In this document: positions 1 to 64,000 of the stretch, piece by piece
Numbering within the stretch: the stretch's first letter is position 1
Layout of the letters: every line of letters begins with the position of its first letter
Origin: Lysobacter silvisoli
Lineage (GTDB): Bacteria > Pseudomonadota > Gammaproteobacteria > Xanthomonadales > Xanthomonadaceae
Assembly (NCBI RefSeq): GCF_003382365.1
Contig: NZ_QTSU01000001.1
Location: 1,240,001-1,304,000 of the forward strand
Length of the DNA stretch: 64,000 bases
Reading direction: 5' to 3'
Translations under genes and position numbers: made by a program
Notes under the pieces: model-generated
What the model saw: the letters and a program-made list of their open reading frames with translations, nothing else
Databases searched by the model: none
What the model was told of the DNA's origin: nothing

Positions 1-1
1 C

Positions 2-106
2 CAAGGCCGCCTGTGCGGCATCGTCGCCATGGCCGATCTGGAACGCGATCAAAGCCTGCGCTCGGTTCGGGCGGAGGTGGGCCGACGGGTGTCGCAGCCG
101 CATTGA
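2..106 (+). CDS. C-terminal fragment of a CBS-domain protein (5' end outside window)
   Basis: The window opens inside a reading frame that ends with TGA at 104-106. The 34 visible codons read like the end of a CBS domain: a GRLCGIVAMADLERD stretch followed by a short Arg/Val-rich tail ending in SQPH. The G-x-L-x-G-I-V-x-x-x-D-L pattern is the usual last strand and helix of a CBS module, which binds adenosyl ligands in regulatory proteins. The start and the rest of the protein lie to the left, so fold and function cannot be confirmed. The stop is followed directly by repeat-rich non-coding DNA. Confidence 0.6.
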   Translation, partial: QGRLCGIVAMADLERDQSLRSVRAEVGRRVSQPH

Positions 107-190
107 GGGCCACGACGCAAGATCGCGCATGCCCTCACCTCAAGCCCTCTCCCGCAAGCGAGAGTGAGGCGAAAAGCAGCAGGCAGCGCC

Positions 191-565
191 GGATGCATCC
201 CCTCTCCCGTTTGCGGGAGAGGGTTAGGGTGAGCGAAGCGAATGCTTTTGATCCCCGCTCGGGCACCGAACTCGCCGCGCAAACAGAAGACCCGGAGAGC
301 CTGCCCCCGCGAAGGCCGGGGGGCGGCGCACAGGAGGTGCGCCGTTTTTCGCTGGCACAGGATGTGCCATCGAAAAATCCCCGCGCGCGCATCGCTCTCG
401 CAGGGGAGCTCTGGGGAAGCGTTTTTCTTTGGTCACTTTCTTCTGACGCTTATCAAAAGAAAGTGACCCAGCCGCTTGCGGACGGAAGCTGTTGCTGTTG
501 CTTCAACCAGCACACCCAAACACCTGCGCGAGCTCGGAGCTGATCGCGGCTTACGCCGCTCCTAC
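191..565. repeat. Composite dispersed repeat, copy A
   Basis: About 370 bases matching 27367-27726 in the same orientation and order: a CTCTCCCG/CGGGAGAG palindrome, a GGGCACCGAACTCGCC block, a GGAGGTGCGCC segment, a GATGTGCCATCGAAAAATCC segment, then the CTTTC-TT-TGACGCTTATCAAAAGAAAGTGACC palindromic region and a CGGACGGAAGCTGTTGCTG segment. It ends in the GATCGCGGCTTACGCCGCTC hairpin motif. The AAGAAAGTGACC/GGTCACTTTCTT arms could form a stem. Confidence 0.85.
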
Positions 566-611
566 CCCAAGGCGCCAGGGCAGACCGCACGCCGACCGAG
601 AGCTTCGTCGT

Positions 612-861
612 AGCTGCGGATTCGCGGTCGCAGCTTGCGCAGCTCCTACCCCAAAGCCGGGAGCAGGCAGCGCTAGGCCTCCGCGAGCTCGGAGCTGATC
701 GCGGCTCACTCCGCTCCTACAGCAGGTCCCACAGAGACCGGAGCGTTCGTCGTAATCGCGGGGGCGTGGTCGCAGCTCACGCAGCACCTGCCCCAAAGCT
801 GGGAGCAGGCAGCGCCAAGCCTCCGCGAGTTCGGAGCGGATCGCGGCTCACGCCGCTCCTA
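612..861. repeat. Two imperfect tandem repeat units of about 145 bp
   Basis: Segments near 612-720 and 757-861 share, in order, a GTCGCAGCT block, GCTCCTACCCCAAAG or its variant, GGGAGCAGGCAGCG, CCTCCGCGAG and the GATCGCGGCTCAC-CCGCTCCTAC palindrome. A shorter partial copy precedes them at 519-566. They look like tandem amplification of a REP-like unit. Confidence 0.75.
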
Positions 862-897
862 CCCCGGAGCGAGAGCGCTACGAGGGATTGGAGGGCG

Positions 898-1239
898 CTA
901 GCGCGGGGGTGCGCTGCTGAGTTCGTAGACGTAGGCTTCGACTTGGCGGCCGTCGTGCAGCAGGGCCACCGCAGGAACGCGTCGGTAGCCCTCGCCCTCG
1001 AATTCGTCCAGACGCGCCCAATGCGCCGCCAGTTCCGGCGAGCTGAAAACCAGCCCATCGACGGGCTCGGCGCTTTCGTCCAGCACGATGCCGGGATAGC
1101 CCGCAGCCGCGCCCCAGCCTTCGGCGAGCAGACGGCCACGCATTTGGGCGGGCTCCCATTGTCCCGGCACGTCGGCCAGCACGTGCGCGTTCGGGCGGCC
1201 GGGCGCCAGCGTTCCGTATACGAAGAGTCGGTCGGTCAT
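898..1239 (-). CDS. Gamma-glutamylcyclotransferase (AIG2/YtfP-like) family protein
   Basis: A 113-residue protein with the N-terminal LFVYGTLAPG motif (residues 5-14) that forms the substrate-binding loop of the GGCT/AIG2 fold. The LDEFEGEGYRRV segment near residues 78-88 carries the expected catalytic glutamate, about Glu81. Family members release 5-oxoproline from gamma-glutamyl peptides or amines, or repair related isopeptides; the substrate here is unknown. The length is normal for a single-domain member. The ATG at 1239 is chosen because the motif begins five residues in; upstream in-frame sequence is the shadow of the neighbouring gene. The DUF2235 gene upstream is on the same strand about 90 bases away. 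Confidence 0.85.
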   Translation of the reverse strand: MTDRLFVYGTLAPGRPNAHVLADVPGQWEPAQMRGRLLAEGWGAAAGYPGIVLDESAEPVDGLVFSSPELAAHWARLDEFEGEGYRRVPAVALLHDGRQVEAYVYELSSAPPR

Positions 1240-1328
1240 GCCGCCCTGGATAACACGAGCGGAGGGCGGATTTCCATGCCTCCAGTTACGATGCCTCCGC
1301 TTGGAAAGGCAGGCGCGTCCGGCCAGCG

Positions 1329-2756
1329 TCAGGGCGTGCCGTCGCCGTAGTAGTGCGCCGTAGCCGGGTGCGTGCGCAGCGACTGTGGCCGATAAGGCCG
1401 GCGCAATCCGCATTGCATCACCTCCTGCAGGGCGAAACGTTCCAGCACCGACGGGTCCAGCTCGGCCGTAGCCGGTATGTCCCGCAACCGCTCGGGCCAA
1501 CAGATGCCGAACCAGTTCAGCAGACGATGCTTCTGCCGGAACGCATGGCGCTCGCAGTGCTGCGGCCCGCCCGCGTCGGGGAACAGGTACAGCTTGCTGC
1601 GGTCGATCCGCACCGGGTGCTCCAAGGCCAGGGCTTCGCCGAGCATCCATTGCAGGGACAGATCGGACAACCGCGACTCCTCCTCGGCATAGCTGCCGCC
1701 GACATCGGAATGGTTGCCCGGGAACCAGCGCTGCTGCAGCTGCGGCGCGCGCCCCTCCCTGGCCGCCTTTTCGCCTTCGGCGCGGCCGCCCCACTCCACC
1801 CGGGCGAAATGGCGGCGGGTTTCGTCCACCGCCAGCGCATGGCGCACGATGGGGACGCGCGGGTCCAGGTAACGGTCGAAGTGCTTGCCGTGCCACAGCG
1901 CGAAATGCCAGGGCCACCACCGGGCGCGAGCGCCCTTGGGCGACATGCGCACGGTGGAGCGCAGGTACAGCAGCAGCACCGCGCCGAACAGCACGGCGAA
2001 GGTCGAGGCCGTGGTGATCGCCGGCGGCCAGTCGCGCCAGGCATGCATGATCGCGGCGAACAACGAGGCCACGCCGAAACCAGCCAAGGCCGCGACCGCT
2101 CCCAGGATGATGCGTATCGGAATCGGCAAGCCCAGCGCGGCGACCGAATCGAACACCCCCATGAAGTACGGGTAGACGTCGCCGCGGTTGGGATCCTTGC
2201 CCGCGCCGTAGCGGCTGCGGAAGCGCTGCGCCAGCGCTTCGCGCTCGATCTCGAAGGTCTTGCGCGGGTGGCCGGCGCCGTGGCCGTACACATGCACGGC
2301 TTCGGCCGCGATCGCGCGCAGCTCGCGGCCGTCGCGCGGCAGCGGCCCGCCCTCGCCGTCCTGGGTGGGTACGCCGCAGAGGTTGAGCACGTTGGCCAGC
2401 GCTCGCGCGGTGTAGCCGCCGCGGCTGAAGCCGAACAGGTAGATGCGGTCGCCGGGCTCGTAGTGGCGCAGGATGGCTTCGTAGCAATCCACGACGTTGC
2501 GCTGGAAGCCCAGGCCCACGGCCATGCCGGCGATGGACTTGAAGGTTTCGACCGGGCTGAAGGTGATCGCGCCGGAGGCGGTGACCGTGCCCAGGCCGGG
2601 ATCGTAGAAGGCGACCTGCTCGGCCGGATCGATCGGGCTGTCGGGCCCGCTGCGGGTGGCGCGGTAGAGCTTGTAGACGTTGCTCAGGCGCTGGTCCGGG
2701 CGCAGTCCGCCGGCCTGGCCGGTGCCGTCGGCGTAGATCAGGATGTTCTTGGGCAT
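1329..2756 (-). CDS. DUF2235 alpha/beta-hydrolase (Tle1-like phospholipase fold) with central membrane segments
   Basis: A 475-residue protein. Near the start is the IYADGTGQ motif typical of DUF2235, the nucleophile elbow GFSRGGY lies at residues 109-115 (Ser111), a VFDSVAALG segment near residue 205 supplies the probable catalytic Asp, and a GNHSDVGGSY motif near residue 350 the His. This domain occurs in type VI secretion lipases of the Tle1 group and in fungal and bacterial proteins of unknown role. Two hydrophobic helices at about residues 210-235 and 245-265 are inserted between the Asp and His regions, suggesting membrane anchoring rather than free secretion. No T6SS gene, VgrG or PAAR is nearby. 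It could be a membrane-bound lipase or esterase; the substrate is unknown. Confidence 0.8.
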   Translation of the reverse strand: MPKNILIYADGTGQAGGLRPDQRLSNVYKLYRATRSGPDSPIDPAEQVAFYDPGLGTVTASGAITFSPVETFKSIAGMAVGLGFQRNVVDCYEAILRHYEPGDRIYLFGFSRGGYTARALANVLNLCGVPTQDGEGGPLPRDGRELRAIAAEAVHVYGHGAGHPRKTFEIEREALAQRFRSRYGAGKDPNRGDVYPYFMGVFDSVAALGLPIPIRIILGAVAALAGFGVASLFAAIMHAWRDWPPAITTASTFAVLFGAVLLLYLRSTVRMSPKGARARWWPWHFALWHGKHFDRYLDPRVPIVRHALAVDETRRHFARVEWGGRAEGEKAAREGRAPQLQQRWFPGNHSDVGGSYAEEESRLSDLSLQWMLGEALALEHPVRIDRSKLYLFPDAGGPQHCERHAFRQKHRLLNWFGICWPERLRDIPATAELDPSVLERFALQEVMQCGLRRPYRPQSLRTHPATAHYYGDGTP

Positions 2757-2777
2757 GCTGCGAGTCCGATTCGCAAG

Positions 2778-2798
2778 GCGCTAACCCCCTGTTAGCGC
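2778..2798. promoter_or_regulatory. Perfect 8-bp inverted repeat in the leader of the DUF2235 gene
   Basis: GCGCTAAC at 2778-2785 and GTTAGCGC at 2791-2798 are separated by a five-base CCCCT spacer, 22-42 bases upstream of the DUF2235 start codon. It fits either a repressor operator or a short terminator for upstream transcription, but there is no T-run on either side. Confidence 0.4.
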
Positions 2799-2837
2799 GA
2801 CCAGCCTAGCAGAAGGCGCGGCTCCGCCAGAGCTGCC

Positions 2838-3575
2838 TCAGCGCAGCGGGAAGTCGTAGGCGGTATCGGGCGTGGGCTCGGGCTTATAGGTGTAGTGCCA
2901 CCACTCCAGCGGATAGTTGGCGAAGCCCTCGCGGGCCATCGCCTGCAGCAGCCGCTGCCGGTTCGCACGCTGCTGCGGCGTGGCGCCCGGCCAATCGGTG
3001 TGGGCGGACGGGTCGAAGTAATCGTAGCTGGTGCCCATGTCCAGCGGCGCGCAGCGGCGGCCGGCGTCGCAGCGCTGCAACGTCAGATCGAGCGTGGCGC
3101 CACGGCTGTGGCCGGAGGTCGGCGCGATGTAGTCGCCCAGCAGTTCGCGCTTGTCCAGGTTCGGGTAGTAGGCGGCCTTAGTCGATTGCTCGCCCGGATC
3201 GCCGGCCCAGGCGACGAAGTCGGCGACGGCCTGCATGGGCCGGTAACAGTCGTAGATCAGTAGGCTCAGTCCCTGCTCGCGCAGCGAGGCCTCTACCCGC
3301 TGCAAGGCCTCGGCGACCGGGCGCAGCAGGTAACAGCGTGGCGCAAGGTAGCCGGCGACCGGACGCCCGGTGAAATTGCGCGAGCCCGCATAGCGGATGT
3401 CGTAGGCCAAGTCCGGCACCAGGCTGCGCAGTTCGACCATGCCGGCTTCGTCGGCATCGCGTGCCGGCGAGCGCTGCGGCACGGTTGGCGCGGCAGCTGG
3501 CAGGATCGAGCGCGGCGGCGCGTGACCGCACGCACTCAGCAGCAGCGCAAGCACCCACCACGCTGGCGTCCGCAT
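2838..3575 (-). CDS. D-Ala-D-Ala dipeptidase (VanX-like, peptidase M15D), predicted lipoprotein
   Basis: A 245-residue protein with an N-terminal hydrophobic segment ending in the lipobox LLSAC (Cys16), so it is probably anchored in the outer membrane facing the periplasm. The metal-binding motif of M15 peptidases is complete: SGHSRGATLD with His156 and Asp163, and EWWHYTY near residue 227 with the catalytic Glu and third ligand. VanX-type enzymes hydrolyse D-alanyl-D-alanine; without VanH/VanA partners this copy is more likely for peptidoglycan recycling or scavenging than glycopeptide resistance. The start at 3575 is preferred because it gives a proper lipoprotein signal; an ATG at 3641 would bury that signal. 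Confidence 0.85.
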   Translation of the reverse strand: MRTPAWWVLALLLSACGHAPPRSILPAAAPTVPQRSPARDADEAGMVELRSLVPDLAYDIRYAGSRNFTGRPVAGYLAPRCYLLRPVAEALQRVEASLREQGLSLLIYDCYRPMQAVADFVAWAGDPGEQSTKAAYYPNLDKRELLGDYIAPTSGHSRGATLDLTLQRCDAGRRCAPLDMGTSYDYFDPSAHTDWPGATPQQRANRQRLLQAMAREGFANYPLEWWHYTYKPEPTPDTAYDFPLR

Positions 3576-3688
3576 GCACGTGCACACGCGACGGGCACGG
3601 CTGCGCGAGTCCGCAGCGACCCGCGTCGCTGCGGCGATCATCGCCCTACCCCGATGCCGGAACCCGCCATCCCGCGCAAGCGCCGGCC

Positions 3689-4291
3689 TCAGTACACGCC
3701 GAAATCGGCGCGGCAGCCGTTGTCGACCCAGATGCTGTTGCGCTCCACGCCCCAGTTCTGGCCGTACTGGCAATAGGTCTTGCTGAGCTGGCGTTGCACC
3801 TCGACATGGCCGCGGCCGTAGTAAGGACAGCGCACGTAGCGGTTGTCGGTGGACTCGCAGCGCACCACGTTGTTGGGCTGATAGCCGTTGCCGCCGTAGT
3901 ACGGGCCGTCGTCGTAGTAACGGTCGCGATCGCGGTCCTTCTTGTTCTTGTTGGCCAGGATCGCAGCGCCCAGCAGGCCCACGACGACCGCGCCGGCGAT
4001 GGCGCCGGAGTTGTCGCGGCCGGAAGACTGGCCTTCGCCGACGTAGAACTCCGCACGGCAGCCGTTGGTCACCCAGATGCGGTTGCGGTCGTAGCCCCAG
4101 GTGTCGTTCTGCCAACAGCCCGACGAGCTGAGCTGGCGCGACAGGGTCACGCCGCCGCGGGTGTCGACCGGGCAGCTCTGGTACTGGCCGTTGCCGGACT
4201 CGCAGCGCACGGTCTGGCCGGCCGCGTGCGCGGGACCGGCCAGCGGTGCGACCAGGCCCAGGATCAGGATGGAACTGACGATGCGTTTCAT
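3689..4291 (-). CDS. Secreted protein with two DUF3011 domains
   Basis: A 200-residue protein with a clear Sec signal (MKRIVSSILI to PAHA, residues 1 to about 23). Two tandem modules of about 55 residues follow, each with the pattern V-R-C-E-S, C-P, R-Q-L-S, C, N-x-I-W-V, N-G-C-R-A-(E/D)-F: one directly after the signal and one at the C terminus. Between them lies a Gly/Ala transmembrane-like helix followed by a Lys/Asp/Arg- and Tyr-rich stretch. DUF3011 is common in Xanthomonadaceae and its role is unknown; the conserved cysteines suggest disulfides. The ATG at 4291 has AAGGAG seven bases upstream; the GTG at 4306 would include that site. It starts 12 bases past the stop of the EF-hand gene, so the two are probably co-transcribed. 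Confidence 0.85.
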   Translation of the reverse strand: MKRIVSSILILGLVAPLAGPAHAAGQTVRCESGNGQYQSCPVDTRGGVTLSRQLSSSGCWQNDTWGYDRNRIWVTNGCRAEFYVGEGQSSGRDNSGAIAGAVVVGLLGAAILANKNKKDRDRDRYYDDGPYYGGNGYQPNNVVRCESTDNRYVRCPYYGRGHVEVQRQLSKTYCQYGQNWGVERNSIWVDNGCRADFGVY

Positions 4292-4302
4292 GGTCGTCTC
4301 CT

Positions 4303-4719
4303 TCACTTGGCGGCCTGGCGCGCCTGGGCCAGGGCTTCGAGCTGGGCGCCGTCGAGGTAGCCGTCGCGGTCGGTATCGAAGCTGTCGAATACCGGGCGCA
4401 GGGCGTCGCCGTAGGCGTCGAGGGTGACTTCGCGCTGGCCGGATTCGGCACGCGCCACCGGTACCAGATGGGCGGGAATCTCGTCGCCGCGCAGCACGCC
4501 GTCACGGTCGGCGTCGGCCTGGGCGAAGCGGCGGATCATGGCGTTGCGGTATTCCTCGAAGGAGAGCTTGCCGTCGCCGTCGCGGTCCATGCGCTTGAGC
4601 AAGCCGGCGGCGGTGACGGGATCGGGCGCGGCACCGGCCTTGGCCTGCTTCTGCGCGGCCGGTACGGGCAAGGCGATACACAGCAACAGGATCAGCAGCA
4701 ACGGGCGACATGGTTTCAT
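4303..4719 (-). CDS. Secreted EF-hand (calcium-binding) protein
   Basis: A 138-residue protein with a signal peptide (MKPCRPLLLILLLCIALPVPAA). Three canonical EF-hand loops follow: DRDGDGKLSFEE near residue 50, DADRDGVLRGDE near 72, and DTDRDGYLDGAQ near 118. All three carry Asp at loop positions 1, 3 and 5 and Gly at 6, so calcium binding is likely. AGGAG precedes the ATG by eight bases. Such periplasmic EF-hand proteins are frequent in Xanthomonadaceae; no enzymatic domain is visible. It is the first gene of a pair with the DUF3011 protein. Confidence 0.85.
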   Translation of the reverse strand: MKPCRPLLLILLLCIALPVPAAQKQAKAGAAPDPVTAAGLLKRMDRDGDGKLSFEEYRNAMIRRFAQADADRDGVLRGDEIPAHLVPVARAESGQREVTLDAYGDALRPVFDSFDTDRDGYLDGAQLEALAQARQAAK

Positions 4720-5017
4720 GCGGATCTCCTGGTGGTGGGCAGCGGCCAGCCGCCGCCGTTCGGGCGCGGCCAGGCCAGGCAGGGTGGGCGGTCGCGGGGT
4801 GGGCATTCCTGCTCCTTTGCGTCGAACGTCGTCCTGGCGGTCGAGGGGCCGCCCACGGGCACGGGCGGCTAGCGGCGCGCCGCAGCCGGTCGAGCCGGAC
4901 TGCGAACCATGGCTCTCCCTCCATGCGGCGCGCAGCCACACTAATAGAGCAGCGGATGTTAGGCCAGCATGAGGCCGGCCCGACCTGCGATTGCACCGCG
5001 ATCCGCAGCGCCCCGCT
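4720..5017. other. Intergenic region, no gene seen
   Basis: About 300 bases between the EF-hand gene and the next minus-strand gene. I see no credible coding frame, tRNA or strong terminator. It must contain the promoter of the EF-hand/DUF3011 pair, but I cannot pick out convincing -35/-10 boxes. Confidence 0.5.
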
Positions 5018-5416
5018 CTATTTGCAGGCGTCGTAAACCGCGTCGTTGAGGCGGCGCACCAGGTCGTAGTCGCGGTCCATGCCCGCCGCCTCGAGAGCCC
5101 GCTCGCGCTTGGCCCGCGCGCTCACGCAAGCCGAACTGCCGCCCAGCGCGATCAGGTGCGCGCCGCCACCGCGCGGTCGGTCGGTGCCGGCCAGGCGCGA
5201 GAGGTAGCCGGGGTCGGGGCGGCGCGGTGCGCGCACCGGCGAGAAGGCGGGCATGACGGTACCGCTCTCCCAGACCTGGATCAGGCGCATGCCCTGCGCG
5301 CAGGCTTGGGACTGGTAATGCGGCACGCCATCGGCGGCGAGGCATTTGTAGATGGTTTGCGCGCCGGCAGATGCGGGCAGCAACAGGAACAAGAACAGCA
5401 CGACGGCGATAGGCAT
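5018..5416 (-). CDS. Small secreted protein with DUF4124-like N-terminal motif
   Basis: A 132-residue protein with a signal peptide (about residues 1-19, ending ASAGA). The mature N terminus reads QTIYKCLAADGVPHYQSQAC, the Y-K-C...D-G...Y-Q-S...C pattern of DUF4124 proteins, which are small periplasmic proteins of unknown function common in gammaproteobacteria. The C-terminal half is Arg/Ala-rich with a conserved-looking RDYDLVRRLNDAVYDAC tail. The ATG at 5416 starts directly at the signal. No operon partner is close. Confidence 0.7.
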   Translation of the reverse strand: MPIAVVLFLFLLLPASAGAQTIYKCLAADGVPHYQSQACAQGMRLIQVWESGTVMPAFSPVRAPRRPDPGYLSRLAGTDRPRGGGAHLIALGGSSACVSARAKRERALEAAGMDRDYDLVRRLNDAVYDACK

Positions 5417-5737
5417 GGCGGTGACGGCTCCAATCGGACCTGCGCCGGAGGGCGCAACGGGTCGGTGTCGTCAGCCTGCCGTCGGCGCAGGACACATCGC
5501 ATCGCCGCGATGGCCGTCGTAAGCGCAGTGCACGCCCTATTCGGAGGTAGGAAATGTCCTAGCCTGCGAAGAGCCGGAGTGCGGGAGCGAGGTGAGCCGA
5601 CATCGGCTCCGGACTCGCCAGAACGCCGGCGCTCGGGGGTATCGCGGCTTACGCCCCTCCCACATCCCACCTGCGTCGGCGGGCGTGGTGGCGCGGTCGC
5701 GGCTCACGCCGCTCCTACCCCAATGCGGTTGCGCGGG
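5417..5737. repeat. Intergenic region with REP-like hairpin motifs
   Basis: About 320 bases without a gene. Two copies of the (GG/TA)TCGCGGCTYACGCC-CTCC motif lie near 5640-5668 and 5697-5720, the same family seen at 543, 700, 839, 26290, 27703, 27900, 55816 and 55890. A further direct repeat (GGAGTGCGGGAGC / AACGCCGGCGCTCGGGG) is weak. Confidence 0.65.
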
Positions 5738-6187
5738 TCATGGGGACTTGGGCGGCAATTTGGAGGCATGGCTGGCCACCATCACCCAGCCCTTCGGCGT
5801 GCGCACATAGGTATCGGTGAACTGGAAGTCGGCCGCGAACGCCTGGCCGCCGAACACGCCCTTGACCTCGGTCACGCCCAGAGCGATGGCGGTGTCGTCG
5901 CCGTAGAAGCGCAGCTGGGTGCCGTGGTTGCGGAACACCTCGTACTGGGCGGTGCCGCTGGCCAGTTCGGCGACTTCGTCGTCGCGCGTGGTGATCTTGC
6001 CGTTGGACGCGGTCAGGGTGAACCGCGGGTCCAGATGGCGCCCGATCCAGTCCGCGTCCTCGCGTTCGTAGGCGGCGCAGATCTCGCGTTCGGCCTGCAG
6101 GATGGCGCGCTCGTCGGCGCTGCGGTCGGCGGCGGCGACGGGGGCGGATACGGCCAGGCACAGGGGCAGCAACCAGATCGAGCGCAT
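5738..6187 (-). CDS. Secreted NTF2-like (DUF4440/SnoaL-type) protein
   Basis: A 149-residue protein with a signal peptide (MRSIWLLPLCLAVSAPVAAA). The mature part fits the cone-shaped NTF2-like fold: a helical ADERAILQAEREICAAYEREDADWIGRHLDPRFTL start, a DDEVAEL helix, and beta-strands ending in FTDTYVRTPKGWVMVASHAS. That last stretch is the typical DUF4440 ending (T-x-x-x-x-K-x-x-x-G-W-x-x-x-x-S-H-x-S). Family members bind small molecules or act as isomerases; with no conserved catalytic set visible, no function is assigned. Confidence 0.75.
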   Translation of the reverse strand: MRSIWLLPLCLAVSAPVAAADRSADERAILQAEREICAAYEREDADWIGRHLDPRFTLTASNGKITTRDDEVAELASGTAQYEVFRNHGTQLRFYGDDTAIALGVTEVKGVFGGQAFAADFQFTDTYVRTPKGWVMVASHASKLPPKSP

Positions 6188-6291
6188 TGCGGGCAGTCCT
6201 TCTATCGGGGGTGGGAGGACGCCTGCGCGCCCCTACGCCCAGCATGCCCGTACCCGCGTTGCGTAGGCTGCACCGATCTTGCGCTTTGGCC

Positions 6292-6498
6292 TCAGTAGCC
6301 CACGCCGTGCGGCTGGATCACGCCGCTGAAGATGCCGGCCGCGACCAGCGCGATCAGCGCCACCGACAAGGCGATGCGCCGGGTCAGCGCGTTGACCGTG
6401 CGCTTGCTCTGGCCCTGGTCGACGAGCATGTAGTACATGCCCGCGCCCAGGTTCCAGAGAATCAGCGCCATGAAGGCGAGGATGAACAAGGTTTTCAG
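6292..6498 (-). CDS. DUF2909-like twin-transmembrane small protein, apparent CTG start
   Basis: Sixty-eight residues from LKTLFILAFMALILWNLG to the C-terminal GVIQPHGVGY with two hydrophobic helices (about residues 3-25 and 44-62) separated by a QGQSKRTVNALTRR loop. This matches small DUF2909-type membrane proteins, which usually begin M-K-T-L and lie near cytochrome-oxidase/SURF1 genes. No ATG, GTG or TTG occurs where the homologous start should be; the codon there is CTG, with AGGA seven bases upstream. A GTG at 6564 would add a 22-residue Arg-rich extension. It follows the next gene upstream closely and is probably co-transcribed with it. Confidence 0.6.
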   Translation of the reverse strand: MKTLFILAFMALILWNLGAGMYYMLVDQGQSKRTVNALTRRIALSVALIALVAAGIFSGVIQPHGVGY

Positions 6499-6567
6499 AG
6501 CGTAGTCCTGCCGGCTCGGCCGGCGCAGTAAGGAACGGCCCGCGCAGCGCCGCGGGCGGCGCACCGC

Positions 6568-6945
6568 TTAGCCGGCGGTGGCGGACGCGCGCCAGCCGCG
6601 CAACAGCCGCAAGCGCAGCAGGAAGGCGGCGGTCATCAGGCCCAGGAACAGGCCGTAGGCCACCGAGGTCGCCAGCACCTGCTTCCAGATCGCGCCGGCG
6701 CTGGGGTCGGCGTTGTACATCGACCAGTGCATGCCCCACCCCGCCGCCAGCGTGGCCAGCAGCAGCGCGCCGGCGTCGAACAGGCTGCGCGCGGGCGGCC
6801 GCGGCTGCCGCGGGTAGGCCCAGTACAGCCAGGACAGGATCGAGAACCAGGGCACGAACAGGATCAAGGCGAGATTGAGTTCGACCTGGGGGTTCATGGC
6901 GGCGGCGAGCATGGCGCGGAGGCTCATGAGGGGGTATGGCGGCAT
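6568..6945 (-). CDS. Hypothetical four-helix membrane protein
   Basis: Up to 125 residues with hydrophobic segments at about 24-42, 58-72 and 91-110 and a basic C-terminal end (LRLRLLRGWRASATAG). I do not recognise the family. Several ATGs are possible (6945, 6927, 6897); none has a strong ribosome-binding site, and MNPQVELNLALILF at 6897 would begin just before the first helix. It diverges from the MocR-type regulator gene, sharing a promoter region of about 80-120 bases, so that regulator may control it. Confidence 0.6.
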   Translation of the reverse strand: MPPYPLMSLRAMLAAAMNPQVELNLALILFVPWFSILSWLYWAYPRQPRPPARSLFDAGALLLATLAAGWGMHWSMYNADPSAGAIWKQVLATSVAYGLFLGLMTAAFLLRLRLLRGWRASATAG

Positions 6946-6959
6946 GGTGCGCGGACCGG

Positions 6960-7005
6960 ATCAGTTCCGCCAGAATCAGAAATCGGATAAAAAACCATAT
7001 CAGTT
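6960..7005. promoter_or_regulatory. Candidate promoter/operator with ATCAG direct repeats
   Basis: The divergent region between the membrane protein and the MocR regulator is locally AT-rich (GGATAAAAAACCATAT at 6985-7000). It carries three direct ATCAG repeats at 6960, 6975 and 6999; the first and third extend to ATCAGTT. MocR/PdxR regulators commonly bind short direct repeats in their own divergent promoters, so this is a plausible autoregulatory operator. The assignment is inference from position and pattern. Confidence 0.4.
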
Positions 7006-7021
7006 GCCAGGAACGGCCCCT

Positions 7022-8446
7022 ATGAAGCGCTACCAGGCCCTGGCCGACGACATCGCCGCGTCCATCCGCGACGGCCTGCTGCGGCCGGGCCAGCGCCTGC
7101 CCTCGGTGCGCCGCACCAGCACCGCCCGCGGGGTCAGCCCGGCCACGGTGTTCCAGGCCTATTACCTGCTGGAGGCGCGCGGCCTGGTGCGCTCGCGCGC
7201 ACGTTCGGGCTACTACGTGAGCAGCGCCCCGCCGGCCTTGCCGCCGGAGCCCGACGCGGCTTCGCAGCCCGACGGCGAGTCGCGTCCGGTGGACGTGAGC
7301 GAGCTGGTGTTCGAAGTGCTGGAATCGGCGATGGCGCGCGACGTGGTGCCGCTGGGCTCGGCCTTCCCCAGCCCGCAGCTGTTCCCGCTGCGCAAGCTCG
7401 GCCGCGCGATGGCCTCGGCCGCGGTGCACCTGGACCCGTGGAGCACGGTCGACGAGCTGACCCCTGGCAAGGTCGCGCTACGCCGGCAGATCGCGCTGCG
7501 CTACCGCATCGACGGGCTGCAGGTGGGCGCGGACGCAATCGTGATCACCAACGGCGCGCTGGAAGCCTTGAACCTGTGCGTGACCGCGCTGACCCAGCCC
7601 GGCGACGCGGTGCTGGTCGAATCGCCCTGCTTCTACGCCACGCTGCAATCGCTGGAGCGCCACGGCCTGCGCGCGATCGAAGTGCCCACCCATCCGCGCG
7701 ACGGCATCGACCTGGACGCGATGGACGCGGCCATCGGGCGGCACCGGCCGAAGGCCTGCTGGCTGATGACCAACTTCCAGAATCCGCTGGGCAGCGCCAT
7801 GCCCGACGAGAAAAAACGCGCCCTGGTCGAGCGCCTGACCCGCCACGGCGTGCCGTTGATCGAAGACGACGTGTACGGCGAGCTGTATTTCGGCGAGCGC
7901 CGCCCCACGCCGGCCAAGGCCTACGACCGCGACGGTCTGGTCATGCATTGCGCTTCGTTCTCCAAGACGCTGGCGCCGGGCTACCGCATCGGTTGGGTCG
8001 CGCCCGGCCGCTACCTGCGCGAGGTCGCGCGCGCCAAGCTCACCGCCACGCTCAGCACCTGCGTGCCGGCGCAGCTGGCGTTGGCCGATTACCTGGCCCA
8101 GGGCGGCTACGACCGCCATCTGCGCCGCCTGCGCACCGCGCTGCTCGCGCAACAAGGACAGTACCTGGAGGCGGTGGCGCGCCACTTCCCCGAAGGCACG
8201 CGCGTGACCCGGCCCGCAGGCGGGTACTTCTTGTGGATCGAACTCCCGGAAGGCGCCGATGCGCTGCGCGTGTACCGGCAAGCGGCGGACATGGGCATCA
8301 GCATCGCGCCGGGGCCGATGTTCTCGGTGCGGCGCGGCTTCGGTCATTGCCTGCGGCTCAACTGCGGGCATCCGCTGGACGAGCGGGTGGAGGCGGCGCT
8401 GGCGACTTTGGGCCGGCTCGCGGCGGCCAGCGCCGGCATTGCTTGA
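7022..8446 (+). CDS. MocR/PdxR-type transcriptional regulator (GntR wHTH plus aminotransferase domain)
   Basis: A 474-residue fusion. Residues 1 to about 75 form a GntR-type winged helix (KRYQALADDIAASIRDGLLRPGQRLPSVRRTS...SPATVFQAYYLLEARGLV). The rest is a class-I aminotransferase-like PLP domain with the ITNGALEALNLC substrate loop, the NFQNPLGSAMP Asn motif, EDDVYGEL and the PLP-lysine motif SFSKTLAPGYRIGW. Such proteins sense PLP or amino compounds and regulate a divergent gene. The ATG at 7022 is preceded by AGGA and begins exactly at the winged helix; upstream in-frame codons belong to the promoter. The regulated gene may be the divergent membrane-protein gene. Confidence 0.9.
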   Translation: MKRYQALADDIAASIRDGLLRPGQRLPSVRRTSTARGVSPATVFQAYYLLEARGLVRSRARSGYYVSSAPPALPPEPDAASQPDGESRPVDVSELVFEVLESAMARDVVPLGSAFPSPQLFPLRKLGRAMASAAVHLDPWSTVDELTPGKVALRRQIALRYRIDGLQVGADAIVITNGALEALNLCVTALTQPGDAVLVESPCFYATLQSLERHGLRAIEVPTHPRDGIDLDAMDAAIGRHRPKACWLMTNFQNPLGSAMPDEKKRALVERLTRHGVPLIEDDVYGELYFGERRPTPAKAYDRDGLVMHCASFSKTLAPGYRIGWVAPGRYLREVARAKLTATLSTCVPAQLALADYLAQGGYDRHLRRLRTALLAQQGQYLEAVARHFPEGTRVTRPAGGYFLWIELPEGADALRVYRQAADMGISIAPGPMFSVRRGFGHCLRLNCGHPLDERVEAALATLGRLAAASAGIA

Positions 8447-8681
8447 ATGCCACAATAAGCAGTAGAGAGTGCGGAAGCGAGAACGCATTAGCACACATGG
8501 CGATCCGCAATTCGCACAGCCATCATGCGTATTTTTTGCGCAAACCAGACGTGTGGCTGCGTGAAGAACGCGTCTACAAACTGAACGACTCGTCAAAATA
8601 GTGCCCACAGGCACCAGCAACGTTGCACACCGTTAACCCATACGCACCTAGATTGTCCCTGCAACCACGGGGGAATTCGCA

Positions 8682-8978
8682 GTGTTCAAAGTGTCGTTGA
8701 GGGAGCACGCACTGATGAGCGTGCTGGTGGGGCTGCAGCGGGGCGTGCAGCCGGAAACCAGCCATCTGAAGCATTGTTTGGTCGAAGAAGGTCTGGCCCT
8801 GAACCAGGGCGGACGATTGTGCCTGTCCGAAGCCGGCAATACCTTGCTGCAAGGCCTGCAGCACCTGCTATGGGCGGAAGTGGAAGCGCTGCAGCAAGTG
8901 CTGTCCAATCGCGCCGGCGCCAACGCCAGCAATACGGCAACGCCGGACTACGCGCGCAGCCCCGCGACCACGCCTTGA
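8682..8978 (+). CDS. Hypothetical 98-residue protein
   Basis: Translation from GTG 8682 (preceded by a purine-rich CGGGGGAA) gives a mostly helical protein: LREHALMSVLVGLQRGV, then HLKHCLVEEGLALNQGGRLCLSEAGNTLLQGLQHLL. The L-x-E-E-G-L...L-x-L-T/S-x-x-G pattern resembles the recognition helix and wing start of a short winged-helix protein. The tail is Ala/Thr/Pro-rich. I do not recognise the family. An internal ATG at 8715 is the alternative start. Base composition and codon use match neighbouring genes, supporting a real gene. Confidence 0.55.
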   Translation: MFKVSLREHALMSVLVGLQRGVQPETSHLKHCLVEEGLALNQGGRLCLSEAGNTLLQGLQHLLWAEVEALQQVLSNRAGANASNTATPDYARSPATTP

Positions 8979-9023
8979 ATCCAGCGGCACCGGCGGCACG
9001 CGGCCGCCGGTGCGCTACGGACC

Positions 9024-9605
9024 TCAGGCCGCGCTCTTGCTGCGGCGGCCCAGCCACCAGGCGATCGCGGCGCCGGCCAGCAGCCAGCCGATCAGCTGTT
9101 CCAGCAACACGCCCAGGGTGAACTGCATCGGGAACAGGTACCAGTTCCAATGCGGCACCGCGAGCGAGAACCACAGGAACAGCGCGAACGCGCCGGCGAT
9201 GGCGACGCGGCGGCCGAAACTCCATGGGCCCAACGACGCCACCCAAGCCAGCAGCCATGCCGCCAGCAGGCAGCTCACGAACTGCTTGATCAGGTTCGGC
9301 CCCATGCTCTGGATGGCCGGATTGCCGCCGGGCTGATAGACCACGAAGGCGTAGGCCTTGTCCTTGTTGCCGGCGATGAAGGCGTTGCGCGCGGCTTCGT
9401 CGTTCCACTGCGCCATGTCCATGCTCGGGTACATGTAGATGCCCTCGCCCGAGGTCGAGGCCTTCACCGCTTCCAGCACCGTGTCCTGCTGCGCCTGCGC
9501 GGGCACCTTGATGCCCATCTCGCCGATTGGCAGCGCCATGTGCGCGACCGCGCCCCAGATGAACATCACGACCGCGCCGATGATGCCTGCTACCAGTACC
9601 CGCAT
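9024..9605 (-). CDS. Conserved hypothetical membrane protein
   Basis: A 193-residue protein with an N-terminal membrane helix (LVAGIIGAVVMFIWGAVAHM), a periplasmic loop of about 75 residues with a GIYMYPSMD...NDEAARNAFIAGNKDKAYAF segment, and three C-terminal helices ending in a GRRSKSAA tail. The GAVVMFIWGAVAHMALPIGEMGIK start followed by a large loop is seen in uncharacterised membrane proteins of Xanthomonadaceae. No catalytic motif is visible. It is isolated from its neighbours and reads opposite to the protease gene starting at 9790. Confidence 0.7.
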   Translation of the reverse strand: MRVLVAGIIGAVVMFIWGAVAHMALPIGEMGIKVPAQAQQDTVLEAVKASTSGEGIYMYPSMDMAQWNDEAARNAFIAGNKDKAYAFVVYQPGGNPAIQSMGPNLIKQFVSCLLAAWLLAWVASLGPWSFGRRVAIAGAFALFLWFSLAVPHWNWYLFPMQFTLGVLLEQLIGWLLAGAAIAWWLGRRSKSAA

Positions 9606-9789
9606 GGCCTAGCCCCTTTCGTATGGGTTCCCCCGAACCCGGCGCCGCGAGCTTGCACCCCGGCGGGCGCGGCGGCAATGCGCAGTGCCGCATACCGACG
9701 AACGGACGGCCGCTGCGGCGCGGCGGCTGCGTCTGCTGGAGTGGGAGGGACCGATCCCGTCTACAGGCCCGGACGCCGGGGACAGCGCC

Positions 9790-11298
9790 ATGGATTGCCG
9801 TCGTTGCACACCCTTGCGGCTGCGCGCCGCGGCGCTGCTGTTGAGCGCGCTGGCCTCGCCCCTGGCGCTGGCCCAGGACCCGCCGCAGCGCCAGCGCATC
9901 AGCAGCCGCGCGCTGCAGGGCGAACTGCGCCAACGGCCACAGGGCGTGACCGTGCCGGCCGAAATCACCCAACGCGGCGACCGCCTGGTACTGCAGACCG
10001 CCGACGCGGCCGTACCCGTGGTCAACCCCGGCGCGCTGGGCCAGAACGTGCGCCAGCTGCCGGTGCAGGTGGTGGTCAGCGATACCCCGGCCGGCGTCGA
10101 GGGCGTGCGCATCGGCGCGGTCAAGCTGCAGGCCACCGAGCGCTGGCGGCAGCTGAGCCCGCAGCAGCGCAGCAAGTTCGGCAATGTCGACGCCGCCCAG
10201 CGCCGCCTGGGCGCGGCCGCCGAATCGGCGCTGCGCCCCAACGCCACGCCCGCCGACCTGGGCCGCCTGCGCCAGGCCGTGGACGCGACCGAGCGCCAGG
10301 TGCTGAGCGCCTACCGCTCGCTGCCGCCCAGCCAGCGCAGCGAACAACGGGTGCTGGTGGAACAGCACAGCGAACTGCGCCGGGCCAAGAAATCGCTGTA
10401 CGGCCTCAACCGCGACGACCGCTACCCGCCGCAGGCCTACGAGCGCATCTATGCCAATTCGCGCGGCGCCTTCGCCCTGCGCGTGCGCGGGGAGGAGATG
10501 CCGCGCTGCAGCGCGGTGCTGATCGGCGAGACGCTGGCGCTGACCAACAACCATTGCATCCTGGAAGACCTGCCCAGCGAACTGGAGGCGGTGTTCGACT
10601 ACGAGGACGACCTGGACGGCCGCCACCTGGACAGCCAGGTCTTCCCCATCGCCGACATCCGCCTGACCTCGGAAGAGGAACGCGACAACCTCGACTTCGT
10701 GCTGCTGGAACTGGGCGCCAACCCGCAAGGCGCCCTGCCTGGCGCGGTCTACCCGCCGCAGTGCCTGTCGCTGAAGCCGGTGCGCCGCGACGACCCGTTG
10801 TACGTGATCGGCTTCCCGCTGGGCGGGCCGCGCACGGTGCACGACAACAGCTACGTCTACTTCCCGTTCCTGGCCAGCGCCGACGAATTCGCCGAGATCG
10901 AAATCCTGGTGCGCTCGGAGTTCGCCACCCTGGAGGACGAACAGCAGTCCTACATCGACGGCAAACTCAAGGAATTCATCGACAGCTACCGCCCGCGCAC
11001 CGCCGCCGACGGCAGCCGCTACTACGAATACGTGAGCGTGCGCTTCGGCGACCAGCCCACCATCGGCGCCGACAGCGACACCTACCACGGCAACTCCGGC
11101 TCGCCGGTGTACAGCCGCCGCAACCACGCGGTGGTCGGCCTGTTGTTCGACGGCCAGGAAGACACCTCGCAGCCCTGGTCGCCGGGCTGGCGCGCGCACG
11201 AGGCGATCCTGCCGATCGGCAAGGTAGTCGAGCGCCTGGACACCGTCGCGCCGGATTGGCGCAGCGATCCGCGCCTGTGCGTGCGGCCGGCGAGTTGA
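9790..11298 (+). CDS. Secreted trypsin-like serine protease
   Basis: A 502-residue protein with a signal peptide (to about residue 30, LASPLALA). A propeptide-like region of about 200 residues precedes a chymotrypsin-fold domain. The triad is visible: His255 in TNNHCI, Asp302 in NLDFVLLEL, and Ser436 in HGNSGSPV. The domain resembles V8/glutamyl-endopeptidase-type enzymes (short TxxHC and GNSGSP motifs) more than classical trypsin. The long insert between Asp and Ser (RTVHDNSYVYFPF and a Glu-rich helix) is unusual. A Pro-rich lipoprotein gene starts 8 bases after its stop, followed by a metalloprotease overlapping that gene, so it probably heads a three-gene operon. Specificity is not predictable. 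Confidence 0.85.
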   Translation: MDCRRCTPLRLRAAALLLSALASPLALAQDPPQRQRISSRALQGELRQRPQGVTVPAEITQRGDRLVLQTADAAVPVVNPGALGQNVRQLPVQVVVSDTPAGVEGVRIGAVKLQATERWRQLSPQQRSKFGNVDAAQRRLGAAAESALRPNATPADLGRLRQAVDATERQVLSAYRSLPPSQRSEQRVLVEQHSELRRAKKSLYGLNRDDRYPPQAYERIYANSRGAFALRVRGEEMPRCSAVLIGETLALTNNHCILEDLPSELEAVFDYEDDLDGRHLDSQVFPIADIRLTSEEERDNLDFVLLELGANPQGALPGAVYPPQCLSLKPVRRDDPLYVIGFPLGGPRTVHDNSYVYFPFLASADEFAEIEILVRSEFATLEDEQQSYIDGKLKEFIDSYRPRTAADGSRYYEYVSVRFGDQPTIGADSDTYHGNSGSPVYSRRNHAVVGLLFDGQEDTSQPWSPGWRAHEAILPIGKVVERLDTVAPDWRSDPRLCVRPAS

Positions 11299-11305
11299 GG
11301 CGCGC

Positions 11306-11878
11306 ATGGCCATCCGCCCACGGCATTGGAAGGCCTGGCTGCTGGCGGCCTGTGCCGCTGGCTGCGGCGCGCAAACGCCGGAACCGCCTGCGCCGGTAGC
11401 GACCCAGGCGCCCGCGCAAGCGCCGGTAGCCGCGCCGGAGCCGCCTGCGCCCGCGCCTGCGCCAACGCCCGCCGCCGAGCCGCCCACCGGGGCCGCGCCG
11501 CCGCAACCCAAACCAGTGCCAGTGCCGCTCCCGCCGCCGCAAACACCGGATCCCAAGCCCAAACCCGCCGCACCGCCCGCGCCTTACCTAGATATCAGCA
11601 TCACCACCCTGTCCAAGGGCCGCGGCGTGCCCGAGCCCACGCGCGAGGCCTACCAGCGCGTGCGTGCCCTCATGGACCACAAACAGCGTGAGCAGCAGCT
11701 GTCCGGCCTGAGCGTGCGGCGCATGGGCCTGGAAGGCGAAACCCGCTTGTGCGCTCGCTTCAGCGATGCCGCACAGGCACGCGAGGCCCTGGCCGAGATC
11801 CGCGAACTCACGGCCGGCGTCGAACTGATCGCCGTCGAATCCACACCCTGCATCCCGTCCAAGGAGGACGCGCCATGA
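11306..11878 (+). CDS. Proline-rich lipoprotein-like protein between two protease genes
   Basis: A 190-residue protein with a hydrophobic start containing two possible lipobox cysteines (LLAAC and AAGC, residues 12-20). A Pro/Ala-rich spacer of about 70 residues with PxP and KPKP repeats follows; such spacers commonly let a lipoprotein reach across the periplasm or cell wall. The C-terminal domain of about 95 residues (YLDISITTLSKG...TPCIPS) contains two cysteines and helical segments. I do not recognise it. It overlaps the metalloprotease start by four bases (ATGA), indicating translational coupling. A role as chaperone, inhibitor or anchor for the neighbouring proteases is only a guess from position. 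Confidence 0.75.
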   Translation: MAIRPRHWKAWLLAACAAGCGAQTPEPPAPVATQAPAQAPVAAPEPPAPAPAPTPAAEPPTGAAPPQPKPVPVPLPPPQTPDPKPKPAAPPAPYLDISITTLSKGRGVPEPTREAYQRVRALMDHKQREQQLSGLSVRRMGLEGETRLCARFSDAAQAREALAEIRELTAGVELIAVESTPCIPSKEDAP

Positions 11879-13278
11879 AATCCGCTCCCTCGCTTAGCCT
11901 TCCGCTGGCTCTCGCGCTCGCGGCCGTGCTGACGGCACCGGCCTGCAAGCGCCAAGAGGCGCCGCAGCCGGTCGCGCCCGCGCCCGAACCCACGCCGGAA
12001 CCGCCGCCGATCACCTTGAAGATCCGTCCCGCCAGCGGCGCGGTCGAAGCCAGCGAGGCCAACGTGGCCAAGACCAAGGAGCAGATCGCCGAGTCGGCGC
12101 AGAAGATGCGCGAGCAGTGGATCGGCAAGTCCTTCGAGGACTTCGAAAAGGCGGTCTACCGCGAGCCCGGCGAGAACGGCAAGTACATCGTCAACGGCGA
12201 CATCGCCTTCGCCGACCGCAAGCACCTGGAGGAGTTCTTCGACCATCTGCAGGACAGCGCCAACGGCGTGGCCGGCGGCAAGCTCGTGGTCAACCGCATC
12301 GGCGGCGAAGGCGAGCCGGCCGGGCTGGCCGTGGCCACCTTCAACGGCCGCGCCGACGTCTGGAACAGCGGCAACAAGAAGCGGCTCACCTACTGCGTGA
12401 GCACCGGTTTCGGCGCGCGTCACGCCGCCGTAGTCGCCGACATGGAGGCCGCCGGCCGCGCCTGGGAGGAAGCGGCCGACGTCGATTTCGTCTACCTGCC
12501 CGCGCAGAACGGCAACTGCACCGCCAGCAACCCCGGCGTGGTGTTCGACGTGCGCCCGGTCAACGTGGACGGCAACTACCTGGCGCGCGCGTTCTTCCCC
12601 AGCGACCAGCGCCGCGACCGCAACGTGCTGATCGACGAGTCCGCGTTCCAGCTCGACCCGGCCGACAAGCTCAAGCTGGTCGGCATCCTGCGCCACGAAC
12701 TGGGCCACGCCCTGGGTTGGCGCCACGAACAGACCCGCCCCGAGGCCGGCACCTGCTTCGAGGACAGCGACTACATCCCGGTCACCGACTACGACCGCTT
12801 CTCGGTCATGCACTACCCGCACTGCAACGGCGGCGGCGACTGGTCGCTGACCCTGACCGCCGCCGACAAGGCCGGCGCCGGCTGCATCTACGGCAAGGGC
12901 AGCAACAACCCCGAGAACCTGGGCGCCTGCCGCTTCCGCATGCCCGACGTGGCCAGCGGCAGCGCCGCCAGCGAGACCTTCGCCGCGCAGACCGTGGCCA
13001 AGGGCGCGATGAAGCACTACGGCCCGTTCCGGGTGAAGCCCGGCTCCCTGCTCGAAGTGCGCCTCAGCGGCGCCGGCGCCACCCCCGGCGACCCCGACCT
13101 GTACGTGGACTTCACCCGCAAACCCGAACTCAACCGCTGGGTCTGCCGCCCCTACCTAAGCCGCGCCGACGAGGTGTGCGAACTGCAGGTGCCGAGCAAC
13201 CGCAGCGAGGTGTTCGTGGCCGTGCGCGGGTACACGGCGGCGAACTTCGGCTTGCAGGTGAACTACGTGAAGCCATAA
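11875..13278 (+). CDS. Astacin-like zinc metalloprotease with C-terminal PPC domain
   Basis: A 467-residue protein. A hydrophobic signal ends near Cys23 (TAPAC, an imperfect lipobox), followed by a Pro-rich linker. The catalytic domain has the metzincin zinc motif HELGHALGWRH at residues 274-284 followed by EQTRPE as in astacins, and a Met-turn SVMHYP near residue 310. The last 110 residues (KHYGPFRVKPGSLLEVRLSG...DPDLYVDF) fit a bacterial pre-peptidase C-terminal (PPC) domain, usually removed during export. AAGGAGG lies just upstream of the ATG. The gene is coupled to the Pro-rich lipoprotein and belongs to the same secreted-protease operon. Extracellular proteolysis is the likely role, fitting a predatory soil bacterium. 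Confidence 0.85.
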   Translation: MKSAPSLSLPLALALAAVLTAPACKRQEAPQPVAPAPEPTPEPPPITLKIRPASGAVEASEANVAKTKEQIAESAQKMREQWIGKSFEDFEKAVYREPGENGKYIVNGDIAFADRKHLEEFFDHLQDSANGVAGGKLVVNRIGGEGEPAGLAVATFNGRADVWNSGNKKRLTYCVSTGFGARHAAVVADMEAAGRAWEEAADVDFVYLPAQNGNCTASNPGVVFDVRPVNVDGNYLARAFFPSDQRRDRNVLIDESAFQLDPADKLKLVGILRHELGHALGWRHEQTRPEAGTCFEDSDYIPVTDYDRFSVMHYPHCNGGGDWSLTLTAADKAGAGCIYGKGSNNPENLGACRFRMPDVASGSAASETFAAQTVAKGAMKHYGPFRVKPGSLLEVRLSGAGATPGDPDLYVDFTRKPELNRWVCRPYLSRADEVCELQVPSNRSEVFVAVRGYTAANFGLQVNYVKP

Positions 13279-13369
13279 GCCGGCGATAAGTCCGGCGCAG
13301 CTTTGCGCACTATTTATTTTTAAAAACAATTAATTAGAGAGTAAATCTCCAGTTAATTCACGAGTGCAA
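13279..13369. terminator. Unusually AT-rich spacer between convergent genes
   Basis: The gap between the metalloprotease and convergent crcB is strikingly AT-rich against its surroundings (TTTATTTTTAAAAACAATTAATTAG at 13311-13335 in part). It probably holds transcription ends for both genes, but I cannot draw a GC-rich stem with a following T-run. Confidence 0.4.
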
Positions 13370-13765
13370 TCAAACCGCCCCACCCCACCCGCGTACTGTC
13401 GCCATCCCCAGCGCCGTCATCGCCAGCGAGCCGAACAAATGCAGCGCCGCCGTCGCCAGCGCCCAGCCGTACTGCTGGCGCAGCAGCTGCTGCACCACTT
13501 CGGCGGAGAAGGTGGAGAAGGTGGTCAGGCCGCCGAGCAGGCCGGTGATGGCGAACAGCCGCCACTCCGGCGCGATCGCGGCGTGGCTGTCGAACCAGGC
13601 CACGGCCAGGCCCACGCCGTAGCCGCCGACCAGGTTGGCGGCCAGGGTGCCCAGCGGCAGCGTGGCGGCGATGGGATTCAGCCACAGCGACAGGCCCCAG
13701 CGTGCCCAGGCGCCGAGCGCGGCGCCCAGGCCGACCGCGGCGAAGGGAATCAGCCAGGCGCCCAT
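13370..13765 (-). CDS. crcB: Fluoride ion channel CrcB/Fluc
   Basis: A 131-residue four-helix membrane protein. It carries the family hallmarks: a GAWARW motif after the first helix (residues 18-23), an NLVGGYGVG segment around residue 45, and the highly conserved GGLTTFSTFS in the third helix around residue 78, whose Thr/Phe residues line the pore. CrcB exports cytoplasmic fluoride as a dual-topology dimer. The start codon lies two bases after the rarA stop, so it is the second gene of a rarA-crcB operon. No fluoride riboswitch is visible because the gene has no leader of its own. Confidence 0.95.
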   Translation of the reverse strand: MGAWLIPFAAVGLGAALGAWARWGLSLWLNPIAATLPLGTLAANLVGGYGVGLAVAWFDSHAAIAPEWRLFAITGLLGGLTTFSTFSAEVVQQLLRQQYGWALATAALHLFGSLAMTALGMATVRGWGGAV

Positions 13766-13767
13766 GC

Positions 13768-15138
13768 TCAGCCCCCCTGCTCGCCCTCGCCGCGCGCGTT
13801 CGCACGTGCGGTGCGCAGGCGATCGAGTTTCTCCTTGAGCTTGATCTCCAGGCCACGCTCCACCGGCTGGTAATACACGCGCTCGCCCATGGCGTCGGGG
13901 AACCCCGTCTGGTCCAGGGCGATGCCGCCGGCGGCGTCGTGGTCGTACTGGTAGCCCTGGCCGTAGCCGAGCTGCTTCATCAGCTTGGTCGGCGCGTTGC
14001 GCAGGTGCAGCGGTACGTCCTGGGTGCCGAACTCGGCCACGTCGGCGCGGGCCGCGTTGTAGGCGCTGTAGGCGGCGTTGGACTTGGCGGTGCTGGCCAG
14101 ATAGATCGCCAGCTGGGCGAAGGCCAGTTCGCCCTCGGGGCTGCCCAGGCGGTCGTAGGTGTCCCAGGCTTCCAGGGCCATCTGCAGCGCGCGCGGATCG
14201 GCCAGGCCCACGTCCTCCACCGCCATGCGGGTCAGCCGGCGCGCCAGGTAGGACGGGTCGCAGCCCCCGTCGAGCATGCGCGCCAGCCAGTACACGGCGG
14301 CGTCGGGGTTGGAGCTGCGCACGGATTTGTGCAGCGCCGAGATCTGGTCGTAGAACTGCTCGCCGCCCTTGTCGAAACGGCGGGTGCGGTCGGCCAGCAC
14401 CTGGGCCAGGGTGGCCTCGGTGATGACGCCGCCTTCGTCGGCGGCCAGTTCGGCGGCGATCTCCAGCAGGGTCAGCGCGCGGCGCACGTCGCCGTCGGCG
14501 GCGCCGGCGATGTGCAGCAGCGCCGCATCGTCGACCTGGACGCCCTGCCCGCCCAGGCCGCGTTCTTCGTCTTCCAGCGCGCGGCGCAGGGCCACGGCGA
14601 TGTCGGCGGCCGACACCGCCTCCATCACGTGCACGCGGCAGCGCGAGAGCAGCGCGGAGTTGAGTTCGAACGAAGGGTTCTCGGTGGTCGCGCCGACGAA
14701 CAGGATGGTGCCGCGTTCGATATGCGGCAGGAACGCGTCCTGCTGGGCCTTGTTGAAGCGGTGCACCTCGTCCACGAACAGCACGGTGCGCCGGCCTTCG
14801 GCGAAACGGTGCGCGGCCTCGGCCAGCACCTGGCGGACCTCGGGCAGGCCCGAGAGCACGGCCGAGATCGCGCGGAAGTCCGCGTCCGCATAGCGCGCCA
14901 GCAGCAGCGCCAGGGTGGTCTTGCCGCAGCCCGGCGGCCCCCACAGGATCATCGAATGGACCTTGCCGGCCTCCACCGCGCGGCGCAGCGCGGTGCCCGG
15001 CGCGAGCAGGCGGCGCTGGCCGACCATGTCGTCCAATTCGCGCGGGCGCATGCGTTCGGCCAGCGGACGCAGGCCTTCGCGGTCGACGCTGAGCAGGTCG
15101 GGGGCGTCCTCGGGACGGCGGGAGGTTCGGCGGGCCAC
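13768..15138 (-). CDS. rarA: Replication-associated recombination protein A (RarA/MgsA AAA+ ATPase)
   Basis: A 456-residue AAA+ ATPase of the RarA/Mgs1/WRNIP1 family. It begins with the RPLAERMRP...DDMVGQ segment typical of the family, then Walker A GPPGCGKTT near residue 70, Walker B LFVDEVHRFNKAQQDAFLP near 120 and sensor-1 GATTENPSFELN. The C-terminal clamp-loader-like part includes the YWLARMLDGG and RLTRMAVEDVGLADP motifs. RarA acts at stalled replication forks. The GTG at 15138 gives a length close to homologues, though it has no clear ribosome-binding site; in-frame codons further upstream look non-coding. It is in an operon with crcB and lies in the rarA-lolA-ftsK neighbourhood typical of gammaproteobacteria. 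Confidence 0.95.
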   Translation of the reverse strand: MARRTSRRPEDAPDLLSVDREGLRPLAERMRPRELDDMVGQRRLLAPGTALRRAVEAGKVHSMILWGPPGCGKTTLALLLARYADADFRAISAVLSGLPEVRQVLAEAAHRFAEGRRTVLFVDEVHRFNKAQQDAFLPHIERGTILFVGATTENPSFELNSALLSRCRVHVMEAVSAADIAVALRRALEDEERGLGGQGVQVDDAALLHIAGAADGDVRRALTLLEIAAELAADEGGVITEATLAQVLADRTRRFDKGGEQFYDQISALHKSVRSSNPDAAVYWLARMLDGGCDPSYLARRLTRMAVEDVGLADPRALQMALEAWDTYDRLGSPEGELAFAQLAIYLASTAKSNAAYSAYNAARADVAEFGTQDVPLHLRNAPTKLMKQLGYGQGYQYDHDAAGGIALDQTGFPDAMGERVYYQPVERGLEIKLKEKLDRLRTARANARGEGEQGG

Positions 15139-15342
15139 GCGGGGTTCGTTCGTCAGGCGGTATCGAAGGCCACGATAGCAAGATCGCGTCGCAGCAGAAG
15201 AGAAATGCGGGCCAAGACCTTGATGCGCAAGGCCGCTCGCCCCCCAGCTCACAAACCGGGGCCCGCCGCGTTGGCATTAAGCGGGCCGGCGACGCGCGCC
15301 GCCCGGCGCTCGCCTGCGCCCTACCGCCCCGGACCCCGAGCC

Positions 15343-15870
15343 ATGGCCAATTTCGATCTGTATTTCCCGCAACTGCTGAGCTTCGAAGGCGGCTACGTCG
15401 ACGATCCGCACGACCCCGGCGGCGCGACCAACAAGGGCATCACCCTGCGCACCTTCCAGGCCCACGCCTCGCCGTTGCTGCAGGTGGCGCCGACCCTGGC
15501 CAACCTGCAGGCGCTGACCGACGCGCAGGCCGCGACCTTGTATCGCGCGCTGTACTGGGACCCGCTGCACGGCGACCAGATCCAGCTGCAGTGCCTGGCC
15601 AACGAGTTGTTCGATTTCTACGTCAACGCCGGCGTGCACGCGATCTTCCTGCTGCAGCGCCTGCTGGGCGCGCCGGTGGCGGTGGACGGCGTGTTCGGCC
15701 ACGACACCCTGGCCGCGCTGCAGGCCAGCGACCAGCGCAGCCTGTACGCGCGCTACCGCCAGGGCCGGATCGACTACTACCGCCTGCTGGCGGCGCAGCA
15801 CCCGGTGCTGGCGCGCTTCCTCGCCGGCTGGCTGCGGCGCGCGCAGTGGTTCCCGGTCAGCGCGCCCTGA
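15343..15870 (+). CDS. Glycoside hydrolase family 108 muramidase (phage-type lysozyme)
   Basis: A 175-residue protein without signal peptide. It starts with the GH108 motif FEGGYVDDPHDPGGATNKGIT (residues 14 on), whose Glu is the catalytic acid, and has an LFDFYVNAG segment near residue 87 and a C-terminal peptidoglycan-binding helix bundle (LQRLLGAPVAVDGVFGHDTL). GH108 enzymes cleave N-acetylmuramic acid linkages; they occur as phage endolysins and in secretion-linked or predatory lysis. No holin or phage gene adjoins it. It is inserted between rarA and lolA, which are usually nearer each other, so it may be a lineage-specific addition. It converges on lolA with 9 bases between stops. Confidence 0.85.
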   Translation: MANFDLYFPQLLSFEGGYVDDPHDPGGATNKGITLRTFQAHASPLLQVAPTLANLQALTDAQAATLYRALYWDPLHGDQIQLQCLANELFDFYVNAGVHAIFLLQRLLGAPVAVDGVFGHDTLAALQASDQRSLYARYRQGRIDYYRLLAAQHPVLARFLAGWLRRAQWFPVSAP

Positions 15871-15879
15871 GCCTGGCGA

Positions 15880-16524
15880 TCAGCGCTCGCCGCCGATCAC
15901 GTCGGTGCCGGCCGGCGGGGTGAACTTGAACTGGCCGGTGGCGAAGGCGGGATTGCGGCGCCAGCCGGTGAAGGAAATCTCGGTGCGTTGGCCCAGGCTG
16001 TCGACCACCTGCATGCGCGCCAGGCCGGCGGCGTTGAAGCCGAGCTTGGCGCTGCGGAAGCCGGCCTCGGTGCCGGACTTGGGCGCCAGGCTCAGCCAGT
16101 TCAGGCCCTCGGCGGTGCCGGCCTCGCGGACCACGAACTGCGCGTCGAGCTTGGCCGGATCGATCAGCGCCGACAACGGGCTGTTCTGCTCTTCGGCGCC
16201 CTGCGGACGCACGGTGACCTGCTGCAGGTCCGGGTCGTGCACCCAGACCTTCTTGCCGTCGGCCACGATCAGCTGCGGATAGGGCTTCACGTACTCCCAG
16301 CGGAACAGACGCGGCGCGGACAGCGCGACCTTGCCGTTGGAGCTTTCCTTGCGCTTGCCGTTGGCGTCGAACACCTGCTGGGTGAACTGACCGTCCAGGC
16401 CCTTGAGGCCGCGGGTGAAGGTGTTGAGGTCGTCGCGCGCGCCGGCGGTGGCGGCGCCGGCGAACAGCGCGCCGGCGATCAGGGCGGTGCGGGCGGCATG
16501 GCGGACGGTGGCGGACAGGCTCAT
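15880..16524 (-). CDS. lolA: Outer-membrane lipoprotein carrier protein LolA
   Basis: A 214-residue periplasmic protein with a signal peptide (MSLSATVRHAARTALIAGALFAGAATAGA). The mature part shows the LolA pattern: LNTFTRGLKGLDGQFTQQVFDANG, a SAPRLFRWEYVKPYPQLIVADGKKVWVHDPDLQQVT stretch, and a C-terminal FKFTPPAGTDVIG that matches the family end. LolA ferries lipoproteins from LolCDE to LolB. The ATG at 16524 fits the signal. Upstream is a palindromic repeat region rather than ftsK directly, with a hypothetical gene in between. Confidence 0.95.
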   Translation of the reverse strand: MSLSATVRHAARTALIAGALFAGAATAGARDDLNTFTRGLKGLDGQFTQQVFDANGKRKESSNGKVALSAPRLFRWEYVKPYPQLIVADGKKVWVHDPDLQQVTVRPQGAEEQNSPLSALIDPAKLDAQFVVREAGTAEGLNWLSLAPKSGTEAGFRSAKLGFNAAGLARMQVVDSLGQRTEISFTGWRRNPAFATGQFKFTPPAGTDVIGGER

Positions 16525-16872
16525 GCGGGGGAAGGCTCCGGTACGTAGCTTTGCGGCGAGTCTGCCGCGGTGAAACTGAATAGAGCTGCACAGTATCGCC
16601 TGGATGCGAAGACGGCGTTCAGGCGGCGGTATGGCCCCGATCCACTCCCTCCCGTCATTCCGGCGAACGCCGGAACCCACTTTGATCTTCGCTCCGACTG
16701 GCGGGGCCAGAGCACAGGCAGGCGGCGATGCGATTTCGTCACACGCCCCACCCGTCGTTGCGGCGAAAGCCGGAACCCACTTTGATCTTCGCTTGCGCCA
16801 GCGGAGGTGAAGCAAAGACAAGATGGGTTACGGCTTTCGCCGAATGACGGCTTTTACCGCCGTCGCCCCGCC
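16525..16872. repeat. Intergenic region with a palindromic element
   Basis: About 350 bases without a gene. Between 16653 and 16850 lie three arms: CGTCATTCCGGCGAACGCCG-GAACCCACTTTGATCTTCGC, a second CGTCGTTGCGGCGAAAGCCG copy with the same GAACCCACTTTGATCTTCGC ending, and an inverted arm AAGATGGGTTACGGCTTTCG-CCGAATGACGG. It is related to the element at 50964-51074. Confidence 0.75.
16653..16850. repeat. REP/MITE-like palindromic element, copy 1
   Basis: Outer arms (CGTCATTCCGGCGAACGCCG... and ...CGCCGAATGACGG) are inverted relative to each other, with an extra internal forward arm. It shares the CGTCATTCCGGCGAACGCCG-GAACCCA core and the inverted ATGGGTT-CGG-TTTCGCCG end with 50964-51074. There is no coding capacity, so any movement would need a transposase in trans. 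Confidence 0.7.
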
Positions 16873-17523
16873 TTAAAAACTGCGCAAGGCGTTGCGCTTG
16901 ATCTGCGATTCGATCTGCTGCTGCGGCGATGCCTGGGCCTGCGCCGGCGCGTCCAGGCCGACGCCGGCATGCTCGTCCTGCAACTGTTCGCAGCGGCCGT
17001 CGTCGTCGCAGGCGTAGACCTGGGGCGCGGCCGCGACCAGCGAGGCGTCGCTGTCGCTGCCGACGGTGACGTAGGCGCCGCCGCGATGCGGCGTAGGCGC
17101 GGGTCCGGTCACGGCGGCCAGGCGCGGGGCGGACGCGGCTGCAGCCACATCCAGTTCGCGCACCGCAATCGGGTCGGCGGCGTCGTAACCGGCGACGGCC
17201 ATAGCGACCACCGCACGACCGGAGGTGTCAGGCTGGGGCCCGACACGCGCAGGCACTTCATCAGCGGGTTTCGCTGGCACCGGTGCGGCGGTGGCGACGG
17301 GCGCGGCGCGCGGCGGCTCCGCTGCCACGGGTGCTGCGACAGGCTCGGGCGCGGTCGCCTGCACAGGCTGCGCCGCAGGCAGGCGCTTGGCCGGATCCTG
17401 GTCGCGCAACGAAGGCACGCTGCGCCACCGCACCCACTCCTGCGCGGGCGCCGGCCGATGGACGCAGACGATCAGCAGCAGCGCCGCGGCGACGGCGCCG
17501 GTCTTGCTCGAATACCGGGCCAT
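16873..17523 (-). CDS. Hypothetical exported Ala/Pro-rich protein
   Basis: A 216-residue protein with an N-terminal hydrophobic helix (GAVAAALLLIVCVHRPAPA) that could be a signal peptide, followed by a long low-complexity Ala/Pro/Val region to about residue 110. A C-terminal part has paired cysteines (YACDDDGRCEQLQ) and a helical, Gln-rich end (SQPQQQIESQIKRNALRSF-like). No family is recognised. It lies between lolA and ftsK and reads in the same direction; the gap to ftsK is about 105 bases, so it may be co-transcribed. Confidence 0.65.
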   Translation of the reverse strand: MARYSSKTGAVAAALLLIVCVHRPAPAQEWVRWRSVPSLRDQDPAKRLPAAQPVQATAPEPVAAPVAAEPPRAAPVATAAPVPAKPADEVPARVGPQPDTSGRAVVAMAVAGYDAADPIAVRELDVAAAASAPRLAAVTGPAPTPHRGGAYVTVGSDSDASLVAAAPQVYACDDDGRCEQLQDEHAGVGLDAPAQAQASPQQQIESQIKRNALRSF

Positions 17524-17629
17524 GCGGCCACTCCCCGAGTCCGAACCGCAAGATCCCCCCGTCCCCAGCTTAAGCCGGCTTGTGTGACCGCCGCCAGCGC
17601 CGCCGGCGGCCGTCCGTCGGGGTGGCGGG

Positions 17630-19990
17630 CTACTTCGGCGGGGGCGGCGCCAGCACGCTGCGGTCGCCGTTGTGCTCGGGCGGGGAGACCACGCCGGCGG
17701 CCTCCATGGCCTCGATCAGGCGCGCGGCGCGGTTGTAGCCGATCTTGAGCCGGCGCTGCACGCCGGAGATCGAGGCGCGACGGGTCTCGGTGACGATGCG
17801 CACGGCCTCGTCGTAAAGCGGGTCGGACTCGTCCCCCGCCCCGCCGCCGCTTTCCGGCAGGCCGGTGGCGCCGACCACCACGCCGTCGCCCAGGGTCTGC
17901 ACCTCGTCCAGCACGCCCTCGATGTAGTCCGGGCCGCCGCCGACCTGCTTGAGGTGCTCGACCACGCGGTGCACTTCCTCGTCGGAAACGAAGGCGCCGT
18001 GCACGCGTTCGGGCATGGCCGTGCCCGGCGGCAGGTACAGCATGTCGCCGTGGCCGAGCAGGGTCTCGGCGCCGGACTGGTCCAGGATGGTGCGCGAGTC
18101 GATCTTGCTCGACACCTGGAACGCGATGCGGGTAGGAATGTTGGCCTTGATCAAGCCGGTGATCACGTCCACCGACGGGCGCTGGGTGGCCAGGATCAGG
18201 TGGATGCCGGCCGCACGCGCCTTTTGCGCCAGGCGCGCGATCAGCTCTTCGACCTTCTTGCCGACGATCATCATCATGTCGGCGAATTCGTCGATGAAGA
18301 TGACGATGAAGGGCAGCGTTTCCAGCGGCCGCGGCGCCTCGCCGAGCTCGGCGTTGGGCTTGAACAGCGGGTCCATCATCGGCTGGCCGGCGTCCTGCGC
18401 GTCCTTGACCTTCTTGTTGAAGCCGGCCAGGTTGCGCACGCCCACCGCGCTCATCAGCTTGTAGCGCCGCTCCATTTCGGCCACGCACCAGCGCAGGCCG
18501 TTGGCGGCCTCCTTCATGTCGGTGACCACCGGCGCCAGCAGGTGCGGAATGCCCTGGTAGACCGACAGCTCCAACATCTTGGGGTCGATCATCAGCATCC
18601 GCAGGTCCTTGGCGGAGGCCTTGTACAGCAGGCTCAGGACCATGGCGTTGACCGCCACCGACTTGCCCGAGCCGGTGGTGCCGGCCACCAGCAGGTGCGG
18701 CATGCGCGCCAGGTCGGCCACGGTGGGCCGGCCGGCGATGTCCTTGCCCAGGGCCAGGGTCAGCGGGCTGCCGGACTTGTCGTATTCCTTGGAGCGCAGC
18801 AGCTCGGACAGGAAGATCATCTCGCGCGAGGTGTTCGGCGTTTCCAGGCCGATCACCGACTTGCCCGGGATCACGTCGACCACGCGCACCGACTTCACCG
18901 ACAGGCCGCGGGCGATGTCCTTGTCCAGCGAACTGATCTGGCTGACCTTGACGCCCGGCGCCGGCTGCACCTCGAAACGGGTGATGACCGGGCCCGGATA
19001 GGCGCCGACCACCTGGGCGTCGATGCGGAAATCCTTGAGCTTGAACTCGATCTGCCGCGACAGGGTTTCCAGCGTTTCCTCGCTGTAGCCCTTGGGCTGC
19101 GGCTTGGGATCGTCCAGCAGCGCCAGCGGCGGGATGCCGGTGCCGTCGCCGGTATGGAACAGCGGGATCTGGGTCTCGCGCTTGGCGCGCTCGCTCTTTT
19201 CCACCACCGGCGCCGGCGGCGGTTCGATCTTGACCTTCTCGCGCTTGGCGCGCAGTTCCACGTCGACCTTGCGCGCTTCCTCGCGCTCCTCGCGGTAGGC
19301 GCGGGTCTGCTGCCATTCGCTGGCCTGCTGGCTGCCGCGGCGGAACAGCTTGCTCAGCAGCGGGCCCAGGGCCAGGGTCCACTGGCCGATCTTGTCCATC
19401 ACCGCCAGCCAGGAAATGCCGGTGGCCAGGGTCACCGAGATCAGCAGCAGGGCCAGCAGGAACAGGTTGCCGCCGACCGGACCGAAGCCCGAATACAGCG
19501 AACGCCCGACCAGCTGGCCGAGGATGCCGCCGCTGCCGGCGGAGAAATATTCGGCCGTGCCCAGGCGCAGGTGCAGCAGGCCGGTGGCCGAGACCAGGAA
19601 GCCGACGATGCCGACCAGGCGCAGCGCCGGCCCCAGGTCGGCGTCGCCATCGCCGTCCGCGTCCATGCCGAACAGGGCGATCCAGGCGATCGCGCCCAGC
19701 ATGACCGGCAGCAGGAAGGCGACGTAGCCGCACAGGTACAGCAGCACATCGGCGGTCCAGGCGCCCACGCGCCCGCCCAGGTTGTGCACCGGCGCGGTGA
19801 TCGAGCCCGAATGCGACCAGCCCGGGTCCGCGGGCGAGTACGACAGCAGGCTGGCCAGCAGGTACAGCAGCAACGGCGCGATCAGGATCAGCGCGATATC
19901 GCGCACCAGCCGCTGCCGGCGCGGCGAAGGCGGCGCCTTTTCCTTGGCCGGAGCGGCCTTTTTGCGGCTTGCGGAAGGAGCTTGCGCCAC
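17630..19990 (-). CDS. ftsK: DNA translocase FtsK
   Basis: A 786-residue protein with a basic N terminus, four membrane helices (about 30-55, 80-105, 120-140, 165-195), a linker, and a RecA-type motor. The motor begins at GPVITRFEV near residue 325, has Walker [11 protein letters not shown] around residue 435, the [14 protein letters not shown] Walker B and [19 protein letters not shown]. The C-terminal gamma winged helix ([11 protein letters not shown]...[21 protein letters not shown]) reads KOPS sites. FtsK couples chromosome dimer resolution to septation. The length is close to the short FtsK/SpoIIIE type, without the long Pro/Gln linker of E. coli. The start is a GTG; the upstream region holds a palindrome at 20013-20026. 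Confidence 0.95.
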
Positions 19991-20012
19991 CGTGAAGTTC
20001 TGCCTCAGCTAG

Positions 20013-20026
20013 ATAACGTTAGTTAT
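20013..20026. promoter_or_regulatory. Small palindrome upstream of ftsK
   Basis: ATAAC-GTTA-GTTAT lies 23-36 bases upstream of the ftsK GTG in an otherwise GC-rich stretch, and is followed by an AT-rich TTGAATATA. Position and symmetry suit a promoter or operator for ftsK. No known binding-site consensus is matched with confidence. Confidence 0.3.
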
Positions 20027-20203
20027 TGAATATACGCGAAAAGCCCCTGCCCCGCGCAAGCCGCCCCGGGGCTGAGCCGGGGGCTGCGTACGGGCGCCGT
20101 CGAAACGAAAACGGGCGGCCAGCGAACGGTAGCATCAAAGCCCGCGTCCGCCGCCGCCCGCCGTGCGGGACAGGGGCCGGCATCCGGCCCCGATCCGCCG
20201 TGC

Positions 20204-22485
<2,282 letters not shown>

Positions 22486-22487
22486 GC

Positions 22488-23297
22488 ATGCGCGCCGCGT
22501 TCGCGACCGTGCTGATCGCGGCCGCGGCGCTGTTGCCGTGTGCCGCGCAAGCGAGGGAGCCGGGCCTGTTCTGTCTGGACCGCGCCGAGCTGGCGACCGA
22601 GCGCGACAAGGCCAGCCCGGCGGCCCGGCAGCTGATCTACAACGAACAGTCCAGCTTCGGCGCCCTGCTGGCCGGCTATGAACGCATGCTGCAATCGGCC
22701 GAGCGCGGCGACGCGACGTCGCAGCGCCGGATCGGCGGCTATTGGGCCGCCTGCGTGCTCGCCGGCGACGGCATGAGCGCACAGAAGCAGGCCACCGCCG
22801 TGTCCTACCTGCAAGCCGCGGCCGGCAAGGGCGACACGCAGGCGCAGCGATACCTGGCGCAGTTCCACGCCCTGGGCGCCGGCGTGCCCGCCGACTACGG
22901 CCAGGCATACAAGCTGCTGGTGGACTCCGGTTATCCGCCCGACACCGCGGCCAAGACCGCGATCCGGCTCAAGCTCACGCAGTCCGCGCCGTCCGAACAG
23001 CAGGCCATGGCGGTGTTCGGCGTGGTGCTGAGCGCCATGCTCAAGGAACGTCTGGAGGCGCTGTCGGACGAAGTGGTGCGCAAGGATGCGGCCGGCCAAC
23101 TGCAGAACGTGCGCGCCACCGTGCGCACCTGCCCCAATCGCGTCGAGATCCAACAGGCCGACCCGGGCATCGATCAGCCGGCGATGCTGGCTGCGCTGCG
23201 GGCCTTGCTCCAGCGCCTGCCCAGCGAAGGGCTGCCGTGCAAGGACGACAGCGGCCAGGCGTTCGGCTTCGCCCTGCCTTTTTCCATCCAGCGCTAA
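22488..23297 (+). CDS. Secreted Sel1-like/TPR-type protein
   Basis: A 269-residue protein with a signal peptide (MRAAFATVLIAAAALLPCAAQA). The central part has Sel1-like repeats: GDATSQRRIGGYWAACVLAGDGMSAQKQATAVSYLQAAAGKGDTQAQRYLAQFHALGAGVPADYGQAYKLL in several imperfect A-x-x-x-L-G...G...D-x-x-x-A-x-x-x-L units. The C-terminal 100 residues are unfamiliar and contain two Cys (RTCPN and LPCKDD). Such proteins scaffold protein contacts in the periplasm. It starts two bases after trxB and is followed within 6 bases by a GNAT gene, so it sits in the trxB operon. Confidence 0.75.
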   Translation: MRAAFATVLIAAAALLPCAAQAREPGLFCLDRAELATERDKASPAARQLIYNEQSSFGALLAGYERMLQSAERGDATSQRRIGGYWAACVLAGDGMSAQKQATAVSYLQAAAGKGDTQAQRYLAQFHALGAGVPADYGQAYKLLVDSGYPPDTAAKTAIRLKLTQSAPSEQQAMAVFGVVLSAMLKERLEALSDEVVRKDAAGQLQNVRATVRTCPNRVEIQQADPGIDQPAMLAALRALLQRLPSEGLPCKDDSGQAFGFALPFSIQR

Positions 23298-23302
23298 TCG
23301 CC

Positions 23303-23758
23303 ATGTCCGACACCCGTTTGCAGATCCGCGACGATCGCCACGACGCGCTGTCGGACAGCGACTTCGCGGTCATCCACGGATTCCTGAGCCAGACCTATTG
23401 GGCCGGCAACATTCCGGCCGAGACCCAGCGCCGCGCGCTGGAACACTCGCTGTGTTACCGCGGCTATATCGACGGCGCACTGGTCGCGTTCGCGCGCGTG
23501 GTCAGCGACCGCGCCACCTTCGCCTATCTGGCCGACGTGTTCGTGCTGCCCGAGCAGCGCGGCCGCGGCCATGCGCGCGCGCTGGTGCGCGCGGCGATGG
23601 ACGACCCGCGCCTGCAGGGTCTGCGCCGCTGGCACCTGGTCACCCGCGACATGCAGACGCTGTACGCCGGCCTGGGCTTCGAGGCGCTGAGCCAGCCCGA
23701 GTACCACATGCAGCGCCACGACCCCGACGTCTACCGTCGCAATGACCGCAACGGCTGA
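23303..23758 (+). CDS. GNAT family N-acetyltransferase
   Basis: A 151-residue single-domain acetyltransferase. The acetyl-CoA-binding motif is VFVLPEQRGRGHARALV around residues 80-96 (Q-R-G-R-G-x-A), preceded by the strand RATFAYLADV and followed by HLVTRDMQTLYAGLGFE, the usual Y-x-x-x-G-F ending. The IHGFLSQTYWAGNIP start is typical of a GNAT subgroup of unknown substrate. It lies six bases downstream of the Sel1-like gene and its last codons overlap the next gene by 17 bases. Confidence 0.88.
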   Translation: MSDTRLQIRDDRHDALSDSDFAVIHGFLSQTYWAGNIPAETQRRALEHSLCYRGYIDGALVAFARVVSDRATFAYLADVFVLPEQRGRGHARALVRAAMDDPRLQGLRRWHLVTRDMQTLYAGLGFEALSQPEYHMQRHDPDVYRRNDRNG

Positions 23759-24908
23759 GCCGCTGACCGCACGCCTGTTGCCCGGCCTGGCGCAGATCGC
23801 GCCGGCGCAATGGGACGCGCTGCACGACGGCGGCAACCCGTTCCTGGCCCACGCCTTCCTGTCCGGCCTGGAAAGCCAGGGCTGCCTGCGCGAGGACTGG
23901 GGCTGGACTCCGCATCACCTGAGTCTGTGGCGCGGCGACGAGCTGATGGCCGCCGCCCCCGCGTATCTGAAGGACAACTCGCACGGCGAGTTCGTGTTCG
24001 ACCACGCCTGGGCGCACGCCTACGCCCAACACGGCCTGGACTACTTTCCCAAGTGGCTGTGCGCGGTGCCCTACTCGCCCGTGACCGGCCCGCGCCTGCT
24101 CGCGCGCGACGACGCGGCGCGCGCGCAGCTGATCGCGGCGATGGCCGCGCTGACCCAGCGCCAGGAGCTGTCGTCGGCGCACGTCAATTTCCACCGTGAG
24201 GACGAAGACGCGCTGTTCGGCGAGGACTGGCTGGCGCGCACGGACGTGCAGTACCACTGGCGCAACCCGGCCGGCGCCGACGGCGCGCCCACCTGGCGCA
24301 GCTTCGAGGATTTCCTCGCGGCCATGGACCACAAGCACCGCAAGAACATCCGCCAGGAGCGCGCCAAGGTCGCGCGCGCCGGCGTGCGCCTGCGTGTGAT
24401 CGAAGGCGCCGATGCGAGCGAGGCCGAGCTGGCGGCCATGCACGGCTTCTACCTGCGCACCTTCGCCGACTACGGTAACCACCCGGCGCTGACCCTGGAA
24501 TTCCTGCACCACCTGGCCCGCACCCTGTCACAGGCCCTAGTGATCGTGCTGGCCGAACGCGACGGCCGCGCCATCGCCGGCGCGCTGTGCCTGCGCGGCG
24601 GCGACACCTTGTACGGCCGCTATTGGGGCGCCAGCGAACAGGTGCCGGGCCTGCATTTCGAAACCTGCTATTACCAGGGCATCGACTACTGCCTGCGCAC
24701 GGGCCTGCGCCGTTTCGAACCCGGCGCGCAGGGCGAGCACAAACTCGCGCGCGGGTTCTTGCCGCAGGTGGTGCGCAGCCGGCATTGGGTCGCGCATGAG
24801 GGTTTCCGCGGAGCGCTGTCGGCCTGGTGCCGCGAGGAGAGCGCGTCGGTACGGCGCTACGCGCGCACGTTGGCGGGGCATAGTCCGTTCAAGGGGGGCG
24901 ACGCTTGA
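23742..24908 (+). CDS. GNAT/FemAB-like protein of the DUF482 (peptidogalycan biosynthesis) type
   Basis: A 388-residue protein with two GNAT-like halves. Diagnostic segments are NPFLAHAFLSGLE...GWTPHHL, DHAWAHAYAQHGLDYFPKWLCAVPYSPVTGPRLL, VQYHWRNP, FEDFLAAMDHKHRKNIRQERAKV and ARGFLPQVVRSRHWVAHEGF near the end. This is the pattern of DUF482/CNAT proteins, sometimes described as related to FemAB peptidoglycan-bridge transferases; the true substrate is unknown. It overlaps the GNAT gene and precedes aat after a palindromic repeat. The shared neighbourhood with aat, an aminoacyl-tRNA-using enzyme, is suggestive but not proof. Confidence 0.85.
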   Translation: MTATAEPLTARLLPGLAQIAPAQWDALHDGGNPFLAHAFLSGLESQGCLREDWGWTPHHLSLWRGDELMAAAPAYLKDNSHGEFVFDHAWAHAYAQHGLDYFPKWLCAVPYSPVTGPRLLARDDAARAQLIAAMAALTQRQELSSAHVNFHREDEDALFGEDWLARTDVQYHWRNPAGADGAPTWRSFEDFLAAMDHKHRKNIRQERAKVARAGVRLRVIEGADASEAELAAMHGFYLRTFADYGNHPALTLEFLHHLARTLSQALVIVLAERDGRAIAGALCLRGGDTLYGRYWGASEQVPGLHFETCYYQGIDYCLRTGLRRFEPGAQGEHKLARGFLPQVVRSRHWVAHEGFRGALSAWCREESASVRRYARTLAGHSPFKGGDA

Positions 24909-24914
24909 ACTGGG

Positions 24915-25025
24915 GCAACAGCAAATCCCCCCTCGCCCTCCTTTTTCAGAGGGAGAACCCGAATTGCCGCCGCCGTTGCTGTTCCCCCCCTTTGAAAAAG
25001 GGGGGCTGGGGGGATTGGCTGTTGC
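24915..25025. repeat. Long inverted repeat (BIME-like) between DUF482 gene and aat
   Basis: Two arms face each other across about 111 bases. The left arm runs GCAACAGCAAATCCCCCCTC-GCCCTCCTTTTTCAGAGGGA and the right arm ends GGGGGATTGGCTGTTGC; each arm also holds its own small hairpin (CCCCCTTTGAAAAAGGGGGG on the right). The outer 16-17 bases pair almost perfectly. It lies between two co-directional genes and could form a cruciform in DNA or a large RNA hairpin. Confidence 0.8.
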
Positions 25026-25065
25026 TCTTCCCCCACTCGCCGCTCGCTCGTCCATCATCGCCGCG

Positions 25066-25821
25066 ATGAGCCGCCTGCCCGCCCTGCTCCCCGCCGATCC
25101 CGAAGCGCCGTTCCCGCCGGCCGAGCGCGCGCTGCGCCGGCCCAACGGCCTGCTTGCGGTGGGCGGGGATCTGAGCACGGCGCGCCTGCTCAACGCCTAC
25201 CGCCACGGCGTCTTCCCCTGGTTTTCCGAAGGCGACCCGATCCTGTGGTGGACGCCGGACCCGCGCATGGTGTTCGCCACCGACGGCGTGCGCCTGTCGT
25301 CCAAGTTCCGCCGCGGCCTGCGCCGCAGCGGCTGGATCGTGCGCGCCGACACCGCCTTCGCCCAGGTGCTGGACGCCTGCGCGCAAGCGCCGCGACCCGG
25401 GCAGGACGGCACCTGGATCACCGCCGGCATGCGCCAGGCCTACCTGGACCTGCACGCGCTCGGCCATGCCCATTCGATCGAGGTCTACGACGGCCCGCGC
25501 CTGATCGGCGGCCTGTACGGCATCGCGGTGGGGCGCATGTTCTTCGGCGAGAGCATGGTGTCGCTGCAGTCCGGCGGCTCCAAGGTCGCGCTGGCCGCGC
25601 TGGCCCGGCGCCTGCACGGCTGGGACTGGCCGCTGCTCGACGCCCAGGTCGAGAACCCGCACCTGCTCAGCCTGGGCGCGCAGCGCTGGCCGCGTCCGCG
25701 CTTCCTGGCCGCGGTGACGGAACTGGCCGCGCAGCCCGAGCCCGCCGGCTCTTGGACCGCCCGCTTCGGCGATTGGCCGGCCCGGTTGCTGGCCGAATCC
25801 GAGGCGCCCGACGCCGCTTAA
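25066..25821 (+). CDS. aat: Leucyl/phenylalanyl-tRNA--protein transferase
   Basis: A 251-residue enzyme that attaches Leu or Phe from charged tRNA to N-terminal Arg or Lys residues of proteins, producing N-degrons. The family signature is complete: RPNGLLAVGGDLSTARLLNAYRHGVFPWFSEGDPILWWTPDPRMV, TWITAGMRQAYLDLH and GGLYGIAVGRMFFGESMVS. These N-degrons are recognised by ClpS for ClpAP, and both clpS and clpA lie a few kilobases downstream with infA between, as in many gammaproteobacteria. The ATG at 25066 matches the usual length. Confidence 0.96.
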   Translation: MSRLPALLPADPEAPFPPAERALRRPNGLLAVGGDLSTARLLNAYRHGVFPWFSEGDPILWWTPDPRMVFATDGVRLSSKFRRGLRRSGWIVRADTAFAQVLDACAQAPRPGQDGTWITAGMRQAYLDLHALGHAHSIEVYDGPRLIGGLYGIAVGRMFFGESMVSLQSGGSKVALAALARRLHGWDWPLLDAQVENPHLLSLGAQRWPRPRFLAAVTELAAQPEPAGSWTARFGDWPARLLAESEAPDAA

Positions 25822-25829
25822 CTTAATTT

Positions 25830-25858
25830 TTGCGCCAGCGCCCCCGGCATGGCACAAT
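25830..25858 (+). promoter_or_regulatory. Candidate sigma-70 promoter of infA with overlapping hairpin
   Basis: TTGCGC at 25830-25835 and CACAAT at 25853-25858 are separated by 17 bases, directly after the AT-rich end of aat and 50 bases before the infA start. A perfect stem CCCGGCAT (25843-25850) / ATGCCGGG (25857-25864) overlaps the -10 region and could be a weak terminator for aat or a regulatory structure. Confidence 0.45.
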
Positions 25859-25908
25859 GCCGGGCTTCGCGGGCGCGAACCGCCCGCTTTTCCTCATCCA
25901 GGGAACAC

Positions 25909-26127
25909 ATGGCAAAAGACGACGTGATCGAATTCGAGGGCACGGTGGCGGAAACCCTTCCGAACACCATGTTCCGCGTGCGCCTCGAAAACGGCCACGA
26001 GATCATCGCCCACATCTCCGGCCGCATGCGCAAGAACTACATCCGCATCCTGACCGGCGACAAGGTCAAGGTCGAAATGACCCCCTACGACCTGACCAAG
26101 GGCCGCATCACCTACCGCATGAAGTAA
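25909..26127 (+). CDS. infA: Translation initiation factor IF-1
   Basis: A 72-residue OB-fold protein with the universally conserved IF-1 sequence: [67 protein letters not shown]. It binds the A site of the 30S subunit during initiation. CAGGGAA lies ahead of the ATG. A strong terminator follows 16 bases after the stop. Its place between aat and clpA is conserved. Confidence 0.98.
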
Positions 26128-26143
26128 TCGCGGTAACCGATTG

Positions 26144-26170
26144 AAAAAAGCGGCCGCCGGCCGCTTTTTT
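26144..26170 (+). terminator. Intrinsic terminator after infA
   Basis: A perfect stem GCGGCC/GGCCGC with a three-base loop is flanked by six A on the left and six T on the right, so it should work in both directions. It lies 16 bases after the infA stop. Confidence 0.93.
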
Positions 26171-26841
26171 CGTTTGCACGCCCAGGCAGCCGCGCCCCCG
26201 CCCTCGCGGAACAAGAGAAACCCACCTGCGGCGCAACCCGCATTTTGCGCAACCGGCACGACCCGCTGTCTGTGGAGCCGGCGCAACCCGCTTTCTGTGG
26301 GAGCGGCGTGAGCCGCGATTCGCAAGCCGCAACTGCGCACCGCACTCGCCCACGACCCGGCACACGCATCGAACCTGTGCGAGCCGCGCCCCCGCCCTCT
26401 CCTCACCTTCGCGCCGTGCATCGCGACGCAAGCGCAGCGCCCGGCCGCACGCCGCCGATCGCCATCGGCCTGCAACGAAATCGCCTCCGCGTACATCCAT
26501 ATTCGCCAGGCCGCACGACACAGCGACCGACGCGTTCGCGGGCCCGCGAACGCACCGTCCGCATGCGGCCTAAGCGCGCATCCGGCGCCGGCAACGCCTG
26601 CGCGGCGCCATCGCGCGTGCGGATTCGTCGCCGCTGCAGGCCTTTCGCACCGGCTTGGGCGGGAGTCGTCGCAAACCGTCTTGCGTCGTCGGCGCGCTCG
26701 CGCAGCATGCGTGCTGCACGACGCGCACGGTGCCGAAGGTCATGGTGCCGGAGGTCACAACGACTTCCTCCAGATTCGGTGCGAGCCGCACATCACTACC
26801 TTGTCCCCGAGCTAGATCCACCCCTTAAGGAGAGCCCCACC
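26171..26841. other. Intergenic region of about 670 bp with REP motifs, no gene seen
   Basis: No credible gene. A REP-family hairpin (GGGAGCGGCGTGAGCCGCGATT) lies near 26299-26320, preceded by a short degenerate duplication (GGCGCAACCCGC / GGCACGACCCGC around 26232-26290). The right-hand part is GC-rich without a clear pattern. The stretch ACTACCTTGTCC...TAGATCCACCCCTTAAGGAG before 26842 should hold the promoter and ribosome site of the next gene. Confidence 0.6.
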
Positions 26842-27201
26842 ATGCGTCACTCTTATCGCGTTTCCCTGCTGCTCGCCGCCGGCCTGTGCGCCGCCAGCGC
26901 CCAGGCCTTCGCCGCCGACGCCATCCAGGACTGCGTGGACCTCAGCGGTTCGCAACAGGTGTCGCGCTTCGGCGGTCAGTACGTGCTAGTGGCCGACGGC
27001 AGCGACTACTACCGCCTCAGCGTCGGCAGCTCCTGCGACGGCCTGCAGCTGGCCACCCGCTTCGAGCTGTCCACCGAAGGCCAGGCCGGCCGCGTCTGCC
27101 CCAGCGGCACGCGGGTCAAGCTCAACAAGGGCGATTGCAAGATCAGCAAGGTCGAGCGCATCGACGAGGCGGCGTACACGCGGTATTCGCGCCGGAGCTG
27201 A
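26842..27201 (+). CDS. Small secreted protein, DUF6491-like
   Basis: A 119-residue protein with a signal peptide (MRHSYRVSLLLAAGLCAASAQAFA) and AAGGAG nine bases before the ATG. The mature chain has four cysteines and the pattern DCVDLSGSQQVSRFGGQYVLVADGSDYYRLSVGSSCDGL, then RVCPSGTRVKLNKGDCKISKVERI. This cysteine-framed layout resembles small periplasmic DUF6491-type proteins of Xanthomonadaceae, of unknown function. The reading frame is open far upstream, but those codons are Arg/Pro-rich and lack a start site, so the short form is preferred. Confidence 0.8.
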   Translation: MRHSYRVSLLLAAGLCAASAQAFAADAIQDCVDLSGSQQVSRFGGQYVLVADGSDYYRLSVGSSCDGLQLATRFELSTEGQAGRVCPSGTRVKLNKGDCKISKVERIDEAAYTRYSRRS

Positions 27202-27366
27202 TGGCGATCTTTCGCCGCGATTTGCTGTTGCGACTGCCCTCACCCCAACCCGCACCCCGGCCCGCCCGCAGTGCGGTCGGGCGTTCGGTGCAGCGCGAGC
27301 CAGTGGCTCGCAAGCGCTGCCCCTCACCCCGTGAACGGGAGAGGGGCTAAAGCATCAAGCGGCGTC

Positions 27367-27726
27367 GGATGCGTCCCCTCTCCCGCCTGCGGGAGAGGGC
27401 TAGGGTGAGGGGGTGAGCGCAGCGAATGCTCTTGCTCCTCGGTCGGGCACCGAACTCGCCACGCCAATAGCAGACCCGTAGGGCGGCGCACAGGAGGTGC
27501 GCCGTTTTTCGCTGGCACAGGATGTGCCATCGAAAAATCCCGGCGCACGCCCCGATCTCGCAGGGGAGCTCTGGCGAAGCGTTTTTCTTTGGTTACTTTC
27601 TTTTGACGCTTATCAAAAGAAAGTGACCCGGCCGCTTGCGGACGGAAGCTGTTGCTGTTGCTTCAAAGCAGCACCCCCACACACCTTCGCGAGTTCGGAG
27701 CGGATCGCGGCTCACGCCGCTCCTAC
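27367..27726. repeat. Composite dispersed repeat, copy B
   Basis: Second copy of the unit described at 191-565, with the same order of segments and only scattered differences. The central 180 bases (27481-27666) are nearly identical to 321-497. The copies are more than 26 kb apart and in the same orientation. Confidence 0.85.
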
Positions 27727-27934
27727 AGAAAGCACATCCCGCAGAGACCGAAGCGTTCGTCGTAGTTGAGGATTCGCGGTCGCAGCTTACGCAGCTCCTA
27801 CAGGGGGCAAGCGTGGGGTTCGTCGCAGGTGCGGATTCGCGGTCGCAGCTTGCGCAGCTCCTACAGGGGCAATCGTGGGGTTTGTCGTCGATGTGAATTC
27901 GCGGTCGCGGCTTACGCCGCTCCTACCCGGGAGC

Positions 27935-27965
27935 AAAAAAAGGCGGCCTGGGGGCCGCCTTTTTT
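27935..27965 (-). terminator. Intrinsic terminator of clpA
   Basis: GGCGGCC/GGCCGCC stem with a four-base loop, seven A on one side and six T on the other, lies 20 bases beyond the clpA stop. It should work in both orientations. Confidence 0.92.
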
Positions 27966-27984
27966 CTTGTTGCGTGGGGAACGC

Positions 27985-30264
<2,280 letters not shown>

Positions 30265-30351
30265 GGGGAGGGAGCCTCCAGAACGTATGCACCCTAGGTG
30301 GGGCCGGCCGGCGGTTTTTCCATCCCCGTCGTCGCGGAGTACGGTTCCTGT

Positions 30352-30672
30352 TTAAGCCTTTTCCATCGTGCACAGCAAGGGGTGCTGGTGCAGCCTTGAA
30401 AATTCGTTCACCTGCGCCACCTTGGATTCGGCGACCTCGCGCGTGAAGACCCCGCATACGCCCCGCCCGCGGGTGTGGACGTGGAGCATGATCTGGGTGG
30501 CTTTTTCGGCGTTCATCGGGAAAAAGCGCATCAGCACTTCCACCACGAAATCCATGGGGGTGTAGTCGTCGTTCAGCAGCAGCACGGAATACAGCGGCGG
30601 CCGGGCGACTTCCGGCTTCCCCGTTTCCACCAGTACGCCGTGGCTGTGTTCGTGATCGGTCTGTTTGGGCAT
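30352..30672 (-). CDS. clpS: ATP-dependent Clp protease adaptor ClpS
   Basis: A 106-residue adaptor that delivers N-degron substrates to ClpA. It has a flexible N terminus and the conserved core [27 protein letters not shown], whose Asn-Asp pair binds the substrate alpha-amino group. It continues with [27 protein letters not shown], containing the His that also contacts the N-terminus. The start at 30672 gives the usual length. clpA follows 87 bases downstream. Confidence 0.97.
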
Positions 30673-30792
30673 ACGGAAATTATACGTCCGGCAGGCCGCG
30701 GGCCGTGGACGCCCACCAGCGGGTGAATCAAAATGGCGACCAAACGCCGTAAACCAAGCCCGACCGCCACCCAACCCGAGAAAGGACTTCCG

Positions 30793-31320
30793 ATGCGCCC
30801 GACCGCCCTGGCCCTGCCCGCGATGCTCGCCGCCGCCCTCGCGCTGCTGCCCGCCACCGCTCCTGCCGCCAGCAACAACAAGGCCCAGGCCGCCGAGGCC
30901 CAGCATTCCACCGCCGCCGACGCCCGCATCGGCAAGCAGCTGGACGGGCTGGGCTACAAGTACGAGGTCGACGAGGACGGCGACTACAAGCTGACCTTCG
31001 ACATGGGCGAGGACCGCAGCCAGCTGGGCTTCGTGATCTCGCGCACCGAAAGCTACGGCAAGCACAAGGTCCGCGAAGTCTGGGCGCCGGCCTACCGCTC
31101 CTCCGGCGAGCAGTTCCCGGTGGAGATCGCCAACAAGCTGCTCGAAGACAGCCAGTCCAGCAAGATGGGCGCCTGGGTCAAGCAGGGCAACATGGCCGTG
31201 TTCGTGGTCAAGATCCCCGCCGACGCCAGCGACCAGGAGCTGGACGACGCCCTGGACTACGCGCTGCGCGCGGCCGACCTGATGGAGAAGGAACTCTCCC
31301 CGGGCAAGGACGAGTTCTGA
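30793..31320 (+). CDS. YbjN-like secreted protein
   Basis: A 175-residue protein with a signal peptide ([26 protein letters not shown]). The mature chain shows a YbjN-type fold pattern: [40 protein letters not shown], then [66 protein letters not shown]. YbjN proteins resemble type III chaperone folds and affect stress and motility traits; the role here is unknown. AAAGGA precedes the ATG at 30793. Its stop overlaps the nudJ start (TGATG), so it is the first gene of a nudJ-mnmA-hflD operon. Confidence 0.78.
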
Positions 31321-31799
31321 TGAGCTACCGCGAGGGCCGCTTCTGGCAGCCGGACGTCACCGTGGCCACGGTGGTGGTCGATGGCGGACGGCTGCTGGTG
31401 GTGGAGGAAACCGTCGGCGGCAAACTGGTGCTGAACCAGCCCGCCGGCCACCTGGAGCCGGACGAGAGCCTGGTGGACGCGGCCCTGCGCGAGACCCGCG
31501 AGGAAACCGGTTGGGACGTGCGTCTGACCGGTTTCGTCGGTGCCTACCAATGGAAAGCACCGTTGCAGGCCGACGGCAGCGGCGGGCGCCACTACCTGCG
31601 CTTCGCCTTCGCCGCCGAGCCGGTGCGGCACGATCCGAACCGGGCCCTGGACGAAGGCATCGTGCGCGCGCTGTGGCTGACCCCGGACGAACTGCAGGCG
31701 CAGGCGCCGCGGCACCGCAGCCCGCTGGTCTGGCGCACCGCCGCCGACTTCCTGGCCGGGCGCCGGCACCCGCTGGACCTGTTGCAGCACCTGGGCTGA
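31320..31799 (+). CDS. nudJ: NUDIX hydrolase NudJ
   Basis: A 159-residue protein with a complete Nudix box at residues 43-65 ([24 protein letters not shown]-x5-E-x7-R-E-U-x-E-E-x-G-U). The start [18 protein letters not shown] and the end [20 protein letters not shown] match NudJ, a pyrophosphatase acting on HMP-PP and nucleotides, usually encoded just before mnmA. It is translationally coupled to the YbjN-like gene (overlapping stop/start) and separated from mnmA by 4 bases. Confidence 0.9.
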
Positions 31800-31803
31800 G
31801 GCG

Positions 31804-32940
31804 GTGACGACGGTGCGCACGGTGGTGGGCATGTCCGGCGGCGTGGATTCGTCGGTGGCGGCGCTGCGCCTGCGCGAGGCGGGCGAGCCGATCGCCGGCT
31901 TGTTCATGCAGAACTGGGCCGACGATGGCAGCGGCGACTGCCGCGCGGAGGACGACCGCCGCGACGCGGTCGCGGTCTGCGGCCGGCTGGGCCTGCCGAT
32001 CCACTTCCGCGATTTCTCGCGCGAGTACTGGGACGGGGTGTTCGCCCACTTTCTGGCCGAATACGCGGCCGGGCGCACGCCCAACCCGGACGTGCTGTGC
32101 AACCGCGAGATCAAGTTCAAGCATTTCCTGGACGCCGCCCACAGCCTGGGCGCGGAGTTCATCGCCACCGGCCACTACGCCCGGGTCGAGCGCCGCGAGG
32201 GCCGCCACCGGCTGCTGCGCGCGGCCGACCGCAGCAAGGACCAGAGCTATTTCCTGCACCAGTTGGGCCAGACCCAGCTGGCCGCGACGCGGTTCCCGCT
32301 GGGCGAGCTGCTCAAGGTCGACGTGCGCGCCATGGCCCAGGCGGCCGGGCTGCCGACCGCGGCCAAGAAGGATTCCACCGGCATCTGCTTCATCGGCGAG
32401 CGCGACTTCCGCGACTTCCTCGCCCGCTACCTGCCCGCGCGCGAGGGCGAGATCCGCGCGGTGGCCGGCGACGGCCGTCCGGACGGGCGCGCCATCGGCC
32501 GCCACGCCGGCGTGTTCTATTTCACCCTGGGTCAGCGCGAAGGCCTGAATATCGGCGGCGTGCGCGGTTTCGACGCCGCTCCCTGGTACGTGGTGGGCAA
32601 GGACGTGGCCCGTAACGTGCTCTACGTCGATCAGGGCACGGACAGCCCCTGGCTGCGCTCGCAGGCGCTGTGGTCGGAAACCGCGCACTGGATCGCCGGC
32701 AGCCCGCCGGCGCGCCGCTTCGCCTGCACCGCGCAAACCCGTTACCGCCAGCCGGACGAGGACTGCGAAGTGCAGGTGCTGGACGACGGCCGCGTGCAGG
32801 TGCGCTTCGCGCGCCCGCAACGCGCGGTCACGCCCGGTCAGTCGCTGGTGCTGTACGACGGCGAGGTCTGCCTGGGCGGCGCCGTGATCGCCGCCACCGA
32901 CGCGCCGCTGGAACAACATTTGAAGGTCAACGCCGCATGA
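31804..32940 (+). CDS. mnmA: tRNA-specific 2-thiouridylase MnmA
   Basis: A 378-residue enzyme that makes 2-thiouridine at position 34 of Lys, Glu and Gln tRNAs. The ATP-pyrophosphatase P-loop SGGVDSS is at residues 11-17. The two catalytic Cys are in [12 protein letters not shown] (about residue 100) and [13 protein letters not shown] (about residue 197). [13 protein letters not shown]-like substrate contacts and the C-terminal beta-barrel ([16 protein letters not shown]) follow. The start is GTG 31804, four bases after the nudJ stop and preceded by GAGG. It overlaps hflD by four bases. Confidence 0.96.
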
Positions 32941-33575
32941 GCTCCACCCGCAACGCCTCCCCCGCCCAACGTGCCATCTCCGAACGCGTACTCGCCCTGG
33001 CCGGCCTGGTCCAGGCGCTGGCGCAGGTGCGCCGCATCGCCGACACCGGGCAGGCCAATAACGCGGTGCTGACTACGGCGCTGGAGTCGGTGTTCCGCAT
33101 CGACGCCGACACTCCGGCCGAGATCTACGGCGGAGTCGAGGCGCTGCGCCCGGGCCTGGTGCTGCTGCGCGACTATTTCGTGCGCGACACCAAGGACGAG
33201 CAGCTGCCGCGCCTGGCGATGGCGGTGCTGCAGCTGGAGCGCCGCTTCGTACGCGAGAGCGCCATGGCCGAGCGCGTGCAGGCCGGCATCCGCGCCCAGG
33301 CGATCCAGGCCGAGCGCCTGGGCAGCAGCCACCCCGACGTGCTGGCCGCGCTGGGCAGCCTGTACGCCGAAACCCTGAGCCACCTGCGCCCGCGCGTGCT
33401 GGTGCAGGGCAACCCGCATTACCTGGGCCAGGCCAACGTGGTGGCCGAGGTGCGCGCGGTGCTGCTGGCCGCAGTGCGCTCGGCCGTGCTGTGGCGTCAG
33501 CTCGGCGGCAGCTTGTGGGACTTCCTGCTGCGCCGGCGGGACATGATCGCGGCGTTGAACGGGTATTTGGACTGA
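32937..33575 (+). CDS. hflD: High-frequency lysogenization protein HflD homologue
   Basis: A 212-residue all-helical protein. The segments [52 protein letters not shown] and [17 protein letters not shown] match the HflD (DUF489) family, a membrane-associated protein that in E. coli binds phage lambda CII and is encoded between mnmA and purB. It overlaps the mnmA stop by four bases (ATGA). purB does not follow here; a REP-rich region does. Confidence 0.9.
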
Positions 33576-33670
33576 GGGGCGTCCCGCCCCGCTGCATGGG
33601 CGCGCCGTGCGGTGCGCCTGCGGCTTACCGCCACGCTACGGGCTCCTATGGGAGTAACGTCGGCACTCTG

Positions 33671-33850
33671 GATTCCCGCCTTCGCGGGAATGACGGGGTG
33701 GAAGGACGCTCTTGCTCGTCATTCCCGCGAAAGCGGGCTCCGCTTTACTTCGGCGGAGCCGAACATCCAGACCTCCGGCGTGGCAATGACGGGGCGGACG
33801 TCTGCCGCTCTTGCCCGTCATTCCCGCGGAAGCGGAAACCCAGGCCTCCG
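33671..33850. repeat. Cluster of REP-like palindromes
   Basis: Four related palindromic units in 180 bases: ATTCCCGCCTTCGCGGGAAT at 33672-33691, CGTCATTCCCGCGAAAGCGG, a degenerate CTCCGGCGTGGCAATGACGG unit, and CGTCATTCCCGCGGAAGCGG with GAAACCCAGGCCTCCGGCG. Alternate units are inverted, as in BIMEs. The stretch lies just downstream of hflD. Confidence 0.8.
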
Positions 33851-33870
33851 GCGCGGTTACGCCAGCGCGC

Positions 33871-33990
33871 CTACAACGCCGCGCCACCCTGGGCCCAGGC
33901 CCAGGCGACGGCGGCGATCAAGGTCAACCCCAGCGTCCAACGCAAGGCGCGGTCGAGCCGGTCGGCTCGGACGGTTTTCATCGACTTCAT
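33871..33990 (-). CDS. 39-residue single-span membrane protein
   Basis: ATG at 33990 to TAG at 33871 encodes a 39-residue peptide: a basic start (MKSMKTVRADRLDRALRW), one hydrophobic helix (TLGLTLIAAVAWAWA) and a short QGGAAL tail. GGGGGAG lies four bases upstream of the ATG, a much better ribosome site than most genes here. The pattern of a basic amphipathic start followed by a single helix suits a small inner-membrane protein. I do not recognise the family. Confidence 0.65.
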   Translation of the reverse strand: MKSMKTVRADRLDRALRWTLGLTLIAAVAWAWAQGGAAL

Positions 33991-34315
33991 ACTGCTCCCC
34001 CTGTGCGTGCAGATCACACACCAGCGCCGTGCCGGTGTCTGCGAATACGGTCACGCGCTGCACGCTGTTCTTGCGCATATTGCGACCGTGTTCGCGCCTA
34101 CGCTCCCGTATGCAATGGCCCTACCCCTAGCCTACGTCGCAAACAAAAAACCCCGGCCAAGCCGGGGTTTTTCGTGATTCATCGCGATGCAGCGACGCGA
34201 TCGGGCCGGGACGGTCCCGGTCACCCTCTACTGGGCCACGAACGCCGCGGCCCAACGCCTGAAGAGCCGCTACGCGAAGCGACCTCCGCTTAGACCCGCT
34301 CTCGAGCAGCCTGCA
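33991..34315. other. Intergenic region with a strong bidirectional terminator, otherwise empty
   Basis: The terminator at 34145-34173 is the only clear signal. From about 34185 to 34300 the plus strand can be read as a short frame with a plausible-looking PVTLYWATNAAAQRLKSRYAK piece, but it runs on into the antisense of the next gene and has no ribosome site. I regard it as non-coding or as a remnant. Confidence 0.5.
34145..34173. terminator. Bidirectional intrinsic terminator
   Basis: A run of A, stem CCCCGGC / GCCGGGG with a three-base loop, then five T and a C. It separates the 39-residue gene from the TIMP-like gene. Confidence 0.9.
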
Positions 34316-34741
34316 TCACCGCGCGGCCCGCTTGGACAGATGCTTCATGTGATAAGCGGAGTACTCCGCTGGTATCAGGCGATAATACGGGTATGGCTCC
34401 GCTCCGTTGACGTACAGGAGATAAGCGGAGGTCCTATCGGGCAAGCGAACTTCGTAGGTGCAGGGTGACGCGGGATACGTGTGACGGGTAGTGAACTTAT
34501 CCCCGGATTTCCACGCACCTTTCCAGCTAAGCAGCACCTCCCATAAGACGGTCTCACGGAAGGTTCCGGCGTAGCGCCTAGCCGCCGCTTGCTTGGGTAA
34601 GAACGAGCCCCCCACAGGTCGCGCGAGTACAACCACGTCGCTGCGCTCAAACTCTTGATCGGGTGGGAACATGATGACCGAACATGCTGCCGCTGGCATG
34701 GAGGCCGTTAGCAAGAGCAGTAAGCCCATCGTGCATTTCAT
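34316..34741 (-). CDS. Secreted TIMP/NTR-like protein of less GC-rich composition
   Basis: About 141 residues with a signal peptide (MKCTMGLLLLLTASMPAAA) cut just before a cysteine. The mature N-terminal Cys, then FERSDVVVLARPVGG, VLLSWKG...GDKFTTRHTYPASPCTYEV and TSAYLLYVNG follow the order of bacterial NTR/TIMP-like domains (N-terminal Cys; A-D-x-V-F-x-G-x-V; W-K-G; C; G-x-x-Y-L-V-Y). The assignment rests on pattern only. ATG 34741 begins at the signal; ATG 34753 is four codons earlier and neither has a good ribosome site. The gene is visibly less GC-rich than its neighbours and sits between two terminators, suggesting acquisition. Confidence 0.6.
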   Translation of the reverse strand: MKCTMGLLLLLTASMPAAACSVIMFPPDQEFERSDVVVLARPVGGSFLPKQAAARRYAGTFRETVLWEVLLSWKGAWKSGDKFTTRHTYPASPCTYEVRLPDRTSAYLLYVNGAEPYPYYRLIPAEYSAYHMKHLSKRAAR

Positions 34742-34833
34742 GCCGCACCCCATTGCTGGATTGGATGAAGCTAGCGCAGATCGCGGGCGAAGCGCTACAG
34801 CACGGGAACCGCCCCTGCCCTCCGACAGGCAAC

Positions 34834-34860
34834 AAAAAACCCGGCCGAAGCCGGGTTTCT
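34834..34860 (-). terminator. Intrinsic terminator of acnB
   Basis: Six A, stem CCCGGC / GCCGGG with a CGAA loop, then TTTCT. It lies 24 bases beyond the acnB stop, and on the minus strand ends in a run of T. Confidence 0.9.
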
Positions 34861-34883
34861 CGTAGAACGCCGCGCGGCCCGGA

Positions 34884-37469
34884 TCAGGCCGCGACCGTAT
34901 CGGCCACGGTCTTGTAATCCTCGATCTGGTCGAAGTTCATGTAGCGGTAGATCTTGTCGCCATTGGCGTTGATCACGCCGATGTCCGCCATGTACTCCTC
35001 GCGGGTCGGGATGCGGCCCAGGCGCGAGCAGATCGCGGCCAGTTCGGCCGAGCCCAGGTAGACGTTGGTGTTGCGGCCCAGGCGGTTGGGGAAGTTGCGG
35101 GTGCTGGTGGAGAACACCGTGGCGCCCTCGCGCGCCTGTGCCTGGTTGCCCATGCACAGCGAGCAGCCCGGCATTTCCATGCGCGCGCCGGCCGTGCCGA
35201 AGGTGCCGTAGTGGCCTTCCTTGGTCAGCTCCGAGGCGTCCATCTTGGTCGGCGGCGCGACCCACAGGCGGGTCGGGATGTCGCGCTTGCCTTCCAGCAG
35301 CTTGGCCGCGGCGCGGAAGTGGCCGATGTTGGTCATGCACGAGCCGATGAAGACCTCGTCGATGACCGCGCCGGCCACGTCGGACAGGGTCTTCACGTCG
35401 TCCGGGTCGTTCGGGCAGGCGACGATCGGCTCGACGATCTGGTCCAGGTCGATCTCGATGACCGCGGCGTACTCGGCGTCGGCATCGCCTTCCAGCAGCT
35501 GCGGGTTGGCCAGCCAGGCTTCCATGGCCTTGATCCGGCGCTGCAGCGAGCGCGGGTCGGCATAGCCCTCGGCGATCATCCACTTCAGCAGGGTGATGTT
35601 GCTGGTCAGGTACTCGATGATCGGTTCCTTATCCAGCTTGACCGTGCAACCGGCGGCGGAGCGTTCGGCCGAGGCGTCGGACAGCTCGAAGGCCTGCTCG
35701 ACCTTGAGCTGCGGCAGGCCCTCGATCTCGAGGATGCGGCCGGAGAAGATGTTCTTCTTGCCCTGCTTGGCCACGGTCAACAGACCGGACTTGATCGCGG
35801 CCAGCGGGATCGCGTTGACCAGGTCGCGCAGGGTCACGCCGGGCTGCATCTGGCCCTTGAAGCGCACCAGCACCGACTCGGGCATGTCCAGCGGCATCAC
35901 CCCGGTGGCCGCGGCGAAGGCGACCAGGCCGGAGCCGGCCGGGAACGAGATGCCCACCGGGAAACGGGTATGCGAGTCGCCGCCGGTGCCGACGGTGTCG
36001 GGCAGCAGCATGCGGTTGAGCCAGCTATGGATCACGCCGTCGCCCGGACGCAGGGCGATGCCGCCGCGGTTGCTGATGAAGGCCGGCAGCTCGTGATGGG
36101 TCTTGACGTCCACCGGCTTGGGGTAGGCGGCGGTGTGGCAGAAGGACTGCATGACCAGGTCGGCCGAGAAGCCCAGGCAGGCCAGGTCCTTGAGCTCGTC
36201 GCGGGTCATCGGGCCGGTGGTGTCCTGCGAACCCACCGAGGTCATCTTCGGCTCGCAATAGGTGCCCGGGCGGATGCCCTGTCCTTCGGCCAGGCCGCAG
36301 GCGCGGCCGACCATCTTCTGCGCCAGCGAATAGCCCTTGCCGGTGTCGGCCGGGTTCTGCGGCAGGCGGAACAGGGTGGACGGCGCCAGGCCCAGAGCCT
36401 CGCGCGCCTTGGCGGTCAGGCCACGGCCGACGATCAGCGGGATGCGGCCGCCGGCGCGCACTTCGTCCAGCAGCACGTCGGACTTGAGCGCGAACTCGGC
36501 GATGGTTTCGCCGTTCTTGTAGGCCTTGCCCTCGTACGGGCGCAGCTCGATCACGTCGCCCATGTTCATCTGCGACACGTCGAGTTCGATCGGCAGCGCG
36601 CCGGCGTCTTCCATGGTGTTGTAGAAGATCGGCGCGATCTTCGAACCCAGGCACACGCCGCCGAAGCGCTTGTTCGGAATGTAGGGGATGTCCTCGCCGG
36701 TGAACCACAGCACCGAGTTGGTGGCCGACTTGCGGCTGGAGCCGGTGCCGACCACGTCGCCGACGTAGGCGACCAGGTGGCCCTGCGCTTTCAGCGATTC
36801 GATGAAGGCGACCGGACCGCGCTTGCCGTCTTCCTCGGGCACGATGCCGTCGCGGGCGTTCTTCAGCATGGCCAGCGCGTGCAGCGGGATGTCCGGACGG
36901 GTGGTCGCGTCCGGCGCCGGCGACAGGTCGTCGGTGTTGGTCTCGCCGGTCACCTTGAACACGGTGACGGTCAGCGACTGGGGCACTTCCGGCTTGCTGG
37001 TGAACCACTCGGCGTCGGCCCAGCTTTGCAGCACGGCCTGGGCGTTGGCGTTGCCCTTCTCGGCCTTTTCCTGCACGTCGTGGAAGGCGTCGAACATCAG
37101 CAGGGTGTGCTTGAGCGCGTCGGCGGCGACGGCGCCGACTTCGGCGTCGTCCAGCAGTTCGATCAGCGGATGGATGTTGTAGCCGCCGAGCATGGTGCCC
37201 AGCAGCTGGGTGGCGCGGGCGCGGCCGATCAGCGAATTGGTTTCGGTACCGAAGGCGACTGCGGCCAGGTAGGAAGCCTTGACCTTGGCCGCATCGTCGA
37301 CGCCGGCCGGAACGCGGTGGGTGATCAGGTCGAGCAGGAACTCTTCCTCGCCCGCCGGCGGGGCCTTCAGCAGTTCGATGACGTCGGCGGTCTGCTGGGC
37401 GGTCAGCGGCAGCGGCGGAATGCCCAGCGCGGCGCGCTCGGCAACGTGTTGGCGGTAGCTGGAGAGCAT
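34884..37469 (-). CDS. acnB: Aconitate hydratase B (RpfA in Xanthomonas)
   Basis: An 861-residue bifunctional aconitase. The AcnB-type N-terminal HEAT-like domain ([23 protein letters not shown]) precedes the swivel domain ([14 protein letters not shown]) and the catalytic domain with iron-sulfur ligands in [19 protein letters not shown] and [12 protein letters not shown] near residues 710-775. The length equals E. coli AcnB (865) within a few residues. In Xanthomonas this gene is rpfA, at the edge of the rpf cluster and implicated in iron metabolism and virulence-factor production. It is divergent from acnA. Confidence 0.96.
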
Positions 37470-37814
37470 GGAGAGTCCCGTAGATGAAGCTGGATTGCAC
37501 CGCGCCGGCGCCGCACCGGCCATGGCAATGGCGTGCGTCGCGGGCTGGCGGGGAGTCGGAGCTTGCCCGGTGGGAGCTGGTCGTCAGCGGGCGGCCCCTC
37601 GACCGCGTATTTTGCCTGGAATGGCGTTTCACGGCAACGCGCCGCAGGCCTGTCAGCCATATCCGGCAAGGCTTTGCGCGGTTTTTGCGGAACGCTGTGG
37701 CGCGGCTGCGACCATTGTCTGCACGCTACCTGAATCCGATAGGGTGATAATCAGGACCACGCATGCCACCCCGCCCGCACCGGGCCGGTCAGCCGCACTC
37801 AGGAGCCCCACCCC
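37470..37814. other. Divergent acnB/acnA control region
   Basis: About 345 bases between two divergent aconitase genes. AGGGTGATAATCAGG around 37741-37755 contains a good -10-like GATAAT (37746-37751) for acnA, about 65 bases before its start, but no well-spaced -35 is evident, so it might depend on an activator. AGGAG at 37801 is the acnA ribosome site. I see no small gene. Confidence 0.45.
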
Positions 37815-40583
<2,769 letters not shown>

Positions 40584-40700
40584 GCCGCGCTGAGCCCCTT
40601 TCCCTCCGGGAGAAGGGTTAGGTAACCGCTCCCTTCTCCCGCTGGCGGGAGAAGGTGCCCGGAGGGCGGATGAGGCTGCGGGGCGTGGTTGGAGTTGGCG
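40584..40700. repeat. Short palindromic repeat between acnA and a convergent gene
   Basis: CCCTTTCCCTCCGGGAGAAGGG and CTCCCTTCTCCCGCTGGCGG-GAGAAGG (40597-40655) form two nested hairpins of the CTCCC/GGGAG family that also occurs at about 200 and 27375. It may serve as transcription terminator for both convergent genes, though without a T-run. Confidence 0.6.
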
Positions 40701-41171
40701 CTACAACCTCGGCGTCCACTCCGCACTGGTCATCCGCCACTGCCCATCGCTGTCGCGCCAACCGGTGCGCACCTCGTACAGCTGCGCGGCATCCGGCAGC
40801 ACGCCGGCGCCGCCGGTGAGCGCGGCGCTGAAGGAGACCGTGGCGCGGTCGCCCTGGATGTCGATTTCGGCCGGGCCCAGGTTCACGCCCACGTCGTGGT
40901 AGCGGCGGAAGCTGATCATGGCCAGAGCGCGCGCGCCCTTGCGGTCCAGCCCCTCGGGGCCGACGAAGTCCTCGGCCAGCGCCGCCTGCAAGCCCTCCAG
41001 GTCGCGCGATTCCATCGCCTGCTGCAACTGCCCCAGCGAATCGCGCAGGCGCTGTTCCGGCGCCTGCCGGGAGCACCCGCCCAGCAGCGCCGCCAGCGCC
41101 AGCGCGCACAGCCACAGCGCTGCGCCGCGCGGGCGCGAAACTGCGATCGCCGTCCTTGTCCGGGTCGTCAT
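40701..41171 (-). CDS. NTF2-like lipoprotein
   Basis: A 156-residue protein with a lipoprotein signal (lipobox LLGGC, Cys33 after an Arg/Ala-rich start). The rest fits an NTF2/DUF4440-like fold: LRDSLGQLQQAMESRDLEGLQAALAEDFVGPEGLDRKGARALAM, then beta strands ending with EVRTGWRDSDGQWRMTSAEW. It lies between acnA and rpfB, where Xanthomonas has rpfD. It is divergent from rpfB with about 170 bases between. Confidence 0.78.
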   Translation of the reverse strand: MTTRTRTAIAVSRPRGAALWLCALALAALLGGCSRQAPEQRLRDSLGQLQQAMESRDLEGLQAALAEDFVGPEGLDRKGARALAMISFRRYHDVGVNLGPAEIDIQGDRATVSFSAALTGGAGVLPDAAQLYEVRTGWRDSDGQWRMTSAEWTPRL

Positions 41172-41343
41172 GGTCCTGACCGTTCGTTCGATTTCCCCAC
41201 CCCTATCCTGCCATGCCGAGACGGCCGCGGCGCGTCTTCTTGCCAGCCAATAGAGCCTATGCTCCAATCCGGAAAGGACCGTACGGCGGCGCATTCGAGC
41301 GCCGTCGCTCAACGGAAGGCGCAGCGATAGAGAGGGGATCGCG

Positions 41344-43020
41344 ATGAGTTTGGAACGTCCGTGGCTAGACCAGTACCCGGCGGAAGTGCCGCCGCAAATC
41401 GACGTGGACGAGTTCCCGTCCATCGTCTCGGTGCTGGAGACCGCGATCGAAAAGTATCGCGACCGCCCGGCTTTCCATAACCTCGGCAAGACCCTGACCT
41501 ACGGCGAGATCGACCGCCTCAGCGCGCAGTTCGCGGCCTACCTGCTGGGCGAGCTCAAGCTCAAGAAGGGCGATCGCGTCGCGATCATGATGCCCAACTG
41601 CCTGCAGTACCCGATCGCGACCTTCGGCGTGCTGCGCGCCGGCCTGACCGTGGTCAACACCAACCCCATGTACACCGCGCGCGAGCTCAAGCACCAGCTC
41701 GACGATTCGGGCGCCAGCGTGATCCTGGTGCTGGACAACTTCGGCAACACGGTCCAGGACGTGGTCGCCGGCACCCAGGTCAAGCAGGTCATCACCACCG
41801 GCCTGGGCGACATGCTCGGCTTCCCCAAGGGCTCGATCGTCAACTTCATGCTCAAGCACGTGAAGAAGATGGTGCCCGACTACGACATTCCCGGTGCGAT
41901 CCGCTTCCGCGACGCGCTGACCCTGGGCCAGCGCCACACCCTGCCCGAGCTGGAAATCACACCCGACGACATCGCCTTCCTGCAGTACACCGGCGGCACC
42001 ACCGGCGTGGCCAAGGGCGCCATGCTCACCCACCGCAACCTGGTGGCGAACATGCAGCAGGCCGCGGCCTGGGTCGGCACCAACGTGCGCCTGGGCGAGG
42101 AAGTCATCATCACCGCGCTGCCGCTGTACCACATCTTCGCTTTGACCGCGAACGGCCTGGTGTTCATGAAGTTCGGCGGCCTCAACCACATGATCACCAA
42201 CCCGCGCGACATGCCGGCGTTCGTGAAGGAACTGAAGAAGACGCCGTTCACCGCCATCACCGGCGTCAACACCCTGTTCAACGGCCTGCTCAACACGCCC
42301 GGCTTCAGCGAGGTCGATTTCTCGCGCCTGCACCTGACCCTGGGCGGCGGCATGGCGGTGCAGCGCGCAGTGGCCGAGCGCTGGAAGCAGGTCACCGGCG
42401 TGACCCTGCTGGAAGCCTACGGCCTGACCGAGACTTCGCCCGCGGCCTGCATCAACCCGATGGACCTGGCCGACTACAACGGCTCGATCGGCCTGCCGAT
42501 CTCCTCCACCGACGCCTGCGTCAAGGACGAGAACGGCAACCAGCTGCCGATGGGCGAAGTCGGCGAGCTGTGCATCAAGGGCCCGCAGGTGATGAAGGGC
42601 TATTGGCGCCGTCCGGAGGAAACCGCCAACGTCATCGACGAGGACGGCTGGCTGCACACCGGCGACATGGCGCGCATGGACGAGCAGGGCTACTTCTACA
42701 TCGTCGACCGCAAGAAGGACATGATCCTGGTCTCGGGCTTCAACGTGTACCCGAACGAGGTCGAGGACGTGATCGCGATGATGCCCGGCGTGCTCGAAGT
42801 GGCCGCCGTCGGCGTGCCCGACGAGAAGTCCGGCGAAGCGGTCAAGGTGGTGATCGTCAAGAAGGACGCCTCGCTGACCGCCGAGCAGGTCAAGGCGCAC
42901 GCGCGCGAGAACCTCACCGGCTACAAGCATCCCAAGTACGTCGAGTTCCGCACCGAGCTGCCCAAGACCAACGTGGGCAAGATCCTGCGCCGCGAACTGC
43001 GCGACGCACCGGCGGCTTGA
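41344..43020 (+). CDS. rpfB: Long-chain fatty-acid--CoA ligase RpfB
   Basis: A 558-residue adenylate-forming enzyme. Motifs: YTGGTTGVAKGAMLTHRNL (P-loop A3), YGLTETSPAACIN (A5), GWLHTGDMARMDEQGYFYIVDRKKDMILVSGFNVYPNEVEDV (A7/A8) and KTNVGKILRRELR (A10 Lys). Its position directly before rpfF identifies it as RpfB, which activates fatty acids and in Xanthomonas also takes part in DSF turnover. GAGGGGATCGCG precedes the ATG. A hairpin follows the stop (43027-43061), and rpfF has its own 433-base upstream region. Confidence 0.93.
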   Translation: MSLERPWLDQYPAEVPPQIDVDEFPSIVSVLETAIEKYRDRPAFHNLGKTLTYGEIDRLSAQFAAYLLGELKLKKGDRVAIMMPNCLQYPIATFGVLRAGLTVVNTNPMYTARELKHQLDDSGASVILVLDNFGNTVQDVVAGTQVKQVITTGLGDMLGFPKGSIVNFMLKHVKKMVPDYDIPGAIRFRDALTLGQRHTLPELEITPDDIAFLQYTGGTTGVAKGAMLTHRNLVANMQQAAAWVGTNVRLGEEVIITALPLYHIFALTANGLVFMKFGGLNHMITNPRDMPAFVKELKKTPFTAITGVNTLFNGLLNTPGFSEVDFSRLHLTLGGGMAVQRAVAERWKQVTGVTLLEAYGLTETSPAACINPMDLADYNGSIGLPISSTDACVKDENGNQLPMGEVGELCIKGPQVMKGYWRRPEETANVIDEDGWLHTGDMARMDEQGYFYIVDRKKDMILVSGFNVYPNEVEDVIAMMPGVLEVAAVGVPDEKSGEAVKVVIVKKDASLTAEQVKAHARENLTGYKHPKYVEFRTELPKTNVGKILRRELRDAPAA

Positions 43021-43026
43021 GCGCCG

Positions 43027-43061
43027 CCGCGCGCCAGGGAGCGTTCGCCCCTGGCGCGCGG
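43027..43061 (+). terminator. Strong hairpin directly after rpfB
   Basis: CCGCGCGCCAGGG at 43027-43039 pairs perfectly with CCCTGGCGCGCGG at 43049-43061 (13-bp stem, 9-base loop). No T-run follows, so it may be a Rho-dependent or attenuating structure separating rpfB from rpfF. Confidence 0.6.
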
Positions 43062-43453
43062 AAACCGTCGAATCGCTCAGCGGTTCCTGCCGCAACGGCC
43101 AGCTGAACCGGGCGCCTACAAGCCCCGGCAACGAAGCCGGCATGACTGCACCCTACCCCGCGTTGCCGGCCATCGCCGGTCCGCCTCGCCGACGGCGCCG
43201 TCCGTCCGATAAGCCCCGCCGCCGCGCCCGCATGGCCGCTATGCCTTGCGGGACGCGTGTTTTGGGCGCATAGAATCCGTCAACCGGGCACATCCTTGCC
43301 ATGCCGACCACAGTGGCGGCGGCAAGCTGCACCGGCCGCACACCCGTTCCGGCTGGGGAGCCGGCGTTTCTCGAGCTTCGAGTCTGAACGGCAGGTGTAG
43401 CATCGATTGCCGGGCCCTTGCCCGTCACCACCTCTACGACCAGGAGCCTCGCC
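43062..43453. other. Upstream region of rpfF
   Basis: Nearly 400 bases without a supported gene. It should hold the rpfF promoter. I see no convincing -35/-10 pair and no repeat of the REP families. AGGAG at 43443-43447 is the rpfF ribosome site. Confidence 0.45.
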
Positions 43454-44347
43454 ATGTCCGCTGTTCCCACCCGCTTGCACCTCGAAGACACCTCCTTGCT
43501 GCGCCGCGTTACCGATGCCGCCGGCACCTCCGACTGGTGCTACATGCATGCCGCCGCCAACGGCGCTTACCACCCCTGCTTCTCCGAGCGCCTGCTCTGG
43601 GACATGAAGCGCACCCAGGAATGCATCCGCCGCGAGCTGGCCGCCGACAATTCCAAGTCCGCCGGCATCCATCATCTGATCCTGGCCTCCGACGACAAGC
43701 TCGCCTTCAACCTGGGCGGCGACCTGTCGCTGTTCTCGCAGCTGATCCGCAACGGCAACCGCGGCCGCCTGCTCGAGTACGCCAAGCTGTGCATCGAAGT
43801 GGCCTTCAACCTGTACCAGCTCTACGAAGACCGCGTACACAGCATCGCCGTGATCCAGGGCGACGCGCTGGGCGGCGGTTTCGAGGCGGCGCTGTGCTGC
43901 CACACCATCATCGCCGAGGAAGGCACCGGCATGGGCTTCCCGGAAGTGCTGTTCGATCTGTTCCCCGGCATGGGCGCCTACACCTTCCTGACCCGCCGCG
44001 TGACCCCGGTGCAGGCTGAGCGGATGATGCTCGACGCGCGCGTGTACCCGGTGGAAGAGCTGCATCGCATGGGTGTGGTCGACATGGTCGTGCCGCGTGG
44101 CGAAGGCTTGCGCGCCGCCGCCGACATGGTCCGCCGCAACCAGCGCATCGGCAACGCGCTGCGGGCGATGAACACCGTGCGCCAGGCCTGCAACCCGGTC
44201 ACCCTGGACGAGCTGCTGTCGGTCACCACCGAGTGGGTCGACGCCGCCATGCGCCTGAACGATCGCGGGCTGAAGACCATGGAACGCCTGGTGCGCGCGC
44301 AGCAGCGCCGCGCCGAATCCAACGCTCCGGCGGTGGCGTTCGCATGA
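43454..44347 (+). CDS. rpfF: DSF synthase RpfF (crotonase fold)
   Basis: A 297-residue crotonase-family enzyme that makes the cis-2-unsaturated fatty-acid signal DSF from acyl-ACP, acting as dehydratase and thioesterase. The oxyanion-hole region is LILASDDKLAFNLGGDLSLF. The two catalytic glutamates match those known in Xanthomonas RpfF: Glu144 in GGGFEAAL and Glu164 in MGFPEVLF. The active-site GMGAYTFLTRR and the C-terminal helical part are family-like. AGGAG lies seven bases before ATG 43454. Convergent with the rpfG-rpfC gene, 56 bases apart with a hairpin between. Confidence 0.96.
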   Translation: MSAVPTRLHLEDTSLLRRVTDAAGTSDWCYMHAAANGAYHPCFSERLLWDMKRTQECIRRELAADNSKSAGIHHLILASDDKLAFNLGGDLSLFSQLIRNGNRGRLLEYAKLCIEVAFNLYQLYEDRVHSIAVIQGDALGGGFEAALCCHTIIAEEGTGMGFPEVLFDLFPGMGAYTFLTRRVTPVQAERMMLDARVYPVEELHRMGVVDMVVPRGEGLRAAADMVRRNQRIGNALRAMNTVRQACNPVTLDELLSVTTEWVDAAMRLNDRGLKTMERLVRAQQRRAESNAPAVAFA

Positions 44348-44364
44348 AATCTTCTCGGGGGGAG

Positions 44365-44394
44365 CCTGCCACGCAGCACGCCGGGCGTGGCAGG
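44365..44394. terminator. Hairpin between convergent rpfF and rpfG-rpfC
   Basis: CCTGCCACGC pairs perfectly with GCGTGGCAGG (10-bp stem, 10-base loop) in the 56 bases separating the two convergent stops. There is no T-run on either strand, but the position suits a shared transcription end. Confidence 0.6.
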
Positions 44395-44403
44395 ACGGGC
44401 CCC

Positions 44404-47637
<3,234 letters not shown>

Positions 47638-47751
47638 ACCGGCATCCGTGAGGGGCCACCCCCTGTGGTGGCCGTTGGACTGAGGATACCCCGCCAAGCG
47701 GCAGTTGGCAGCCGCCCCGTTCATTATTGCTTTTACTTGTACACCCACAAC

Positions 47752-47780
47752 GGCAAAAGACCGCCTGGGCGGCCTGTTTG
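47752..47780 (-). terminator. Weak candidate terminator of lysS
   Basis: On the minus strand a CCGCC/GGCGG hairpin with a two-base loop is followed by TCTTTTG. It lies about 70 bases after the lysS stop and ahead of rpfG. The stem is short, so the call is tentative. Confidence 0.35.
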
Positions 47781-47848
47781 CGCCGGACCGGTCGGGCGCA
47801 GCGGCTTCACGCCGGCCGTGCCCGGGCGTTGCCCGAGCCGGGCCCGCC

Positions 47849-49360
<1,512 letters not shown>

Positions 49361-49552
49361 GGTCTTGGCGGGTTGGGTGTAAAGGGATAAGGCGGGGCTA
49401 GCCGCAGAGTACTGGCCCCGGCGCGGCTTTGCTCGCGCCGGCACCGGTCGGCAGGGGGACCTTCGGCAGGCTCGGGCCCGGTGTAGCCGGCGTTAGCGTT
49501 TGCAGGCGGCGCCGTTGGGGCGTGCGCGCATCGTCAACGACGGGGGTGAAAC

Positions 49553-49693
49553 GTGTTCAAGAAAGCGCTGATCGGAATGGCGGGGGTGCTGGTGGTGTGC
49601 CTGCTCGCGGCGGCCGGCTACCGTTACGGCCAGCATCTGGCCCAGCGCGACAAGGCGGCCGAGCAAGCGGCTGCGGCCGACGCGACGCGCTGA
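49553..49693 (+). CDS. 46-residue small membrane protein
   Basis: GTG 49553 to TGA 49693 encodes a peptide beginning with a basic FKKA, one hydrophobic helix (LIGMAGVLVVCLLAAAGYRYG) and a polar, Ala-rich tail (QHLAQRDKAAEQAAAADATR). GGGGGTG lies four bases upstream. It occupies the gap between lysS and prfB on the opposite strand, and its stop lies 23 bases from the prfB stop. Family not recognised; composition and start signals support a real small gene, but the GTG start lowers certainty. Confidence 0.55.
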   Translation: MFKKALIGMAGVLVVCLLAAAGYRYGQHLAQRDKAAEQAAAADATR

Positions 49694-49715
49694 GCGCGCC
49701 GCGCCGGAGCGCGGC

Positions 49716-50844
49716 TCAGACCGCGTCGCTGCGTTTGGAGCCCGCTTCCAGGCCCGATTTCAGGCTGGCCTCGACGAATTCGTCCAGGTCGCCGTCCAGC
49801 ACCTTCTGGGTGTCGCTGCGCTCCACGCCGGTGCGCAGATCCTTGATCCGGCTCTGGTCGAGCACGTAGTTGCGGATCTGGCTGCCCCAGCCGATGTCGG
49901 ACTTGGTGGCCTCCACCGCATCTCGCTCGGCGTTGCGCTTCTGGATTTCCAGCTCGTACAGCTTGGCCGCCAGCATCTTCATCGCGCGGTCGCGGTTGGC
50001 GTGCTGGCTGCGCTCGGTCTGGCAGGCCACCACGATGCCCGAGGGCACGTGGGTGATGCGCACCGCCGACTCGGTCTTGTTGACGTGCTGGCCGCCGGCG
50101 CCCGAGGAGCGGTAGACGTCGGTCTTCAGGTCGGCCGGGTTGATCTCGATGTCGATCTTGTCGTCGACCTCGGGCGAGACGAACACCGAGGTGAAGCTGG
50201 TGTGGCGGCGGTTGTCGGAGTCGAACGGCGACTTGCGCACCAGGCGGTGCACGCCGGTCTCGGTCTTCAGCCAGCCGTAGGCGTAATCGCCCTCGACCCG
50301 GAAGGTCGCCGACTTGATCCCGGCCACGTCGCCGCCGCTGACTTCCATCAGCTCGGCCTTCCAGCCGCGCGATTCGGCCCAGCGCAGGTACATGCGCAGC
50401 AGGATTTCGGCCCAGTCCTGGGCCTCGGTGCCGCCGGCGCCGGCCTGGATGTCGACGAAGGCCGAAGCGCCGTCCATCTGGCCGGAGAACATGCGCTGGA
50501 ACTCCAGCTTCTCCACGTCCTTGGCATAGCGCTCGACGTCGTCGACCACGGCCTGCGCGGTGGACTCGTCGCTCTCCATTTCGGCCAGTTCCAGCAGCTC
50601 GCCGGCGCCGTTCAGGCCGTCGGTGAGGTCGCGGATGCCGTTGACCACCTTTTCCAGCGCGGAGCGCTCGCGGCCCAGGCCCTGGGCGCGCTCGGCGTTG
50701 TTCCAGATGTCGGGGTTTTCCAGCTCGCGGTTTACTTCTTCCAGACGTTCGACTTTGCTGTCGTAGTCAAAGATACCCCCTGAGCGAATCCAGCCGTCCG
50801 GTGAGGTCGGCGATGCGCTGGCGGACGGGATTGAGTTCGATCAT
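49716..50844 (-). CDS. prfB: Peptide chain release factor 2, read through a programmed +1 frameshift
   Basis: ATG 50844 opens a 25-codon frame ([25 protein letters not shown]) that ends at TGA 50769-50767. Shifting +1 at this point, with GAC at 50768 as the next codon, gives the remaining 350 residues. The product has the RF2 tripeptide SPF ([14 protein letters not shown]) and the catalytic GGQ loop ([10 protein letters not shown]), so it recognises UGA and UAA. Total length is about 375, normal for RF2. The frameshift lets RF2 control its own level: when RF2 is scarce the ribosome pauses at UGA and slips. Next to lysS as in Xanthomonas and E. coli. Confidence 0.97.
50767..50785 (-). promoter_or_regulatory. 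prfB programmed +1 frameshift site
   Basis: On the minus strand the site reads AGGGGGTATCTTTGAC: a Shine-Dalgarno-like AGGGGG three bases before the slippery CTT, followed by the UGA stop and C. It is the classic RF2 autoregulatory frameshift signal. Confidence 0.97.
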
Positions 50845-50963
50845 GTCCGGTGGTCGTGATGCGGATGAACCGGCGATTCTAGCAGGCCGGGGGCCGCGCC
50901 GGCTGCGGCCTAGCGCCCGTGCCCTGCCCTGAACGGAGCGCTCGCTGCCACGCCCCAAAAGAC

Positions 50964-51074
50964 CGTCATTCCGGCGAACGCCGGAACCCATCTTGATCTT
51001 GGCGCTTGCAGCGGCGGCCGGTGGTTCGGCACGGAGCGAACGCAAAATGGGTTCCGGTTTTCGCCGGAATGACG
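50964..51074. repeat. REP/MITE-like palindromic element, copy 2
   Basis: CGTCATTCCGGCGAACGCCG-GAACCCATCTTGATCTTGGCG on the left and GCAAAATGGGTTCCGGTTTT-CGCCGGAATGACG on the right form an inverted repeat of 111 bases. It is related to the element at 16653-16850. It lies between prfB and the VIT/vWA gene. Confidence 0.75.
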
Positions 51075-51127
51075 CGGAGGGGCATCGCCCTGCCCGACCG
51101 GCCCCATCGGACCGGCCGGCGGCGCGC

Positions 51128-54025
51128 TCACTTCACCTCGAACTCGCCCACGAACACCGTCTCCGAGCGCTCCTTCAGCCGCAGCGTTACGCGCTGGTCG
51201 CGCTGGTTCGGGGTGCCGAAGCCGGTGCTCAGCCACAGCTGCAAGGTGGTGGCGCCGGTGACCAGTTGCTGGCGGTCGCCGAAGAAGTTGGCCTCGACCT
51301 TGTACTTGCCCGGCTTGGCCTGGCGCAGCATGAACTCTTCCGGCCCGTAGCCGCCGGTGAAGTCGTCGGAGATACGCCCGCCCTGATAGGTGAGCTTGTG
51401 CTGGTAGAAGCAGCGCTCGCCGTTGGGGTCGGTGACCCACAGGTCCATGTCGGAGTTGTCGCTGTCCCAGCTCAGCACCGCGCGCAGGTCCAGCGGCAGG
51501 TTGCGCAGCAGGCGCGGGTCGATGGCGGCGGTGTCGAGTCGGCCGCCGGCGCCGGCCGCGATCGCATTGAGCTCGTGCAGGGCGATCAGGGCCACGCCTT
51601 CGAAGCGCGCGTCCCAGGGCCGCGCGACCACTTCGTACAGCGAGCCGATCGCGGCCTGCGGCTGCCCGGCGGCGGCCTGGGCCAGGCCCAGATCGCGGAA
51701 GCTCTGCGGCTCCTGCTCGCCCAGGCGCGCGACCCGCTCGAACAGCGGTAGCGCCAGCGCCGGTTCGTCGGCCTGCAGCAGGCGGTAGCCGAGCACGCGC
51801 AGCACGTGGCGGTTCTCCAGGTCCAGCTCAGCCAGGTTCGACAGCACCCGCAGCGCCAGCGCGCGCTGGCCCTTTTCCAGCAGCACGTCGGCCACGTCCA
51901 GGTAGAAGGCGGTGCTGGACGCGTAACCGTCGCGTTCGTCCAGGTAGATGGCGTAGGCCTGTTCGGGCGTGGCCGCGCGCAGGCGCCGGGCGTAGGGCGA
52001 GTCGGGCTGCCAGGGCTGCAGGGCGATGCGGGCGCCGATGCCCGCGTTGCCGGGGGCGCCGCCGGCGACGTCGTCGGCGCGCAGCCGCGAACCGGTCACT
52101 TCCACGCGCTCCAGAGCCGGACTGTCCACAGGTGAGGGCTCGTCGAATACGACCGGCGGTTCCGCCGGCGGCGGCGCCATGGCGGCCGGGGCCGGCGCAT
52201 AGAGCACCCCATCCGGTCCCTGCGCACGCGCTTCGGCCTTCAGATGCTCCGGCTCCGGCGGCCGGCCTTTGGGCCAGGTCTTGGCCCACCACTGCTGCTC
52301 ATCGGCGAAGGCCGCGGCGATCCGGTCCAGGTGCGCGCGGCGATCGTGCTCGCGCTGCCGGCCGCGCTCGGCCAGCAGGCGTTCGTACTGGCCGCGGTAC
52401 TCGGCCGGCGGCACGATCTCGTGCTGCACGTAGTCCTCGATGGCTTCCAGCACCAGCAGCGAGGTTTCCGGCGTGACCAGGGCGAAGTCGCGGCTCAGGC
52501 GCGCGATCTGGGCGCGGTGCAGCTCCGGCTCGGCGCCGAGCTCGCCCACGCGGTAGCCCGCCCACAGGCGCGCGGCGTAGGCGCTGACGGGGGTATCGGC
52601 CTCCAGCTTCAGCTGCAGCGGCGCGCGATCGGACAGGTGCAGGGTGATCCGCGCCTGCGGCGAAGTCAGGCGGCCGGCGATGCGCAGCACGCCGTCCTGC
52701 GGGTACGGCGAGGCGGCGACCAGATCGGTGGCGCCGTCGCCGTCGAGTTCGTCCAGCCGCGTCGGCGCGGCCAGCAGCGCTTGCGCGGCGGCTTCGCGTT
52801 CGGCCGCATTGCGCCAGCTCAGCAAGCGGCCGCCATGCGCCTGCGCCAATGCGGCCAGACGCTGGCTGTCGGCGGCATCGCCGGCGCCGTTGATCGCGTA
52901 CAGGCGCTGCACCCGCTGCAGTGTCGGAAAACGGCGCTGGCCGTAATTGAACAAGCCGTCGCTGACCAGCAGGTATTCCTGCACCTGCAAAGACGGGGTC
53001 CAGCCGCCGGGATCGGTGGCGCCGTCGTAGACCGTAGCCTTGAGCGCCGCGCGCAGTTCGCGCCAATCGCCGCCGCGCACCTGGAAGCTTTGCGCTTCCT
53101 CGGCGCGATCGCGCAAGCGGGTCAGGCGCACTTCGGCGTCGCCCAATGCGGCGAAGTAACGCTCCAGCAAGGCCAACTCGCCGGCATGGTCGCGTTTGCG
53201 GCCCGAGGCCGAGCTGTCCCACAGCAGGCCGACCACCTTGGGCAGCGCGCGCTGTGCCTGCGCCGCGGCCACCGGCACTTCGGCCACGAAGTAGCGCTGG
53301 CCGTCGTAGGCCTGGGTATAGGCCTGGGCGCCGCGTGCGGCCGGCAACAGCAGGCTCACGCCGCCCGCGGCCACGCGCTCGGCCGGCAGCTGCGCGCGGT
53401 AGCCGTCGCGCTCGCGCACGAAGTCCACCGCACCGAAACCGGTCTGCGCGCGCGGCGCACCGCCGGCGCGGTTGAGCACGCGCAGATCCACCGTAGGCAG
53501 GCCGCGCGCATACGCCAGCGGCAGGTGCAGGCGCCGGCCCTGGCCATCGGGCTGCAGCGCTTCGACATAACTCAGGCGCACGCGCCGCGTGCCCTGCGCC
53601 GGGATCGGGTAGACGCGCAGGCGGAAGTGGTTGCCCTCGGTGCGTTCCAGCAGCGCGGGATCGACGTTGCGGCGTTCGATCGCCTCGAACACCGCCTGCC
53701 CCTGCGCCTTGGGCACCGGCACCGCGTCGCGCAGGCGGCCGTCGATGTCCAGGGCGAAGGCGCTGATCTGCTGGCCGTCGGCCAAGGGGAACTGCAGGTT
53801 GCCTTCCAGCGGCCGCGCGTTGGGGTTACGGAACACCAACTCCACCGTGGTCTGGGCCAGGCCGCCGTTGATCTCCACTTCGACCTGGGCCGACTGCAAG
53901 GCGATCGGCCGTTCGGCGCCGTCGGCGCGCATCAGCGGCGGCGCGGTCAGCGGACCGGTCACCTGCGCGGCGGCCGCGCCGCTCAGGCCCAACAGCAGGC
54001 AGATGGACATCAGATAGGAACGCAC
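51128..54025 (-). CDS. Large secreted VIT/vWA protein with C-terminal DUF2135
   Basis: A 965-residue protein with a signal peptide (to about residue 20). A VIT domain follows (ALQSAQVEVEINGGLAQTTVELVFRNPNARPLEGNLQFPLADGQQI...SYVEAL). A vWA-type domain has the MIDAS-like DSSAS near residue 270. A middle helical region, an Ala/Pro-rich linker with a LERVEVTGSRLR segment near residue 650, TPR-like helices (YLDVADVLLEKGQRALALRVLSNLAEL), and a C-terminal DUF2135-like domain (AVLSWDSDNSDMDLWVTDPNGE...GYGPEEF) follow. The VEVTGSR motif is the plug-domain signature of TonB-dependent receptors and is out of place here. GTG 54025 has GGGGTG upstream; ATG 54010 is an alternative. Probable adhesion or protein-assembly role; function unknown. 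Confidence 0.8.
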   Translation of the reverse strand: MRSYLMSICLLLGLSGAAAAQVTGPLTAPPLMRADGAERPIALQSAQVEVEINGGLAQTTVELVFRNPNARPLEGNLQFPLADGQQISAFALDIDGRLRDAVPVPKAQGQAVFEAIERRNVDPALLERTEGNHFRLRVYPIPAQGTRRVRLSYVEALQPDGQGRRLHLPLAYARGLPTVDLRVLNRAGGAPRAQTGFGAVDFVRERDGYRAQLPAERVAAGGVSLLLPAARGAQAYTQAYDGQRYFVAEVPVAAAQAQRALPKVVGLLWDSSASGRKRDHAGELALLERYFAALGDAEVRLTRLRDRAEEAQSFQVRGGDWRELRAALKATVYDGATDPGGWTPSLQVQEYLLVSDGLFNYGQRRFPTLQRVQRLYAINGAGDAADSQRLAALAQAHGGRLLSWRNAAEREAAAQALLAAPTRLDELDGDGATDLVAASPYPQDGVLRIAGRLTSPQARITLHLSDRAPLQLKLEADTPVSAYAARLWAGYRVGELGAEPELHRAQIARLSRDFALVTPETSLLVLEAIEDYVQHEIVPPAEYRGQYERLLAERGRQREHDRRAHLDRIAAAFADEQQWWAKTWPKGRPPEPEHLKAEARAQGPDGVLYAPAPAAMAPPPAEPPVVFDEPSPVDSPALERVEVTGSRLRADDVAGGAPGNAGIGARIALQPWQPDSPYARRLRAATPEQAYAIYLDERDGYASSTAFYLDVADVLLEKGQRALALRVLSNLAELDLENRHVLRVLGYRLLQADEPALALPLFERVARLGEQEPQSFRDLGLAQAAAGQPQAAIGSLYEVVARPWDARFEGVALIALHELNAIAAGAGGRLDTAAIDPRLLRNLPLDLRAVLSWDSDNSDMDLWVTDPNGERCFYQHKLTYQGGRISDDFTGGYGPEEFMLRQAKPGKYKVEANFFGDRQQLVTGATTLQLWLSTGFGTPNQRDQRVTLRLKERSETVFVGEFEVK

Positions 54026-54386
54026 CGGTCACCCCGTTTCGGTTTGCGGCGGCCGCGGCGGCCGCCTTGTCTGTCTGGTTCAACGCCCGAATCCCGCGTT
54101 CGGGGTTGCGCGCACGGCCGCGCATGCGCGGCGGCAGCGGCCACCTTAGCGAAGGATTGCGGCGCCGCGTGCGCGGCGCGCGGCCGCGGTTCCCTCCTCC
54201 TTAATGGCGCTTGCGGGCACGCTTGAGTTGTCGAATCGGAAAATGTGATGAATTCGACCATTTATGAGCATTTACCCCCTGCCAGAGCGGCTTCCGACCC
54301 TTCCGGCCGCGCGCATGATCGCCGACAGCCCGTGCCGCGCCGCGGGCCCACCGCACTCAACCACGACCCCTGGGGAGCCACACGCA
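54026..54386. other. Divergent control region between VIT/vWA gene and protease gene
   Basis: About 360 bases with no supported gene. The part at 54225-54275 is clearly AT-richer (GAAAATGTGATGAATTCGAC near 54238) and may hold promoters of both divergent genes. The right part has GGGGAG before the protease start. A short CGGTCA hairpin near 54030 is too weak to call. Confidence 0.45.
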
Positions 54387-55772
54387 ATGACACGTAAAGG
54401 CATGCTTCGCACCACCCTGCTGCTAGGTATTTCCTGCGCCGTCGGCACGGTTTCTGCCGCGGAAATGTCGTCCGCGCCGGTGACCGCACGGCCCATGGCC
54501 AGCGCCCTGGGCGGCGCCGATTTCGCCACCGGCGGCAAAGTCCGCGCGCAGCGCGCGGTCGACCTGGGCCTGCCCGATGCGGCCAGCCTGGCCGCGGTGC
54601 GCACCCGCCGCGCCGACCAATACAAGCACGGCCAGCCGCTGGAAATCGGCTTCGCCCGCAACGTGGCGCGCAGCAAGGTCGACCTGACCACGCTGGACTG
54701 GGAAGCCCTGCCCGACGGTTCGCACGGCGCCCGCTTCACCCTGAGTTCGACCCACGCCGTGGCCCTGCGCGCGGGCCTGGTCCTGCGCCCGGCGCGCAAG
54801 TCCGGCGGCGATCCGGCGGCGGTGACCCTGCGCTTCGCCGGCAACGACGGCCGCGTGTTCACCGACAACGGCCGCAGCTACAGCGGCGATGAAGCCGGCT
54901 GGTCGCCGACCGTGGCGGGCGACACCCTGACCGTGGAAATCGTGCTCGCCCCCGGCCAGCGCCCGGACGGCTTCAGCCTGAGCGTGCCGCAGCTCTCGCA
55001 CCTGGACGTGGACCCGGCCTCGAACACCCGCGACCTGTCCAAGGCCAGCGGCATCGGCGCCAGCGGCGCCTGCGAGAAGGACATCGTCTGCCGGGTCAAT
55101 CCGACCGCGGGCTTCCTGGCCGCGAGCAAGGCCGTGGCGCGCATGGTCTACACGTCCAAGGGCAAGTCCTACCTGTGCACGGGCACCCTGCTCAACAACA
55201 ACAATTCGCCCAAGCGCCAGCTGTTCTGGACCGCCGCGCATTGCATCAGCACGCAGAAGGTCGCCGACACCCTGCAGACGTACTGGTTCTTCGACGCCAC
55301 CGCCTGCAATAACGACACCGCCAACCCGGGCGCGGTCACCCTGACCGGCGGCGCCTATCTGCGCCATGCCAACACCACCCGCGACACCGCGCTGCTGGAG
55401 CTCAAGACCGCTCCGCCGACCGGCGCGTTCTACGCGGCCTGGAACAGCAGCGCCATCGCCGCCACCGGCACCGCGATCGAGGGTATCCACCACCCCGCCG
55501 GCGATCTGAAGAAGTACTCGCTGGGTTCGGTGACCAGCCTGTCCTACACCCTGGACGGCAAGTCGCCGCTGACCCGCGTGGTCTGGAACACCGGCGTGAC
55601 CGAGGGTGGCTCCTCGGGCTCGGCGTTGTTCACCATCGCCGGCAGCGGCGACTACCAGCTGCGCGGCGGCCTGTACGGCGGCACCTCGTTCTGCTCGGCG
55701 CCCAGCGATCCGGACGGCTACTCGCAGCTCAGCGGCGTGTGGTCGAGCATCTCGACCTACTTCGGCCCGTAA
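54387..55772 (+). CDS. Secreted lysyl-endopeptidase-like serine protease
   Basis: A 461-residue protein: signal peptide (LLLGISCAVGTVSA, to about residue 25), a propeptide of about 190 residues and a trypsin-fold mature domain from about GIGASGACEKDIVC. The triad is His285 (FWTAAHCIS), Asp333 (TTRDTALLEL) and Ser410 (GGSSGSAL). The mature start with CEKDIVCRVN, the KSYLCTGTLLNN and GLYGGTSFC segments are typical of bacterial lysyl endopeptidases (Achromobacter protease I / Lysobacter Lys-C type), which cut after Lys. The specificity is inferred from family resemblance. GGGGAG precedes the ATG by seven bases. Fits an organism that lives by extracellular proteolysis. Confidence 0.87.
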   Translation: MTRKGMLRTTLLLGISCAVGTVSAAEMSSAPVTARPMASALGGADFATGGKVRAQRAVDLGLPDAASLAAVRTRRADQYKHGQPLEIGFARNVARSKVDLTTLDWEALPDGSHGARFTLSSTHAVALRAGLVLRPARKSGGDPAAVTLRFAGNDGRVFTDNGRSYSGDEAGWSPTVAGDTLTVEIVLAPGQRPDGFSLSVPQLSHLDVDPASNTRDLSKASGIGASGACEKDIVCRVNPTAGFLAASKAVARMVYTSKGKSYLCTGTLLNNNNSPKRQLFWTAAHCISTQKVADTLQTYWFFDATACNNDTANPGAVTLTGGAYLRHANTTRDTALLELKTAPPTGAFYAAWNSSAIAATGTAIEGIHHPAGDLKKYSLGSVTSLSYTLDGKSPLTRVVWNTGVTEGGSSGSALFTIAGSGDYQLRGGLYGGTSFCSAPSDPDGYSQLSGVWSSISTYFGP

Positions 55773-55949
55773 GCTCCACCGCCGCCGCTCCCACCGGAGC
55801 GGCGGCTTCCGCTTTAGGGTAGGAGCGGCGTGAGCCGCGACCCGGCCGCTCTGCGCGTGGGCCCAGCCATGCCCATCGAAGTCCGCCTGCTGTGGGAGCG
55901 GCGTAAGCCTCGATCTACTCCAGACCTGGATCCCCCGCCCAGCCTAAGC
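55773..55949. repeat. Intergenic region with two REP-like hairpins
   Basis: GTAGGAGCGGCGTGAGCCGC at 55819-55838 and GGGAGCGGCGTAAGCCTCGA at 55895-55914 lie between the convergent protease and TfuA genes. They belong to the same family as the motifs near 543 and 27703. No coding frame and no candidate RiPP precursor is present. Confidence 0.65.
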
Positions 55950-57332
55950 TCAATGCATCGGCTCGCCCGATGCCGCAGCGCCTTCCTCGATGCCCTGCGC
56001 CAGCAAATACTCCCCCAGCACATGGGTCACGAAGCCCGACAGGCCCTGAAACCCCAGCGCCTGCGCGTGGGTCTCCGGATCGGGCAGCATCGGACCGTAG
56101 CGATGTTCGTACCAGCGCTGCAGGTCCGGGTAACCGATACCGAAATCTTCGGCGGACAGTTGCTTGAGCCAGGTCTCGCCATAGCGCTGGCGAATCGCGG
56201 CGACGTTGGCGACGGCGTCGGCGTAGCGTCCGTTGGCTTTCAAGGCGGCCAGCAGATAGGCATCCACGCCGGCCATGGCCTGCAAGGACAGCTGCTGCAC
56301 GCGCGCGTCCATCTGCAACAGCGCCAGCCAATCCGCATCGCTCAACCCCTGCTGCGCGCGCCAGGCGCGCAGATCCTCGCTGCTGCGCAGGCCGTTCTTG
56401 GCTGCGATCCGGAACACGGCCGCCTTCAGGTCCTGGGCGCCGGGCGGCGCCGCCGCGCGGCTCTCCCGGGCGATCTTCATCAGTAGCGCCTCGCGCAGCA
56501 GCGCGTCGCGCAGCGGCGAGGCCGCGCGCGCGTGCTCGACCACTTCGGCATCGATCGGCGCGCTGGACAGCGCCGCCTGCAGCGACTCGCTGGCCACGCG
56601 CGCTTCCTGCGACTGGGTCAGGTCGCGCCACAGGCCGGTTTGCTCCAGCACGAAGCCGGGCTCGCGCGGCTCGTCCGCGCCATCCTCCAGCGCCGCCAGA
56701 TGCCGCAGCAGCGCGACGGCATCCTGGGCCTTGGCGTCGGGTTCGGCGGCGACGTCGCGCAGCGCCGCCAGCACGTCCTCGCCCAGGCCGAGGCCCAATG
56801 CATAAGCATAGGTGTCGGCCCAACTGCGCACGTTGTAATGCTGCGACTTGGCGTAGGCGCACAGCCGGTCGTGCTGCTCGGCCGAGATACGGCCCGCTTG
56901 ACGCAACCCGTCCAGACCGAAGCGCAGGCTGACCATGGCCGTGGACAGGGAGCGATAGCCCTCTTCCTGGGTGGCGTGCGCCACCGCGACCTCGTCGTCG
57001 TCCTCGATGACCAGATCGCGATAGGCCTCGAACACCCGGCCCAGGCCGCGCATGCCGAAGCCGTGCAGCTCCGCCGCGCGCAAGGCGCCCATGCTGGAGG
57101 CGCCATAGACCGCGATCCCCTGTTCGATCGCGTACAGGATTTCCTTGTGCCAGACCGCGGGCACCTGTTCGAAGAAACCGTCGACGATCGCCACCCGGTC
57201 GCCTCGGCGCGCGCGGGTCCGCACCAGGGTGTAGAGATCGCCCATGGCGATGGGATCCAGGTACTCCGCCGGCAGGATCCGCTCGGCCTGGTCGCGCGGC
57301 AAGGATGGGCCCAGATAGACGTAGGTGGCCAT
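55950..57332 (-). CDS. TfuA-like protein, putative YcaO partner for thioamidation
   Basis: A 460-residue protein. Residues 1-210 are a TfuA core: MATYVYLGPSLPRDQAERIL, then a nucleotide-like DRVAIVDGFFEQVPAVWHKEI, GASSMGALRAAELHGFGM and VAVAHATQEEGYRSLSTAMVSLR. The remaining 250 residues are helical and of no family I recognise. TfuA proteins accompany YcaO enzymes in forming thioamide backbones (thioviridamide-type RiPPs, thioglycine of methyl-coenzyme M reductase), possibly by helping sulfur delivery. Its ATG overlaps the YcaO stop by four bases (ATGA), so the two are translationally coupled. It is the last gene of the operon. Confidence 0.85.
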   Translation of the reverse strand: MATYVYLGPSLPRDQAERILPAEYLDPIAMGDLYTLVRTRARRGDRVAIVDGFFEQVPAVWHKEILYAIEQGIAVYGASSMGALRAAELHGFGMRGLGRVFEAYRDLVIEDDDEVAVAHATQEEGYRSLSTAMVSLRFGLDGLRQAGRISAEQHDRLCAYAKSQHYNVRSWADTYAYALGLGLGEDVLAALRDVAAEPDAKAQDAVALLRHLAALEDGADEPREPGFVLEQTGLWRDLTQSQEARVASESLQAALSSAPIDAEVVEHARAASPLRDALLREALLMKIARESRAAAPPGAQDLKAAVFRIAAKNGLRSSEDLRAWRAQQGLSDADWLALLQMDARVQQLSLQAMAGVDAYLLAALKANGRYADAVANVAAIRQRYGETWLKQLSAEDFGIGYPDLQRWYEHRYGPMLPDPETHAQALGFQGLSGFVTHVLGEYLLAQGIEEGAAASGEPMH

Positions 57333-58666
57333 CAGCGCGGCGCTCCACCGCGGGCGAGCCGGTCGCGCTGCGGCACCCGAATCGCGCGGCCGTGCGACAG
57401 GGCGCCGGCCAGGCCCGGCACCACCATGCGCACCACCGACACGCCGATCTCCGGTTTGCGTAGGTCCACGGCCACCGCGTTGTCGATGCCGGCCGCGCGC
57501 AGGGTGTCGAGCAGGTAGCGGATGTCGCCGTTGAAGCTCGAGGTCGCCAGGTTGCGCCGCTCGCGGAAGTCCAGGCTGGCCGGCGAGCGCGCCCAGGCCT
57601 CGCGATAGCTCTTGAGCGCGTTGGGATTGCCGCCTGAACGGTACTGCCCGGGCGCGATGTCGTCGCGCGAGCCGCTGATGTAGGTCAGGCGGCTCTGCAC
57701 CGCCTCGGTCACCGCGCGCAGCATGGCGATGCCGGGGTTGAGATGGCAGCCGTAGCCGTTGAAATGCGGCAGCGTGCGCCAGCGCAACGCATCGTCGGCA
57801 TCGACGATGGAGCAGCCGTACACGGGGATGCCCAGGTCCGAGGTCAGGTCGAAGGCGGCGACCGATACGCCGGCGGCATCGAGCTTGTCGATCACCGCGC
57901 GGCAGTCCGCGTCGTCGATGGTCTCGATGCGCACGCGGCGCGCGCTGTCGAAGCTGCGCATCGCCTCGCCCGCGTAGTGGATCGCGTCGCGCTCGATGAG
58001 CTCCTTGAGCGCGTGGACGATCGCTTCCAGCACTTCGTTGCCGCCAGCCAGGCCGTTGCTGGACTGCATGAACGTGGTCGCCGAGCCGCGTTGGCCGCTG
58101 CCGACGTAGTTGGTGCTCACGCTCTCCAGCGGCAGCCAGCAGGGCCCGTCCTGCAGCAGATCGTAGCCCTCGACCCAGGCGATGGGCTGGTCCGCGCGCG
58201 GCGGGCTGTCCTCGTAGTGGCTGAGCCGCTGGTATTGCACAATCGGCGCCTTGCGCCCGAACGACCAGGGCGAATCCACGCGTACGGGCCGCTCGATGTG
58301 CTCCGCGTGCCAGCACTCCACCGACTCCATCAGCGCCGAGGCCTGCGCCGCGGCATGGGTCAGGCCCTTGCCTTGCGAAGTGGCCAGGCCGCGGGAATTG
58401 GGCCGGATCGCGACCCACACCGGCACCCCCACCACGTCCAGCCCGGTCACATTGGCCAGCCGGGTCAGGCCGATCCGCGGCGCCAGCGCCCGCAAGCGCC
58501 GCACCGTGTCCTGCGGATCGCAGGCGCGCTGGGTGCCATCCCAGAACGACTTCGCCAAGCTCAGGTCTTGGCCGAACACGCGGATCGGCGCGGCCGCCGG
58601 CGCGCCAGCGTTCGAGACCTCGGGCGCGGTCGCCGACGGCGCGGCTGCGTGCATGCGCGGCTCCAT
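57332..58666 (-). CDS. YcaO-domain protein (RiPP backbone-modifying ATPase)
   Basis: A 444-residue YcaO. Visible family features: CDPQDTVRRLRALAPRIGLTRLANVTGLD (start), SQGKGLTHAAAQASALMESVECWHAEH with the ATP-binding glutamates, SSNGLAGGNEVLEAIVHALKELIERDAIHYAGE with the second E-x-x-E/R set, and LVRAVTEAVQSRLTYISGSRDD-like C-terminal motifs. YcaO enzymes activate amide oxygens with ATP to give azolines, thioamides or amidines. A C-terminal PxPxP motif seen in many azoline-forming YcaOs is absent (ends in DRLARGGAPR), and the partner is TfuA, so thioamidation is favoured. It starts 15 bases after the ABC ATPase stop. Confidence 0.9.
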   Translation of the reverse strand: MEPRMHAAAPSATAPEVSNAGAPAAAPIRVFGQDLSLAKSFWDGTQRACDPQDTVRRLRALAPRIGLTRLANVTGLDVVGVPVWVAIRPNSRGLATSQGKGLTHAAAQASALMESVECWHAEHIERPVRVDSPWSFGRKAPIVQYQRLSHYEDSPPRADQPIAWVEGYDLLQDGPCWLPLESVSTNYVGSGQRGSATTFMQSSNGLAGGNEVLEAIVHALKELIERDAIHYAGEAMRSFDSARRVRIETIDDADCRAVIDKLDAAGVSVAAFDLTSDLGIPVYGCSIVDADDALRWRTLPHFNGYGCHLNPGIAMLRAVTEAVQSRLTYISGSRDDIAPGQYRSGGNPNALKSYREAWARSPASLDFRERRNLATSSFNGDIRYLLDTLRAAGIDNAVAVDLRKPEIGVSVVRMVVPGLAGALSHGRAIRVPQRDRLARGGAPR

Positions 58667-58681
58667 GCGTCTGCGCCGGCC

Positions 58682-59380
<699 letters not shown>

Positions 59381-59406
59381 GACTCCCCCCGAAACCGATC
59401 GTTCGA

Positions 59407-60486
59407 CTAGATGAAATTGACGTTGGCGCGCATGCCCGGCAGGACCCGCGGGTCCTTGCCGACGATCACGATCTGCACCTGCAGCGTGCCCTTGGCCCGA
59501 TCCGCGCTGGGCACGATGCGCTGCACCTTGCCCTGCATCTGGGTCTGCTCGTCCGAGTACAGGCGGAAGGTCACCGACTGGCCGACCTTGACGTTCTGAA
59601 TCTGCTGTTCGCCCACGTCGACCACCAGGATCAGCGAATCCATGTCGACGATGGTGCAGATGCCGGTGCGGGTGAAGCTGCCGCCCGCGCTCATCGGCGC
59701 CACCAGCTCGCCAACCTGCGAATTGCGCTCGACCACGATGCCGGAGAACGGCGCGCGGATGGTGTAGTTGCCCAGCAGGCTGCGCTGCTGGCGCACCCGC
59801 ACCTCGCCCAGGTCGAGCTCGGCGACGGTGCTGGCCAGCGAGGTGCTGGCGACGATGCTGGCGGCCTTCTTCTCGTCCACGCGCGCGCGCGAGGTGTAGT
59901 GGCTCTTTTCCAGTTCCAGCTCGCGCCGGTACTCGCTCTCGGCCTGGTCCTTGCGCGCCTGTTCGCGCGCGACCATGGAGCGCAGCGAAAACAGTTCCTT
60001 CTCGGCCAGTTGCAGGTCTTTTTCGGCCAGGTCGGAATTGAGCACGCCCACGACCTGGCCGCGCTCGACGTAGTCGCCCACGTCCACCGGCACCTCGGTG
60101 ACGATGCCGGCGACGCGGGTGGACACGGTGGCCTGGCGCCGGGCGACGACGAAGCCCTGTGCCTGCAGCACCACGTTGGCCTCGCCGATCGCCGCGGCGG
60201 CGCCAGCTTGGGCCCGCGGCGAACCGCCGGCGGCGCCGGCCGCACCCACCGCGCTAGCGGCGGCAGCGGCACCGCCCGCCGTGTCATCGCCGCGGCCGAC
60301 CATGAAGTAGGCGAAGACCAGCGTCTGCGCCACCAGCAGGCCGGCCAGGCCCAGCACCCAGCCGGACGGACGCTTGCCGCGCGCCGGCGCCGGCTCGTCG
60401 CGCACCAGCGACAGCCCCCTGATTTTTTCGATCCGCGCTTTGGCGGCGCTGTTCATCTCTTCCATGTCGGACTCGGCTGTGCTCAT
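59407..60486 (-). CDS. HlyD/MacA-type periplasmic adaptor
   Basis: A 359-residue membrane-fusion protein. A single N-terminal anchor (WVLGLAGLLVAQTLVFAYFMVG, about residues 43-65) is followed by a Gly/Ala linker. The lipoyl half-motifs are GFVVARRQATVSTRVAGIVTEVPVDVGDYVERGQVVGVLN and NYTIRAPFSGIVVERNSQVGELV, with a helical hairpin between. The beta-barrel end has MQGKVQRIVPSADRAKGTLQVQI. Such adaptors link an inner-membrane exporter to an outer-membrane channel. Its start overlaps the permease stop by four bases. No TolC-like gene is in the window. Confidence 0.92.
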   Translation of the reverse strand: MSTAESDMEEMNSAAKARIEKIRGLSLVRDEPAPARGKRPSGWVLGLAGLLVAQTLVFAYFMVGRGDDTAGGAAAAASAVGAAGAAGGSPRAQAGAAAAIGEANVVLQAQGFVVARRQATVSTRVAGIVTEVPVDVGDYVERGQVVGVLNSDLAEKDLQLAEKELFSLRSMVAREQARKDQAESEYRRELELEKSHYTSRARVDEKKAASIVASTSLASTVAELDLGEVRVRQQRSLLGNYTIRAPFSGIVVERNSQVGELVAPMSAGGSFTRTGICTIVDMDSLILVVDVGEQQIQNVKVGQSVTFRLYSDEQTQMQGKVQRIVPSADRAKGTLQVQIVIVGKDPRVLPGMRANVNFI

Positions 60487-61724
60487 GCGCTGCGGCTCGC
60501 GGGCGTCTTGCGGTAGCTGGGAATCGCCAGGCTGGAGAAGGCGCCGCCGATCAGGCCCACCGTGATGGCCAAGCCCAGGGCGTTCAACAGCACGCTCCAG
60601 TCGACCTTCATGGTGTACTCGACGGTGGCGTAGTACTTGCCGACGATGGTGGCCGCGCGACCGTCGACGAACAGGTACATGAGCAAGGTGCCCAGCAAGG
60701 CGCCGGTGACCGTCAGCAGCAGGGTTTCCAGCAGCACCGCCAGGCGGATCGCCGCCGGCGCGAAGCCCAGCATCATCAGCACGCTCAGGTTGCGCTTGCG
60801 CCCTTCGATGACCATGAGCATGGTGTTGAGCACGCCGGCGAAGGTGCCGATGGTCAGCACGAAGGCCAGCGGCCAGCCCAGGTACATGATGACGTTGCTG
60901 GTGTCCTCGACCTGGTCGCGGTACAGGTCGCGCTGGGTCAGCACGTCGACCTGGAAGCGCGGGTCGGCCTCGACGAAGCTGCGCAGGCCGTCCAGGGTCG
61001 CGCCCGGCTCCAGCCAGGCGTACAGCGACTGGTATTGGTTGTGGCGGTCGAACGCGGTCTGCACCGATTGCACGTCCGCGTAGTACTCGCTCTCCAGCAG
61101 GCTGTTGGACATGGTGAACACGCCCACCACCGTCCAGGTCTTGCCGCTGAGCACGATCTTGTTGCCCAGCTCCAGGCCGCTGACCCGCTCGGCCAGCTTG
61201 CGGCCCACGATCATTTCGTAGACGCCGGGGCGGAACACCCGCCCTTCGACCAGCTTGAAGCCCTGGCGCTCGCGCAGCAGCAAGCCTTCGGGACGCATGC
61301 CGCGCAAGGTCGAGTTGATGCGCTTGGCGAAGCCCTTGGCGCGGCGGCTGACCGAGACCACGACCTCAGGCGAGACCTTGGAGGTCGTGCTGAGCATGGA
61401 CAAGCCGGGAGCGCGTTCCAGCAGCACCGCCTCGGCCGGATCGATGTCGCTTTCGATCTCGATCGGCGCCTGCCGCCCGAGCATGACCGCCATGCGGTCC
61501 GAGCCGGCGCTGTCGCCGGCGGCGTAGAAGCCGCGCGACATGGCCAGGAACGAGCACAGCACGATCACCGACAGCATCACGCAGCCGATGGTGGTGGCGC
61601 TGGCCCAGCGTGCGCGCAGCGCGTTGCCGATGGCCACCGGGATCAGCGCCGCGAACTGCGACAGCGTGCCCACGTGTTCGGCGCTCACCGGGCCGCTGCC
61701 CGCGGAGGGTTGGGATGGGCTCAT
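60483..61724 (-). CDS. ABC transporter permease, FtsX/MacB type (second of two)
   Basis: A 413-residue permease: helix 1 at about residues 44-62 (IGCVMLSVIVLCSFLAM), a periplasmic domain of about 220 residues, and three C-terminal helices (WPLAFVLTIGTFAGVLNTMLMVIE, LAVLLETLLLTVTGALLGTLLMYLF, VLLNALGLAITVGLIGGAFSSLA). The EGRKRNLSVLMMLGFA coupling segment after the second helix is typical of FtsX/MacB permeases. Overlaps the preceding permease by four bases and the adaptor by four bases. Confidence 0.92.
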   Translation of the reverse strand: MSPSQPSAGSGPVSAEHVGTLSQFAALIPVAIGNALRARWASATTIGCVMLSVIVLCSFLAMSRGFYAAGDSAGSDRMAVMLGRQAPIEIESDIDPAEAVLLERAPGLSMLSTTSKVSPEVVVSVSRRAKGFAKRINSTLRGMRPEGLLLRERQGFKLVEGRVFRPGVYEMIVGRKLAERVSGLELGNKIVLSGKTWTVVGVFTMSNSLLESEYYADVQSVQTAFDRHNQYQSLYAWLEPGATLDGLRSFVEADPRFQVDVLTQRDLYRDQVEDTSNVIMYLGWPLAFVLTIGTFAGVLNTMLMVIEGRKRNLSVLMMLGFAPAAIRLAVLLETLLLTVTGALLGTLLMYLFVDGRAATIVGKYYATVEYTMKVDWSVLLNALGLAITVGLIGGAFSSLAIPSYRKTPASRSA

Positions 61725-62884
61725 ATCGCTTCCTCCGCCATGGCTTCGACCGGCTTGGTTCGCAATGCGATGTACGCGGGAATCGCCGCGGCGATCAGGC
61801 TCAGCACGATGCCGATGACCAGGGCCTGGCCCATGACCGGAACCGGCAGATACAGATGCGGCAGGATCTCGGGGTAGCGCGAGGTCACCGCCCAGTTGAA
61901 GGCGAAGGCGACGAGCATGCCCAGCGCCGCGCCGGCCAGGACCACCATCATGGTCTGGCCGACCACAATGCGCAGGATGCGGGCGTTGGAGTAACCGATC
62001 ACGCGCATGATGCCCAGGTCGCGCCGGCGCTGGCGCACGCCCAGCGCCATGCCGCTGCTGACCATCAGCATCAGGGCGCAGAAGGTCACCACGACCACCA
62101 TCTCGATCATCGACACGATGTCGCCGAACTGTGCGAAGAACTCGTTGTGGAACACCTGGTCGGAGCTGGTGTACGAAGGCCAGGCGCTGGTCTCCAGCGC
62201 GGTGTCGATGCGCTGCGAGGCGTCGTCGGCGGTGACGTGCGGCTTGAGCGTGATCACGAAGCTGCCGACGGTGTCCTTCCAGATGTCGCGGTTCTCGTTG
62301 AGGAAGTCGTAGTGGGTGACCGCGAAGTTGCGGCTGCCCGCGCCCTTGGTCGAATCGAAGATGCCGGCCACGATGTGATTCCAGGCGCGCTCGCCATGCG
62401 GCGGCCGGAACAGCAGGCTCTGCAGCGGAATCGAGTCGCCCTTCTTCCAGCCGAACTTGTCGGCGATGTCGGCGCTGACCAGGATCGCGCGCTTGTCGGT
62501 GAGGAAGGTCTTGCGGGTGTCGGCGTCCATGACCATGTCGGGATGGGTGTCCAGCCAGGTCTGCGGCTCCACCGCGAAGCTCATGAACATGTTCGACTGT
62601 TCGCGGTAGTACAGGCCGATCCAGGTCGCGTAACTGATCGTCTCCAGCCCCTCGACCTTGCGGATGGTGTCGATCGACGACAGCGGCAGCACCTGCATCG
62701 CGCCGGCGTCGCTCATCGCCATCAGCCGGCGCGAGGCGATGGAGTTGTCGCCGCCGTTCATGGAATAGCGCAAGGCGCCGAGGATGCCGAAAGTGCAAAA
62801 CGCCAGGGCGACGGCCGCGGTCAGCAACAGCGAGCGCAGCTTGAAAAACCTGTGGTACCGCCAGATGAGGTTCAACTCGTTCAT
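61721..62884 (-). CDS. ABC transporter permease, FtsX/MacB type (first of two)
   Basis: A 387-residue permease with the same topology: N-terminal helix (LLLTAAVALAFCTFGILGALR), periplasmic domain of about 220 residues, then helices MIEMVVVVTFCALMLMVSSGMALG, IVVGQTMMVVLAGAALGMLVAFAF and ALVIGIVLSLIAAAIPAYIALR. The RQRRRDLGIMRVIGYSNARI segment is the coupling helix. Two different permeases with one ATPase suggest a heterodimer. It overlaps the stop of the thiopeptide-type gene by four bases. Confidence 0.92.
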   Translation of the reverse strand: MNELNLIWRYHRFFKLRSLLLTAAVALAFCTFGILGALRYSMNGGDNSIASRRLMAMSDAGAMQVLPLSSIDTIRKVEGLETISYATWIGLYYREQSNMFMSFAVEPQTWLDTHPDMVMDADTRKTFLTDKRAILVSADIADKFGWKKGDSIPLQSLLFRPPHGERAWNHIVAGIFDSTKGAGSRNFAVTHYDFLNENRDIWKDTVGSFVITLKPHVTADDASQRIDTALETSAWPSYTSSDQVFHNEFFAQFGDIVSMIEMVVVVTFCALMLMVSSGMALGVRQRRRDLGIMRVIGYSNARILRIVVGQTMMVVLAGAALGMLVAFAFNWAVTSRYPEILPHLYLPVPVMGQALVIGIVLSLIAAAIPAYIALRTKPVEAMAEEAI

Positions 62885-63852
62885 GCCACCGTGTCCTGTT
62901 GCTGCAAAGCGTTAGCGGCACCGCCGAGGATGCGCGCCAGTAGTAGCTCACCTGCCGCCGGCAGGCCCAGGCGGTTGTTCAACATGTGCATCTGCGAGCC
63001 GACGATGCCGAGCACGGCGTTGCGGCACATCGCATCGCCGACGGTCGCGCGGCCGTCGTAGGGCGCCAGCAGCCGCCCTTGCGCATGCAATTCCCTCAGG
63101 TGCAGCGCCAGCTTCTGCACGCCGCGTGCCCAGACCGCATGCGCGCTGCGGCTGTCCCAGCCCGCCGCCGCTTCCCGCTCCAGGCGCAGCAACAGTTGCA
63201 GTTGTTCATCGCTGGCGCGCGGCGCGTCCGCTTCCAGCGCCTCGCGGCCGACCATCGGCGTCCACAGCGCGCCATAGCGCTCGAAATAGCCGCCCAGCGC
63301 CGCCAGATCTTCGCCGCAGGCCAGCACCGCCGCGGCCATCAGCGCGAAGGCCGCCGACAGGCGCGCGCTGCGGCTGCCTTGCGTGGCCTTACACAGGCTC
63401 AGCGCCAGCCGCGAGGACAGCTCGAACAGCCCCTCGTTGGCGGCCATGGCCTGCTCGCCGCCGTAGCGCAGCCATTCGGGCTCGTAGGCGATGGCCGCCA
63501 CGGTGCCCTCGGCGTACCAGGGCAGGTCCTCCGGCGCCACCGGGCGGCCGTCGAAGGCGTGTCCGCGGTAGTACTCCTCGCGTGTGGGGGGCCGGGCCGA
63601 CAGATAAGGCTCGACGCCCTCGGCCAGCACCGCCCGGGCCGCGGCCTCGTCGGCCGCGATCGGGCCGGCCAGACGCACGCGCAGGTGCGGCCCGCCTTCC
63701 CAGTAGCGGATGAAGAACCATTGCCGCAGCGCACCGTCGGCGCTCCAGCGCTGGATCGCCGGCGCCAGGCGCTCGTGCAGATAGCGCTCGCTGGCGACCG
63801 GGTCGGACAGGAACACATGCAGCGAGAGCCAATCGCGCGGCGCGGCGTCCAT
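62881..63852 (-). CDS. Stand-alone thiopeptide-type biosynthesis protein (lantibiotic dehydratase C-terminal domain)
   Basis: A 323-residue protein. The start RDWLSLHVFLSDPVASERYLHERLAPAIQRWSADGALRQWFFIRYWEGGPHLRVRL is the classic opening of the lantibiotic-dehydratase C-terminal (SpaB_C, thiopeptide-type) domain: W-x-x-x-x-V-F...F-I-R-Y...G-P-H-L-R-V-R. EEYYRGHAF, EPEWLRYGGEQAMAANEGLFELSS and the MHMLNNRLG end also fit. Full LanB enzymes have a long glutamylation domain before this; alone, the domain occurs in thiopeptide, PEARL-related and other RiPP loci, where it eliminates, cyclises or acts on a modified peptide. TGATG overlap with the upstream gene; ATG 63852 chosen for the family start. 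Confidence 0.85.
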   Translation of the reverse strand: MDAAPRDWLSLHVFLSDPVASERYLHERLAPAIQRWSADGALRQWFFIRYWEGGPHLRVRLAGPIAADEAAARAVLAEGVEPYLSARPPTREEYYRGHAFDGRPVAPEDLPWYAEGTVAAIAYEPEWLRYGGEQAMAANEGLFELSSRLALSLCKATQGSRSARLSAAFALMAAAVLACGEDLAALGGYFERYGALWTPMVGREALEADAPRASDEQLQLLLRLEREAAAGWDSRSAHAVWARGVQKLALHLRELHAQGRLLAPYDGRATVGDAMCRNAVLGIVGSQMHMLNNRLGLPAAGELLLARILGGAANALQQQDTVA

Positions 63853-63998
63853 CAGCACAGCTCCATGGTCGGATTGGCCGAGCGCGAGTGCCCGCACAGC
63901 ACCAGGTAGACGGCCTGGCCGCGTAGCGCGAGCTCGGACTCCAGCCGGGCCTCGCGCATCATCTTGGTCGGCCGCGCATACAGGTCGTGGGCGGCGGC
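63852..63998 (-). CDS. 3' end of an unidentified gene of the RiPP operon
   Basis: The visible 48 codons read ...AAAHDLYARPTKMMREARLESE, then ...QAVYLVLCGHSRSANPTMELC and TGA at 63854-63852. The stop overlaps the start of the thiopeptide-type gene (TGATG), so it is the next upstream member of the operon. The fragment is too short for a family call. A SagB/nitroreductase-like, ThiF-like or dehydratase N-terminal protein would all fit the neighbourhood. It ends in Cys like the precursors of thioamitides, but nothing else about it looks like a precursor. Confidence 0.6.
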   Translation of the reverse strand, partial: AAAHDLYARPTKMMREARLESELALRGQAVYLVLCGHSRSANPTMELC

Positions 63999-64000
63999 GG

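Follow-up and report, generated by a model that had tools for sequence, protein, structure and literature searches.

A candidate thioamidated thiopeptide operon of Lysobacter silvisoli with a sulfur-carrier module of its own

What is made by the closely packed minus-strand genes at the end of a 64,000-nt stretch of the Lysobacter silvisoli genome (contig NZ_QTSU01000001.1, positions 1,240,001 to 1,304,000; hereafter the window)? A first-pass annotation, made from the letters of the window, had proposed a RiPP operon containing a YcaO-TfuA pair of the thioamide type, in a combination that it did not recognise as a named family. The genes that it named are present, as follows:

55950..57332, minus strand, TfuA, 460 aa (PF07812, 151 bits)
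57332..58666, minus strand, thioamide-type YcaO, 444 aa (PF02624, 261 bits)
58682..59380, minus strand, exporter ATPase of the LolD/MacB/DarD type (NCBIfam LolD 211 bits and DarD 201 bits, neither reaching its cut-off)
59407..60486, minus strand, HlyD/MacA-type periplasmic adaptor (PF13437, 69 bits; TIGR01730, 111 bits, above the cut-off of 94.9)
60483..61724, minus strand, FtsX/MacB-type permease 2 (MacB_PCD 49.5 bits, FtsX 37.8 bits)
61721..62884, minus strand, FtsX/MacB-type permease 1 (FtsX 56.6 bits; MacB_PCD 27 bits, just at the cut-off)
62881..63858, minus strand, stand-alone LanB C-domain with a GTG start (PF14028, 141 bits, above the cut-off); alternative starts are ATG at 63852 and GTG at 63897
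63852..64000, minus strand, C-terminal end of a 491-aa dehydrogenase-like protein (stop at 63852; start at 65327, contig position 1305327, outside the window)

The same annotation had described ATGA-type four-base overlaps or gaps of less than 30 bases, and this packing was borne out: four bases are shared at three junctions (60483-60486, 61721-61724 and 62881-62884), one base is shared between TfuA and YcaO, and the two remaining gaps measure 15 and 26 bases. An Rfam search of the window and one further locus (L004) returned no match.

The window holds only the downstream half of the operon, which comprises 18 minus-strand genes over 22 kb; ten more genes lie beyond that for the 491-aa protein, all outside the window. 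Upstream are a 62-aa thiopeptide precursor, a two-part LanB, dehydrogenase-like proteins and a YcaO of the azoline-forming kind, accompanied by an F-type partner. An ABC-2 ATPase and SagB are also among the 18 genes. Because the precursor, the azoline YcaO, the LanB set and the pyridine synthase lie upstream, we read the locus as a thiopeptide (pyritide) cluster to which a YcaO-TfuA pair has been added. The proposal of a RiPP operon with such a pair is therefore supported, both by its genes and by the precursor that had been predicted to lie to the right of 64000, but the placement outside any named family gives way to thiopeptide/pyritide on the precursor family, the cyclodehydratase, the LanB set and the pyridine synthase. 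A RiPP of unknown class was likewise rejected on the genes beyond the window end.

Similar clusters were found in five other genomes, from Lysobacter, Aquimonas, Massilia, Bowmanella and Teredinibacter, with gene order largely kept. In Massilia the LanB and TfuA genes are on two contigs, the one with YcaO-TfuA starting inside the exporter, and their linkage is therefore inferred. Between the two Lysobacter, dN/dS is 0.07-0.32 in all 16 of the 18 genes compared (all but the ABC-2 ATPase and SagB). With gene order and dN/dS taken together, the locus is far from a chance arrangement. Of the 21 loci from the contig search, 16, whose YcaO is 23-29% identical, were set apart from this family; seven of these (L020-L025 and L034), searched with 18 cluster proteins, gave nothing but YcaO matches and, in L022, generic ABC ATPase matches. 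G176, with a partial LanB match of 26% and one stop, was also not counted. A LanB search of plasmids returned 12 records, all below 60% identity, and one using a short piece of the ATPase returned no match.

The precursors of all six clusters score above the cut-off of the NCBIfam thiazolyl_B model (NF033400; 49.6-65.8 bits), and their Ser/Cys-rich cores are identical in all six at Ser37, 38, 41, 45, 47, 51 and 53, Cys46 and 49, and Gly50. A scan of both strands of 11 loci (L003, L004, L010-L013 and L015-L019) for the motif GAS[SC] ahead of a stretch rich in Ser and Cys found one leader-bearing ORF per cluster and no second precursor, the other lines being unrelated frames. The core sequence by itself fixes neither the position of the thioamide nor the size of the ring.

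For an azoline-forming YcaO with a leader-binding part, the models TIGR03604 and TIGR03882 are matched above their cut-offs; the F-type partner, a separate ocin-ThiF-like protein, gives only a weak match. In profile comparisons the front half of LanB matches TbtB (6ec7, E 1.2e-39) and the back half TbtD (5wa3, E 4.2e-28); as a single sequence, LanB residues 906-1270 match nearly the full length of TbtD (E 2.5e-21), and the pyridine synthase model NF045556 gives 199.8 bits against an equivalog cut-off of 325. These matches are best read as a TbtB-like front part with a putative TbtD/PbtD-like pyridine synthase behind it. The tyrosine at the PbtD site is kept in the five aligned LanB proteins and, by eye, in Teredinibacter too; in PbtD structures the same position is Phe in chain 8ejz and Ala in 8ejy. 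The glutamylation and pyridine synthase parts form one chain in five of the six clusters, and separate genes (902 and 379 aa) in Teredinibacter. When five homologues of the stand-alone LanB C-domain were combined into a profile, the best match was TsrE (E 9e-11), followed by the C-domains of the dehydratase 5ehk (2e-10) and NisB (5e-7) and, more weakly, by PbtD (5e-5) and TbtD (9e-4). This domain is most likely a TbtC-like glutamate-elimination enzyme, the usual partner of a thiopeptide LanB. That its best solved match is TsrE, and that PbtD and TbtD match weakly, counts against an elimination role. The reverse assignment, with LanB as a full NisB-type dehydratase and the stand-alone domain as the cycloaddition enzyme, is disfavoured, as the stronger matches run the opposite way. 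The 491-aa dehydrogenase scores 20.4 bits against Nitroreductase PF00881 here and 19.3 in the other Lysobacter (cf310), both below the cut-off of 23.5; its Aquimonas and Bowmanella homologues score 27 and 34 bits.

A thioamide-type YcaO is adjacent to TfuA in all six clusters. The TfuA-type region spans residues 5-213 (solved TfuA 6xp8 aligns over residues 4-213, E 1.5e-28) and is followed by an extension of ~240 aa with no family match. The YcaO in the window ends in GGAPR, without a PxPxP tail, and the cluster's other YcaO, outside the window, ends in NPYPHNFP. The best NCBIfam match of the former is TIGR03266, the McrA-glycine thioamidation YcaO (233 bits, below the cut-off of 365). Because the LanB C-terminus, the thioamide YcaO and TfuA fall below their nearest NCBIfam equivalog cut-offs, the exact chemistry may differ from that of the named enzymes. 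The whole genome contains two YcaO genes, both in the cluster, which rules out a separate uL16-type YcaO.

The most unusual part of the locus, beyond the view of the first-pass annotation, is its sulfur-carrier module. A ThiS/MoaD-like sulfur carrier, a rhodanese and an E1 are present in all six clusters, in two arrangements. In the four non-Lysobacter clusters the three form one reading frame in which the carrier diglycine (GG) is internal; a JAMM domain belongs to the same 660-residue frame in Teredinibacter and is a separate gene in the other three, Aquimonas, Massilia and Bowmanella, where the module directly precedes YcaO-TfuA. In the two Lysobacter clusters the module genes lie farthest upstream in the operon, and the carriers stop at GG. 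JAMM (PF14464, 67-79 bits) was found in all four genomes with an internal GG, whereas no Prok-JAB/JAMM match exceeded the cut-off in either whole Lysobacter genome with a free-GG carrier or in the 16 kb covered at the free-GG loci L083 and L100 (4/4 versus 0/4; two-sided Fisher test, 0.029, for genomes that are not independent by descent). Capped carrier, JAMM and E1/sulfurtransferase thus occur together in four relatives and not in the window genome. An excerpt of PMC13063428 describes sulfide delivery by thiocarboxylated ThiS homologues and the hydrolase TfuA. Together, the carrier/rhodanese/E1 set and the GG/JAMM pattern point to a protease-released sulfur carrier that feeds TfuA/YcaO.

We therefore give a probability of about 0.8 to the reading that the locus makes a thioamidated thiopeptide with sulfur from the cluster's own carrier relay; what the analysis shows directly is the gene content, its conservation, the domain assignment by sequence, the precursor and the GG/JAMM pattern, and we infer every reaction, their order, the thioamide site, the export route and any activity. 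The F-type partner would bind the precursor leader, the first YcaO would cyclise Cys and some Ser/Thr of the core, and a dehydrogenase would oxidise the cyclised residues to azoles. Glutamylation of Ser would fall to the TbtB-like half of LanB, and elimination of the glutamate, leaving dehydroalanines, to the stand-alone C-domain; the TbtD-like half would then form a pyridine from two dehydroalanines, which would close the ring and expel the leader. The second YcaO, with TfuA, would exchange a backbone oxygen for sulfur; this sulfur would come from the carrier, which E1 and rhodanese would charge at the C-terminal GG and TfuA would hydrolyse. The four relatives would make the carrier in frame ahead of rhodanese-E1, with JAMM cutting after GG to free it for charging and delivery to TfuA-YcaO, and Lysobacter would make it ready-cut, without JAMM. 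The wider proposition, a Gram-negative family of thioamidated thiopeptides whose backbone sulfur comes from a dedicated ubiquitin-like relay produced as a self-cutting polyprotein, seems to us somewhat better supported than not. The product would leave by two putative pumps, ABC-2 and MacAB-like. The MacB-like exporter with an adaptor proposed in the first-pass annotation holds as to gene families (ATPase, adaptor and two FtsX-type permeases), and the secretion across both membranes that it drew from them stays a prediction, no outer-membrane channel gene having been seen among the 18 operon genes.

Goadsporin-type pathways make do with one LanB C-domain. A linear azole/dehydroalanine peptide of that kind, carrying a thioamide and with a LanB C-terminal domain that forms no pyridine, would account for the match of the LanB front half to the goadsporin protein 9jhq (E 1.5e-28) and for the sub-threshold pyridine synthase score, but is quite improbable given two LanB C-domains of different kinds in all five checkable clusters (the Massilia stretch ends earlier), the nearly full-length TbtD match and precursors in the thiazolylpeptide family. 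It is also improbable, to a slightly lesser degree, that the second YcaO and TfuA thioamidate a protein of the producer, such as a ribosomal protein for self-protection, instead of the peptide. YcaO thioamidates uL16 in E. coli (in the part of PMC13063428 concerned) and McrA in methanogens (likewise PMC5589413), the McrA model is the nearest YcaO model, and no self-resistance gene was recognised in the cluster; yet the pair sits beside peptide-modifying genes in all six genomes (with the Massilia contig beginning as noted), an excerpt of PMC13063428 states that TfuA is absent near the suspected uL16-modifying YcaO, and thioamidated thiopeptides are on record (in a section of PMC8120280).

Molybdopterin or thiamin synthesis genes that are mere neighbours would explain the close match to MoeB/MoeZ models and the remote position of the module in Lysobacter. 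They would hardly explain its presence in all six clusters in two arrangements, three of them directly before YcaO-TfuA, the four other ThiS and two other E1 matches elsewhere in the window genome, or the recurrence of E1 near YcaO-TfuA in 3 of 19 other TfuA loci, and we consider this account highly improbable. Mec+-like enzymes remove adducts from a carrier. JAMM might do the same here instead of excising the carrier, or the carrier might start internally and its fusion be incidental: Prok-JAB spans both enzyme kinds, and there are internal start codons before the carrier. From these starts too, however, the frame continues past GG; JAMM follows the internal GG as described above; and capped carriers need a protease such as QbsD (in the part of PMC6006322 on these systems). 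Excision remains our preferred reading, and the adduct-stripping or internal-start alternative is unlikely.

Most characterised thiopeptides are from Gram-positive sources. A conserved family shared by Lysobacter, Massilia and further Gram-negative genera would add a new thiopeptide source, built for two-membrane exit. It would also be a natural experiment on sulfur supply to peptide thioamides: a single pathway has two carrier designs, and the JAMM protease was seen only with the design that has to be cut. The passage of sulfur through ThiS, TfuA and YcaO could thereby be tested directly within a single operon. There are precedents for thioamidated thiopeptides, for ThiS close to TfuA and for JAMM-processed carriers; their combination was not found in the open-licence literature searched.

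Our data place the cluster near thiomuracin (tbt) and GE2270A (pbt) in precursor family, YcaO with a leader-binding part, dehydrogenase-like proteins, glutamylation/elimination domains and a predicted [4+2] pyridine synthase; unlike them, it has Gram-negative hosts, a Ser-rich core with 3-5 Cys, the LanB fusion in five of six clusters and a MacAB-like exporter besides ABC-2. The darobactin exporter consists of the DarD ATPase, an adaptor and an FtsX-type permease, and has its likeness here in the DarD-like ATPase (201 bits, short of the DarD cut-off of 375), the adaptor and FtsX-type permeases, of which there are two. Saalfelduracin, thiopeptin and Sch 18640, the thioamidated thiopeptides named in a section of PMC8120280, share thiopeptide genes with an extra YcaO-TfuA pair, but the host phylum differs. 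That section already reports putative proteobacterial thiopeptide clusters with TfuA, of the same general kind as ours, treating the extra LanB C-domain as the cycloaddition enzyme and showing ThiS in a figure legend; it does not discuss the sulfur module, JAMM or the LanB fusion, and "Lysobacter" and "Xanthomon" are absent from the main text. Carriers that extend past GG and are paired with a JAMM protease are described, in part of PMC6006322, for thioquinolobactin (QbsD), pdt and PtmS1-S4. Those systems feed small-molecule thiocarboxylates, whereas the carrier here is linked to TfuA-YcaO, its cap in the relatives is a whole rhodanese-E1, and in Teredinibacter the JAMM itself lies in frame.

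Because the window ends within the operon, the next 30 kb were also examined; coordinates above 64000 are window-equivalent and become positions on the contig (G000:C1) when 1240000 is added, the window being bases 1240001-1304000 of this contig in a 4.54 Mb genome. The genes that the first-pass annotation had named as a RiPP operon at 55950..64000 are present, seven complete together with the end of an eighth, within an 18-gene run, all on the minus strand, that extends from 77989 down to 55950 and begins, in transcription order, as follows.

Upstream part of the operon, in transcription order
77669-77989, minus strand: sulfur carrier, first gene (ThiS PF02597, 46.6 bits, cut-off 22.5)
76478-77665, minus strand: E1 with C-terminal rhodanese (PF00899, 280 bits; PF00581, 67.6 bits)
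75589-76491, minus strand: SagB-type dehydrogenase (TIGR03605, 133 bits, cut-off 78.4)
75035-75559, minus strand: DUF2141 protein (PF09912, 72 bits)
74683-74871 (683-871 of fetched locus L004), minus strand: precursor (thiazolyl_B match)
74638-74659: stem-loop, between precursor and ABC ATPase
73738-74544, minus strand: ABC ATPase
72986-73741, minus strand: ABC-2 permease (PF01061, 65 bits)
69126-72977, minus strand: LanB (1283 aa)
67318-69129, minus strand: F-type partner (weak TIGR03693 match, 19.6 bits)
65324-67321, minus strand: azoline YcaO (TIGR03604, TIGR03882)
63852-65327, minus strand: dehydrogenase-like protein, extending into the window

The cluster was compared with those of Lysobacter sp. 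cf310, Aquimonas, Massilia, Bowmanella and Teredinibacter. The SagB-type dehydrogenase occurs in both Lysobacter clusters and not in the stretches examined of the other four. A DUF2141 protein with, by eye, a hydrophobic N-terminus lies near the precursor in all six, and is a candidate immunity or export partner. A plus-strand ORF at 54264-55772, by eye a secreted trypsin/lysyl-endopeptidase-type protease, is convergent with tfuA; it is probably not an operon member, because its cf310 homologue sits at the opposite side of the cluster.

The clearest evidence for the identity of the cluster is LanB. With a profile built from five LanB proteins, the front part matched TbtB (6ec7, E 1.2e-39) and also the goadsporin protein 9jhq, and the last ~380 residues matched TbtD (5wa3, E 4.2e-28) and also PbtD; the score against the pyridine synthase model NF045556 was 199.8 bits, below the cut-off of 325. 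The tyrosine replaced by Phe in PbtD chain 8ejz and by Ala in 8ejy corresponds to Y1239 of LanB (in the aligned 1286-residue frame), which is unchanged in all five aligned proteins and, by eye, also present in Teredinibacter, where the two halves are encoded separately (902 and 379 aa) and the 379-aa protein scores 196 bits for TbtD/PbtD. The stand-alone LanB C-domain inside the window is placed less sharply: its profile matched TsrE (9e-11), the dehydratase 5ehk (2e-10) and NisB (5e-7), and more weakly PbtD (5e-5) and TbtD (9e-4), and the pieces aligned with 5ehk and NisB, each individually weak, include a His-containing stretch near NRL. Since LanB already has a TbtD-like domain, elimination would be the natural role of this putative enzyme. 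The gene set would thus cover glutamylation, elimination and pyridine synthesis, the hallmark of thiopeptides. Pyridine formation in thiopeptides ejects the leader, and the absence of a protease gene from the operon fits this.

The precursor, read from the DNA, is MNNDFDFDSLDLASLNIEGMEVVTLKEAMALPETGA-SSAVSICSSCSSCGSSSCFNDVATVE, and AAGGAG precedes its ATG. Its NCBIfam thiazolyl_B score is 49.6 bits (cut-off 30), and those of its five homologues are 49.9-65.8 bits. The precursor family as such is thus a catalogued one. Invariant in all six aligned precursors are ALPETGASS, Ser41, Ser45, Cys46, Ser47, Cys49, Gly50, Ser51 and Ser53, whereas position 43 varies among Cys, Ser and Thr. The azoline YcaO exceeds the cut-offs of TIGR03604 (272.6 bits, cut-off 219) and of TIGR03882 (71 bits, cut-off 36.9), a leader-binding model. 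Downstream of the precursor stop lies a strong hairpin (z -4.17; -1.57 in cf310 and -4.08, -2.17, -8.02 and -2.78 in the others), which may act as a partial terminator and would then yield more precursor than enzyme. The cluster encodes two exporters; no outer-membrane channel gene was seen in it.

Residues 4-213 of TfuA (55950-57332) align with the solved TfuA 6xp8, and the ~240-residue C-terminal extension had no family match in family-model searches. TfuA is of similar length (about 440-465 aa) in the relatives and at L083, a TfuA locus of another genome, and in Teredinibacter part of the extension has a weak match (17.6 bits, cut-off 180) to TIGR04500, the model of a putative peptide maturation protein. 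Among family models, that of the McrA thioamidation enzyme comes nearest to the adjoining YcaO (57332-58666), with 233 bits, which is under its cut-off. According to a recent paper (PMC13063428), YcaOs that form thioamides tend, except in sulfide-rich environments, to use thiocarboxylated ThiS homologues together with TfuA as the hydrolase.

The carrier terminates in LPAIAGG and is followed by the gene for a MoeZ-type E1-rhodanese; the cf310 carrier likewise stops at GG. Both carrier and E1 are extra copies, since the genome holds four further ThiS and two further E1 matches. A single open frame encodes carrier, rhodanese and E1 in Aquimonas, Bowmanella, Teredinibacter and Massilia, and within it AGG or SGG is followed by more protein. 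The clusters of these four genomes also encode a Prok-JAB protease (67-79 bits, cut-off 25), immediately upstream in three and, in Teredinibacter, within one 660-residue JAMM-ThiS-rhodanese-E1 frame; the JAMM motif, HxH-x7-S-x2-D, is readable in all four. Searched whole, both Lysobacter genomes had no Prok-JAB above the cut-off of 25 (best 21.5 and 22 bits); Aquimonas has a second one above it elsewhere (41 bits). The sulfur module lies immediately ahead of YcaO-TfuA in Aquimonas, Massilia and Bowmanella, and in Teredinibacter YcaO-TfuA adjoins DUF2141, with the precursor encoded on the other strand. The Massilia LanB and TfuA genes come from two separate contigs, taken as one cluster because the TfuA contig starts within the HlyD adaptor; the stretches covered do not show the eliminase or permeases.

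TfuA was found in 14 of 398 genomes sampled from the phylum, at 20 loci including the window's own. The other 19 (13 genomes), taken with about 8 kb either side, all have a YcaO, three have a nearby E1 (L083, L084 and L100), and none has a JAMM protease within that distance; a carrier was found by profile at L083 and by a weaker tblastn match at L100, with profiles of four to six sequences each that may miss distant carriers. The L083 and L100 carriers both end in GG. Pooled, JAMM accompanies internal GG in 4/4 and free GG in 0/4, L083 and L100 being searched within 16 kb only (Fisher two-sided 0.029; 0.067 for the six clusters alone), figures that overstate independence as the sequences are related. 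L083 (genome G641, same class) combines TfuA-YcaO, the free-GG carrier and E1-rhodanese with genes for an ABC exporter and for another YcaO, of azole type; LanB and JAMM were not found in the 16 kb searched, and its product is perhaps a thioamidated linear azole peptide. L100 and L084 have TfuA-YcaO pairs with a MoeZ-like E1 close by, L100 also an ORF ending SAVAGG.

Near full-length LanB matches occur in 3 of 297 family genomes (the window's, cf310 and G067), with a partial match (26%) in G176; LanB is in two of the 18 same-genus genomes listed, and draws of 369 class and 398 phylum genomes returned only the window's own. Scanning genome contigs for the azoline YcaO gave 21 loci, five of them this cluster. 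The LanB of the window shares 73% identity with that of cf310, 47% with that of Massilia, a betaproteobacterium, 39% with that of Bowmanella and 34% with that of Aquimonas, although Aquimonas is a member of the Lysobacter family. Ranked in this way, the LanB identities do not track species relationships and suggest horizontal transfer. Between the window and cf310 (loci L015 and L011), synonymous divergence over 55950-77989 is uneven: 0.77-1.19 in the middle block from the ABC-2 permease to HlyD; 0.30-0.60 for TfuA, its partner YcaO, ATPase, DUF2141, precursor, E1 and carrier; and 0.25-0.50 for three of four flanking genes, with 0.94 for the other. Recombination may have exchanged the middle block.

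We found no description of this cluster in open-licence literature on TfuA with JAMM or rhodanese or, among the matches listed, on several hosts with thiopeptides or thioamidation, or on Gram-negative thiopeptides. A shipworm study covering strain Bs02 (T. waterburyi) counts thiopeptide clusters as a class and, in the excerpts consulted, discusses no single one. Thioamidated thiopeptides, putative proteobacterial thiopeptide TfuA clusters, the proximity of ThiS/ThiF or MoaD/MoeB to TfuA, and carriers processed by JAMM have each been published (PMC8120280, PMC5589413, PMC6511847, PMC9576775 and PMC6006322).
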